Part shown: positions 1 to 64,000 of the stretch, piece by piece | How the letters are laid out: the number at the start of each line of letters is the position of its first letter | Position numbering within the stretch: the stretch's first letter is position 1 | NCBI RefSeq assembly: GCF_010365785.1 | Contig: NZ_CP048387.1 | Span: 1-64,000 of the forward strand | Length of the DNA stretch: 64,000 bases | Origin: Spiroplasma sp. TIUS-1 | Lineage (GTDB): Bacteria > Bacillota_I > Bacilli_A > Mycoplasmatales > Mycoplasmataceae | Direction of reading: 5' to 3' | Made by a program: the position numbers and the translations under genes | The notes under the pieces: model-generated | Seen by the model: the letters and a program-made list of their open reading frames with translations, nothing else | Told to the model about the DNA's origin: nothing | The model's database searches: none

Positions 1-1320
1 ATGAATAAAACATCTATTTTAGCCGAATTAAAAGCCTGATTAAAAGAATCAGACCTTGTTGATCCTGAGTTATATAATACTCATCTTAAAAAAATAACTA
101 TTAGCGAAATTAATAATATTATTTACATTTGTGGTAAAAGCAAATTTGAATTATTAGAATTATCAAAAATCAAAAAAGACATTGTGAATTTTTTAAATAA
201 ACTATTAAACAAAGAAATTGAAGTGGTTTTTGTATCCGCTGAAGAATTACAAAAAATTGAAGAGAAAAGTAAAAAAACAAAAAAAATTAAACTTAATATT
301 AAAAAACTAAACGCTAAAACTTTTGATAATTTTGTTGTTGGTAAATGTAATGAAGAAGCTTTTCGAGCTTCAACAAAAATTATTGATGAACCTGGAACAA
401 AGTACAATCCTTTGTTTATTTATGGACCTTCTGGTTTAGGAAAAACACATTTATTAGAATCTATTCAAATGAAATTTGAAGATCAATATGAAGATATCAA
501 AGTAAAATATTTTACTGTTAACCAAATAAAAGAAAGAGTAAAAGATGTTTTTCATGGTAATTTAAAAAAAGAGTCTATTGAAGATTTTAAACATGAATTA
601 AAAGAACTAGATGTATTGTTAATTGATGATATTCAATTGCTTAAAGGTGGCGAAAAAACGAGTGAGATTTTTTTTGACATATTTAATGACTTAATATTAC
701 ATGGTAAACAAATAGTAATTACTTCTGATAATGCTCCAACTCAATTAATTGGTTTGGACAGAAGAATTATTTCAAGGTTTACAAGTGGATTAATTATTAA
801 AATTGATAATTTAGATATTGAAACAACAAAAAAATTAATTTCAGTTTATGCAAAAAAATATAATATTATGGAACTAAGTCCTGAACTATTAACTAAAATT
901 TCAGCTTCAATTAAAAATGATGTTAGAGAAATTAATGGTTTATTTATGAAACTTGAGTTTTGAAATAAAACAGTTACTGAAGAAGACATCGAAGAATTAA
1001 TTGCTCAAACTGGTACAAAAATATTTGGAGAAACTACACAAAATAAAATAATTGAAATAGTAGCTAAACATTATGACTTATCATCAGCTATTTTAAAGGG
1101 ACAAAACAGAACCCAAAAAGTAGTTCATGCTCGTAATGTTTGTATTTATTTAATTAAAGAAGTTTTAGGTAAATCAACTACCGATATTGAAATTTTTTTC
1201 AAAAAAAATAGAACAACTATAAGTGCATCAATCAATACGGTTATAATGAAGATGGGTGAATCAAAAGAATTCAAACGTGAAATTCAAATACTTAAAAAGA
1301 AAATAAAAGAATCTGAATAG
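1..1320 (+). CDS. dnaA: Chromosomal replication initiator protein DnaA
   Basis: DnaA (439 aa) is the AAA+ initiator that binds oriC, melts DNA and loads the helicase. The sequence shows the Walker A motif GPSGLGKTH at residues 142-150 and Walker B LLIDDIQ near 206-212, followed by a C-terminal helix-turn-helix domain. One TGA Trp codon lies at 961. The domain IV signature that normally reads GRDHTT is KKNRTT here (about residues 401-406), so two positions that contact the DnaA box in E. coli differ. The window begins at the ATG, so promoter and upstream origin sequence are not visible. dnaN follows after 64 bp. Confidence 0.98.
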
Positions 1321-1384
1321 TTACGCACTTACACATCACCATAATAACAATCTAATAATCTTAATAAAAGAATAGAGGTTTAAA
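1321..1384. other. dnaA-dnaN spacer, possible part of oriC
   Basis: This 64 bp gap is where many Mollicutes carry part of oriC. I see no exact TTATCCACA DnaA box. Two loosely similar 9-mers, TTACGCACT and TTACACATC, occur at its left end. The right end carries the dnaN ribosome-binding site AGAGGT. Assignment as origin rests only on position. Confidence 0.3.
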
Positions 1385-2509
1385 ATGAATTTTAAAATTA
1401 ATAGAAAAAAACTAATTGAAAGTTTAGAACGTGTTACTAGAATTATTGATCATAAAAGTTATGTTGCTAGCTTACATGGATTAGTAATTCAAGTTAATGT
1501 AGATAATATTTGTTTAATAGCTTCAAATGAAAATGTTTCAATTAAAGATACAATTGAAACTGATCAATATGATTTAAATATTAAAGAAGTTGGAAATATT
1601 TTAATCAAGGGTAAATTTGTATTAGATATTTTAAAAAAAATGGATGATGAAATTATTAAAATTTCAAACTTCGAAAAAAACACAGTTTTTATTACTGGTA
1701 AAAATAACGAGTTTTCATTAAACATTTTAGATTATGAGGATTACCCATTAATTGGTTTTAATAGAAAAGGAACTGAAATTATTGTTAACGCTACTGATCT
1801 TAGAAAAGCTATTAATAAAACAATAATTTCAGTTAGTGAATATAATCAAAAAATTGTATTACGTGGAATTAATCTAAAACTTGAACAAAATAAACTTTAT
1901 TTATTTGGAACAGACAATTATCGTGTTTCTAGAAATATTATTGAACTTAATGAAAATTCAAATTCTTCATTGCAAGCTAATATTCCATTTAAGAGTGCTA
2001 ACGAAGTTGTTAAATTGTTAGCTGACTTAGATGAAATAAAAATTATTTTTAATGAAGGAACTGTTTCATTTGTTACTAAAACTGCAATTTTTCAAACAAC
2101 CCTTCTTGAGGGAAAATTTCCAAATGTTAATGCTGCATTTCCTAAAGATTTTGACACAACAATATTTGCAAAAACAAAAGATATTTTACATGTTATTCAT
2201 AGAGCAGATATTCCAAATGATGAAGGAAAGATTACAGTTGTAAACTTTATTATCGATGAAAAAAATATAACAATAAAATCAAGTATTAAAGAAATTGGAA
2301 ATTTTTCAGAAAACTTTACAGATTTTGAGTTAAGGGGATTAGATCAACAAAATATATCATTTAATTCAAAATTTTTATTAGATGCAATTCGTGTTTTTGA
2401 AACAAATCAGATTGAAATTAATTTAACAGATTTTAGAAGACCTATTGTTATAAGTTCTATTGAAGATCCAAATTTACATCAAATTGTTTTACCATTATCA
2501 ACAAATTAA
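1385..2509 (+). CDS. dnaN: DNA polymerase III beta sliding clamp
   Basis: This 374 aa protein is the processivity clamp that encircles DNA and tethers the replicative polymerase. Length matches the family (about 366-380 aa) and the three-repeat clamp fold extends over the full length. Position directly after dnaA is the near-universal arrangement. The start is the ATG 7 bp after AGAGGT. A strong terminator hairpin follows the stop, so dnaA-dnaN can form one unit separate from gyrB. Confidence 0.97.
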   Translation: MNFKINRKKLIESLERVTRIIDHKSYVASLHGLVIQVNVDNICLIASNENVSIKDTIETDQYDLNIKEVGNILIKGKFVLDILKKMDDEIIKISNFEKNTVFITGKNNEFSLNILDYEDYPLIGFNRKGTEIIVNATDLRKAINKTIISVSEYNQKIVLRGINLKLEQNKLYLFGTDNYRVSRNIIELNENSNSSLQANIPFKSANEVVKLLADLDEIKIIFNEGTVSFVTKTAIFQTTLLEGKFPNVNAAFPKDFDTTIFAKTKDILHVIHRADIPNDEGKITVVNFIIDEKNITIKSSIKEIGNFSENFTDFELRGLDQQNISFNSKFLLDAIRVFETNQIEINLTDFRRPIVISSIEDPNLHQIVLPLSTN

Positions 2510-2510
2510 G

Positions 2511-2543
2511 AAACATGTACAATTTTGTACATGTTTTATTTTT
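2511..2543 (+). terminator. Rho-independent terminator after dnaN
   Basis: The left arm AAACATGTACAA (2511-2522) is perfectly complementary to TTGTACATGTTT (2525-2536). It can form a 12 bp stem (or 10 bp with a 6-nt loop) and is followed by ATTTTTTT. Confidence 0.85.
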
Positions 2544-2569
2544 TTAATAAAAAATAAATATATTTATTT

Positions 2570-2613
2570 ACCTCATATTCATATATATACGCGCGTGAGT
2601 AGAAAAATGAGGT
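2570..2613 (+). promoter_or_regulatory. Inverted repeat around ACGCGCGT upstream of gyrB
   Basis: ACCTCAT (2570-2576) and ATGAGGT (2607-2613) are inverted repeats. Between them is the fully GC core of ACGCGCGT (2589-2596), unusual in DNA this AT-rich, within an alternating AT run. It sits just upstream of the gyrB -10 element. A regulatory role is inference. Confidence 0.35.
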
Positions 2614-2620
2614 CATTTTG

Positions 2621-2629
2621 TGTTAAAAT
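2621..2629 (+). promoter_or_regulatory. Extended -10 promoter element for gyrBA
   Basis: TGTTAAAAT matches the TGnTATAAT extended -10 pattern and lies 25 bp before the gyrB ATG. The identical 9-mer precedes the SRP RNA gene at 8638-8646. No good -35 is visible, as is usual for extended -10 promoters. Confidence 0.55.
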
Positions 2630-2645
2630 TAATTTTGCTAGGTGA

Positions 2646-4607
<1,962 letters not shown>

Positions 4608-4623
4608 TAAGGAGTATTAGAAA

Positions 4624-7203
4624 ATGAAAAGAATTGACGAAAATAAATTTATTGATAATACAACTATTATTGAAACAGACATTAAAGATGAAGTAGAAAA
4701 AGGTTTTCTTGAATATGCAATGTCAGTTATTGTGTCTCGTGCCCTACCAGACTTGCGTGATGGTTTAAAACCTGTTCACAGACGTATTATTTATGCTATG
4801 AATGATTTAAAAATTACTGCAGATAGCCAACACAAAAAATCTGCTCGTATTGTTGGAGAAGTAATTGGTAAATATCACCCACATGGTGATACTTCTGTTT
4901 ATGATGCAATGGTTCGTATGGCTCAAGATTTTTCATATCGTTATCCTCTAGTTGATGGTCATGGTAACTTTGGTTCAATTGATGGTGATGGAGCTGCTGC
5001 TATGCGTTATACAGAAGCAAGACTTACAAAAATATCATCAATGTTGTTAAAAGATATTGATATGAATACAGTTGAGTTTCAAGAAAACTACGATGCAACT
5101 GAAATTGAACCTAAATATTTAACAAGCTACTTTCCTAATATTTTAGTAAATGGAGCAACAGGTATTGCTGTTGGAATGGCTACAAATATTCCTCCTCATA
5201 ACTTAAGAGAAGTAAACGCAGCTATTATAGAATTTATTAGAAATAACAATGTGACAATTCAAGATCTTTTAAAACATATTAAAGGTCCTGACTTCCCAAC
5301 TGGTGCATTAATGACTAGTGGTTCTCGTACAGAAACTGCCTATTTAACAGGTCATGGTTCTATTACTGTTCGCGCAAAAATTGATGTGGAAACTGGTGAC
5401 AAGGAAAAAGATAGAATTGTTGTTACTGAAATTCCATACCAAACAAATAAAGCAAAATTAATTGAAAGAATTGTTGAATTATACAGAGACAAACAAATTG
5501 TTGGTATTACTGATATTCGTGATGAATCTAACTATAAAGGTATGCGTATTGTTTTAGAATTGGCTAAACATACTAACACTCAAATTATTATTACAAAGTT
5601 ATTTAAATTTACTAACTTGCAATCAAATTTTTCAATTAACATGTTGGCATTAAATAATGGTATTCCTGTTGTTTTAAATCTAAAACAAATAATTAACTTT
5701 TATGTAAGACACCAAATTAAAATGATTGTTAAGCGTTCAATATTTGAACAAGAAAAATTGGCAGCTAGATCGCACATATTAACTGCTATTAGTACAGCAT
5801 TAGAAGACATTGATGAAATAGTTGAGATCATTAAAAAATCCAAAACGAATGAAGAGGTATTTTCTAAATTTGAATCTAAATATGGATTTGATGCTAAACA
5901 ATCTAAAGCTATTGTAGATATGCGTTTAGGTAGATTAGTTGGACTTGAACGAGTAAAAATTGAAGAAGAAATTAAAGCAATCAAATCTAGATTGGATGAA
6001 TTGGTTAAATTAATTGCTTCACAAGATTTGCAAAATGAAACACTTATTAAACAATTACAAGATATTTCCGATAAATATGGAGATGATCGTCGTACAAAAA
6101 TTATTGATGAATCGATTATTGAAATAGCTGATGAAGAATTAATTGCTGACTCACAAATTATGATTACGTTATCAAAAAATAACTACATCCGTCGTTTGTC
6201 ATTGGATGACTTTAAGAGTCAAAAACGTGGAGGTAAAGGAGTTATTATTAACGCCTCTGCTGAAGACCACATTGTTATGTCTCGTGTAGGTAGAATGAAA
6301 GATGAAATTTTGTTCTTTACTGATAAAGGCCGTGTATTTAGAGAAAAAGCTTATAACATTACTCAATTCACTCGTACTTCACGTGGATTACCGGTTGTTA
6401 ACTTTATTGAAACTCAAAAAGGTGAAAAAGTTACATCGATTATCCCTATTAAAACACAAACAACTAAATTTGAGTATCTGTTCATGTTAACTGAAAATGG
6501 TATCGCTAAACGCGTTAAAACAAGCGATTTTGCTAGAATTAATCGTGTAGGTAAAATAGCTATTACACTGGATGAAGGAGATAAACTTATCTCTGTAGTT
6601 CCAGTTACAGGTAAAGACAATGTTCTTATAGGTTCTAAAAATGGACGTATTGTTAAAGTTGGACAAGAAAGCTTTAGATCACTATCACGTAAGTCACGTG
6701 GAGTTAAAGCAATTAACCTAGTTGAAGATGATATTGTTATTGGAGCATGTTCAGATTACAAAAATAAATTCATATTAACGATTTCAGAACGTGGAATTAT
6801 GAAAAAGACACTTATTTCTGAATACTCTAAAATTGGTAGAGGTTCAAAAGGTGTTGCTGGAATGAAGATTAACGATAAAACTGGTCTTTTTTCAACAATG
6901 ATACCAGTCCGTGAAACAGATGAATTAATTATGATCTCTAATATTGGTAAAATTGTAAAAATTGGACTTGATGAAATAAATGTTCAGTCAAGAAATACTA
7001 GTGGTGTAAAAGGAATTGGTTTAGATACGGATGAAGTTATTACTTCAACATGTATTGTATGAAACAAGCCTATTAAAGATGGAATTCAAGAATCATTGAT
7101 TGAAGACATCGTTGTGGATGACACAATTGAAATTGCTGAGATTGACGGTCTAGAAATGGATGAAATAGATATTACTGATCTAGATAATGAATTGGAAACT
7201 TAA
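4624..7203 (+). CDS. gyrA: DNA gyrase subunit A
   Basis: GyrA (859 aa) is the DNA-cleaving subunit of gyrase. The catalytic tyrosine is Y129 in MRYTEARL. The quinolone-determining stretch reads [12 protein letters not shown], with Thr at the position usually held by Ser in susceptible bacteria and the acidic Asp retained. The C-terminal beta-pinwheel repeats extend to an acidic tail (about residues 835-859) rich in Asp and Glu. One TGA Trp is at 7060. A terminator follows. Confidence 0.97.
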
Positions 7204-7219
7204 AATAATAATAAATATT

Positions 7220-7247
7220 AAATACGTGTTAATAACGTATTTTTTTA
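7220..7247 (+). terminator. Terminator after gyrA
   Basis: AAATACGT (7220-7227) pairs with ACGTATTT (7235-7242) around a 7-nt loop, followed by TTTT. Confidence 0.75.
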
Positions 7248-7266
7248 TACTACTTATTTTAATGTC

Positions 7267-7313
7267 TATAATCATAAGTAAGAATGAATTATATATAGAA
7301 CACTTATAAGTGT
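7267..7313 (+). promoter_or_regulatory. serS promoter and palindrome
   Basis: TATAAT at 7267-7272 is a consensus -10. Downstream, inside the predicted leader, lies the perfect 14 bp palindrome ACACTTATAAGTGT (7300-7313), ending 11 bp before the serS start. It could be an operator or a short RNA hairpin. No T-box elements are recognisable. Confidence 0.4.
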
Positions 7314-7324
7314 AGTGGAGTTTT

Positions 7325-8593
<1,269 letters not shown>

Positions 8594-8595
8594 CT

Positions 8596-8628
8596 AAAAT
8601 GTTTCACATGAAACATTTTTTATTTTAT
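8596..8628 (+). terminator. Terminator after serS built from a parS-like site
   Basis: AAAATGTTTCA (8596-8606) pairs perfectly with TGAAACATTTT (8609-8619), then TTTTATTTT. The stem contains the 16-mer TGTTTCACATGAAACA (8600-8615), which differs from consensus parS at one position, so the element may act both as RNA terminator and as ParB-binding DNA. Confidence 0.75.
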
Positions 8629-8637
8629 TAGTTAGTA

Positions 8638-8646
8638 TGTTAAAAT
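8638..8646 (+). promoter_or_regulatory. Extended -10 promoter of the SRP RNA gene
   Basis: TGTTAAAAT is the same extended -10 9-mer as upstream of gyrB. It ends 6 bp before the predicted 5' end of the RNA. Confidence 0.6.
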
Positions 8647-8652
8647 CATTTT

Positions 8653-8736
8653 GTCATTGTAGGGGTAACAGCTGAATCAGGTCAGGATCGGAAGATAGCA
8701 GCCTTAAGGAAACGTGCCTTGTACTTTGACTTTTTT
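8653..8736 (+). ncRNA. ffs: Signal recognition particle RNA (small 4.5S type)
   Basis: The conserved SRP domain IV hairpin is present: AGGTCAGGATCGGAAGATAG (8680-8699) followed by CAGCCTT matches the GGTCAGG...GGAAG...AGCAGCC signature that binds Ffh. Terminal GTCA (8653-8656) can pair with TGAC (8727-8730), after which a T run ends the gene. At about 80 nt it is the short form lacking an Alu domain, typical of Mollicutes. Confidence 0.92.
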
Positions 8737-8753
8737 ATTTGGAAAGAAAAACT

Positions 8754-9167
8754 ATGGATTACTTTAAAGAACTTTATAACCTTTTAGATAATTGCGATAA
8801 ATCACAAGATATACCAGTATCTGCGCTATTGGTTAATAGCAATAGTGAAATTGTTGCTAAATCGTATAATACAAGAAAACTAAATAACAATATATCTGAA
8901 CATGCTGAAATTAACGTAATAAATGAGTTAATTAGTAACATAAGTTATCAGAATCTTAGTGAATATACTTTATATACAACTTTAAAGCCTTGCACAATGT
9001 GCACTGGAGCTATAGAACAAGTTAAAATAAGAAAGGTTTTTTACTATGTTGAAAACAAGTTTAATACTTATGAAAGCCCAAACATTGAATATATACACTT
9101 AAGAAATGAGAAAAACATAGACTTATATGTCAAAAAATTACAAAATTGTTTTAAGAAACTAAGGTAA
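8754..9167 (+). CDS. tadA: tRNA-specific adenosine deaminase (A34 to inosine)
   Basis: This 137 aa cytidine-deaminase-fold enzyme converts the wobble adenosine of tRNA-Arg to inosine. The zinc and catalytic motif H50-A-E52 and PCTMC with C80 and C83 are intact. It is a little shorter than the usual 150-160 aa. ATG 8754 is chosen because GGAAAG lies 7 bp upstream; an in-frame TTG at 8739 lacks a site. The gene begins right after the SRP RNA, as in many Firmicutes. Confidence 0.88.
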   Translation: MDYFKELYNLLDNCDKSQDIPVSALLVNSNSEIVAKSYNTRKLNNNISEHAEINVINELISNISYQNLSEYTLYTTLKPCTMCTGAIEQVKIRKVFYYVENKFNTYESPNIEYIHLRNEKNIDLYVKKLQNCFKKLR

Positions 9168-9214
9168 ACAAGGAGCCTTTAAAGTAAAATATATTTAATT
9201 GATTGAGGGATATT

Positions 9215-11317
9215 ATGCAAAAGAAAAATTCATTATACAGATATTACAGACCCAAAACATTTAACGATGTTGCAGGTCATACAAATCTTAAAAAGATACT
9301 TATTGAGCAAATCAAAAACAATAAGTTTTCGCATGCTTTAATTTTTTCTGGTCAGCGAGGTACCGGTAAGACATCAGTTGCCAAGATTTTTGCTAAAGTC
9401 ATCAACTGTGAAAACCCTAAAGATGCTGCTTCATGTGAAACATGTAATAGTTGTATACAAGCAAATAATAATTCTCACCCAGATATCTTTGAACTAGATG
9501 CTGCTTCTAATAATGGTGTTGATGAAATGAGAAATATTAGAGCTAATGTATCTACTTTGCCCATTTTGTCTAAATATAAAGTTTATATAATAGATGAATT
9601 TCATATGTTAACAAAATCAGCTTATAATTCATTATTAAAAACACTTGAAGAACCACCTCAACACGTACAATTTATTTTAGCTACAACAGAGTTACATAAA
9701 ATACCTTTGACAATTATTTCAAGATGTCAAAATTTTAATTTTGCCCGTATAACTAAAGTTGATTTAAAAGAACAAATAAGTAAGATTGCCAAATTGGAAG
9801 GCATAGATGTAGAAGAAAAGGCTTTGGATGAAATATTTTATCTTTCAGAAGGATCATTAAGAGATGCAATTAACGCGTTAGAACAAGCTGGTTCGTATGC
9901 AAACAAAGTTACTGAGTCAGTATTAAAGGATGTGTTTTCAATAGCAACCAAGGAAGAAAAAATTGCTTTAATAAGCAAGGTTCTTGGTGGAGATGCTAAA
10001 TATGTTATTAGTTTTTTTGAAAATTCAGAGCAACAGGGTATTGATTTTCAGTCTCTTTCTCTTGATATCATTAACTTAATTAAGGAAATTGTTGAATTTA
10101 AAATGGTTGGTGAATTAAAAAAGAATTACAGCATAACTTTAGAAGAGGCAAATAGTTTTAAAAAATTTGATATTAGCTTATTATTTGATTTATCAGATGA
10201 AATAGCTAAAGCGTATGAATCTACAAAGGGTTCATCGATTGACAGTCAATTACTGTTAATTGCTTTATTAAAAGTTATTAATGTAAGTAAACTTATAAGT
10301 GTAGTAAATTCTGAAGTAGTTTTGAGCAACAAAATAACAAATAAAGAAGTTGAAATGAATAAAACTGAATTACCTCCTTTTAATAAAGAAGAAAAAAGAT
10401 TAGTTAAAACTGAATTCAATAAGTTAGAGGAAAGTACTAAAACTATTGAAATAAAAGAGAAAATTGTTGATGAAAAACCTAGTGTTTTAGGTGAAACTGA
10501 CAAAAAAAATGAATTAAAAGAAAAAACAAAAATTACAGAGAACATAGGGAAATATATTCTTGGTGAAGGTATTTTGGATAATATCAATCCTTCAATTGAA
10601 ATTACTGACTTAAATCTTGATCAAGGCATGTCTGTTGAAGAATTAATTGCCGATAAAACTATTGATAAACTACTAGAAGAAGAAACTGGTGTTATTAATA
10701 CAATGGATTTAGATACAGAATTGACAATTCCAATTAATGAAAAAGTTGTTTATGATCTATCGTATTTTGAGAATTTAAAGCATCAAGGACCATTGGATAA
10801 AAAGTATCAAGATATTGATACTATATGAATAGATGATGCAGAAATAGTTGCAACGCTATTAAACGCAGACAAAGTAAAACGTTTAAAATTTCAAACACTA
10901 ATAAATCAAATATTTGATATTAGTTCACCTCAATTTGATCCAACACTAGCTAAAAAATTAGTCCCTTTATTTGGTGCAAAAGTTTTAGCGGGTAGTGATA
11001 CTTCTATTGTTTTGATAATGGATACACCAATATTAAGTAACTATTTACAATATAAAATAAACAATTTGGATTTTAGAAAGCATATATTTGAAAAATTAGA
11101 TACTGAGTTAATTATTTACAGTGTAAGTAAAGAAAGAACAAAGATTTTAAAAGAAGAATATGTTTTAGCTGCTAAACATCCTGAAGAATATGTTATTCCA
11201 AATGTAGATGACTTTTATGAAAGTCTACAAGAGCAAATAAAGGATATGAGTGAGCCACCACTGGCTAAGGAATCTAAAGATTTATTTTTGGATGATGATT
11301 ACACGGTGATTAAATAA
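9215..11317 (+). CDS. dnaX: DNA polymerase III subunits gamma/tau
   Basis: DnaX (700 aa) is the clamp-loader ATPase. The Walker A motif GQRGTGKTS starts at G46, a zinc-binding cluster CENPKDAASCETCNSC follows, and LEEPP and the SRC sensor motif are present. Residues about 360-530 are a low-complexity acidic/Lys-rich linker to a C-terminal tau-like domain. TGA Trp lies at 10827. ATG 9215 follows GAGGGA; the upstream TTG is less likely. The stop overlaps the recR start by one base. A parS-like 14/16 site overlaps the zinc-cluster codons. Confidence 0.95.
9427..9442. other. parS-like site 3 (14/16)
   Basis: TGCTTCATGTGAAACA matches consensus parS at 14 of 16 positions. It lies in the dnaX zinc-cluster codons (SCET), so protein constraint could explain part of the match. 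Its support comes from clustering with the two better sites at 7729 and 8600. Confidence 0.4.
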
Positions 11318-11877
11318 TGATAGAAGATATTATTTTAAAATTGAAAGGTATTAACGGTATTAGTACTAAAACAGCAGAAAAAATATTATTTGACTTAATA
11401 AGTAATGATAAATTAGACGATCTAACTGAAGTTATTGCAATGATTAATAGTGATTTATCACTATGCGATAAATGCTTTTTTGTTAGAGAAAATAAAAAAT
11501 GCATTTTTTGTGATGCAAATGATAGGAACAATTCGAAATTGTGTGTAGTTGCTACAATTGCTGATGGGTTTAGAATATCTAAAAGTAAATATGATGGATT
11601 AATACATGTATTGGGTGGAGAAATTGATTTAAGAAAAAACATTCTTCCTGATTCATTAGATTTTAATTCCTTGATAAGTAGGGTAAATAATTTTAAAGAG
11701 GTTATATTGGCTTTCAACTATACAATTGAAGGTGAAGTAACATCTAATTATATTATTAAAAGATTATCAACAAAGAAAATTAAAGTAACTAAACTTGCCA
11801 AGGGAATGCCTGTTGGTAATGTATTGGATTATGTTGACGAAACAACTTTAAATGATGCATTTAAAAATAGAAAATAG
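11317..11877 (+). CDS. recR: Recombination protein RecR
   Basis: RecR (186 aa) is the DNA-clamp partner of RecFO in recombinational gap repair. The four-cysteine zinc finger is intact (C50, C53, C62, C65), preceded by a helix-hairpin-helix (LKGINGISTKTAEKI) and followed by a TOPRIM-like region. It is slightly shorter than the usual 198 aa. Start and dnaX stop share one A (TAATG), implying translational coupling as in the conserved dnaX-recR operon. Confidence 0.93.
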   Translation: MIEDIILKLKGINGISTKTAEKILFDLISNDKLDDLTEVIAMINSDLSLCDKCFFVRENKKCIFCDANDRNNSKLCVVATIADGFRISKSKYDGLIHVLGGEIDLRKNILPDSLDFNSLISRVNNFKEVILAFNYTIEGEVTSNYIIKRLSTKKIKVTKLAKGMPVGNVLDYVDETTLNDAFKNRK

Positions 11878-11884
11878 GAGATTT

Positions 11885-12499
11885 ATGTTTTTTACATTAG
11901 AGGGAATAGATGGCAGTGGTAAAACAACTGCTTCAAAAATAGTGGTAGATAGATTAACTGCTGAAGGTTATGATGTAATTCTCACTAGAGAACCAGGCGG
12001 AGATAGAATTGCTGAACAATTAAGAAAGTTTATTCTTTCTACAGAAAATCCAGAAATTACTTCAGGTACAGAATCATTACTTTATATTGCTGCTAGAAAG
12101 CAACATGTAGATACAAAGATAGCTCCTGCCGTTGCTGCCGGAAAAATCGTAATTTGTGATAGATTTATGGATTCAACAACAGCATATCAAGGATATGGTC
12201 GAAACCAAGATGTTAATAAAATTGATTCAATCCAATCCTTAGTTTTAGAGGCGAATATGCCAATTAAAACATTCTTTTTTGATATTGCGCCAAACAAGGT
12301 TGTCTCTCGTTTAAACAATCGCGGTAATTTGGATCGTCTTGAACTGGAGGGTTTACAATTTCAAGAAAGAGTATACAAAGGATACTTGGCATTAGTTAAA
12401 AAATATTCAAGCAGATTTGTAGTTATAAATGCTGATCAAGATCAAGAGTCTGTTGCAAATAATTTGTATAATGAACTAGTTAAGGTACTTAAAAAATAA
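11885..12499 (+). CDS. tmk: Thymidylate kinase
   Basis: Tmk (204 aa) phosphorylates dTMP to dTDP. The P-loop GIDGSGKTT occupies residues 7-15, TREPGGD and the DRFMDSTTAYQGYGR segment follow. AGGAG at 11876-11880 sets ATG 11885; an upstream in-frame ATG at 11852 lies inside recR. The stop overlaps the holB ATG by one base. Confidence 0.95.
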   Translation: MFFTLEGIDGSGKTTASKIVVDRLTAEGYDVILTREPGGDRIAEQLRKFILSTENPEITSGTESLLYIAARKQHVDTKIAPAVAAGKIVICDRFMDSTTAYQGYGRNQDVNKIDSIQSLVLEANMPIKTFFFDIAPNKVVSRLNNRGNLDRLELEGLQFQERVYKGYLALVKKYSSRFVVINADQDQESVANNLYNELVKVLKK

Positions 12500-13242
12500 T
12501 GAATAGATTTGATTTGACAAAAAAAATTGAAGATGAAATATCAAAGCATGACCTACATCATGCTATTTTGTTTGAATCAAATAACAGTAAAAATATAAAA
12601 GCATTTGTATCAGATATAGCTAGAATGATTATTTGTCCAAATAATTCAAATCCAAGTGATAATTGTTATTTTTGTGTTGGTTCAATTAAAAACACTATAG
12701 TAAATAAAATTGAAATTGTTGATAATGTTTTAATTAAAAAAGCACAAATTGAAAATATGATTGAAAAGTTTTCAGCAAGCTTGATTGTTGAAAATAAAAC
12801 TAAGGTATACATTATTCATGCTGCTGAATTGTTAGCTGTTGATTCATCTAATGCTCTACTTAAATTTTTAGAAGAACCGTCTCCAAATACTTATGCAATA
12901 TTGACAACTACTAATGCTTCTAAGGTGATGACTACAATTAAGTCAAGATGTGTTAAATATTCAATACCATTTGAAGCAGAAATTGAATCTGAAGAAAATG
13001 AACTTATTGATATAATAAGGAGAAAAGATAAAAAAGCATTATTTTTATTTGGAAACAAAAACAAGAAAACTGATGCAAGTACGTTAATCAATATTATTAA
13101 AGAAACATATAAGTTTGAAATTCTTGTAAACCATGTAGAAATTGCCAAAGATTTTTTAGAGGCAATTGAACAGTTCCGTGTAAACAGTTTTACAAATATG
13201 GTTTTAGAAAATTTAATAGTAAAAATATATGAGGTAATTTAA
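12499..13242 (+). CDS. holB: DNA polymerase III delta' subunit
   Basis: This 247 aa clamp-loader subunit aligns with the AAA+ fold of DnaX but lacks a functional Walker A: the loop reads ESNNSKNIKA. The arginine-finger motif SRC (about residue 150) and LKFLEEPS are retained, as expected for delta'. It is shorter than typical (about 330 aa), a common Mollicute reduction. Position between tmk and the methyltransferase matches the Bacillus order. Confidence 0.88.
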   Translation: MNRFDLTKKIEDEISKHDLHHAILFESNNSKNIKAFVSDIARMIICPNNSNPSDNCYFCVGSIKNTIVNKIEIVDNVLIKKAQIENMIEKFSASLIVENKTKVYIIHAAELLAVDSSNALLKFLEEPSPNTYAILTTTNASKVMTTIKSRCVKYSIPFEAEIESEENELIDIIRRKDKKALFLFGNKNKKTDASTLINIIKETYKFEILVNHVEIAKDFLEAIEQFRVNSFTNMVLENLIVKIYEVI

Positions 13243-13964
13243 TGAAATTTGAAACATTTGTTCTTGGTTATAAAGATTTAAAGTTAACACAAGATAATCA
13301 AAATTTTGTTTTTACAATTGACTCAATATTGCTGGCTAGATTTATAGACATCAAGTCTAGAACTAAAAAGATATGTGATTTTGGAACTAATAACGCAATT
13401 ATTCCTTTAGTTATTTCCCAGTATACAAAAGCCAAAATTGTTGGTGTAGATATTAATGCTAACGCTATTGAGATTGCTAAGGAAAGTATCGCTAACAATG
13501 GTTTGGAAGAACAAATTATTGTTGTTAATGAAGACATAAAAGAATTTGCTAAAAAAAATAATAATGAATTTGATATTGTATATTCAAATCCACCATATTT
13601 TAAAGTTGAAGAAGGAAGTAAGTTTAAAAAAATTTCTCAAGAAGTAATTAATGCAAGACATGAAACAATGATTACTTTAGAAGAAATTATAACTTCTGCT
13701 GCTATTTGTTTGAGACACAGAGGTAAATTAATAATGGTTCACATTGCTTCTAGGATGGATGAAATTTTTTATCTATTAAGAAAGCATCATTTTACAATTA
13801 AAAAATTAAGAATAATATATTCAAAGAAGGGTGGCGAGGCTAAGAAAATATTAATTGAAGCAGAAAACAGAGGTAATGAAGGTATGACTATTTTGGAACC
13901 ATTATATGTACATAACGATGATCAAAGTTTTACTGAAGAAGTTAATAAAATGCTCGAAAATTAA
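13242..13964 (+). CDS. trmN6: tRNA1(Val) adenine-37 N6-methyltransferase family protein
   Basis: A Rossmann-fold SAM methyltransferase of 240 aa with a glycine-containing motif I region (CDFGTNNAIIPL), the acidic GVDINANAI motif and the catalytic NPPY at residues 116-119 that marks N6-adenine or amine methylation. It is the YabB/TrmN6 family member normally found after holB. The exact tRNA target is inferred from family. The start overlaps the holB stop (TAATG). Confidence 0.8.
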   Translation: MKFETFVLGYKDLKLTQDNQNFVFTIDSILLARFIDIKSRTKKICDFGTNNAIIPLVISQYTKAKIVGVDINANAIEIAKESIANNGLEEQIIVVNEDIKEFAKKNNNEFDIVYSNPPYFKVEEGSKFKKISQEVINARHETMITLEEIITSAAICLRHRGKLIMVHIASRMDEIFYLLRKHHFTIKKLRIIYSKKGGEAKKILIEAENRGNEGMTILEPLYVHNDDQSFTEEVNKMLEN

Positions 13965-13966
13965 AA

Positions 13967-14851
13967 ATGGATTTAAAAGAATTTAAATTAGTCATAGGTG
14001 TAAGCGGTGGGCCTGACTCAATGTATTTATTGAATCAAATATTTACTGATAAAAATTATGGGGACATAATTGTGTGTCATGTTAATTACAACTTCAGAGA
14101 TGATTCTAGTTATGATCAATTTATTGTTGAAGATTATTGCAAAAAAAATAATATAAAAATAAAAATTAAATCAGTTTATTATTCAGAAGAAAAAGGAAAC
14201 TTTGAAGAATGAGCAAGACTTATTAGATACAATTTTTTTGTTGAGGAAATTAGAAATAATGGTTTTAGCAAAATAGTGATTGCTCATAATTTAAACGACC
14301 ATGCTGAAACTTTTTTGATGCAAACTTTAAGAAAAAGCATTGTCACTTATTATGGAATAAATCCCATTGGTGAATATGATGGAGTTCAGGTATTGCGACC
14401 AATATTAGATTTGAAAAAATCTTTTATATTAAATGAATTGAATAAAAATGGAGTTAAATACGCAGTTGACTCAACAAATGAAGATGAATCTTATTTGAGA
14501 AATAAGATTAGAAAAACTTTAACCGATAAAGAGATAGATAATCTTAAAGTCCAAGCCGAATTAGAAAATAAAACAGTTGATAAATTTAACAAAAAATATG
14601 AGCATTTATTTAAGTCAAATTCATTTGATAAAACTATATTTGTTGATATGGACGATTTTGAAATTAATAGATTTGTTTATTGTTGAATCAAAAATAATGA
14701 TTCTACAAATAGTATTATGAAAAAGAAAAAAAAGTTTGTTAAAGAGGTAGTAAAACAACTTGGCTCAAGTAAAAATCTAAAGATTGTTACGGATCACTTA
14801 ATAATTAATAAACAAAAAAACCAAGTATCAATAGAGATGGTTAGTAATTAG
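13967..14851 (+). CDS. tilS: tRNA(Ile)-lysidine synthase
   Basis: TilS (294 aa) converts C34 of tRNA-Ile(CAU) to lysidine, fixing AUA decoding. The PP-loop SGGPDS is at residues 13-18 and NDHAET is present. Length equals that of minimal Mollicute TilS proteins, lacking the larger C-terminal domains of E. coli (432 aa). TGA Trp codons occur at 14210 and 14684. There is no Shine-Dalgarno; the ATG is 2 bp after the preceding stop, suggesting coupling. Confidence 0.93.
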
Positions 14852-14877
14852 TTATTAATATATAGATATGAATGATA

Positions 14878-14883
14878 TATAAT
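14878..14883 (+). promoter_or_regulatory. -10 box of the ftsH promoter
   Basis: TATAAT in the 74 bp tilS-ftsH gap, 42 bp before the ftsH ATG. The -35 region is weak (TTAATA at 14855). Confidence 0.5.
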
Positions 14884-14925
14884 TAAAAGTGAAATGATTT
14901 TCTAACTAAGATAATGGAGAAATAA

Positions 14926-16839
14926 ATGAAAAATAATAAAAGAAAAAGATCGATATGAGTCGGGATAATTATTGCTTTAGTAGTAGTATTATTAATCGCA
15001 ATTATCTTTATTGTAAAAGCTGGAACAATTAATTATCTATCACCAGAAGAATTTTTAAGAATGTTTGAACTAGGTCAAATCCGTCCTGAAAATATGATTA
15101 TTGAACAGTTATCATCTGGTGACTCAATAATTACTGGTAAATTTATTCAAGGCAATTCATATGCTCAATTTAAATTCATATTGAGTCGTAATGTTATGGG
15201 GGATGAAATATACAACAATATTAGAAACGCCTTGGATGGAACAATAACTCAAATAAGAGAACAAAGTGTTTGACTTGGATTAATATCATCGTTCTTACCA
15301 ATGTTAATTCTAATTGCTTTCTATATATGAATTTTCTCTGCAATGTCAAAAGGTGGAGCAGGTGGAATGCTTGGTGGTCAAAAATCAAAACCAAGACAAG
15401 TAAAATCTAATGTTAAATTTTCAGATATAGCTGGAATTAATGAAGAAAAAGCAGAATTGATTGAATTGGTTGACTACTTAAAAAAACCTGAAAAATATGC
15501 AGCTCATGGAGCTCGTGTACCTAAGGGAGTATTAATGGAAGGACCTCCAGGGACAGGTAAAACACTTCTTGCTAAAGCTGTTGCTGGTGAGGCAGGTGTT
15601 GCCTTCTTCTCAATGGCTGGATCAGAATTTGAAGAAATGTTTGTAGGACTAGGTGCTAGTCGTGTTCGTGATTTATTTGGGGATGCTAAAAAAGCAGCTC
15701 CATGTATTATTTTCATTGATGAAATTGATGCTGTAGGTAGAAAAAGAAACTCTTCAATGGGTGGTGGAACAACAGAACAAACTCTTAACCAATTGCTTGT
15801 TGAAATGGATGGTTTTGAAATTAACTCAGGTGTTATTGTTATGGCAGCTACTAACCGTGCTGACGTACTTGATAGTGCGTTGTTAAGACCAGGACGTTTC
15901 GATAGAACAATTCAAATTTCATTACCAGATATTAGAGAACGTGCAGACATTTTAAAACTGCATTCACGTAATAAATCAGTATCTCCAAAAATTGATTGAA
16001 AAAACATTGCTGAGAGAACTCCAGGTTTTTCAGGAGCTCAATTAGAAAATGTTCTTAATGAGGCTGCTATCTTAGTTGTTAGAGGAGATAGAAAAATTAT
16101 TGAATTAACTGATATCGATGAAGCTATAGATAGAGTTATTGGTGGACCTGCTAAAAAATCAAGAGTTATGACACTTCATGATAAAGACGTTGTTTCTTAT
16201 CATGAAGCAGGACACGCATTGATTGGTATGAAATTAGAATCAGCATCAAAAGTGCAAAAAGTTACAATTATACCCCGTGGATCAGCTGGTGGTTATACAA
16301 TCATGACTCCAAAAGATGAATCAAATTTCTCGTCTATTGATGATTTAAAAGCAACAATTATAGGTTATATGGGTGGTCGTGCTGCTGAAGAAATTATGTT
16401 TGGTAAAAACAAAGTTACTACAGGTGCACATGATGATTTGGATAAAGCTACAAATATTGCTCGTAGAATGATTACACAATTTGGTATGTCTGATTTAGGA
16501 CTAACTAAATTTGTAACTATGCAAGAAGAAGCTGCAGGATATATGAAAGGAACTTACTCTGATTTAGTTGCATCTAAAATTGATGAGGAGTTAGCTAAAA
16601 TTCTGAAGCATTCTTATCAAGAAGCAATCAAAGTTATTAATGCAAATAAACCTGAATTAGAATTGATTGCTGAATCACTACGTGTTTTAGAAACAATTAC
16701 TTCAGAACAAATTGAATACATTGATAAAAATATGAAACTTCCTGAAGAAGTTGTTAGAGAAAAAGAATCAAGAAGTAAAAAAGAAGAAGAAATCAAAAAT
16801 GGTGATTTGATTGAATTATCACCTGATGATGTAGATTAA
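14926..16839 (+). CDS. ftsH: ATP-dependent membrane zinc metalloprotease FtsH
   Basis: FtsH (637 aa) degrades misassembled membrane and some soluble proteins. Two membrane segments lie near residues 10-32 and 112-135, flanking an extracellular domain. The AAA Walker A GPPGTGKT starts at residue 206, Walker [12 protein letters not shown] and the second region of homology follow, and the zinc site HEAGH is at 426-430. A charged Lys/Glu tail ends the protein. SD TGGAG precedes ATG 14926. Confidence 0.97.
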
Positions 16840-16841
16840 TT

Positions 16842-16867
16842 AAAGTGGTGTTAAATCACTTTTTTTA
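16842..16867 (+). terminator. Terminator after ftsH
   Basis: AAAGTG (16842-16847) pairs with CACTTT (16857-16862), followed by TTTTATTT. Confidence 0.7.
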
Positions 16868-16869
16868 TT

Positions 16870-16882
16870 TATAATAAAACTT
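16870..16882 (+). promoter_or_regulatory. hslO promoter, probably leaderless
   Basis: TATAAT at 16870-16875 ends 7 bp before the ATG at 16883, so transcription should begin at or next to the start codon. No Shine-Dalgarno is present. Confidence 0.5.
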
Positions 16883-17737
16883 ATGAGTATTACATTAAGA
16901 GCTGTTAATAATGACTTAAATATTGCAATTGCAATAGTAGACATTACAGATACATTACAAGAAAATATTGATTTGCAAAGTACAAATTTTTTGACATCAA
17001 CTATGTTGGGTAAGTTTATTTGTACATCGATACTAACTAATTTAAATAATAAAGATTCTCAACTTGAAACAAGATTTCAATTAACTACTGATGGTTTATT
17101 GGAACAGTTAAGTGTAGATATTTATGACAATCATTATAGAGGCAAAGTAAAAAATATTTTATTAGACCCTTCGTCCCTAGATTTAAAAAAAGATATTTAT
17201 GATCAAATGTTGGGAACAGAAGGTCAAATAGCTCAATATAAGATACGAGAGGGACTTATTTTGTCTGAGTCTGCAATTGAAATATCGGGAAGCGATATCG
17301 ATACAAACGCAATGATTTTTACTAAAAAAAGTGAACAAATAAATAACATAATTGCAACAACAACAATAATTAATGAGGATAACAAAGTTATTAGATCATG
17401 TGGAATTATGATTCATATGTTACCTGGATTTACTAATGAAAATGTGACATTTCTTGAAACAAAAATTGGTAACACTCGTTACATGAAAGAGGTTCTTGCT
17501 AAAACAATGAACTACAACAATTTAGTTGAAGATATAGCTCCTGGATCAAAAATCTTAAGAGTCAGTGATGATTTAAAATACAAATGTAAGTGTAGTTATG
17601 ATAAATCACTTTCTTTTATTGAGTTACTACAACCAAGTGATATTCAAGAAATTATTGATAATAAAGAAGAACCAGAAATTGTTTGTGAGTTCTGCGGTAA
17701 AAAATATAGAATATCATTAAGCGATATTAATATATAA
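16883..17737 (+). CDS. hslO: Redox-regulated chaperone Hsp33
   Basis: Hsp33 (284 aa) is a holdase activated by oxidation of its zinc cysteines. The redox switch C235-x-C237 and C268-x-x-C271 is intact and matches the CxC-X(27-32)-CxxC family pattern. Full length is normal. There is no ribosome-binding site, and a -10 box ends just upstream, suggesting a leaderless mRNA. In Bacillus this gene also follows ftsH. Confidence 0.93.
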   Translation: MSITLRAVNNDLNIAIAIVDITDTLQENIDLQSTNFLTSTMLGKFICTSILTNLNNKDSQLETRFQLTTDGLLEQLSVDIYDNHYRGKVKNILLDPSSLDLKKDIYDQMLGTEGQIAQYKIREGLILSESAIEISGSDIDTNAMIFTKKSEQINNIIATTTIINEDNKVIRSCGIMIHMLPGFTNENVTFLETKIGNTRYMKEVLAKTMNYNNLVEDIAPGSKILRVSDDLKYKCKCSYDKSLSFIELLQPSDIQEIIDNKEEPEIVCEFCGKKYRISLSDINI

Positions 17738-17768
17738 TTAATTAAAATAATAAAACGAGGATTTAGAT

Positions 17769-18734
17769 ATGTTAGAAAAAGATTTAGAACAAACTGCTAA
17801 AGATAACTCAGTAGTTGAAAACCCAACTAACAATGAGCAAACTGAAACAGTTTCTGTTGAAAGAGATTATAAAGAAATTGAATATACTGATTATGCTTAT
17901 GATGATGTTAAAGAATTAAAGAGTTTACAAAAGCAAAATGCAAAATTAATCAAAAAATATTCAAAAGAAGTGTTAGATGGTGCAATTATTTCAACAACTA
18001 AAACAGTACCAAACACTGATGAAAATATTATTGAATTGAAGAATGTAAGAAAAGCTTATTCAAATAAATCAAATACAACTCCGGTTTTGAAAGGGATTGA
18101 TTTAGAAATTAAAAAAGGAAAAGTTGTTATTATTCTTGGGCCATCAGGTTCAGGTAAAACTACATTACTTAACGTGATTTCAGGATTGGATAAAGTTGAT
18201 GCGGGAGACATCTTTGTTTCAGGTCATAACTTATTATTATTAAAAGATTCACACCTAACAAAATTCCGTAGAGATAATGTTGGTTTTATTTTCCAACAAT
18301 ATAATTTATTACAAAACCTTACTGCAAGAGAAAATACTGAAATAGGTGAAAACTTAAATAAGAGAAAAAATAAAGGATTCAAAATTGAAGAAATATTTGA
18401 TCTTATTGGTATGGCTGAGCAAATTGACAAATACCCACACCAAATGTCTGGGGGTCAACAACAACGTGTTTCTATTGCTAGAGCAATTGCTAAAAACCCC
18501 AAAATACTTTTTGGTGATGAACCAACAGGTGCTCTTGATGAAGAAATGGGTAAAAGAGTATTAGAAATTCTAATTGATGTTAACCGTAAGTTTAACACAA
18601 CAGTTATTATCGTTACTCACAACCCTAATATTGCTAAGATTGGAGATCAAATTATTCACGTTGCAAACGGTAGAATTGGATCAAATGAACTGAACAGTAA
18701 ACCTATGAAACCAGCTGATATTGACTGATCGTAA
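17769..18734 (+). CDS. ABC transporter ATP-binding protein (MacB/LolD type), orphan
   Basis: This 321 aa ATPase has about 85 residues of acidic N-terminal extension, then Walker A GPSGSGKTT from residue 124, the signature SGGQQQR near 227 and Walker B LFGDEPTGALD. These sub-features are typical of ATPases that serve FtsX-like permeases of lipoprotein or peptide export systems. No permease is adjacent, so its partner must be encoded elsewhere. The true end is reached through a TGA Trp at 18726 (final residues WS). SD CGAGG lies upstream. Confidence 0.85.
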
Positions 18735-18737
18735 TTA

Positions 18738-18770
18738 AAAAACTCCTTAATATTAAAGGAGTTTTTATTT
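18738..18770 (+). terminator. Terminator after the ABC ATPase
   Basis: AAAAACTCCTT (18738-18748) pairs with AAGGAGTTTTT (18756-18766), ending in a T-rich run. A strong 11 bp stem. Confidence 0.85.
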
Positions 18771-18861
18771 GTTAATTTAAACCAAATAACATGTTAAAGC
18801 TGCAAACCATATCAATTTTTAAATAGATTTCATATAATCATATAAATAACAAGGAGGCTTT

Positions 18862-19173
18862 ATGCCAATAATTAAATTCAGTGGTACAACCCAAAAACAG
18901 ATAGAAGAATATTCAAAAAAGGTGGACGAAATTTGTGAATTGATTGTAGCCAAAAAAGAAAATATATTTTTTATAAATCAAGATGTAGACGTGGTTAGAG
19001 GTAATGGAGAATATTCTATTATTGTTAATGTTGAGTGAATGAGTAGATTAGATAAACAACAAATTTTTGCAGACCATTTAAAATCGTTTTTTGGAAAAGA
19101 AGGAACAACTGTTGGCGTAATTTTTTATGATATAAATGAGAAATTTTATTTGAATGGAAAGAAAGTAGGCTAA
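18862..19173 (+). CDS. Small conserved protein, DUF1904-like
   Basis: A 103 aa protein beginning MPIIKFSGTT, with a mixed alpha/beta pattern and a TGA Trp at 19037. The MPxI start and following helix resemble the DUF1904 family and the tautomerase-like fold, but function is not known and the match is by eye. AAGGAGG (18851-18857) is a near-perfect Shine-Dalgarno, and TATAAT at 18833-18838 is a likely -10. dusB starts 4 bp downstream, so the two are cotranscribed. Confidence 0.7.
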
Positions 19174-19177
19174 TTGT

Positions 19178-20161
19178 ATGTTTATAAAAAATATTGAAGT
19201 TAAAAGCAAAACAATTTTAGGCCCAATGGCTGGAGTTTGCGACACTGCATTTCGTATTATTTGTAGCGAACTAGGAGCAGGAATGGTTTACACAGAGATG
19301 GTAAGCATTGAAGGTTTAAAACATAAAAATTTGAGAACAGAGTCGATGACTTACATAGCACCTGAAGAATCTATTACTGCATTACAAATATTTGGTGAAG
19401 ACAAAGAAAGCTTTGCTAAGGCTGCAAAATATGTTAGTGAAAATTCTGAATGTCAAACTATTGATATAAATATGGGGTGCCCGGCCCCAAAAATTGCCTT
19501 AAAGTCTAAATCAGGTTCTTCACTTTTAAGGGATGTTAATAAAATAGGCGAAATAGTTAAAGCAACAGTAGAAAATTCAACTAAACCAGTGACTGTAAAA
19601 ATGCGTTTAGGTTGAGATTCAAAGACTCTAACTATATTGGAGGCTGCAAAAATAGCAGAAGAAAATGGGGCGTCAGCAATCGCTATACATGGAAGAACAC
19701 GTGAAGAAATGTACCGAGGAAATGCAGATTGGTCGTGGATTAAAAAAGCAAAAGAGTTACTAAAAATTCCAGTTATTGGAAATGGTGATATTACTGACGA
19801 AGAATCTGCAAGAGATATGTTTGAACAAACTGGTTGTGATGCAATTATGATATCTCGTGGAGCTCAAGGTAACCCTTGAATATTTAGACAAATAGATCAT
19901 TATTTAGCTACTGGAGAAAAACTAGCAAGGCCAACTTTTGAAGAATGAGCACAAGTTGTTAGAAGACATTGAAGTCTAGTTGTCAAATATAAAGGTGAAG
20001 ATTTAGCAAACAGAGAAATGAGAAAACAATTTGTTTGATATATAGGGACTCTTCCTAAAAAAGAAATATGTAAACAGATGAAAGAAGAAGCATCAAAAAT
20101 TAATGGGATAAATGACATAAATAGAATAATAGATATGTATAATTTAAATGTTGAGGGGTAA
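19178..20161 (+). CDS. dusB: tRNA-dihydrouridine synthase
   Basis: A 327 aa FMN enzyme reducing uridines in tRNA. The N-terminal APMAGVTD-type motif reads GPMAGVCD, the active-site loop INMGCPAPKIA contains the catalytic Cys, and GNGDI plus SRGAQGNPW form the FMN phosphate site. It uses both UGG (19730-19740) and UGA Trp codons. It lies between the small 18862 gene and lysS, the dusB-lysS order also seen in Bacillus. Confidence 0.92.
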
Positions 20162-20163
20162 GT

Positions 20164-21660
<1,497 letters not shown>

Positions 21661-21663
21661 TTA

Positions 21664-22665
21664 ATGAAAAAAATCAAAATAGGCTATGCCTCAAAATTGA
21701 ATGTTAGAGAAACAATAAACTCACTTAATCAAATTAAAGTGAGTTTATTTGCTTCTCTAACTGAAAGGTTTAACTTAACTCAATTTGATAGTGGTCTTGT
21801 CACTGAAAGAAAATTGTGACTAAATGATGATTACAAATTAACTCAAAGAGCCATTGATTTTGACATTAAATTGAAACAAAATTTTGGAGAACTATTAATC
21901 TCAAACAATAAATGAAGAAGATATTTTTTATATAAAAACAACTTTTCTATTGGAGAAGGTGTGTTGACAGAATTCAACTGTGTTAGAAGAAATATAGAAC
22001 CATCAAGTACTAAATCAATTATTTATAAAGAAATTGGTTTTGATCAGATACAAGAAAATTATTCAGTAGAAAAAGTTAATACTGTAATTTCTGAAATTTA
22101 TAGAATAATTAAAAAAGCTGATAAAACAATTGTTAATGAATATAAAGAATTATCAACTAATCACCTTTCTAAATCAATTACATTTGTTAAGTATTCACAA
22201 CTTAGAAAGCTTTATCCACTACTAAATATGAAAGAAAGAATTGATCAGTTCGGGCAAGAACACGGTTCATTTGTTCTTACTAATTTTATTAAGAACCAAG
22301 CAGCTTCAAAAGATTTAGATCAACAATCAAATGATGTTTTTGATTTTGACACATATGTCGAATTGTTTGTTTATAACAATGTTATTGAATCTTCTGTTTC
22401 ACTTGCTTATGCAAGTTACCAAGTTGGAAGAGAGGCTTTGAAAAAACAAAACATTATTTCAAGAGAAGGTTGAAAATCTGAAACTGACTACAACCACTTG
22501 ATTAAGAAAAACGAGCTGCCAATTACAATAACATCAGGATTATATACAAATGCAATTTCTATGTTAATTTTGGAAAAGGAACACATAGCTGAAGTTCATG
22601 CTTCGTTGTGGGATGAAGAGTTTATTGAGAATTGTGAAAAAAACAACATTGATATTTTTGTGTAA
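21664..22665 (+). CDS. AsnA-like protein (aspartate-ammonia ligase fold) with degenerate active site
   Basis: This 333 aa protein follows bacterial AsnA along its whole length: KWRRYFLYKNNFSIGEG parallels the AsnA segment KWKRQTLGQHDFSAGEG, and ITFVKYSQLRKLYP, ESSVSLAYASYQV and HIAEVHASLW have equivalents. However, the class II motif 3 (GGGIGQSR in E. coli AsnA) is TSGLYTNA here, and the GDGTQDNL and VRAPDYDDW segments are also replaced. Family membership is an inference from recalled AsnA sequence. It may be a divergent ligase or a repurposed synthetase-fold protein. It is 3 bp after lysS and probably cotranscribed. Confidence 0.7.
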
Positions 22666-22678
22666 TTGATAGTATAAT
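22649..22678 (+). promoter_or_regulatory. rpsF operon promoter
   Basis: TTGATA (22649-22654) and consensus TATAAT (22673-22678) are 18 bp apart, one of the better promoters in the window. The -35 overlaps the end of the AsnA-like gene. Confidence 0.6.
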
Positions 22679-22687
22679 CTTTTTTAA

Positions 22688-22750
22688 GAGTTAATTATTT
22701 TACGTAGTTAACTCCTTGCCGCTTTAGGCCACAGACCATAAGGAGAGAAA
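22688..22750 (+). promoter_or_regulatory. S6:S18-type ribosomal leader upstream of rpsF
   Basis: CTCCTT (22712-22717) pairs with AAGGAG (22740-22745), which is the rpsF Shine-Dalgarno, and GCC/GGC (22718-22720, 22727-22729) can pair inside. The GCCGCTTTAGGCCACAGACC segment carries the CCG element typical of the S6:S18 autoregulatory RNA motif. An upstream hairpin GAGTTAA (22688-22694)/TTAACTC (22708-22714) shares three bases with the first helix, so the two compete. Excess S6:S18 complex would hold the SD closed. Confidence 0.75.
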
Positions 22751-22753
22751 GTT

Positions 22754-23335
22754 ATGAAAAGAACATATGAAGTAATGTACATTTTAGACCAAAACACACC
22801 TAACGTAGAAGAATTAAGAAAGAAACTTGAAGATATTTTATTAGTTGATGGAGGAAAAATTGTTGAATCAGAAGACTGAGGAATCAAAAAATTTGCGTAC
22901 TTAATTAATAAAAAAGATGCAGGAAGATACGTAGTACTTATTACTAAAACAAGTTCAGAAAATATTTTAGAGTTCCAACGTATTGCTGGAATTGATAGAA
23001 ATGTTATTAGAACAATGGTAATTAATACTGAAAGTGAACAAAACTACATTCAAACAACAAAGTTGTCAAAAACTGATGTTGCTAAAATGATGGATGATAT
23101 GAAGAAAGCATATGATGCTAAGAAAGTTGAACGTTTCAACAGATTCAATGCAACAAATGCTGACGGAACACCAAACCCATCATATGACCCAAATAAAAAG
23201 CCATGAACAAAACCAGATTACAATAAATCAGGAACAAACAAAGATGGTAAACCATATACACCAAGAACAGCTACTGTAAACACAAAACCTACAGAAGCAA
23301 AACCAGCAGCTCCTAAACCAGCTCCTAAGAAGTAG
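22754..23335 (+). CDS. rpsF: 30S ribosomal protein S6 with long C-terminal tail
   Basis: S6 partners S18 in the 30S platform. Residues 1 to about 97 are a normal S6 domain (MKRTYEVMYIL, WGIKKFAYLI). The protein then continues to 193 aa with a low-complexity tail rich in Lys, Asn, Thr, Pro and Ala, ending in PAAPKPAPKK. Canonical S6 is about 95-100 aa, so half the protein is extension. ssb follows 4 bp later; the S6-SSB-S18 operon is conserved. Confidence 0.95.
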
Positions 23336-23339
23336 TTAA

Positions 23340-23774
23340 ATGAATTCAGTTAATTTAATCGGAAGAATTACTAAAGATATTGAAATTAAAACAACGTCTA
23401 ATGGTAAACCATATGTACAATTCACACTTGCTGTAGATGATTTTTTCGGTGGAGAAAGACAAACTCAGTTTATTTCATGTATTGCATGAAATAGACAAGC
23501 TGAAAACATGGCTAGATATTTAAAAAAAGGATCTCCAATTGCTGCTGAGGGATCAATCAACGTAAGAACAGAAAATAAAAATGGGCAATATACAACATAC
23601 ACAAGTGTAAATATTGCTAAAATTACATTCTTAGAATCATCAAGCGGAGGATCACAATCTCAAGTAAAAGGCACTAATCAAACATCATCACTAAATAATT
23701 ATGGTTATGATTTGGTTGAAGAAAAAGAAGAGAGTCCAAAAGTTAACAATGATTCAATTTTATGAGAGGACTAG
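23340..23774 (+). CDS. ssb: Single-stranded DNA-binding protein
   Basis: SSB (144 aa) coats ssDNA in replication and repair. The OB fold spans residues 1-105 (NSVNLIGRITKDIE, FISCIAWNRQAEN). A Ser/Gln/Asn linker leads to an acidic tail ending DSILWED rather than the usual DDxxPF, with the terminal Phe lacking. The last tryptophan is a TGA codon at 23763. The rpsR SD GAGAGGA lies inside its last codons. Confidence 0.94.
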
Positions 23775-23777
23775 AAT

Positions 23778-23999
23778 ATGAAAAAAGTAATTAAAAGAAA
23801 AAAGGTCAATTTTTTTGCAAAGAACAATATTGACTACATTGACTATAAAGATGTTGAATTATTAAAAAGATTCATTTCTAAAACAGGGCAAATGTTACCA
23901 AGACGTGTTACAGGTACATCACCAAAACACCAAAGAGCATTAGCTACTGCTGTTAAAAGAGCAAGAATAATGGGATTATTACCATTCATTACTGAATAA
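23778..23999 (+). CDS. rpsR: 30S ribosomal protein S18
   Basis: S18 (73 aa) binds S6 in the small subunit. The family core [14 protein letters not shown] and the [19 protein letters not shown] segment are intact. It starts 3 bp after ssb and is the last gene of the S6 operon before a terminator. Confidence 0.96.
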
Positions 24000-24009
24000 T
24001 AAATAATAG

Positions 24010-24032
24010 AACGGTATAAAATCCGTTTTTTT
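24010..24032 (+). terminator. Terminator after rpsR
   Basis: AACGG (24010-24014) pairs with CCGTT (24023-24027), followed by TTTTT. The stem is short but GC-rich for this genome. Confidence 0.6.
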
Positions 24033-24056
24033 ATTTATCTTTATATAGGGTCTTAT

Positions 24057-24065
24057 TGTTATAAT
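24057..24065 (+). promoter_or_regulatory. Extended -10 promoter of rplI-dnaB
   Basis: TGTTATAAT is an exact TGnTATAAT extended -10 element, 25 bp before the rplI ATG. Confidence 0.65.
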
Positions 24066-24090
24066 AAGAATAATTAATTCGAGGTTCTAT

Positions 24091-24531
24091 ATGAAAGTAA
24101 TTCTACTAACAGACATTAAAAATGTAGGTAAGAAAAATGAAATAAAAGAAGTATCAAATGGATATGCTAGAAATCAATTAATACCAAAAGGTTTGGTAAT
24201 TCAAGCAAATGATTTCAATATTGAAAAAAGAAAAAGAAATCAAATTGAAGAAGATAAAAAAAACGATATTGAAACACAAAAAGCAAATGAAATAAAAAAT
24301 AAAATTGAATCATTAAATATAAAGTTATATTTAAGAATGAATAATAAGTTAGTACAGGGTTCTGTTAATGGTGCTGCCGTGATTCATGAAATGCAAAAAC
24401 ATAATATCACACTTACAAAAAAATCTTTTGTAGAGAATATAAATCTTAGATCACTTGGTGAGCATACAATTATTTGTAAACTATCACATGGGGTAAAAGC
24501 TAATTTAAAAATAACAATTGAGGGGAAATAG
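24091..24531 (+). CDS. rplI: 50S ribosomal protein L9
   Basis: L9 (146 aa) has the N-terminal rRNA-binding motif VILLTDIKNVGKKNEIKEV and GYARNQLIPKGLV, a central Lys/Glu helix and a C-terminal domain. SD GAGG lies 8 bp upstream. dnaB begins 2 bp after its stop, the conserved Firmicute rplI-dnaB pair. Confidence 0.95.
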   Translation: MKVILLTDIKNVGKKNEIKEVSNGYARNQLIPKGLVIQANDFNIEKRKRNQIEEDKKNDIETQKANEIKNKIESLNIKLYLRMNNKLVQGSVNGAAVIHEMQKHNITLTKKSFVENINLRSLGEHTIICKLSHGVKANLKITIEGK

Positions 24532-24533
24532 TT

Positions 24534-25850
24534 ATGAATAATCAAGAAATGTTAGAGCGTGTAGAAGCTGACCTTTTAGCAATGGCTATGAACTCAGAAA
24601 CTGTTGCATATGAAGTCATATCCAATTTAAACAAAAATGATTTTTCAACTGAAAAACATTCAATCATTTTTGAAGCCATTTCTCACCTTGTATCTAAAAA
24701 TATAGTTGTATCAACTACTCAAATTTCAGACTATTTAGAAACTGAAAAAAAATTAGAAATAATTGGAGGGAGACCAACTATATACGATATTACTACTTTA
24801 TTTTTTACTGATGAGGGGTACTCTGATTTACTTGATGTAGTTATGAGGCATTCAAAAGGTAGACAGCTTGATAAAATTTTGGATAGTATTAAAAACAGTA
24901 GAAATGAGGGTGGATACATTGATCAAATTATTGCGAGTGCTCAAGAAAAAATTCTAGGTATTAATATGACATCAAAAAAAGATGAACCTGAAAGTGTTAA
25001 AGATATTCTTGGGGATGTTATTAAACATATGCAGGAATTGTCTGAGAGATCATCAAATAAAATTACTGGTGTTGATACTGGATTTAGTGAATTGAATAAA
25101 ATAACTGATGGATTCCAAAAATCTGATTTAGTTATTTTAGCTGCAAGGCCATCAATGGGTAAAACAGCATTTGCCCTTAACTTGGCATTTAATGCTTCAG
25201 ATAAAATGAGAAAAGAAAAAGGTGGAGTTGCATTTTTTTCACTTGAAATGCCAAAAGAACAGTTAGTTCAAAGAATGATTTCATCAGTTGGTGGAATTGA
25301 TGGATCTCAAATTAGAAATGCAAGAAATGTAAATTGAGCAAACATTACTGATGCTTCAGATATTTTACGTGAACAAAATATTATCATTGATGACACTGCT
25401 TCAATTAATGTTTTACAAATTCAATCTAAGCTTAGAAAAATGAAACATGAAAACAATATTAAAATTGCTTTTATAGACTACCTGCAATTGATCAATTCAA
25501 TCAATCCAAACCCAAGTGGACGTCAACAAGAAGTTTCGGAAATATCAAGACAACTTAAAACAATTGCTCGTACATTAGAAATACCAATTATCTGTCTATC
25601 TCAACTTTCTCGTTCAGTAGAAAAAAGGGAAGATAAAACTCCTATGATGTCCGATTTAAGAGATTCAGGTGCTATTGAGCAAGATGCAGACATCATTATG
25701 TTCTTGTATCGTGAAGGTTATTACAAAAAAGAAGAACTTGAAAGTACAAATACAGATGTGATTATTGCAAAACACCGTAATGGCGCAATTGGTACAATTT
25801 CATTGGACTTTATTAAAACATTTGGTAAGTTTGAAAATAAAAAAATGTAA
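24534..25850 (+). CDS. dnaB: Replicative DNA helicase
   Basis: DnaB (438 aa) unwinds the fork. An N-terminal helical domain (residues 1-150) precedes the RecA-like domain with Walker A RPSMGKTA near residue 205, FFSLEMP, IAFIDYLQLI (Walker B) and DLRDSGAIEQDAD. TGA Trp is at 25336. SD GAGGGG overlaps the rplI end. A promoter for the next gene begins within its last codons. Confidence 0.97.
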
Positions 25851-25858
25851 TATATAAT
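25831..25858 (+). promoter_or_regulatory. Promoter of the 25881 lipoprotein
   Basis: TTGAAA (25831-25836) and TATAAT (25853-25858) with a 16 bp spacer; the -35 is inside the dnaB 3' end. It allows separate expression of the lipoprotein. Confidence 0.6.
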
Positions 25859-25880
25859 TAACATTCAAATGGAGATATAC

Positions 25881-26945
25881 ATGAAAAAACTAATATCATT
25901 AATTGGTGCCATAACATTAACTACGTCAGTTGCTGCTGTTTCAGTTGTTTCATGTGGTATGAGAACTAATTCAATTAATTTTACTATTAATGGTAAGAAT
26001 TATGACAAAACTAAAGATTGAAGAGGTCAACCTCAAAATCTTATGATGAATATTTTAGAACTTTTAACATTTGATAAACGTAAATATACTAATGAAGTTA
26101 CTGCAAATAAAGTTCTTGAGACTTTAGGCGAAAATGCTGAGCTTTTAAATTTATATAAATTGACATATAAAAATAAAAAATATGAGGACTTAAATAAAAG
26201 ATTAAATTCAATAAATAATGATGGTATTAAATCATTTGATTTTAATTGAGGTCAAACAAGTGTTGATGAAGAAACAAATCCAAATGTAATCAAAGGTACA
26301 GATTTAAAATTTACAGTTATTACTCAAGAGTATGACAATAAAAATAATGGTTCAAAACCAATTGTAAAAAGTGCCAGTCCAATGTCTTATGATGCGGTTG
26401 TTGGAGATTCAGATATTTGAGGCGAAAATGAAGATGAAGCTAAAAAATTAAAGGATAAATTCACTTCACTTTATAAAGAAATGGAGTTCACAATAATTGG
26501 TAATTTACCATCTGGTATGCCTGATCCAGGTGTAATTATTAAGGAAATAACAGAGGAGCAAGCTAAAGATAGAATATTTAACGATTCATTTGATTTTAAC
26601 TTCATAAAAAAAGATACTAAAGAAAATGAACCTGAAAACTATTTATTTGATGCTTTACAAGCAACAAATACCAAAGTTGGCGACTTTAAAACCAAAATTG
26701 GTTTTGGAGATCTTAACGGTAAACAAAAGAATGATATAGATATTGAATTAGAAATTAAAAATACTGAACTAGTTTTATCACCTAGTGTTATCGCTGGTAA
26801 AACTGTAGTTAATGATGAAGATAAGAAGACAACTAAAACTTATATCATGACTTGATTACCATCAGTATATTCTTATGTGAGCACGTACAAAAATTTAGTT
26901 GAGAAAAAAAATATTTTTGAAAAAGCAGATATATCACTTATTTAA
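25881..26945 (+). CDS. Lipoprotein of unknown function
   Basis: A 354 aa secreted lipoprotein. The signal peptide (MKK then a hydrophobic stretch) ends in the lipobox VVSC with the lipidated Cys near residue 25, followed by GMRTN. The mature part is polar, Asp/Lys/Asn-rich, with no domain I recognise. Four TGA Trp codons are present (first at 26020). SD TGGAGA. It stands alone between two terminator/promoter boundaries and is a likely lineage-specific surface protein, a substrate for the Lgt enzymes at 60.6 and 63 kb. Confidence 0.85.
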
Positions 26946-26952
26946 ACTATTT

Positions 26953-26980
26953 AAAATCAAATGTTGATCATTTGATTTTT
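26953..26980 (+). terminator. Terminator after the lipoprotein gene
   Basis: AAAATCAAATG (26953-26963) pairs perfectly with CATTTGATTTT (26969-26979) around TTGAT, ending in T residues. Confidence 0.8.
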
Positions 26981-26992
26981 CATTCATTTTAA

Positions 26993-27019
26993 TTGACAAA
27001 TATTACACATATTTATTAC
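26993..27019 (+). promoter_or_regulatory. Possible promoter of the ECF S component-cysS operon
   Basis: TTGACA (26993-26998) is a consensus -35, rare in this window. The best -10 at near-normal spacing is TATTAC (27014-27019, 15 bp). TAAAAT at 27031-27036 is an alternative -10. Confidence 0.4.
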
Positions 27020-27059
27020 TGTTTATTTAGTAAAATATAAAAATAAGGAACTTTAAGTT

Positions 27060-28004
27060 ATGAGTACTTTTACAGATATAAAACACCAACTTTTACAAGG
27101 TTCTAATTTGGCGATAGCTGTTTCAATTTTTATTGGAATTGTCGCAGTTTTTTATATCTTATATAACTGAGGATCATATGTTTTTTTAAAGGAAAAATAT
27201 CATGGTGTTAGATTTACTACAAAAAATATAACTGGTATGACAATGCTTATAGCAGTAAGTGTGAGTGTAACTATTGTTATATGTATGACAGTTCCTATTT
27301 TTGTTCTACCTCCAATTAGAATAGCAGTTGAGGGTATTTTAGTTAAGATGTCAGGATTTATTTTTGGACCAGTGATTGGATTAATCATTGGTGGAGTAAC
27401 TGAACTATTGGTTATGTTCTTTGTTCCATCATATATTCACCCAGCTTACATAATTATTATGTTGGGTTATGGATTTTTTGGAGGAATAGCTTCTTCATTT
27501 ATGAGAGCATCAAAAGGAAACTACTGAGTTACATTTGGAGTAATTAATGTTTTTTTACTTATTTATGGTGTGTTTATTTTGTCAATATATGGTGGTAATG
27601 CACCACTAGGGACTGAATGTATTAATGGAGTTGAAGTTGCTATTCCAATTAAAATATTAAAATGAGAAATTGAAGCGAAATACTTTGCTATTATGTTTGG
27701 TGTTATGTTGGCAGCTGTTGCAGTAATTACTTGAAGTATTGTTTTTGTATTACATATTAAAAAGAAAACAAAAACTTTGACAGTTCTAGTTCCAATTTTA
27801 TTGTTGACAATTTCTACAGAATTTGCTCTAACCATACTCGTCAGCTCCTGGGGAGAAGCAGCCTTATTTGGTGTTGGAGATGATGGTTATTCTGCAATGG
27901 TGATAAGTAGATTAATTCAAGCACCATTTAAAATTATATTTAATACTGCGGTTTTATTCACAACCTATAAAATAATAGGACCACTAATAAAAAGGGACTT
28001 CTAG
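27060..28004 (+). CDS. ECF transporter S component-like membrane protein
   Basis: A 314 aa integral membrane protein with about seven hydrophobic segments. The central stretch RIAVEGILVKMSGFIFGPVIG continuing into GLIIGGVTELL resembles the glycine-rich gating region of energy-coupling-factor S components, which bind vitamins and use a shared EcfAAT module encoded elsewhere. Substrate cannot be told; folate-type is one option. It is longer than typical S components (about 180-200 aa). SD AAGGA. cysS follows 5 bp later. Confidence 0.7.
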
Positions 28005-28009
28005 GTATT

Positions 28010-29302
28010 GTGAAAATTTTAGATTCAATTTCAAATAAAAAAATTGACTTAAACAACAAGTCAGTAAAAATATATACTTGCGGACCAACTGTTTATTCAA
28101 ACATTCACATAGGAAATGCAAGACCAATATTGCTTACCGATACGTTGGTAAGATTTTTATCTTATAAAAATATTGATGTTGAGTATATGATGAACATTAC
28201 AGATATTGATGACAAAATTATTAATAAAGCAATTTCTGAAAATACTACCGAATCAGAAATAACAAAAAAGTACACAGACGAATTTATTGAAGATTTAGAA
28301 GGAATGAATATAATCATGCCAAATAGATTTGTGAAAGTTTCTGAAGAAATTTCAACAATAGAGATATTTATAAAAAAGTTAGTGGATGCTAAAAAAGCAT
28401 ATGTGAAAAATGGAAGTGTTTATTTTGATTTGAAAAACAATCTAAATACTTATGGGTATATTTCAAAACAAAAAATTGATCAATTAATATCAGAAGAAAT
28501 TTCTAATGAAAAAAATGATCCATTAGATTTTGCACTATGAAAGTCAACATCAATTGGGTTGAATTGAGATTCACAATTTGGAAAGGGTAGACCGGGCTGA
28601 CATACTGAATGTGTTGCTTTGATTGACAAATACTTTAAAAAGAGTTTAGATTTACATGTTGGGGGGATTGATTTAAAATTCCCTCATCATGAAAATGAGC
28701 GCATTCAATTTTATAGTTTATACAAAACTGAACTTTCAAAAATTTGAATGCATAACGGGTCATTAAATGTTAATAAAGAGAAAATGTCGAAGTCACTTGG
28801 GAACATTGTGAATCTTAGAGATTTTCTTAAAGTTAATTCTCCAAATATTTTAAGATTATTAATGCTAAAAATAAATTACTCAAACCCATTATCAATTACT
28901 GATAAGGATATTGAAGATGCAAATAAATGAATATCAAAAGTTACGAATACAATTAAACAATCACTTATTAATAGCAAACTTGAATTAATAAAGGAATTCA
29001 ATTTAAATTATTTAGAAGAGTTTGATAGTTACATGAACGATAATCTAAATACAGGACAAGTAATAACTCTTGTCGATAAAATTGTTAAAGAAATTAATTC
29101 TCAAATATCAAAAAAAGAATTTAGTAATCTGTATTTACAATTAATAAAAATATTAGAAGTATTAGGAATAAAATTTAAATTATCAAATATCAATGAAAAA
29201 GAAATTACACTTTTAAAAAATTGAAAAAAATACATAAACGAAAAACAATTTAATAAAGCAGATGAAATAAGAAGTGAATTAATTGAACTAGGAGTACTAT
29301 AA
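28010..29302 (+). CDS. cysS: Cysteinyl-tRNA synthetase
   Basis: CysRS (430 aa) is a class I synthetase. [17 protein letters not shown] holds the zinc Cys and the HIGH-like motif; GWHTECVAL and HHENE complete the zinc site and KMSKSLGN is the KMSKS loop. It starts with GTG 28010, close behind the preceding stop; a weak AGGGAC precedes. The C-terminal region is shorter than in E. coli. The stop overlaps the rlmB ATG (TAATG). Confidence 0.95.
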
Positions 29303-30021
29303 TGAAAGATTTTTTATATGGAAGAAAACCTGTATTCAATATTTTGATGAATAATCCTAAAATTGTTAAATCACTTTTTATTCAAGAATCAATTGTTCTA
29401 ACAAAGCAAGAAGAAGAAATTTTAAGTAGCCTTAAAATTTATGTATCGAAATTACCTAGAAGAAAGATGGATGATATTACTCTTGAAAATCACCAAGGTG
29501 TTATTTGTGAAGTTAAGGAATTTCAATACACACACTTTGGAGATATTTCAAAAAATCCCGACAAATATAAAACAATACTTTGTTTGGATAAAATTCAGGA
29601 TCCACATAACTTTGGGGCTATTATCAGAAGTGCTGCATTATTTGGTGTAGATTTAATATTGATGTTAGACCATAGTCAGGTTGCAGTGAATGCAACTGTT
29701 TTTAAAACATCAGCAGGTACTTTGTTTAAAACAAAGATTGCACGAGTTTCAAACTTATCTAATGCAATTGAACAATTGAAAAAAGGAGGCTATTGAGTTT
29801 ATTGCTCAGCTTTAACAGATGATTCTGTTGAAATTGATGAAATAAAATTTGATACTAAATCTGTAATAATAATTGGAAACGAAGGAGAAGGCGTGGGACA
29901 AAAAATTCAAAATATCTCAGATTACAAATTCAAAATTAAAACTAAAAATATAATTGATTCACTAAACGTATCTGTTGCTACAGGAATTATATTGCACTCT
30001 TTAAATAAAGGGCGTGGATAA
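29302..30021 (+). CDS. rlmB: 23S rRNA 2'-O-methyltransferase, SpoU/TrmH family
   Basis: A 239 aa SPOUT methyltransferase. An N-terminal substrate-binding domain (GRKPVFNIL) precedes motif 1 DKIQDPHNFGAIIRSAALFG, motif 2 IIIGNEGEGV and motif 3 SLNVSVATGI. RlmB methylates G2251 of 23S rRNA in E. coli; the specific target here is inferred. TGA Trp at 29794. Position after cysS is the ancestral Firmicute order. Confidence 0.9.
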
Positions 30022-30568
30022 TAATTATTTAGTATTAATATATCAATCTTGTGAATATTTAGAAAAACAACAAATACATGAGCTGGCCGAGTTATTAACC
30101 AAGATGACTTGGAAGGCAGCCAAATCATTTTCATCAATTGGTTTAGACAAAGAAGACATGTACTTTATTTGTTGACAATCAATAAATACTTATCACGATA
30201 AGTACGGAAGATTAGAGTTCAATGAAATGAAAAAAATTGTTTCAATAACATTCAAAAGAAGAATCTTTGATAGAATTAGATCTGTCAAGGGACGCGGTAA
30301 AGTTCCAGTCACAGAAATAATTTACAATAATGATTTGTGTTTATATAATTCTGTTGTTCTTGAAAGTGGTATTGAAGATATAAGTTTTAAATTATATTGT
30401 GAATATTATTTAGATGGATTAGATTCCGACTCAGAAAAAAAGACAATAGAATTGATTTTAAGTGGTCATAATAAAACAGAAGTTTCTAAAATTATGAACT
30501 TATCTAACACAGTGATTAACAAAAGATATAATAATTTTATCAATAGCTATAAAACAATGTTGAATTAA
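30014..30568 (+). CDS. SigH-like sigma-70 family factor
   Basis: A 184 aa protein with two sigma-like parts. Residues about 30-90 resemble region 2: AAKSFSSIGLDKEDMYFICW parallels ARSYFLIGADREDIVQEGMI of Bacillus SigH, and ITFKRRIFDRIRSVKGRGKV follows as the region 2 end. Residues about 125-180 resemble region 4 with a helix-turn-helix (SGHNKTEVSKIMNLSNTVIN). It lies between rlmB and rpmG, exactly the Bacillus sigH position. GTG 30014 overlaps rlmB by 8 bp; ATG 30104 is an alternative that would trim region 2. Targets are unknown. Confidence 0.75.
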
Positions 30569-30581
30569 TAAAGTTTAACTA

Positions 30582-30625
30582 TGTTATACTATTGACATAC
30601 AAGCAATAGAAATATTGCTTTTTTA
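30582..30625 (+). promoter_or_regulatory. rpmG promoter with immediate hairpin (attenuator or terminator)
   Basis: TGTTATACT (30582-30590) is an extended -10. A few bases downstream, AAGCAATA (30601-30608) pairs with TATTGCTT (30613-30620) around a GAAA tetraloop, followed by a run of T. The hairpin may end transcripts of the sigma gene or attenuate those starting at this promoter. Confidence 0.6.
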
Positions 30626-30638
30626 TTTGGAGAAAATA

Positions 30639-30797
30639 ATGATTAGATCAAAGAAAAAGATATTGTTAATTTGTGAAGATTGTTTGTCTAGAAATTACTC
30701 TTTTACAAAGAGTTCAATTTCACAAAAGGATAGATTAGCAATCAAAAAGTTTTGCCAAACTTGTAATCAACATACATTGCATAAGGAATCAAGATAG
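30639..30797 (+). CDS. rpmG: 50S ribosomal protein L33 (zinc-binding form)
   Basis: L33 (52 aa) with both CxxC pairs, CEDC and CQTC, so it is the zinc-containing version. The start is ATG 30639 after TTTGGAG. Its stop overlaps the GTG of secE by one base. rpmG-secE-nusG is the conserved order. Confidence 0.92.
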
Positions 30798-31177
30798 TGA
30801 ATAGAGAAGAAAAAAAAGCGGTTAAGATAGCTGCAAAAATAGAAAAGCGTGAAGCAAAGAAAAAAAGAAATGAAGAGCGCTTAGCAATGAAAGCACAACT
30901 ACTTGGTGGTTATGAAGACATCGAAGCTAATAAAGATACAATTATCGAAGAACATGAAATTAAGAAACTTCACAAAAGTGAGGGTAGAAAAGTTCATTTT
31001 AAAGAATTTCCAATCAAATTATTAAAAGAAGCAAATAAATTAAAAACCCCAACAAGAAAAGAACTTGGTAAAAAGTTCGTTACAGTATTAATTTTTATTA
31101 CGGTGGCAGCATTAGTATTCTATGCCTTAGATTTAGGTTTAGTATCATTGTTCCGTGAATTACACATTATTAAATAG
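30797..31177 (+). CDS. secE: Preprotein translocase subunit SecE
   Basis: SecE (126 aa) stabilises SecY. A single membrane segment lies near residues 95-117 (FVTVLIFITVAALVFYALDL), preceded by the amphipathic helix region LKEANKLKTPTRKELGKK. The first 70 residues are a highly charged Lys/Glu extension not found in the ~60 aa Bacillus protein. GTG start overlaps the rpmG TAG. Confidence 0.88.
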   Translation: MNREEKKAVKIAAKIEKREAKKKRNEERLAMKAQLLGGYEDIEANKDTIIEEHEIKKLHKSEGRKVHFKEFPIKLLKEANKLKTPTRKELGKKFVTVLIFITVAALVFYALDLGLVSLFRELHIIK

Positions 31178-31186
31178 AGGAACCAT

Positions 31187-31828
31187 ATGGAAAAATTAAA
31201 TTTAGAATTATTAGAAGAATTAGAATCTTTTAAAGGACAATGATTTGTTGTTAACTGTTACTCAGGTCACGAAGATAAAGTTGCAAGTGATATCAAACAA
31301 AAAATTACAACAAACAACTTGAGCTCAACAATCTTTAATGTTAGAGTTTCTAAACATTCAGTTTTTGATAAAAACAAAAAAGTTGTTGATAAAAATAAAT
31401 TCCCTGGATATATTTTTATCAACATGCTAATGACAGACGAAACATGATTTACAATTCGTAATACTAATGGTGTTACAGGGTTTATTGGATCATCAGGAAA
31501 AGGAGTTAAACCTTTCCCAATTACTGCTGAAGAAATTGCCCGTATGTTGAATATGAAATCTAAGGCTGCTGAAAAAGAGGAGTCTATATCATCAAATACT
31601 TCAAGCAAAGGTAAAGTAGTTGCTAAAAAAGAAAAAGTTCAACATACTGCTGACTTTAAAGTTAAAGATATTGTATTGATTAAAAATGGACCGTTTGAAG
31701 GAATGGAAGGTCAAGTTACTGAAATGGATTTAGACAAGGGTGTTGCAATTGTTGAAATTGAAATGTTTGGTAGGGTTACCCCATCAGAAGTCGAATTTGC
31801 ATCTTTAGAGTTGGCTTACAAGTTATAG
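31187..31828 (+). CDS. nusG: Transcription termination/antitermination protein NusG
   Basis: NusG (213 aa) binds RNA polymerase and links it to ribosomes or Rho. The NGN domain begins WFVVNCYSGHEDKVA and includes FPGYIFINM; the C-terminal KOW domain is KDIVLIKNGPFEGMEGQVTE. A Ser/Lys/Glu-rich insert (about residues 124-150) lengthens the linker. TGA Trp codons at 31241 and 31445. A strong terminator follows. Confidence 0.96.
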
Positions 31829-31838
31829 TCTATTGCAT

Positions 31839-31867
31839 AAAAAAGTAACAGTTCTGTTACTTTTTTA
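31839..31867 (+). terminator. Terminator after nusG
   Basis: AAAAAAGTAACAG (31839-31851) pairs perfectly with CTGTTACTTTTTT (31854-31866): 13 bp with its own T tract. Confidence 0.9.
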
Positions 31868-32055
31868 TATAAAAGTTTTAGGGAAAATGGCTGTGTTTTA
31901 TATGCTAATTTGAATTAAAATTAATTGTAAAAATAGGAGCGTAATTCGCTTCAACAAGTTAAGATTAAAGAGTTAAAAAATAAAATAATACAAAGTATAA
32001 AACTTATAATTAGTACACAAATATATATATAATAAATTGATAGGAGATAAATAAA
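31868..32055 (+). promoter_or_regulatory. Spacer before the amino-acid permease
   Basis: AT-rich gap with TATAAT at 32028-32033 near its end as a likely -10, and SD TAGGAG at 32041-32046. A 29-codon ORF at 31887-31976 has a weak SD but no supporting feature. A small inverted repeat AGCG/CGCT lies near 31937-31949. Confidence 0.35.
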
Positions 32056-33615
32056 ATGAAGACAAAAAAAGAATCAAATCAAATTGGTGTTTGAAATGGT
32101 GTTTGAATGTTATTTAGCATGATTGCTGGTATAACATTCATTATGAACTTTGGTGCCTTCAATGGTGAGGGCGAAAATAATAGTGGAAATCACATTGGAT
32201 TCCATATTATTTGAATTATCGCTCTTTTAGCAGTAGTTGTTTTAGCGACTGCTTGAGCATTTATTAAATTGCTAAAAATTCACCCTACAGCAAATGGTGG
32301 TGGTGCACAATATGTAAGAACAGCATTTGGAAAATTTGCAGGACTTATTTATAGTGCATGTTCTATATTTGTAATATCACTATTATTCATGTCAATGATT
32401 GTATCTATAAGACAATCATTTATTGAAACAACAATTGGTGATAAATATATCTTTAATTTTTTGAATAATTGATCAACATTATTTTATGATGTTTTTGGAA
32501 TTATATTAGCAACATGTGCTGCACTTGTAGCATTTAATGGTGTTAATAAACTGAAAAAAGTGTCAACTTTAATAGCTTACTTATCTTGATTTATTACTGC
32601 ATTAATTGCAATTGGTGCATTAATTATAATTTTTGGTGGTAGTTATAGTGAAAGAGGACCTATTAAATCTGAAATTAACTATAGTTCATTTCAGGTAGCA
32701 TTCTTAGCATTATTTTTTAGTTTTGGTGGGTTTGAGACATTTATCAATACTGGTCGTGCAATTAAAAATCGTGATAAAAATCTTCCAAAGATAATTTTTA
32801 TTTCAATTATTCTATCAGCCGTATTCTTTATTACGTTTTCACTATTAATTTTATTTTCATTAGTATCTGAATTTGGTGGAACACCAAATATGGAGATATT
32901 CAAGCGTATTGATAAAAACTTGGCAATCGGTTTTGGAATTCCAATTATTTTGTTTTACATGATAATAAACCGTTTTAATTCATTAACTCAAATTGCTTTT
33001 TACGGATCTAACGCAACAGAACCTTTGGTTGCTCAAAAATATTTACCAAAAAAACTGGGAACTTTAAACGATAAAAACATTGCAAGATATTGCTTAGTTG
33101 GTTTATTAATTTTAAACTTAGCCTTTTCATTTGTATTCTTAGTAATTCCAGATATTATTCAGGGTGCTACTGGTAAACCATCGCCATTTGATTTCACCTC
33201 AATTGTCCAAATTACATCATTGTTCTTTGTCTTGATGTATGGATTAGTAGTTTCAGCTGCAATATTCCATGGAATTAAAAAGAACATAAAAGTACGAATT
33301 GTAGAATATATTATTTGAGCAATTGTTGTGATGTTACTTTTGTTTGTTCTTGGAAACTATTGTAAAGATGTATTTGGTGTATTCTTTGACAAGAATGCTA
33401 ATATTCAAAAGATTTATTCATCTGTTATTCAAATAGTTACTTTTATTAGTATTTTAACTTTATGTTTGATTTTGCATTTTGTTTATAATAAAAAAGCTAT
33501 TGATAAATTATCTAGTGAAGAACTAATTGAATTTGAAAAATATGAGAATAATATTTATCGAGTGATTAGTGCTGAAGAAAAACAACAACACGCATTAATT
33601 GAAGAAACCACATAA
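32056..33615 (+). CDS. APC-family amino acid permease
   Basis: A 519 aa permease with about 12-13 hydrophobic segments. The early helix SMIAGITFIMNFGAF and the segment ANGGGAQYVRTAFGKFAG match the amino acid-polyamine-organocation family, as does FFSFGGFETFINTGRAIKNRDKNLPK. The tail is charged (about residues 485-519). Substrate cannot be read from sequence. Many TGA Trp codons. It interrupts the usual nusG-rplK junction and has its own promoter and terminator. Confidence 0.85.
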
Positions 33616-33635
33616 CATTAATTTATTAAATCATT

Positions 33636-33657
33636 ATAGTCTTAGGACTATTTTTTT
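33636..33657 (+). terminator. Terminator after the permease
   Basis: ATAGTC (33636-33641) pairs with GACTAT (33646-33651), followed by a T run. Confidence 0.6.
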
Positions 33658-33669
33658 ATTTAGGAAATA

Positions 33670-33764
33670 TGATATTATTTATTCTAGGTTAAAGAATTGT
33701 GAAAGGTAGGTAACGACCTTAAAGAGTTACCGCCGTTTGGATCACAGCAATAAACAATGGAGGT
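33670..33764 (+). promoter_or_regulatory. Promoter and structured leader of rplK-rplA
   Basis: TGATATTAT (33670-33678) is an extended -10. The leader folds into stacked helices: outer TGTGA (33698-33702)/TCACA (33742-33746) and inner GGTAAC (33709-33714)/GTTACC (33726-33731), separated by an asymmetric internal loop. This layout suits a ribosomal-protein autoregulation site, most likely for L1, which controls rplKA in other bacteria. The ligand is inferred. Confidence 0.5.
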
Positions 33765-33769
33765 TTATC

Positions 33770-34201
33770 GTGGCAAAAGTAAAACGTATAGCGAAATTAG
33801 AATTTATGGCAATGCAAGCGAAACCAGGTGCTGAATTAGCGTCACTTGGAATTAACATGCCTCAATTCACAAAAGCATTTAACGATGCAACAAAAGAAAG
33901 AGCTGGAGAAGTAGTTCCAGTTATCATTACAGCGTATGATGACAAATCATTCGACTTTGAATTAAAAACTGCACCTGCAGCTTTTAAAATTAAACAAGCA
34001 CTTAATATTAAAAAAGGTGCTTCAAAATCAGGTACAGAAACTGTAGCAACAATTTCTGAAGAACAAGTTAGAGCAATTGCTGAGTATAAATTGGTTGACT
34101 TAAATACAGATAGTATCGATGCTGCAATGCGTATTATCGAGGGTACATGTAAAAATATGGGTGTTAAATTAGGATATGAACCAAAGGTAGGTAAAGCATA
34201 A
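33770..34201 (+). CDS. rplK: 50S ribosomal protein L11
   Basis: L11 (143 aa) is in the GTPase-associated centre. PVIITAYDDKSFDFELKTAPAA and the C-terminal AAMRIIEGTCKNMGV are diagnostic. The start is GTG 33770 after GGAGGT (33759-33764); upstream in-frame codons would lie in the leader. The normally conserved Pro/Gly-rich stretch PAPPVGPALG is changed (GAELASLGIN). The stop overlaps the rplA ATG. Confidence 0.94.
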   Translation: MAKVKRIAKLEFMAMQAKPGAELASLGINMPQFTKAFNDATKERAGEVVPVIITAYDDKSFDFELKTAPAAFKIKQALNIKKGASKSGTETVATISEEQVRAIAEYKLVDLNTDSIDAAMRIIEGTCKNMGVKLGYEPKVGKA

Positions 34202-34890
34202 TGGCATACACATCTAAAAAATTAAAAGCAGCAAAAGCTAAATTTGACTCTCAAAAACAATACTCATTATCAGAAGCTATTAGTTTAGTAAAACAAACAT
34301 CAATTACTAAATTTGATGGAACAATTGATGTTGCGTTCAACTTAAATGTTGACCCAAGACATGCTGATCAACAAATTCGTGGGGCTATGGTATTACCAGG
34401 TGGAACAGGAAAATCACAAAAGGTTTTAGTTATTACAAAAACAAAGGAAGCAGAAGCTAAAGCAGCTGGAGCAGACTTTGTTGGTGGTGAAGAGATGATT
34501 GATAGAATCTCAAAAGAAAATTGATTCGAATTCGATGTTATTGTAGCTACTCCTGAAGTTATGGCTCAACTTGGTAAAATTGGTAAACTTTTAGGACCAA
34601 AAGGTTTAATGCCTAACCCTAAAACTGGAACAGTTACACCAAACGTTGCTAACGCAATTAATGAAATTAAAAAAGGTAAAGTTGAATACCGTACAGATAA
34701 AGAAGGTAACATTCACTCAATTTTAGGTAAGGTTTCATTTTCAAATGAAGATATTACTAAAAACTTCAACGCACTTTTTGATGTAATTAAAAGAGCAAAA
34801 CCAGTTGCGGTTAAGGGTGCTTACATTCAAAATATTTCAATCTCATCAACAATGGGACCTGGAATAAAAGTAGCATTTGATCAAAACTAA
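34201..34890 (+). CDS. rplA: 50S ribosomal protein L1
   Basis: L1 (229 aa) binds 23S rRNA at the stalk and in many bacteria represses its own operon. [21 protein letters not shown] is the family signature. TGA Trp at 34522. Start and stop of rplK share one base (TAATG). Confidence 0.96.
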
Positions 34891-34891
34891 T

Positions 34892-34917
34892 AAAGTTGTC
34901 ACAAGGCAACTTTTTTA
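34892..34917 (+). terminator. Terminator after rplA
   Basis: AAAGTTG (34892-34898) pairs with CAACTTT (34907-34913), extended by T-G and C-G pairs to an ACAA loop, then a T run. Confidence 0.8.
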
Positions 34918-34951
34918 TTCTTTATTTAATTAATTAAAATAAAATATTTAT

Positions 34952-36397
34952 ATGGAAAAGCAAAATAAATTTGAATTGAGAAAGGTATTCTTTCCAAATA
35001 ACTGACAAGAAATAATAAGCATGACTGGGCACATATTCTTTCAGTTATTTTTTGCTGCAGTAATAGCACAAGTTAATATGTTTGTTTTTGTATTGTATGC
35101 GGGAGAAGAGTTTCAAAGTCTAATAGTTAAGGCAACTATTCTATTTACTACAATTCAATTCATACCCTCATTAGTGGCTTCTGGTGCTCTTGTTGTAGGA
35201 AGTAACTTTACAGGACAAGGGCGTGAAAACGAACTTGGTAAGGTTATTAAAAACGGCTTACTTGTTAATGTTGCAGTTACGATGACTGTATTATTGTTTG
35301 TTGAAATCTTTGCCCCACAAATTCTAAGTTTACTTGCGGTTAAAGATGCAGATTTAACTCAAGAAGTTCACGGTGTTGTTTATAATCAACTTGAGTTTGC
35401 TAGCTCTTATTTTAGATTAATGGCCAGTCAATTATTAATCATGTCTGTTGCACAAGTTTATATTTCAGGTTTACAAGCAATCAAGAAGCAAAAGCATATT
35501 GCAATAGGAGCTGTACTTGCCAGTGTACTAGATGTTATTTATGTTTCAGTTGTATTATTTGTATTTAAGAATAGACCTATATGAGCCTCACTTGGAATAC
35601 CAATTGCTGCCTTATTTCAAATGATTTATGCATATATAATTGCGCATAAGTTAATTGATATGAAAAAATACAGTTTTAAAGATAGCATAGATAAGAGATT
35701 GGTTTCAAATATTGTCAAAATCGGAATACCAATAACATTAGAAATTGCATTATGAAAATTTTGTAACTTTGGTACTAATGCTGCAATTACTAATTTAGAT
35801 TCCAGTTATCTACCAAATGGAGATATAGAGTTGAATAAACTGTATATGATTCATTCAACAATTTTAACCATTAATGAATTTGCAACAGTATTCTTGCAAG
35901 CTTCAGGAACAGTAACTTCTATTTTAGTTGCTAAGAAAATTGGAATGAATGATAGAGAAGGAGCTTTTCGAGCTGGAATTGATGGTTGAAGAATTGCAAT
36001 CTATGGACAACTAATTTTATCAACAATTGTGTTTATTGCTATATATTGACTATTAGTTTATGTATATAAACGTGATCATAGTTATGTAGTTAAATATGGA
36101 TTTTACATGTATGCAATTGTGTTTATAAAATGTTTATTTGATACGGTTAACTTGACCTTACTAAGATCACTTTGATCAGTTGGGGATTTATGAACTCCAT
36201 TAATTATTTCAATTTTCACAATGGTTATAGGAATGTTAGCCTTACCATGAATTATAAATTTAACTGTAAAAGGTAATTTCGGATTAGGGGTTATTTTAAT
36301 TAATCTATGTGTAATGTTAGATCCTATGTCAAGGTCTATAATATATACAAAAAGATGGTTTTCAAAAAAATGATTTAAACACATTAAACAAATATAA
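34952..36397 (+). CDS. MATE-family multidrug/toxin efflux transporter
   Basis: A 481 aa membrane protein with 12 predicted hydrophobic segments. The N half includes LVASGALVVGSNFTGQGRENE, the typical MATE segment, and the C half repeats the fold (IVKIGIPITLEI). These antiporters use Na+ or H+ gradients; substrate is unknown. There is no Shine-Dalgarno; TAAAAT at 34940-34945 ends 6 bp before the ATG, so the mRNA may be leaderless. A small Cys-rich gene follows 15 bp later. Confidence 0.85.
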
Positions 36398-36412
36398 TAA
36401 GGAAATAACGAA

Positions 36413-36691
36413 ATGTCAAAAAGTAAAAACAAAAGTGAAAATAAGAAATTCACAGCATGATGAAATGCAAAACAATGTACGTGTGGAACTGAAGCTTGTG
36501 ACACAATGCATAAGGTTTGTTATCTATGTAGTAAAACAATGCACAAAGAAGTTTTTGTTTTTGAAGAAAGTAAATTGGCACATGAATTGGCTTGAAATAA
36601 GAGTTTCATTAAACCTAAACATTTGGGTGGTACAGATGCTGATGAAAACATGATGGCTACACATCCTTGATGCAAAATAGATGAAAAATAA
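36413..36691 (+). CDS. Cys-rich small protein, probably zinc-binding
   Basis: A 92 aa protein I do not recognise. Cysteines at 22, 24, 29, 36, 39 and 87 with His at 33, 44, 57, 70 and 84 suggest one or two metal sites (CTCGTEAC, CYLC, HPWC). It has a tandem TGA-TGA Trp pair (residues 16-17) and a Lys/Asn/Ser-rich N terminus. SD AAGGAAA precedes ATG. It is 15 bp after the MATE gene and likely cotranscribed, just upstream of the L10 leader. No signal peptide or membrane segment. Confidence 0.65.
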
Positions 36692-36761
36692 AACTTTAAG
36701 ATTTTTGTTGTATTTAATTGATATATGTAATATTATTATATTGCTATTCATACCAAAGAAA

Positions 36762-36869
36762 GTAACAGGGGCAACCCTTAATTTGTTACCGAGGATGACG
36801 ATAAAATAACAACTAAGAAAATTAGTTTTATTTTTATTTAATCTCGGTCGACGACCGAGATTTTCTTTT
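36762..36869 (+). promoter_or_regulatory. L10 leader with attenuator upstream of rplJ
   Basis: GTAACA (36762-36767) pairs with TGTTAC (36784-36789), with a GGG/CCC inner helix and the conserved ACCGAGG element (36788-36794) of the L10 leader. Downstream, AATCTCGGTC (36840-36849) pairs with GACCGAGATT (36853-36862), followed by TTTTCTTTT, a terminator. ACCGAG can pair instead with CTCGGT (36843-36848) to form an antiterminator. L10-L12 binding to the upstream element would release the terminator. Confidence 0.8.
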
Positions 36870-36909
36870 GATTATAAATACAAAACAAACATTATATAAA
36901 GGAGACGAA

Positions 36910-37407
36910 ATGACAGGAAAAAGACCAGCTCATGCTAAAAAAGCGCAAGTCATAAAAGAAATTGCTGATAGAATCAAAAATTCAGCAGGGTTTGTAGTTG
37001 CAAACTACAAAACTATGACTGTTGCTCAAATGAGTGCACTTAGAATTGAAGCTAAAAAGCAAAATGCTATAGTTAAAGTTTATAAAGGTACACTTGTTGA
37101 AAGAGCTCTTAAAGATCTAAAGATTAAAGGTCTTGACGAATTCTTAGTTGAACAAAATGTTTACATCTTCTCAGAAGAAAACATAGCAGCAGCTAAATTA
37201 GTTGCAAACTTCAAAAAGAAATATAAAAAACTTGAATTAGTTGCAGGTATTGTTGATGGTGAAGTAAAAGATACAGTAGGTATCAAAGAAGTTGCTGCAC
37301 TACCTTCAAAAGAAGAACTATACTCAATGTTTGCTTCTTCATTATTGTATCCATTGAGAAAAACAATGGCAGCAATTGAAGCAGTAGCAAATACAAAAAC
37401 TGAATAA
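36910..37407 (+). CDS. rplJ: 50S ribosomal protein L10
   Basis: L10 (165 aa) anchors L7/L12 dimers to the ribosome stalk. The N-terminal rRNA-binding domain (AQVIKEIADRIKNSAGFVVANYKTMTV region, read from positions 36940-37020) and the C-terminal helix for L12 binding (PLRKTMAAIEAVAN) are present. AAAGGAG (36898-36904) sets ATG 36910; the upstream in-frame ATT/ATG-like codons lie in the leader. Confidence 0.95.
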   Translation: MTGKRPAHAKKAQVIKEIADRIKNSAGFVVANYKTMTVAQMSALRIEAKKQNAIVKVYKGTLVERALKDLKIKGLDEFLVEQNVYIFSEENIAAAKLVANFKKKYKKLELVAGIVDGEVKDTVGIKEVAALPSKEELYSMFASSLLYPLRKTMAAIEAVANTKTE

Positions 37408-37514
37408 GAAATAAAAATTCAACGGTATTAATAGCACAAACCAAGAATTGATAATCAAAAGAAATTTAACAAACAAAATTAAATTTAAAATAAGGAAAAA
37501 AAGGAAATAAATAT

Positions 37515-37880
37515 ATGGCAGTAGTTAAAATGGCAGACATAATTAGTACATTAGAAACAATGACAATGAAAGAATTAAATGAATTAGTAAAAGGTATCGA
37601 AGATCACTTCGGAGTTATAGCATCAGTAGGATCAGCTGCACCAGTAGCAGAAGCTGCATCAGGACCAACAGAAGTAAACGTTATGTTAACATCACCAGGT
37701 GGAAATAAAGTTTCAGTAATCAAAATCGTTAAAGAATTAACAGGATTAGGATTAATGGACGCTAAAAAATTAGTAGACGGTACATTACCAGTAGCAATTA
37801 AAGAAAAAGTAAAACCAGAAGATGGTGAAGCTATCAAAAAACAATTAATGGACGCAGGTGCAACTGTTGAATTAAAATAA
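37515..37880 (+). CDS. rplL: 50S ribosomal protein L7/L12
   Basis: L7/L12 (121 aa) recruits translation factors. An N-terminal dimerisation helix ([20 protein letters not shown]) leads through an Ala-rich hinge to the C-terminal domain with [12 protein letters not shown]. The gene is unusually G/A-codon optimised, as for highly expressed genes. A 107 bp A-rich gap separates it from rplJ; two purine runs AAGGAAAAAAGGAAA precede the ATG. Confidence 0.97.
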
Positions 37881-37892
37881 TTTCTTATATTC

Positions 37893-37931
37893 AGTCCAAA
37901 TTAAACATCCCTCGGGGATGATTTTTGGACT
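37893..37931 (+). promoter_or_regulatory. Two-tier hairpin between rplL and rpoB
   Basis: AGTCCAAA (37893-37900) pairs with TTTGGACT (37924-37931), and inside CATCCC (37906-37911) pairs with GGGATG (37915-37920). No T tract follows, so it is more likely an RNA-processing or partial attenuation element than a full terminator. In E. coli this junction has an attenuator and RNase III site. Confidence 0.6.
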
Positions 37932-37974
37932 ATGTTAGATATAAAAATTAATTAATTCATAAGGGGCATTTAAA

Positions 37975-40900
37975 ATGAAATACAGAAATAAAAAAATAAA
38001 CAACCTAGTTGAACGCAGAGACTATACTAAAGTTTCTGGTAACCTAGAAATTCCTAACTTAATAGAGCTACAAACAGAAACATTTAAATGATTCAAACAA
38101 GATGGTATTGATGAGGTTTTCAACGAAATCTTCCCAATAGTATCTAATGACGGAAATGTTATTTTGAGTTTAAATAGTTGAGAATTTAGAGAAGCTAGAA
38201 TGGACGAGGCCCGTGCTAAAGCAGAGGGTAAAATCTTTGAAGCTCCAATCTATGCAAATCTATCAATAGCAATTAGAATGGAAAATGTTGAAATTGAAAA
38301 AGAAATGATTTCAGGTGATAAAAAAACAGCATTGAAATCTTGATTAGAAGAAAGATCAGAATCTACAACTTCTGTTACTTTTAAGGACCAAAAAGAAAAT
38401 TTATATTTTTACGGAATTAAGGGTAAAACAAAAGAAAACACAACTAATGATTTAATTCAAGTTGAAATTACAGGAGAAAGCGAAGAATTCATCCATGCAA
38501 ACGTGGACATTACAAGAACTGCTGATGTATTTTTCGGTGATTTCCCATTAATGACAAGACGTGGAACTTTCGTAATTAACGGAAGTGAAAAAGTTATTGT
38601 TTCTCAATTAGTTAGATCTCCAGGTTCATACTTCAAAAAAGAAATTGAAAGAAAAAATGGTGAATTTATTTATCAAGCAAATATCATTCCATCAATGGGG
38701 ACATGATTAGAATTTAAGATTGATCCAAAATCTTCATCAAAAATTAAAAAAGCTGAAAGAATATTCAATGTAAAAATTGATAAATCTCGTGTTACTACAG
38801 CAACAAACTTATTAACTTCATTGGGTATGCCAAATGAATATGTTCTTGAGTTATTTGATAGAGATCCAATTTTAGTTGATACATACAATACTGATTTAAT
38901 TTCAGGAGATGTTACAACTGATTGAGCTAATGCAGTTCAAGATATTTATAAAAAAATTAGACAAGGTGAAACAGCAACATCTGATGGTGCTTCAAAATAT
39001 ATATACTCTCTGTTATTTGAAAGAAGAAAATATGATCTTACAAAAACAGGTGTATTTAAACTTGAACAAAAACTTGCTTTACAAAGAAGGTTAAGAGGAA
39101 GAATTTTAGCTGAAGACTTAATTGATGTTGATGGCAAAGTAGTACTTGCTAAAGAAACAGAAATTACAAAAGAAAACTTAGCAAGTGTGGTGGAAGCATT
39201 GAATAATGGTGCTATGCAAAAAACTATTAAATTCCACCCTGAGTTACAGTCAACAAAAAACAAAATTCAATCTGTGAAAGTGTTTACTGACTCAAATATG
39301 AATGAAACAATTGTAATGATTGGTATTCCTGAAACTACAGATAAATCAGCTACTATTTTATCAGTGCCTGCTATCTTAGCAACAATGTCATATGCAATTG
39401 GATTAGTTCACGATATTGGTGATATTGATGATATTGATCACTTGGGAAACAGACGTGTAAGAACTATAGGTGAATTATTACAAAACCAATTCAGAATTGG
39501 ATTAGTTCGTATAGATAAAAATGTTAAAGAAAAAATTTCTACATCAAACCTATATAAAGTTAAACCAGGAAATATTATTAATAACAAACCATTAACAGCT
39601 GTAATCGGAGAGTTCTTTAACTTATCTCAATTATCTCAATTTATGGATCAAACCAACCCACTAGCTGAGTTAACAAATAAACGTAGATTAACTGCTCTAG
39701 GGCCAGGTGGATTAAGCCGTGATCGTGCAGCGCTTGAAGTGCGTGACGTTCATACTTCTCACTATGGTAGAATTTGTCCAATTGAAACTCCTGAGGGACC
39801 AAATATTGGATTGATTAATAACCTTTCAGTTTACGCAAAAATTAATGAATATGGATTTATTGAAACTCCATATAGAAAAGTTATCAAAGGTGTAATCCAA
39901 GAAAAAGATTATGAATATTTAACAGCTGATCAAGAACAACAATTCTTTGTTGCTCAAGCAAATGTTTCAAAAGATGATAATGGAAAAATTTTAGATGAAT
40001 TCCTAGTAGCACGTCACCGTGGTGATGATGCAATTGTCACTCCTTTACAAGTTGATTACATAGATGTTTCTCCAAAACAAATTGTTTCAATCGCTACATC
40101 ATGTATTCCATTCTTAGAAAATGACGATGCTAACCGTGCGCTTATGGGTGCCAACATGCAACGTCAAGCAGTGCCTTTAATTAACCCAGATTCACCAATT
40201 GTTGGAACTGGTGTTGAACATGAAATTGCTCGTGACTCAGGAAACTCACTTGTTTCTTTAGAAGCAGGAACAGTTACTTATGTAGATGCAAGAAGAATTG
40301 ATATTGAAGGTAAGGATGGAATTAAAACTTACAATCTTTCATCATATGTAAGATCAAATAGTGGTACTTCAATTACTCATGCTCCAATTGTAAAAACTGG
40401 ACAAAAAATTGAGTTGAATGAAGTTATTGCCGATGGTCCTTCAATTGACAAAGGTGAATTAGCTCTTGGGCAAAATGTTGTTGTTGCCTTCACAACTTGA
40501 AATGGTTACAACTATGAAGATGCTATTATTGTTTCAGAAAGAGTTGTTAAAGAAGATGTATTTACTTCAATTCATATTGACGAATATACAATAGAAAGAA
40601 GACAAACAAAACAAGGACCTGAAGAAATTACTCGTGAAGTTCCTAACGTTTCAGAATTAGCTAAAAAGAATCTTGATGAAGATGGAATTATCGCAGTTGG
40701 TAGTGAAGTTAAACCAGGAGACATTATGGTTGGTAAAGTTACTCCAAAAATGCAACAACAATTATCACCAGAAGATAAATTGTTACATGCTATTTTTGGT
40801 GAAAAACTAAAAAACGTAAAAGATAATTCATTGCGAGTACCAAATGGTGGAGAAGGAATTATTCAATCAGTTAAGAGATTTTCAAAAGCTGATGGGTTTG

Positions 40901-41796
40901 AATTACCTTCAGATGTATTAGAAATTATTAAAATTTACATTGTTCAAAAACGTAAAATTCAAGAAGGTGACAAAATGGCAGGTCGCCACGGTAACAAAGG
41001 GGTTATCTCTAAAGTGCTACCGCTAGAAGATATGCCACACTTAGAAGATGGAACACCTGTTGACATTATGCTTAACCCCCAAGGTATTCCTTCACGTATG
41101 AACATTGGTCAAATCTTAGAATTACACTTAGGAATGGCAGCTAAAAAATTAGGAATCAAAATTTCAACTCCAGTTTTTGAAGGAGTTAAAGATGCAGATC
41201 TTAACGCAATTATGAAAGAAGCAGGTATGTCAGATTATGGAAAAGTTCCACTAATTGACGGTCGTACAGGTGAAAAATTTGATAAGCCTATTTCAGTTGG
41301 TGTAATGTACATGTTGAAACTATCTCACATGGTTGACGATAAACTGCATGCACGTAACGTTGGTCCATACTCATTAATTACTCAACAACCATTAGGTGGT
41401 AAAGCACAAAATGGTGGTCAAAGATTTGGTGAGATGGAAGTTTGAGCTTTAGAAGCTTATGGAGCAGCACATACTTTACAAGAAATATTAACAATTAAAT
41501 CTGATGATATTATTGGACGTACAAAAACATATGAAGCTATTGTAAGAAATAGACCTATACCAAAACCAGGAATTCCAGAATCATTTAATGTTCTAACAAA
41601 AGAGATTATGGGACTAGGGTTTGACATGTTTATGTTCGATGATAAAACAGGTGAAAAAATGAATATTAATGCATATGATGAACAATCAATTGAAACTGAA
41701 TTTGATAATGTAGATATTATTGAGACAAAATACTCAATAGTTGAAGACGACTTACCAGAAGATTATAGTGATATTGATGAATCACTTGAGATATAA
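37975..41796 (+). CDS. rpoB: RNA polymerase beta subunit
   Basis: RpoB (1273 aa) is the beta subunit. The rifampicin region reads [20 protein letters not shown]: the usual His (E. coli 526) is Asn at residue 568. [11 protein letters not shown], the [13 protein letters not shown] segment and [24 protein letters not shown] are intact. The last 60 residues form an acidic tail. Many TGA Trp codons. SD AAGGGG precedes ATG 37975 and rpoC follows 18 bp later. Confidence 0.97.
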
Positions 41797-41814
41797 GAAG
41801 GAGGATAGATTAAA

Positions 41815-45552
<3,738 letters not shown>

Positions 45553-45557
45553 TAATT

Positions 45558-45581
45558 AAAATCCCATTTGGGATTTTTTTA
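45558..45581 (+). terminator. Terminator after rpoC
   Basis: AAAATCCC (45558-45565) pairs with GGGATTTT (45570-45577) around ATTT, then T residues. Confidence 0.85.
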
Positions 45582-45612
45582 TTTTAAATTTTTATAAATA
45601 TTAAAGCAAAAG

Positions 45613-45627
45613 TATAGTAAATTAGTA
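45613..45627 (+). promoter_or_regulatory. hpt promoter, nearly leaderless
   Basis: TATAGT (45613-45618) is a plausible -10, leaving only about 3 nt of leader before ATG 45628. No Shine-Dalgarno is seen there. A second ATG at 45640 has a weak GGGAC upstream. Confidence 0.4.
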
Positions 45628-46227
45628 ATGGGACAAAAAATGGAAAAAAATATCGTATTGCACCCAGTAATGAAAGAGGTAATGTTTACTGAATCTCAAC
45701 TGGACAATAAATGTATAGAACTGGCTAAAACAATATCAGATTCTTATCACAAAAAAAATATAAATAATATAGTAATGCTTGGTTTATTAAAAGGATGTGT
45801 TCCTTTTATGGCTAATTTAATGAAGTATATGTCTGTTGGTGTAACTACTGAATATATGGTTGTTGCAAGTTATGGTAACAGTGACAAGTCATCAACTACA
45901 CCACAAATTTTATTAGATATAAACCAGAACATAGAAAATAAAGACGTTTTAATTGTTGAAGACATCATTGATTCAGGATATACTTTGGAATTCATAAGTA
46001 GGCATTTAAAAAATAGAGGAGCAAAGTCAATCAAAATAGTGACAATGTTCGATAAAGAAGAAAGAAGACAAATAGCAGTTAATGTTGACTGAGTTGGATT
46101 TAAAATTTCAAATGAATTTGTTGTGGGATATGGATTAGACTATGCTCAAAAATTTAGAAATCTACCAGCGCTTATATCTGTTGATATAGAAAAATTCAAT
46201 AAATATGATTGAAGCAAAGAGGAGTAA
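45628..46227 (+). CDS. hpt: Hypoxanthine phosphoribosyltransferase
   Basis: A 199 aa purine-salvage enzyme converting hypoxanthine/guanine and PRPP to IMP/GMP. The PRPP-binding motif [14 protein letters not shown] is clear, and the C-terminal [18 protein letters not shown] is family-typical. Start at 45628 could be leaderless; 45640 is the alternative. TGA Trp at 46090. purA follows 1 bp after the stop, grouping purine genes hpt-purA-purB. Confidence 0.93.
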
Positions 46228-46228
46228 A

Positions 46229-47518
46229 ATGGAAAAATTTAAAACACTTACCGTAGTAGGTACCCAATGAGGAGATGAAGGAAAAGGTAAAATGACCGAT
46301 TACTTTGCTCAACAAGCTAACATCGTTGCAAGATTTGCAGGTGGAGATAATGCAGGGCATGTTATCAAGTTTAATGGACAAAAACATAAAGTCACAATTA
46401 TACCTTCAGGAATTTTTAACAAAGATATAGTTAATGTCATTGGAAATGGTTGTGTTGTTAACCTAAAAAGTTTAGTTAATGAATATAACAAAATTAAAGA
46501 AACTGGTTTAGAATTGGGTGAATTGTATATATCAGATAGAGCTCATCTTATTTTTGATGTGCACAAAGAAATTGATGGACTTCAAGAAGAAGCAAAGGGT
46601 GCCAATAAAATTGGTACAACTAAACGTGGAATTGGACCAACTTACCAAGATAAGGTTTCAAGAATTGGAATAAGATTAGGAGAGTTATCAGAACCAAATT
46701 TTAAGGAAAGATTTTATTCTTTCATGGAAGAAAAAAATCAATATATTTCAAAAATCTATAAGTCACCAAAAATTGATGTTGATGTTGAATATAAAGAATT
46801 GATGAGATTATTTGAAATCATTAAAGTTAATGTAATCGATACAGGTGAATATTTATACAATGAAATTAAAGCTGGTAAAAAAGTTTTATTTGAGGGTGCT
46901 CAGGGTGTAATGTTAGATATTGATCACGGGACTTACCCATTTGTGACTTCATCAAACACAACTGCAAACAATGCATCAACTGGTTCAGGTTTACCTAATA
47001 AAATGATAAGCAATGTTATGGGTGTAGTTAAAGCTTATACAACTCGCGTTGGAGCTGGAGCAATTCCTACAGAACAAGACAACAAAATTGGAGATTACAT
47101 TCGTGAGAAAGGTAATGAATATGGTTCAAATACTGGTAGACCAAGAAGAGTTGGATGATTAGATTGTGTTGCTTTAAAAAATGCAATTAGAACATCAGGA
47201 ATTGATTATGCATTTATTACATTACTAGATGTATTAACTGGTTTAGAAGAAATTAAAATTTGTACAGAGTATGAGTTGAATGGTAAAAGAACATCAATAA
47301 TTCCATCAACCAATTCTCAATATGAAAAATGTATTCCTATTTATAAAACTATGAAAGGTTGAACTGAAGATATTACTGGTGTTAAAACTTTCAAGGAATT
47401 ACCTAAAGCAGCTATTGAGTACTTAAAAAAAATAGAGGCTGTTTGTGGAATTGAAGTGATTGGATTTTCAGTTGGGCCAGATAGAACACAAACAATAATT
47501 AAAAGAAATATTATTTAG
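46229..47518 (+). CDS. purA: Adenylosuccinate synthetase
   Basis: PurA (429 aa) makes adenylosuccinate from IMP, Asp and GTP. The P-loop-like GTQWGDEGKGK is near residue 11 (W is TGA), GGDNAGHV carries the catalytic His, and [14 protein letters not shown] and [20 protein letters not shown] are intact. SD AGAGGAG lies in the hpt tail. With purB and hpt it converts salvaged hypoxanthine to AMP. Confidence 0.96.
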
Positions 47519-47531
47519 TTAGAGGTACGCA

Positions 47532-48830
47532 ATGATTGAAAGATATACAGTTAAAGAAATAGACAAAATTTGAAGTGAAGATAATAAACTTAATATGTGA
47601 TTATTGGTTGAACTTTGTGTTGTTGAAGCTTGGTCTAAAAAAGGTGTAGTGCCTAAACAAGATATGAAGAAAGTATTAGAAAAAAGTATTGTTGACAGAA
47701 AGAGAATGTTGGAACTTGAAGAAATCACTAAACATGATGTGGTAGCTTTTACCAGAATGATTTCTGAAAGTTTGGGAGATGAAAAGAAGTGAATTCATTT
47801 AGGCCTTACTTCAACTGATGTTGTAGATACTGCACAAAATAAGATGATTCAACAATCGAATGAAATCATAGAAAGTGATTTGGACAATCTTTTAATAACA
47901 TTAAAAAATCTAGCTTTACAAAATAAAGATACATTAATAATGGGTAGAACACATGGTATTTTTGGAGAACCAACAAGTTTGGGATTGAAGTTCTTGTTAT
48001 GATTTGAAGAGATTAAAAGACAAGTTGAAAGATTTGGTTTAGCAAGAAAACAAATAGAAGTTACTAAAATTTCAGGTTCAATGGGAAACTATGCAAATGT
48101 AGATTTAGATATTGAAGAGTTTGTTGCTAAAAAAATGAATTTGAATGTAGATTTTCTTTCAACACAAGTTACACAAAGAGATAGACATGCTTTCTTAATT
48201 TCAGTATTCGGAAATATTGCATCAACACTTGAAAAGATAGCTGTTGAAATTAGATTGTTCCAAAGAAGTGAAGTGGGTGAAATATTAGAAGGATTTGGTA
48301 AAAATCAAAAAGGTTCTTCTTCTATGCCACACAAGAAAAATCCAATTAGTTCTGAAAATATTTCTGGGTTATCAAGATATATTAAATCATTTGTGAATAT
48401 GGCTTATGAAAATAACGTTTTATGACATGAAAGAGATATAAGTCATTCGTCAAATGAAAGAATTATGTTTCCTGATATATTTAATGCTTTATCTTATTCA
48501 TTGAAAAGACTTAATAGTACATTATCGAATATTGTAATTAACTATTCAAGAATTGATGAAACTATTAAACATCAAAATAATATTTATTTTTCACAACGAG
48601 TTTTGACTCATATTGTTTTAAATTACAATTTTTCAAGAGAAGAGGTTTATGACTTTGTTCAAGAATGTACGTTATTATGTCAAATGAATAATCTAGACTT
48701 TAAACAAGTTTTAAAAGATAAAGGAATTGCAAAATTTATTAAAGATCAAGTCGAACTTGAAAACTTATTCTCAAACAAGTATTTCTTAAGAAATGTAGAT
48801 AAAATATATAACAGAGCACTAAAGAGGTAG
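47532..48830 (+). CDS. purB: Adenylosuccinate lyase
   Basis: PurB (432 aa) cleaves adenylosuccinate to AMP and fumarate. The fumarase-superfamily signature GSSSMPHKKNP is near residue 257, with STDVVDT and GRTHG upstream. SD AGAGGT precedes ATG 47532. Several TGA Trp codons. rpiB begins 3 bp after the stop. Confidence 0.96.
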
Positions 48831-48833
48831 AAA

Positions 48834-49271
48834 ATGAAAGTATATATTGGAAATGACCACACAGCTGTTGAAATGAAAAAGTTTTTAAAAGCACACTTAG
48901 AAAAAAATAATATTGAAGTAATTGATTTAGGTAATACTGATGGTAAATCAAGTAATTATGCTGAATATGGAATTGCTTTAGGAAAAGCGGTTGCAAAAGA
49001 TAAAGGAAGTTTAGGGATTGCAATTTGTGGTTCTGGTATCGGAATATCTATTGGAGCAAATAAAGTTCATGGAGTACGTGCAGCACTTGTTTATGAAATA
49101 CAATCAGCACATTTAGCAAGACAGCATAATGACGCAAATGTTATTGCACTTGGAGCAAGGTTTATTGCAAATGAAAAGGCTGCTGAAATTGTAGATGAGT
49201 TTTTAAATACAAAATTTGAAGGTGGAAGACACGAGGACAGAATTAAAGTTCTGAACGAATACAATGGATAA
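48834..49271 (+). CDS. rpiB: Ribose-5-phosphate isomerase B family
   Basis: A 145 aa RpiB/LacAB-family sugar isomerase. GNDHTA at the N terminus, the catalytic Cys in [10 protein letters not shown] and the [15 protein letters not shown] segment match RpiB. It interconverts ribose-5-P and ribulose-5-P, supplying PRPP for the salvage enzymes around it. The stop lies inside glyA (8 bp overlap). Confidence 0.9.
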
Positions 49272-50493
49272 AAGAATTAAAGAATTACTAAATAAAGAGT
49301 TAGAAAGACAACAAAATCATATTGAATTAATAGCGAGTGAAAACTATGTAAGCGAAGCAGTACTTGAAGCTACTGGTTCAATTGCTACAAATAAATATGC
49401 TGAAGGATATCCATTTAAAAGATATTATGGAGGATGTGAATTTGTTGATCAAATTGAGCAGTTAGCAATTGATACTGTAAAAGAAATTTTCAAAGCTGAA
49501 TATGCAAATGTACAACCTCACTCAGGTAGTCAAGCAAATATGGCGATCTACCAAGCATTCTTAAAACCAGGCGACAAAATTGTAGCCATGGATCTAGATG
49601 CCGGAGGGCATTTGACACATGGTTCAAGTGTTTCATTTTCTGGAAAAGATTATGTATTTGCACATTATGGTGTTAATAAAGAAACTTACTTATTAGATTA
49701 TGATGAAATAGAAAAAATTGTAGCTAAGGAAAAACCAAAACTAATTGTTGCTGGTGCCAGTGCTTATCCACGTGCCATTGATTTTAAAAAATTTAGAGAA
49801 ATAGCTGATAAGTACAATACACTTTTAATGGTTGACATGGCCCACATTGCTGGATTGGTAGCTGTGGGTTTACACCAAAACCCAGTTGAGTATGCAGATG
49901 TTGTTACTTCAACAACTCATAAAACATTACGCGGAGCAAGAGGAGGTTTAATTCTTGCAAAAGAAAAATATGCAAAGCAATTAAACTCAGCAGTTTTTCC
50001 TGGAATTCAAGGTGGACCATTGGAACATGTAATTGCTGGTAAAGCTCAAGCTTTCATTGAAGCAACAAAACCGGAATTTAAGTTGTACATCAAAAATGTA
50101 ATTGATAACTGTTCTATATTTGCTGAAGAATTGGCAAAAAATGGATTAGACATTATTACAGGTGGAACCGATAATCATTTATTAATAGCTGATGTTAAAA
50201 AATCGTTTGGAATTACTGGGCGACAAGCTGAAACAATATTAAATGATATAGGTATTGTTTCTAACAAAAATATGATTCCGTTTGATACAGAATCAGCTTT
50301 TAAAACTTCAGGTATCCGTTTAGGAACTGCAGCAATGACTACACGTGGATTTGGTAAAAAAGAATTTACGTTATTAGCAAAATGAATCACAAGCGCATTG
50401 AGCGATAGAACTCAAGAAAACTGAGATTCAATTAAAAAAGAAGTTTATGCAATTTGCAAAAACTTCCCAATCTATAAAGATTTAAAATACTAG
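49264..50493 (+). CDS. glyA: Serine hydroxymethyltransferase
   Basis: GlyA (409 aa) makes glycine and methylene-THF from serine using PLP. The PLP-lysine motif [14 protein letters not shown] is intact, with IELIASENY and HSGSQAN upstream. ATG 49264 overlaps the rpiB end by 8 bp. rpiB-glyA-upp is the same order as in Bacillus, where ATP synthase genes also follow. Confidence 0.96.
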
Positions 50494-50508
50494 GAAGGAA
50501 AACGAAAT

Positions 50509-51135
50509 ATGGCTATCACAATATTTGATCATCCTTTAATTTTGGATAAACTATCTAGAATGAGAAGAAAGGAAACTTCTTCAAAAGATTTTAGAGAAAA
50601 TTTAAATGAAATAGGAATGTTAATGGTTTATGAAATTTTTAGAGACGTTAAGTTAAAAGAAATTTCAATTAAAACACCCACAGTAAAAAAAGCAAAGGGA
50701 TACACAATTGAAACTCCAGTTGTTCTAGTTCCTATTATTCGAGCTGGATTAGGAATGGTTGATGGAATTCAAAAAATTATTCCAACTGCAAAAATTGCCC
50801 ATGTTGGTTTATATAGAGATGAAGTAACTATGAAGCCAGTGGAGTATTATGCAAAAGCTCCAGCCGATATTGATTCCTCATATACAATTGTTGTTGATCC
50901 TATGTTGGCAACTGGTGGAAGTGCAGTAAAGGCGATAGATATTATCAAGAGCAAGGGAGCAAAGAATATTAAATTTGTTGGACTTGTTGGAGTTCAGGAA
51001 GGAATAGATGCCCTTCAAAAAGCTCATCCTGATGTTGATATTTTCTTAGCATGTAAAGATCCAATATTAAATAAACATGGCTATATCGAACCAGGAATGG
51101 GAGATGCCGGTGATAGAATTTTCGGTACAAAATAA
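50509..51135 (+). CDS. upp: Uracil phosphoribosyltransferase
   Basis: Upp (208 aa) salvages uracil to UMP. The PRPP loop VVDPMLATGGSA and the uracil-binding GYIEPGMGDAGDRIFGTK at the C terminus are intact. SD AAGGAA. It closes the hpt-to-upp group and is followed by a terminator before the atp operon. Confidence 0.96.
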   Translation: MAITIFDHPLILDKLSRMRRKETSSKDFRENLNEIGMLMVYEIFRDVKLKEISIKTPTVKKAKGYTIETPVVLVPIIRAGLGMVDGIQKIIPTAKIAHVGLYRDEVTMKPVEYYAKAPADIDSSYTIVVDPMLATGGSAVKAIDIIKSKGAKNIKFVGLVGVQEGIDALQKAHPDVDIFLACKDPILNKHGYIEPGMGDAGDRIFGTK

Positions 51136-51157
51136 CACATTAGAGTGTTATTTTTTT
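51130..51157 (+). terminator. Terminator after upp
   Basis: AAATAACAC (51130-51138) pairs with GTGTTATTT (51145-51153) around ATTAGA, followed by TTTT. It includes the upp stop codon. Confidence 0.85.
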
Positions 51158-51224
51158 ATTTAAAAAAACTTGACCGAGAAATAAATAGGAGTAATATATA
51201 CACATGCGTAATCAAGGGGGACAT

Positions 51225-51599
51225 ATGAATGCATTACGAGGGAAGCTAATTATGACTTCTACAGTAATGGGGATCGTGCTTGTTATCTTGTTTATATTAT
51301 CTATCACGAAGGTAATTGGAATGAACTGAACATATGGATATATTGTTGGTTCAGCATTCATATTAGTGGTATTTTATTTACAAACGTTTAAAGATAAAAG
51401 CTTAAAGTTATATTCAAATATATATTTGTTTTTATTCTTTATGATACTAATTCATGGCCTTTATTTGGTTCCGTTTATATTTTGTATATATATAGAATCA
51501 GTATTCAGTACTTACGGAATACTGATTGGAGTTTTAGTAAACTCTCTATTCTTAAATGGATTAATCTTTTTTAACAAATACAAAAATACAAGGAGATAA
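51225..51599 (+). CDS. Small membrane protein at the AtpI position
   Basis: A 124 aa protein with four hydrophobic segments, directly before atpB. Position and topology match AtpI, which helps c-ring assembly, but sequence identity to AtpI is not obvious. ATG 51225 is preferred because AAGGGGGA is 4 bp upstream; ATG 51204 (adding MRNQGGH) is possible with AGGAG further away. atpB begins 1 bp after the stop. Confidence 0.7.
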
Positions 51600-51600
51600 A

Positions 51601-52395
51601 ATGTTTTTTGCAGATATGTCAGAAACTCTTTGGCATTTGACACCACAGCTAACATCGATTATTTTAACTACTATCATTATTTGTACAATTTCAATTGTTT
51701 ATAATGTAAAAGTTAGAAATTACAATATAAATCAACCAATGCCAGGTTTTTTGGTTATTGTTGAGACATTTGTAAAATCAATGGAAGGAATGGTTGTTGA
51801 TGCAATGGGTAAAAAGTATTCTAAACTAACACCATATGCGATGTACATTGTAATGTATATCTTTACAGGATCGATGTTATCATTGCTAGGTTTTGAACCG
51901 CATACTACGTCATTAACTGTAACTCTTTCAATGGGACTTGTAACATTCTTTGGAATTTACTACTTTGGATTAAAAGTTCAAAGATTTAGATTTTTCAGAA
52001 AATTTATAAATCCAATGGAATTAATAGGACAATTTGTTCCTTTAATTTCTATATCATTTCGTCTATTTGGAAATATACTAGGGGGATCAATTATTCTTGG
52101 TATGGTCTATGGAATGATTATTGGAATTCAAGGCTCATTATTTTTAGGCGGTGAAAATCCGGCTGAAAGTATTTGAAATGGTGAAATGAAAGCTGAATAC
52201 TTATTGGCAGGTCTAAATATTGGTTCAGTATTAATAACACCATTTATTCACTTGTACCTAGACTTTTTTGAGGGTGGGTTGCAATCATTTGTATTTATAA
52301 CATTAACATTAACTTATTGAAGTGAAAGTGTTGAAGAAGAAGAGAGCGTTTCTGTGGATGATAAAGGATTAGCTCACATGGAACAAACAATATAA
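51601..52395 (+). CDS. atpB: ATP synthase Fo subunit a
   Basis: Subunit a (264 aa) forms the proton half-channels. The C-half helix with SISFRLFGNILGG contains the essential Arg, and LDFFEGGLQSFVFITLTLTYW is the conserved last helix. TGA Trp codons at 52171 and 52318. SD AAGGAG overlaps the previous gene end. Confidence 0.94.
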
Positions 52396-52423
52396 ACCAC
52401 TACAAACAACAGGAGAAGAAATT

Positions 52424-52759
52424 ATGATACTAGACGTATTTTCAAATTTATTAATTAACTATGCTTCATTTTGAAGCGTATTCATGCCAATGTTTATGGC
52501 AACTGCTGCTGAAGGAGCAAGCGGTGATGGTGTAACAGACTGAGGAATGAAATACCTTGGAGCAGGAATTGCAGCTGTTTCTTATACAGGGGCAGCCTTA
52601 GGTCAAGGTATTATTGGGGCAAATGCATGTACAGCAATTGGTAGAAACCCAGAAGCAAATGGGCAAATTACAAAAGCAGGGATGGTATTCGCCGGAATTG
52701 CCGAATCAGGAGCTATCTACGGATTGGTTATTTCAATCTTAATTTTATTCGTAGTATAG
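52424..52759 (+). CDS. atpE: ATP synthase Fo subunit c
   Basis: Subunit c (111 aa) builds the rotor ring. The polar loop GRNPEANG and the ion-binding Glu in GIAESGAIYG are intact. The first 38 residues are an extra hydrophobic/Ala-rich segment compared with 70-80 aa c subunits, possibly a cleaved leader or extra helix. SD AGGAGAAG. Confidence 0.94.
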
Positions 52760-52771
52760 AAATAGATAATT

Positions 52772-53326
52772 ATGGAATATAGCGGATTGTTTTTTGCAGA
52801 AGCAAAAGAATCAGGAGGACTACCAGGTCTTCCAAATATCATTGAGTCATTATTCCCGAACATCCCAAACTTTATTGCACATATAGTTGCAACTATTGTT
52901 ATAGTAATAATACTTACAAAACTAATGTACAAGCCAGCTAAAAAAATGATCATCGATAGAAGAAAAGAGGTTAACAGACTTTTAGACGAAGCTGTTGAAA
53001 AACAAATTATTGCATCTGAAAATGAGACTGAATCAAAATTAGTATTAGCTAAAGCTCATGAAGAATCAAGCTTGATTATTCAAAATGCTATTGTTGGTGC
53101 CAATGAAGAAAAGGAACTAATTCAAAAAAGTGCCCAATCTGAAATTATGGTATTAAAAATGAAAGCTGAAAATGATATTGAATGACAAAAGCGTGAAGCA
53201 AAACAAACTATGAAACAAGAAGTTATTGACATCTCATTAGAAGTTGCTAAAAAATTAATTGGTGCTAAGGTTAGTGAATCAGATAATGAACAATATATTA
53301 ATGAGTTTTTAAAAGATCTAGATTAG
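52772..53326 (+). CDS. atpF: ATP synthase Fo subunit b
   Basis: Subunit b (184 aa) is the peripheral stalk. One membrane segment near residues 34-52 (FIAHIVATIVIVIILTKLM) is followed by a long charged coiled coil. Unlike many Mollicute b subunits there is no lipobox. TGA Trp at 53183. The start follows a weak SD (TAGA), coupled to atpE. Confidence 0.9.
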
Positions 53327-53327
53327 T

Positions 53328-53879
53328 ATGCTGAAACACAAAGTAATTCAAAACTGAGCACATGCAATTTATCAGTTATCTATTGAAAGTAACAAACAAT
53401 CAGAGATGCTAGAACAAATAAATGCAATATGTTATGGTTTAAATCACAACCCCTCTTTAACAACTTTGTTATCTCTTGATAAATTATCAAAAGATAATGT
53501 CGATGGATTAATTCATGACACTTTTGGTTCAATAGGTATCGACCCAATTTTAATTAATGCAATTAAATATATGGTGGAATGTGATGCTTTTGTTGGAGCT
53601 CGTGAAATATTTGAATTAACAAAAAAACAATTATTATCAACAAATGTAGACTTTGCTTTTGGGCAAATATATTCTACAAAATTGCTGTCAAAAGATGTGA
53701 TTGATAAAATTACCTCTAAGATGGAAAACAAATTTAACAAAAAAATACACTTCATTCAAGAAATTGACGAAAGTCTGATTGCTGGAATTAAGGTGGTAGT
53801 GGGAGATGTCGTTTACGACGGATCACTAAAATCAAGATTTGAAGATTTGAAAGAATCTATAAAAAAAATGGAAGGTTAG
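53328..53879 (+). CDS. atpH: ATP synthase F1 subunit delta
   Basis: Subunit delta (183 aa) joins the stalk to F1. Helical N domain ([17 protein letters not shown]) and C-terminal [21 protein letters not shown] with [14 protein letters not shown] are family-typical. It begins 1 bp after atpF. Confidence 0.9.
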
Positions 53880-53881
53880 TT

Positions 53882-55453
53882 ATGAGTATTAAATTAAATC
53901 AAATATCTGAAGTAATTAAACAACAAATTCAAAACTACGGTTCAAAAGTTATTAAATCAGAAGAAGGAGTAGTTCTATCAATTGGTGATGGAGTTGCAAC
54001 TGTTTCTGGATTAGAAGATGTAATGAACGGTGAGTTGTTGATGTTTCCTGGAGGAGTAGCTGGAATGGCTATGAACCTAGAAGAGTCAGCGGTTGGTGTT
54101 GTTATTATGGGTGATACATCAAAAATTGTCCAAGGTGATAAAGTAAAGCGTACTAAAGAGGTTGTTAAAACTGTAGTAGGTGATGCTTTATTAGGAAGAG
54201 TAGTTAACGGTATAGGACACCCAATTGATGGATTAGGTGAAATAAATGCAACTAAAACTTTACCAGTTGAAAGAATTGCAACGGGAGTTATGTCTCGTAA
54301 ATCAGTTGATCAGCCTATGGAAACTGGAATTGTATCCATTGATGCACTGATACCAATTGGAAAAGGTCAAAGAGAATTAATTATCGGGGACCGTCAAACT
54401 GGTAAGACAACAATTGCAGTTGATGCAATAATTAACCAAAAAGGTAAAAATGTTAAATGTGTTTATGTAGCGATTGGTCAAAAAGAATCAACAGTTACAC
54501 AAATTGTAGAAAGATTAAGAAAAGCAGAAGCTCTTGAATATACAGTTATTGTTACTGCTTCAGCTAGTGAATCAGCTCCGATTCAATACATTACTCCATA
54601 TACTGGAGTAACAATAGCTGAAGAATGAATGTTCAGTGGACAAGATGTATTGATTGTCTATGATGATTTATCTAAGCATGCTCAAGCATATAGAACTCTA
54701 TCATTATTATTAAGAAGACCACCGGGGCGTGAAGCATACCCAGGGGATGTATTCTATTTACACTCAAGATTACTTGAAAGATCAGCTAGAGTTACTCAAG
54801 AATTTGGTGGAGGATCAATCACAGCTTTACCGATTATTGAAACACTTGCAGGAGATATTTCTGCATACATTCCAACTAATGTTATTTCAATTACAGATGG
54901 TCAAATATTCTTATCAGAAAAACTATTTAACTCAAACATCAGACCAGCTGTTGATACAGGTTTAAGTGTTAGCCGTGTTGGTTCATCAGCTCAAATTAAA
55001 GCAATGAAACAAGTTGCTTCAACACTGAAATTAGAATTAGCTCAATACTATGAACTACAAGCTTTCTCAAAATTTGGAAGTGACCTAGATGAAAACACAA
55101 GAGCAATTTTATCTCAGGGAGAAAAAATTGTTGAAATCTTAAGACAACCAGAAGGTAAAACATTAGATCAAGTTATTCAAACTTTTGTACTAATGGCTAT
55201 TAATGAAAGATTAGTTAAATGAATTCCTGTTGAAAAAGTAGAAACATTAAAACTAGCAATTATTAAATTCTTTAGAAAAGATCCAACTGGTATTAAAATC
55301 GCTGATGAAGTTAGAGCATCTAATTCATTTAACGATAGTACAAAACAAGCAGCTATTACAGAAATCAAAAAATTGGTTAAAAAAATAATCACATCTATTC
55401 CAGATTACAATCCTTTAGAGTTTGGAAAAATAGAAGATTACGATAAATTCTAA
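53882..55453 (+). CDS. atpA: ATP synthase F1 subunit alpha
   Basis: Subunit alpha (523 aa) carries the non-catalytic nucleotide site: Walker [12 protein letters not shown] near residue 168 and the arginine-finger region [15 protein letters not shown] Trp at 54627 and 55220. Stop and atpG start overlap (TAATG). Confidence 0.97.
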
Positions 55454-56295
55454 TGGCAAATTTAAGTGAACTAAAAAGTCAAATTGCAAATACTCAAGAT
55501 ACAAATAAAATTACTAAGGCTATGGAAATGGTGGCAACATCTAAATTCAAAAAATTAAGTAATAGAGTATTGTCTATGCAAGATTACATACGCGATACAT
55601 ATAAATTATTTGTAGATATTATTGCAAATACTAGCCAATCTCAATACATGTGTGATGAAGGGTTTAAGCCTGGAAAAACATTATGAATTCTAGTTGGTTC
55701 AAATTTAGGACTATGTGGTGGTTATAATTCAAACGCCATAAAGTTAGCTAAAAAGCACATTAATAAAAATGACGACTTTGTAGTTGTCGGAAACAAAATG
55801 AGAAATTTTTGTAGAGCTGAAAATTTAAATATTGTGAATGAGTTTCTTTCTGTTGATGAAAAATTCACAATCCAAGATGTTACAGATGGTTTAACAGCAG
55901 ATTTAATTTCTGCATATAACAATGAAACAATCCAATCAATTAAAATTATATATACAAAATTTATAAACAACGTTACGTTTGAAGAAACTGTTTTAGACAT
56001 TCTTCCAATTGTAAAACTTAAAAAACCAAGTAGCAATTCAGAGGTTATTTTTGAACCAAGTGCTTCAGAAATATTAAAAAGCTCAATTAGTTTTTATTTG
56101 AGTACAATAATTTTTGGTTCAATTATGGAATCACAATTATCAGAACAAGCAAGTCGTAGACAAGCTATGGATAATGCATCAAAAAATGGAAAAGACTTAG
56201 TAGAGGAATTGAAAAGTCAATTTAATAGAAAACGTCAAGAAAACATTACGCAAGAAATTACAGAGATTGTCGCAGGTTCGACAGCTCAACAATAG
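55453..56295 (+). CDS. atpG: ATP synthase F1 subunit gamma
   Basis: Subunit gamma (280 aa) is the rotor shaft. The N-terminal helix KSQIANTQDTNKITKAMEMVA and the C-terminal MDNASKNGKDLVEEL helix that enters the alpha/beta ring are intact. TGA Trp at 55684. Confidence 0.95.
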
Positions 56296-57996
<1,701 letters not shown>

Positions 57997-57997
<1 letters not shown>

Positions 57998-58024
57998 AAA
58001 ATCCTCTTTATTGAGGATTTTTAT
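57997..58024. terminator. Bidirectional terminator between atpC and the reverse-strand exonuclease gene
   Basis: AAAAATCCTC (57997-58006) pairs with GAGGATTTTT (58013-58022), with T runs on both strands. The stop codon of the reverse gene lies in the loop (58008-58010). Confidence 0.85.
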
Positions 58025-58997
58025 TTTGTGAGTTTTTAGCATTCTCACTTTCAATTCTTTCATATCTTTTCTTGCGCATTTCTTTTTGTCATTCAACTTC
58101 TTCTTTGAATAAATTTAAAAATGAAAACATTTTCTGTTGTTTTAAAAATCCACATAAACCAATATAGTTCATTTTTAAAGGACTAAAGTTAATTCGACCA
58201 ATATCTAAATCGCATTGAATAGTTGTAATCCTTTTAGAGATTTCAATTTGTTCTTGAAATTCTTTTAAACGATTAATTACTGTTGGTTTGAATCCTTCAA
58301 TAGCATCAATATCTCGTAAAATACAATCAACACATCCATATTGATTTATTAAACTTAAAGCTGTGTTTTGGTGAATACCTTTAACACCAGCAATGTTATC
58401 TGAACTATCTCCGCATAAACTTTTTAAGTCAGGAATATGTTTAGGAACAACACCCATAAGCTCTTTAACTTTATTGGCATCAATTTGAACTGGTTCTTCT
58501 TTGTTAGTTTGTTGAGAAATAACTTTAACCTTATCATCTACTAATTGGTAAATGTCTTTATCTCCAGACAAAATTTCGAAACTAAAACCTAGCTTACATC
58601 CAATTTTACAGATTGTTCCAATCACATCGTCACCTTCACAAGTAGGGTGTTCATATCTTGGAATCTTAGCAGCATCTAAAAACTCACGCATAATTTGCAT
58701 TTGAGGTTTTAGATCTTCAGGAGTTTCTTTTCTCTTTTCTTTGTATTTGGGATATAACTCTTTTCTTCAACAAGCTCTACCAACATCAAGAGCAACAATC
58801 ACTGTGTGATATTTACCTGATTTTATTAATTCAGAAATATTGTAGACAAATACATAAACAGCATTTATCAATTGACCATCACGGTTTAATGATTGTCTTT
58901 TTCTTTTTAAAGATCCGTAATAGCCCTTATAAAGTAAATGATAACCATCAATTATTAGTATTGGCTTTTTAGTTTTTTGGATATTGTTGTTAACCAT
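58008..58997 (-). CDS. Stand-alone 5'-3' exonuclease (PolA N-domain/FEN type)
   Basis: A 329 aa flap nuclease for removing RNA primers and repair. Metal-ligand motifs are present: IIDGYHLLYK, LDVGRACWRKELYPKYKEKR (usually DxGxxxFRHE), EGDDVIG, SGDKDIYQL and CGDSSDNIAGVKGIG-like GVKGIHQNTA. Polymerase domains of Pol I are absent, as is normal in Mollicutes. It reads through two TGA Trp codons on the reverse strand. SD AAGGAG at 59003-59008. The last codons lie in the atpC terminator. Confidence 0.88.
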
Positions 58998-59006
58998 ATT
59001 GGCTCC

Positions 59007-59600
59007 TTAGAAAATAATAATTTTCTCTTCTATTAATTCTATCAAATCGCTTATTGAAGATAATGCTGTCTCATTTTTTGTAGTACCTACAATTTGAACC
59101 TTGTCTTCAATATATGTTTTTGATATATTTATAAATTCTTTTTGAACATGCAATTCAATTTTCTTAACACTAGAGATATTAAATAAAAATGTTAATTGAA
59201 TCCCTGTTTCCAAATCTTTTAATAAATTGTTTTCGTTTACAATTGTCTTAATCCCTTGAGTATATGAACGCGTTAACGGACCAGTACCCAGTTTGGTACC
59301 CCCAAAATATCGAACAACAAAAACAATAACGTTAGTTAATAACATTGACTTTAATGTCTTTAATATTGCGTCTCCGCTAGTACCAGAAGGTTCTCCATCA
59401 TTGTGAAATGATTCAGTAACATGTACTCCATCATTCAAAATATAAGCTCAACAATTGTGTCTAGCATCTTTTTGTAAGTTTTCTTTTATAACACTATCAA
59501 TATCTGACTTAGAATAAACTCGTTTAACAATGGTAATGAAGCGTGACTTCTTGATAACAAATTCATTTGTGTATAAGTTGTCTGTTTTTAAAATCTTCAT
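59007..59600 (-). CDS. YigZ/IMPACT family protein
   Basis: A 197 aa protein of the YigZ family. The N domain shows KKSRFITIVKRV, the signature NDGEPSGTSGDAILKTL and VVRYFGGTKLGTGPLTRSY, followed by a C-terminal EF-G domain IV-like part. The biochemical role is poorly defined; the eukaryotic homologue regulates translation. It is 9 bp upstream of the exonuclease and cotranscribed with it. A TATAAAAT-like -10 lies at about 59618-59626 on the reverse strand. TGA Trp codon on the reverse strand. Confidence 0.88.
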
Positions 59601-59641
59601 AATTACCATTACATTATTATTTTATAGCAAAACCAACTAAT

Positions 59642-59672
59642 TTGATTTTTGTTTTAGAGCATATAGTAGAAT
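59642..59672 (+). promoter_or_regulatory. hprK promoter in a divergent intergenic region
   Basis: TAGAAT (59667-59672) is a -10 candidate with a weak TTGATT 19 bp upstream. The same 93 bp gap also holds the opposite-strand promoter of the YigZ gene. Confidence 0.4.
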
Positions 59673-59693
59673 ATAGTTAATGAGGTAATTAAT

Positions 59694-60611
59694 ATGAAAT
59701 TAACAGCAAAAGATTTGGTAGATCATTTTGGATTAAAAGTGGAAAGTGGAAGCGAATACTTAAACAACAAAATAGTAACTTATGGAATGAATAGACCTGG
59801 ACTAGAACTAGCTGGTTTTGTACCAAAGGGAACAAACTCACATAGAATAATGCTTTTGTCTTCTAAAGAGTTTGAATACTTAGAACAATTTAAAAAAGAA
59901 GAACAAATTGAAAAGTTAACTTCAATTTTTAAATTAAATATTCCAGCTTTCATATTAACTCCTAAATTTAAAAACAAACATATGTTGGAAGTTTCAAAAA
60001 AATTTAAAATTCCTGTTTTAAGATCTTCTGATCAAAAAACAAGTTCATTTACACAAAATGTACTTAGTTGATTAGATGAATACTTTAGTGAAACTACTGA
60101 AGTACATGCTTCATTGGTAAATATTTTTGGTAAGGGAGTTCTTATCATTGGAAGAAGTGGTATTGGTAAATCAGAACTTGTTATGGATCTTGTTAAAACT
60201 AATCACTTATTTGTTGGAGATGATAGAATCGTTATTACCAAAAAAGCTAATAGATTGTTTGGTAAATCACATCCATTACTTACAAACTTAATTGAAGTAC
60301 GTGGTATTGGTATTGTTGAAATGCAAAAGTTATTTGGTTATCAAATAATTCAAAAAGAAACTGCAGTTGATGTTGTTATTGAAATTACAGATTTTAATAA
60401 AGAGGATGTGTTTGATAGATTGGGAAATGATTTTTCAACTAAGGAATACTTAGGACTAAAAATTCCATACATTCAGATGCCAGTTTCATCAGGTAGAAAC
60501 TTATCAAGCTTAATTGAAACAGCTGTCTCTCAATTAAAATCTACTGAAGCAAATGACTTTATACCAGCTACAGAAATACTATCTGCAAGATTAAAGGACT
60601 TTGAGGAATAA
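59694..60611 (+). CDS. hprK: HPr kinase/phosphorylase
   Basis: HprK (305 aa) phosphorylates HPr of the sugar PTS on Ser46, controlling carbon uptake. The P-loop GRSGIGKSE starts at G153 and the family signature LIEVRGIGIVEM follows near residue 202. TGA Trp at 60069. SD GAGGT. hprK-lgt-trxB is a conserved Firmicute cluster. Its presence implies a PTS encoded elsewhere. Confidence 0.96.
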
Positions 60612-60613
60612 AG

Positions 60614-61987
60614 ATGAGTTGGCTACCAGGTGGTAAAAATCAAAGCTTAGAGGAGTTAATGAAACTTGGCAATAATGTTGAAGTTGCAGTAGAACCTCTC
60701 TTTTTTATGTATCCACTAATGATTACTATTGGTGGTTTTTTAGCTATTGGTTTAATTTATTTAAGAATTTGAAAAAGGGGTATTCCTTTATCAAATATGG
60801 TTACCTTAACTTATATTGCCTTACCAGCAGCAGTAATTGGAGCATCATTTTTTGGTAAATTAGGGGGATTTAATTACGGATGACAAATCTGAAATTACTT
60901 TATGTTTTGAAGAAGTGGGATGTCAATTTTTGGTGGAATGGTATTTGGTTCATTTGCTGGATATATTTATCTAAGACAAGTAAGCTATAAATTGCAAATC
61001 TCAATATGAGTATATTTAGATTGTATTGTTCCTGCTATTTTAATTGCTCAGGCTTTAGGAAGATGAGGTAACTTATTTAATCATGAGATTTTAGGTAATG
61101 AACTTAGTGTTGAAGAATTATGAAAAATAGAATGGCTACCTAATTGAATAAAATTTAGATTATATCCAATGTATGTTCCTGATGAAAATGGTATATCAGA
61201 AATAGTGAAAGGATACACTTTCCATGAACCATTATTCTTATATGAATCAATTGCTAACTTAATATTATTTTTAGTAATTATGTTTTTAGTTCCATTTTTA
61301 TTTAAATTATTTAGTCCTAAACCTTGAAAGAAAAATCCACATGCGTTTCCAATTAAAGGTGTTGCAATAAGCAAAGAAGAACTTTTATCAATACCTGTTC
61401 AAAGAGAATTAGACCTAAAGACTGATGGTTCACGTTATTGATATACAAAAGCTAATGCTTGAAAGCGTGCATATTATTTATATGAAGCAGATAACAAGTT
61501 AGCTGAACAATATATAATTGCAAATGATGATCATGAAAAAATTCAAGAAGTCGCGAGTATGGAGTACGAAAATATAAAAGGAAAATTTAGAGCAAAAATA
61601 AAATTGACTTCAGATAAGCAAAAAATTAAGGAATTAAAAAAGCAAAGATCAATTGCACTAAGACCTTATAGATGAGATAGATTCAAAGTTGTTAACTCAT
61701 TAACAAAGGACTCTAAATTGTTATATAATTTAAACAACCCAGATGGATATAAAGTGATGCACAGCGGAGTGCAAGCATCACTTTACCTAATGGGTTATTC
61801 AATCATTCGTATGTCTTTAGAACACCAAAGAACAGGATTTGATTTAACCTTTAAATTCTCAATGGCTGCAAATTACATATTCTTAGTAACGGTATTTTTA
61901 GTATCAATATTTGCACTTGTACTAGTACAGTTCATTGCGCCATATAAGTGAAGACAACCAGAATGGTTGTATGAAAAATCATATTAA
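60614..61987 (+). CDS. lgt: Prolipoprotein diacylglyceryl transferase, paralogue 1
   Basis: A 457 aa membrane enzyme attaching diacylglycerol to lipoprotein Cys. The Lgt signature GRWGNLFNHE is present, but the essential His of the HGGL motif is Phe (F106 in SIFGGM). A charged insert of about 150 residues (about 240-390) separates the last membrane helices, making it much longer than E. coli Lgt (291 aa). It starts 2 bp after hprK with no clear SD. Activity is less certain than for the 62968 paralogue. Confidence 0.85.
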
Positions 61988-62009
61988 TATAAAAAGGAGA
62001 AATAATTAT

Positions 62010-62933
62010 ATGAATAAAAAATTTGACATAATTATTGCTGGAGCTGGTCCTGCTGGATTATCTGCTGCAATTTATGCAGCACGTGCTGAAATGAATGTTG
62101 CAGTATTAGAAAGGTCAACGCCAGGTGGTAAAGTTATGAAAACTGCTGAAGTTGAAAACTATCCAGGTTTTAATACAATACTTGGACCTGAATTAGGAAT
62201 TAAATTTTTTGAACAAGCCATGAATTTGGGAGCTAACTTTATTTATGCAGGATTAAAATCATTTAAAAAAGAAAATGACACATTTATTGTTACTTTAGAA
62301 AATGGTGAAGTTATCGAATCCAAAGCTCTAATTATTGCAACAGGAAGTAAAGAAAACTTAATTGGAGTTCCCGGTGAAGTTGAATTGTATGGAAAAGGTG
62401 TTTCATATTGTGCAGCTTGTGATGCTGCTTTCCACAAAGGGAAAGAAGTTGTAGTAGTAGGTGGTGGTTATTCTGCTATTGAAGAAGCTATATTCTTGAC
62501 TCGTTTTGTTAACAAAGTTTACTTGGTACACAGAAGGCAAGAATTTAGAGCAGATAAAAAGTCTGTTGATAAAGCAAAAGCAAATCCAAAAATTGAATTT
62601 ATCTTAGATTCAGTTGTTACAAAAATTAATGGAACAAACAAAGTTGAAACAGTTGATGTTAAATCGTTGATTACTAATGATATAAAAACTATACCAGTTT
62701 CAGCAATATTTCCTTTTATTGGACAAACAGCAGAATCAAAATTTATTGAAGATGAAAAATTAATGAATAGTGATAAAAATATCATTGTTAATGAAAAAAT
62801 GGAGACAACTGTAAAAGGACTATGATCAGCTGGAGATGTACGTGTTACACCTTTTAGACAAATTGCCACAGCTGTTGCTGATGGAGCTTTAGCAGGACAA
62901 GAAGCAGTTAAATATTTAGAATTGCTAGACTAA
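62010..62933 (+). CDS. trxB: Thioredoxin reductase
   Basis: TrxB (307 aa) reduces thioredoxin with NADPH. FAD motif GAGPAGLSAAIYAAR near residue 11, redox pair C134-A-A-C137 and NADPH motif VVVGGGYSAIEEA are intact, and the C-terminal WSAGDVR binds FAD (W is TGA). ATG 62010 follows AAAGGAG. It lies between two lgt genes. Confidence 0.96.
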
Positions 62934-62967
62934 TATCAAACATTTATTAATCAAGTGGAGAAATAAA

Positions 62968-64000
62968 ATGAATTGATGAAATAACTGAGAAAATAATGAA
63001 TATGGAAAACCAGGTTATGGTATTTGAACTTTTGATGAGCAGCTCCAAATTGGTGGTTTTCAAGGTTATGCTTTAGTTATTTCTTCTTCTATTTTAGTAG
63101 CAATTGTCATTTCTGTAATCTCATGTCGTATTAGAAAAATACCAGTAACTGAAATAATAATTGCACTTTCAGTACTTGTACCTTTTTCTTTGATGGGGGC
63201 GTCATTATTTGGGAAGATAGGTATAAAAGGTTATAGCCATAACATAATAGATCTAATTGCTTTTTGAGAAGCAGGTATGGCTATTCATGGAGGAATATTA
63301 TTTGCGGCAATCGGAGCTACTCCTCTTGCTTGATATGTTTCTAGAAAATATAAAATTTCAATATTAGCAATCTTAGATTCAATCTTGCCACATATATTAT
63401 TATCACAAGCCATTGGTAGATGAGGTAATTATTTCAACCATGAGCTAATGGGGCCACCAATGACTGAACTTTCTGGTGGATCAGCTGAAGCTTTATCATT
63501 ATCTGGTTTCTGAAGAAATCTAGTATTATATGGTCATGGTAATTTTTATATAATGCATCCATATTTCTTGTATGAATCAATTGGTTTAGGATTAGCTTGA
63601 GCATTAATAATTGGTGCACCTTACTTTGTATCTTTATTTTCTGGACCAAATAAAAAATATAAAGATCAATTCTATATAAATGCAAACGATACATTTAAAT
63701 CTTTATTTGTTTGAAATAAAGAATGACCTCATTCATACCAAGGAGTATGAAATGAAGCATTTATTGATAAAATCAATTCAGAAGAAAGAATCAAATATGA
63801 AGAAAATTTAAACACTTACAAAACACGTTGACAAAAAGGTAAAGCTTTATACAAAGCTAACAATCCAGATAATTATATAGTTCTGCATAGTGGTGTTAAA
63901 ACAGGCGCTTATTTATTCTTATGAAATATAGTAAGGGTATTCTTAGAAGTCTCAAAAGCAGAAGATTCTTTATTTATTAAATACGATAAACCATTATCTG
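62968..64000 (+). CDS. lgt: Prolipoprotein diacylglyceryl transferase, paralogue 2 (cut by window end)
   Basis: At least 344 aa are visible and the frame is open to the edge. GRWGNYFNHE and AIHGG (catalytic His at residue 107) are both intact, so this copy keeps the His lost in paralogue 1. It begins with a Trp/Asn-rich stretch, MNWWNNWENN, using TGA for all tryptophans, and also carries a large charged region before the last helix. SD TGGAG. Confidence 0.85.

Follow-up and report, generated by a model that had tools for sequence, protein, structure and literature searches.

Can one palindrome mark the chromosome for segregation as DNA and also end a transcript as RNA? The question is raised by positions 8596-8619 of the window (the whole 64,000-nucleotide stretch of the Spiroplasma sp. 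TIUS-1 genome analysed here), where an earlier sequence-only reading had proposed a parS-like site that doubles as the terminator of serS. The window covers the origin region of a mollicute in which TGA encodes tryptophan (code 4), and its gene order is dnaA, dnaN, gyrB, gyrA, serS, SRP RNA, tadA-like and dnaX, where tadA-like is the name that we presume, from its sequence, for a deaminase gene on the forward strand (8754-9167). The serS gene, which encodes seryl-tRNA synthetase, occupies 7325-8593 of the forward strand under code 4 and ends in a TAA stop at 8591-8593. Directly 3' of this stop lies the inverted repeat at 8596-8619, AAAA-TGTTTCACATGAAACA-TTTT, in which sequence and folding place a parS core between AAAA and TTTT flanks in the serS sense. 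The small SRP RNA gene (ffs) follows on the same strand at 8650-8736 (RF00169, 45.7 bits); judged by eye, TAAAAT at 8641-8646, preceded by TGT (together 8638-8646), may form an extended -10 element of its promoter. Farther along the window, a ribosomal protein L10 leader was found at 36735-36875 (RF00557, 72.4 bits).

The core at 8600-8615, found by pattern search, departs at one position from TGTTTCACGTGAAACA, which we take to be the parS consensus and used for scoring; the mismatch is one of the two central bases. The only exact parS lies inside serS at 7729-7744, where it is read as VSRET, 871 bp from the 8600 core, and had gone unmentioned in the earlier reading. A third sequence, with two mismatches, lies within dnaX (9427-9442) and may be there by chance. 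Altogether the window holds four matches with up to three mismatches, compared with 0.71 expected (3 of 100 shuffles reached four), and of the five places with up to two mismatches in the 811,521-bp genome, three are those at 7729, 8600 and 9427, within 1.7 kb. As is usual for parS, these sites are clustered and near the origin, with dnaA at position 1. Across the whole genome, parS has 15 matches with up to three mismatches versus 10 for the reversed pattern, which suggests that the weak matches are mostly chance; the weak parS-like sequences in other parts of the genome (L004-L011) have no hairpin with a T tail and look like chance as well. The sequence-only reading had named the lack of a ParB as fatal to its proposal. 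We looked, and a ParB-less genome could be rejected: ParB is encoded (PF02195, E 1e-32) beside parA and rsmG, and most of the protein can be aligned with Spo0J/ParB structures (6sdk, E 7e-48).

Across our sample of the order, 60 of 198 genomes carry the core pattern TGTTTCAYRTGAAACA and 64 of 196 encode ParB. The two occur together in 57 of the 64 ParB-encoding genomes; three genomes have the pattern without a ParB match, and seven encode ParB but lack the pattern, G052 among them having near matches. The CACATG variant of the core, as found here, is the sole core pattern in some ParB-encoding genomes (G028, G034 and G054). According to the available part of one report, JCVI-syn3A has neither ParB nor a clear parS (PMC8339304). 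The match counts within the genome and the co-occurrence of parS and ParB in the order led us to reject chance as the source of the parS at 8600.

The sites compared below are 93 pattern sites in 59 genomes, namely the 57 with ParB and two further parS-bearing genomes (G199 and G200) that lay outside the ParB search; duplicate loci (L119, L120) and ParB-less matches (L030, L031, L034) were excluded. In 47 of these 59 genomes the first intergenic parS lies 1-12 nt past the stop codon of serS (of gyrA in three genomes), and the exact core occupies the place behind serS in most ParB-encoding genomes of the order. With its core one mismatch from the consensus, a ParB encoded and its placement conserved, the parS-like palindrome proposed from the sequence is confirmed. 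In many genomes of genus g3 the stop codon falls inside the palindrome, in the arrangement AAATAA-parS-TTATTT followed by a T run. Three genomes (L051, L087, L096) from which serS has moved away keep the parS between gyrA and the SRP RNA gene, and four genomes of family f11 (L025, L027, L028, L029) carry it in the dnaX frame, read as VSRET or VSHET, and not behind serS. In both genomes of this genus serS contains an exact parS that is read as VSRET, though not at the same codons; that of the other genome (G159, locus L099) stands where the present genome has VNPEA, and from their sequences the two look like independent gains. A scan with SerS gave 13 named serS loci from other genera (10 of Lactiplantibacillus or Lactobacillus, 2 of Acidaminococcus and 1 of an uncultured Mollicutes), none of which has a parS with up to two mismatches nearby.

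Read as arms, the site at 8596-8619 is AAAATGTTTCA-CA-TGAAACATTTT, with 11-nt arms that match perfectly around CA, and then TTTATTTTATT. It had been described as a perfect 11-bp terminator hairpin with a T tract; the 11-nt arms and the T-rich tail are there, but the RNA folds into a hairpin of 10 bp with a loop of 4 nt (-7.7 kcal/mol), and a perfect 11-bp stem would leave a loop of 2 nt. The folding z of the 61 nt around the site is -2.29, a value equalled by 2 of 200 shuffles. The tail, TTTTTTATTTTATT at 8616-8629 of the forward strand, contributes its first four T to pairing with AAAA and scores 5.9 as a T tail, whereas the window averages 2.27, with its 99th percentile at 4.27. By folding, by tail score and by the strict hairpin-plus-T rule given below, which the site passes, serS is directly followed by a hairpin and a T tract. 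Chance as the source of the hairpin was rejected by the shuffle folding, by the complementarity of the flanks and by the hairpin-plus-T counts. The site is absent from the list of a generic terminator scan of the window because that scan demands three G-C pairs. The hairpin is weak and begins 3 nt past the serS stop; eight terminators of ParB-less relatives have energies of -4.9 to -11.1 kcal/mol (ViennaRNA), which only places -7.7 kcal/mol within the usual range. In E. coli, a terminator near a stop codon is subject to repression by ribosomes, as stated in the accessible part of one study (PMC4824070), which speaks against strong termination at 8596-8619. ParB-less relatives too have hairpins that start at the stop.

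The strict rule asked for a stem of at least 7 and a minimum of 6 T among 8, no more than 60 nt from the serS stop; 17 of 36 ParB-encoding genomes of the family passed it, compared with 43 of 2000 random segments and 26 of 1000 shuffled ones. In 15 of the 17 the parS is itself the stem, one of these (L050) being accounted for by the acceptance of CGTTTCACGTGAAACG by the regular expression, and two (L046 and L097) pass by means of a separate hairpin. The serS ends of the remaining 19 fail, among them that of G159, the sole other genome of this genus, whose parS lies 3 nt past the stop with an extension of 0. In three further genomes (L035, L098, L102) a separate hairpin can be seen by eye ahead of the parS, and it seems that in some relatives a second parS or a separate hairpin does the terminating instead. 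Among ParB-less genomes of the family (17 of the 18 were covered, all except G189), 11 of 17 have an ordinary hairpin and T tail in the same slot, and none has a parS there. From these ordinary hairpins the slot looks like a terminator slot, one that in ParB-encoding genomes is often filled by parS. One ParB-less relative (L103) has no hairpin ahead of the SRP RNA, so a terminator in that slot is dispensable. Tests of T counts by direction gave a mixed outcome.

The palindrome commonly continues beyond the 16-bp core. At 76 distinct intergenic sites the flanks pair perfectly over a mean of 5.49 bp, compared with a mean of 1.34 and a maximum of 2.05 in 5000 reshufflings; merging similar flanks leaves 31 sites with 2.94 versus 1.03 bp, which 0 of 20000 trials reached, although related genomes are not independent and such permutation tests correct for kinship only incompletely. 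For six parS inside genes the extension is 1.5 bp, compared with 0.8 on reshuffling (134 of 5000 trials reached it). Flanks that are specific to a lineage still pair with each other: TTAAGATTGTTAAT/ATTAACAATCT in f9, TCCGCAA/TTGCGGA in g6 and TTTTAAAC/GTTTAAAA in g9. Where the pairing breaks, there are 40 G-T against 18 A-C (ratio 0.69 versus 0.58 reshuffled, reached in 3 of 2000 trials), as would be expected if the RNA in the serS sense matters, in which G-T still pairs. Second parS copies in g3 (L048, L054, L091, L093) lie in palindromes extended by 18-20 bp, with the T tail behind the first hairpin as their left arm. In L036, L044, L045 and L092 a single parS has unmatched flanks that, by eye, combine the left flank of the relatives' site 1 with the right flank of their site 2; these likely arose by deletion between two parS copies. 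Judged by eye, single-site genomes such as G094 and G153 look like such deletions, which would mean that the extension of the hairpin can be lost.

Sharing of a similar kind is found at the other end of serS in other families. The exact core was found in 82 of 296 genomes of a sample of the class that includes the members of the order, and 30 loci were read outside the order, from few families (none, for example, from f20, which is rich in sites); serS was within the 3-kb stretch in 14 of these 30. Of 395 genomes, 14 have a parS just ahead of the T-box sequence, compared with none for the reversed pattern. Alignments of nine of these genomes put the parS on the helix that precedes the T-box sequence, as its arms or its tip; this helix is, we take it, the one named stem III. 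All 14 loci match RF00230 (13 above the gathering score; L154 reaches 90.2, where 93 is needed), all lead into serS, and a ParB match is present in each of the 14 genomes, barely above the cut-off in G240. Their flanks extend the palindrome by 3.64 bp versus 1.31 reshuffled (0 of 5000 trials). The alignments indicate that stem III of the T-box leader of serS is made of parS in these families, which means that parS hairpins have been adopted as RNA parts. Seven of the 14 loci have a further parS 1370-1433 bp downstream, past serS, and three have another 232-250 bp upstream; in L136 and L137 the extended palindrome includes the stop codon.

How, then, is the palindrome at 8596-8619 best explained? 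It could be a parS and nothing more, with a hairpin that is inherent to any parS in a transcribed spacer and with transcription not stopped there; the pairing of the flanks would then be a feature of the DNA (ParB contacts, a cruciform tendency) or would have arisen incidentally through template switching at inverted repeats. Extended palindromes without a T tail agree with this: those of family f5 are long, and in g6 forward tails outscore reverse tails at no more than 5 of the 14 first sites and at none of the 8 later ones, so that the palindrome is extended even where its orientation is unsuited to a terminator. Later g3 sites, too, reach extensions of as much as 20 bp, and their right flanks are rich in A; L046, with an extension of 8, has its separate terminator upstream. 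Speaking against it are the sites inside genes, which hardly extend (mean 1.5, n=6), the T tails that follow at 15 of 36 serS ends, the preference for G-T over A-C breaks, the hairpin and T tail in the same slot of ParB-less relatives and the use of parS as a T-box stem. We regard this reading as possible, though rather unlikely.

The opposite simplification, a terminator whose TGTTTCA/TGAAACA stem resembles parS at 8600 by coincidence and is not bound by ParB, draws on the central-base departure of the core and on the exact parS 871 bp away in serS; it is very unlikely given the exact core at the same place in most ParB-encoding genomes of the order and the three such genomes whose sole core pattern is the CACATG variant. 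The sequence-only reading further suggested that ParB bound at the site could act as a roadblock; we give hardly any credence to a scheme in which ParB at parS halts RNA polymerase and the hairpin is incidental. The arrangement permits it, but RNA polymerase would reach ParB with the hairpin still to be made, which is mechanically awkward, and ParB clamps slide away.

We therefore lean, by a modest degree, towards reading 8596-8619 as a chromosomal parS whose palindrome is built into the transcription terminator of serS. The proposal that one sequence serves segregation and termination is thus partly borne out: its position, the ParB gene, the conserved placement of parS, the pairing flanks, the T tails and the non-parS hairpins of ParB-less relatives support a double role, and the comparison of relatives suggests a single palindrome that is a landmark in DNA and a hairpin in RNA. 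In the most likely scheme, ParB would recognise the 16-bp core as DNA near the origin; the core and its species-specific complementary flanks would form the RNA hairpin; and hairpin and T-rich tail would stop RNA polymerase ahead of the SRP RNA gene; only the RNA would have a use for the flanks and the T tail. ParB on the core and the RNA hairpin would exclude each other in time because RNA polymerase must first copy the core. CTP-bound ParB leaves parS by sliding, and such exclusion at one copy would be tolerable because ParB need only load there before it slides. An extension of this idea, which we consider improbable, is that in the class serS is flanked by centromere sites that are working RNA parts, T-box stem III at the front and the terminator at the end; as ParB occupancy and folding of the serS RNA share bases, segregation and the expression of this serine-sensing gene could then affect each other. 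If the double role is true, a chromosomal centromere sequence is selected as DNA and RNA at once, which would explain why across a wide group parS has kept its place next to serS and the SRP RNA gene; mutants of parS would also alter gene expression, and the way in which a partition complex and RNA polymerase make use of a common sequence could be studied there in a simple system. In the open-access literature we found parS described neither as a terminator nor as part of a T-box, as far as the available parts of the sources extend (PMC12453411, PMC8339304, PMC12779278, PMC7414963) and with the main survey of parS sites not covered; the location of parS at serS may have been noticed before.

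The site resembles chromosomal parS of the Spo0J/ParB type in being a 16-bp palindrome near the origin, in several copies and in a genome with ParB. Unlike the usual chromosomal parS, it is placed at the end of a gene, its flanks are complementary in a species-specific way and a T tail often follows; in other families it lies within a riboswitch stem. Stem III of the T-box leader (RF00230) is a comparable case of sharing at the opposite end of serS and, unlike the terminator site, is absent from the window. The site also resembles the low-GC terminators of mycoplasmas, AT-rich weak hairpins directly 3' of genes: in M. hyopneumoniae intrinsic termination with such hairpins is described, 23 of which were tested by RT-PCR and qPCR, and, in contrast to this site, the accessible part of that work does not describe their stems as sites of protein binding (PMC4411717). 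The use of a DNA recognition signal as a terminator stem is already known, to go by the available part of one study, for the DNA uptake signal sequences that sit in terminators of Neisseria and Pasteurellaceae, where a DNA signal recognised by a protein is likewise built into a terminator hairpin (PMC1852404). Uptake sequences, as described there, occur as two inverted copies per hairpin at hundreds of genes, whereas here a single self-palindromic centromere site would do so at one conserved gene end.
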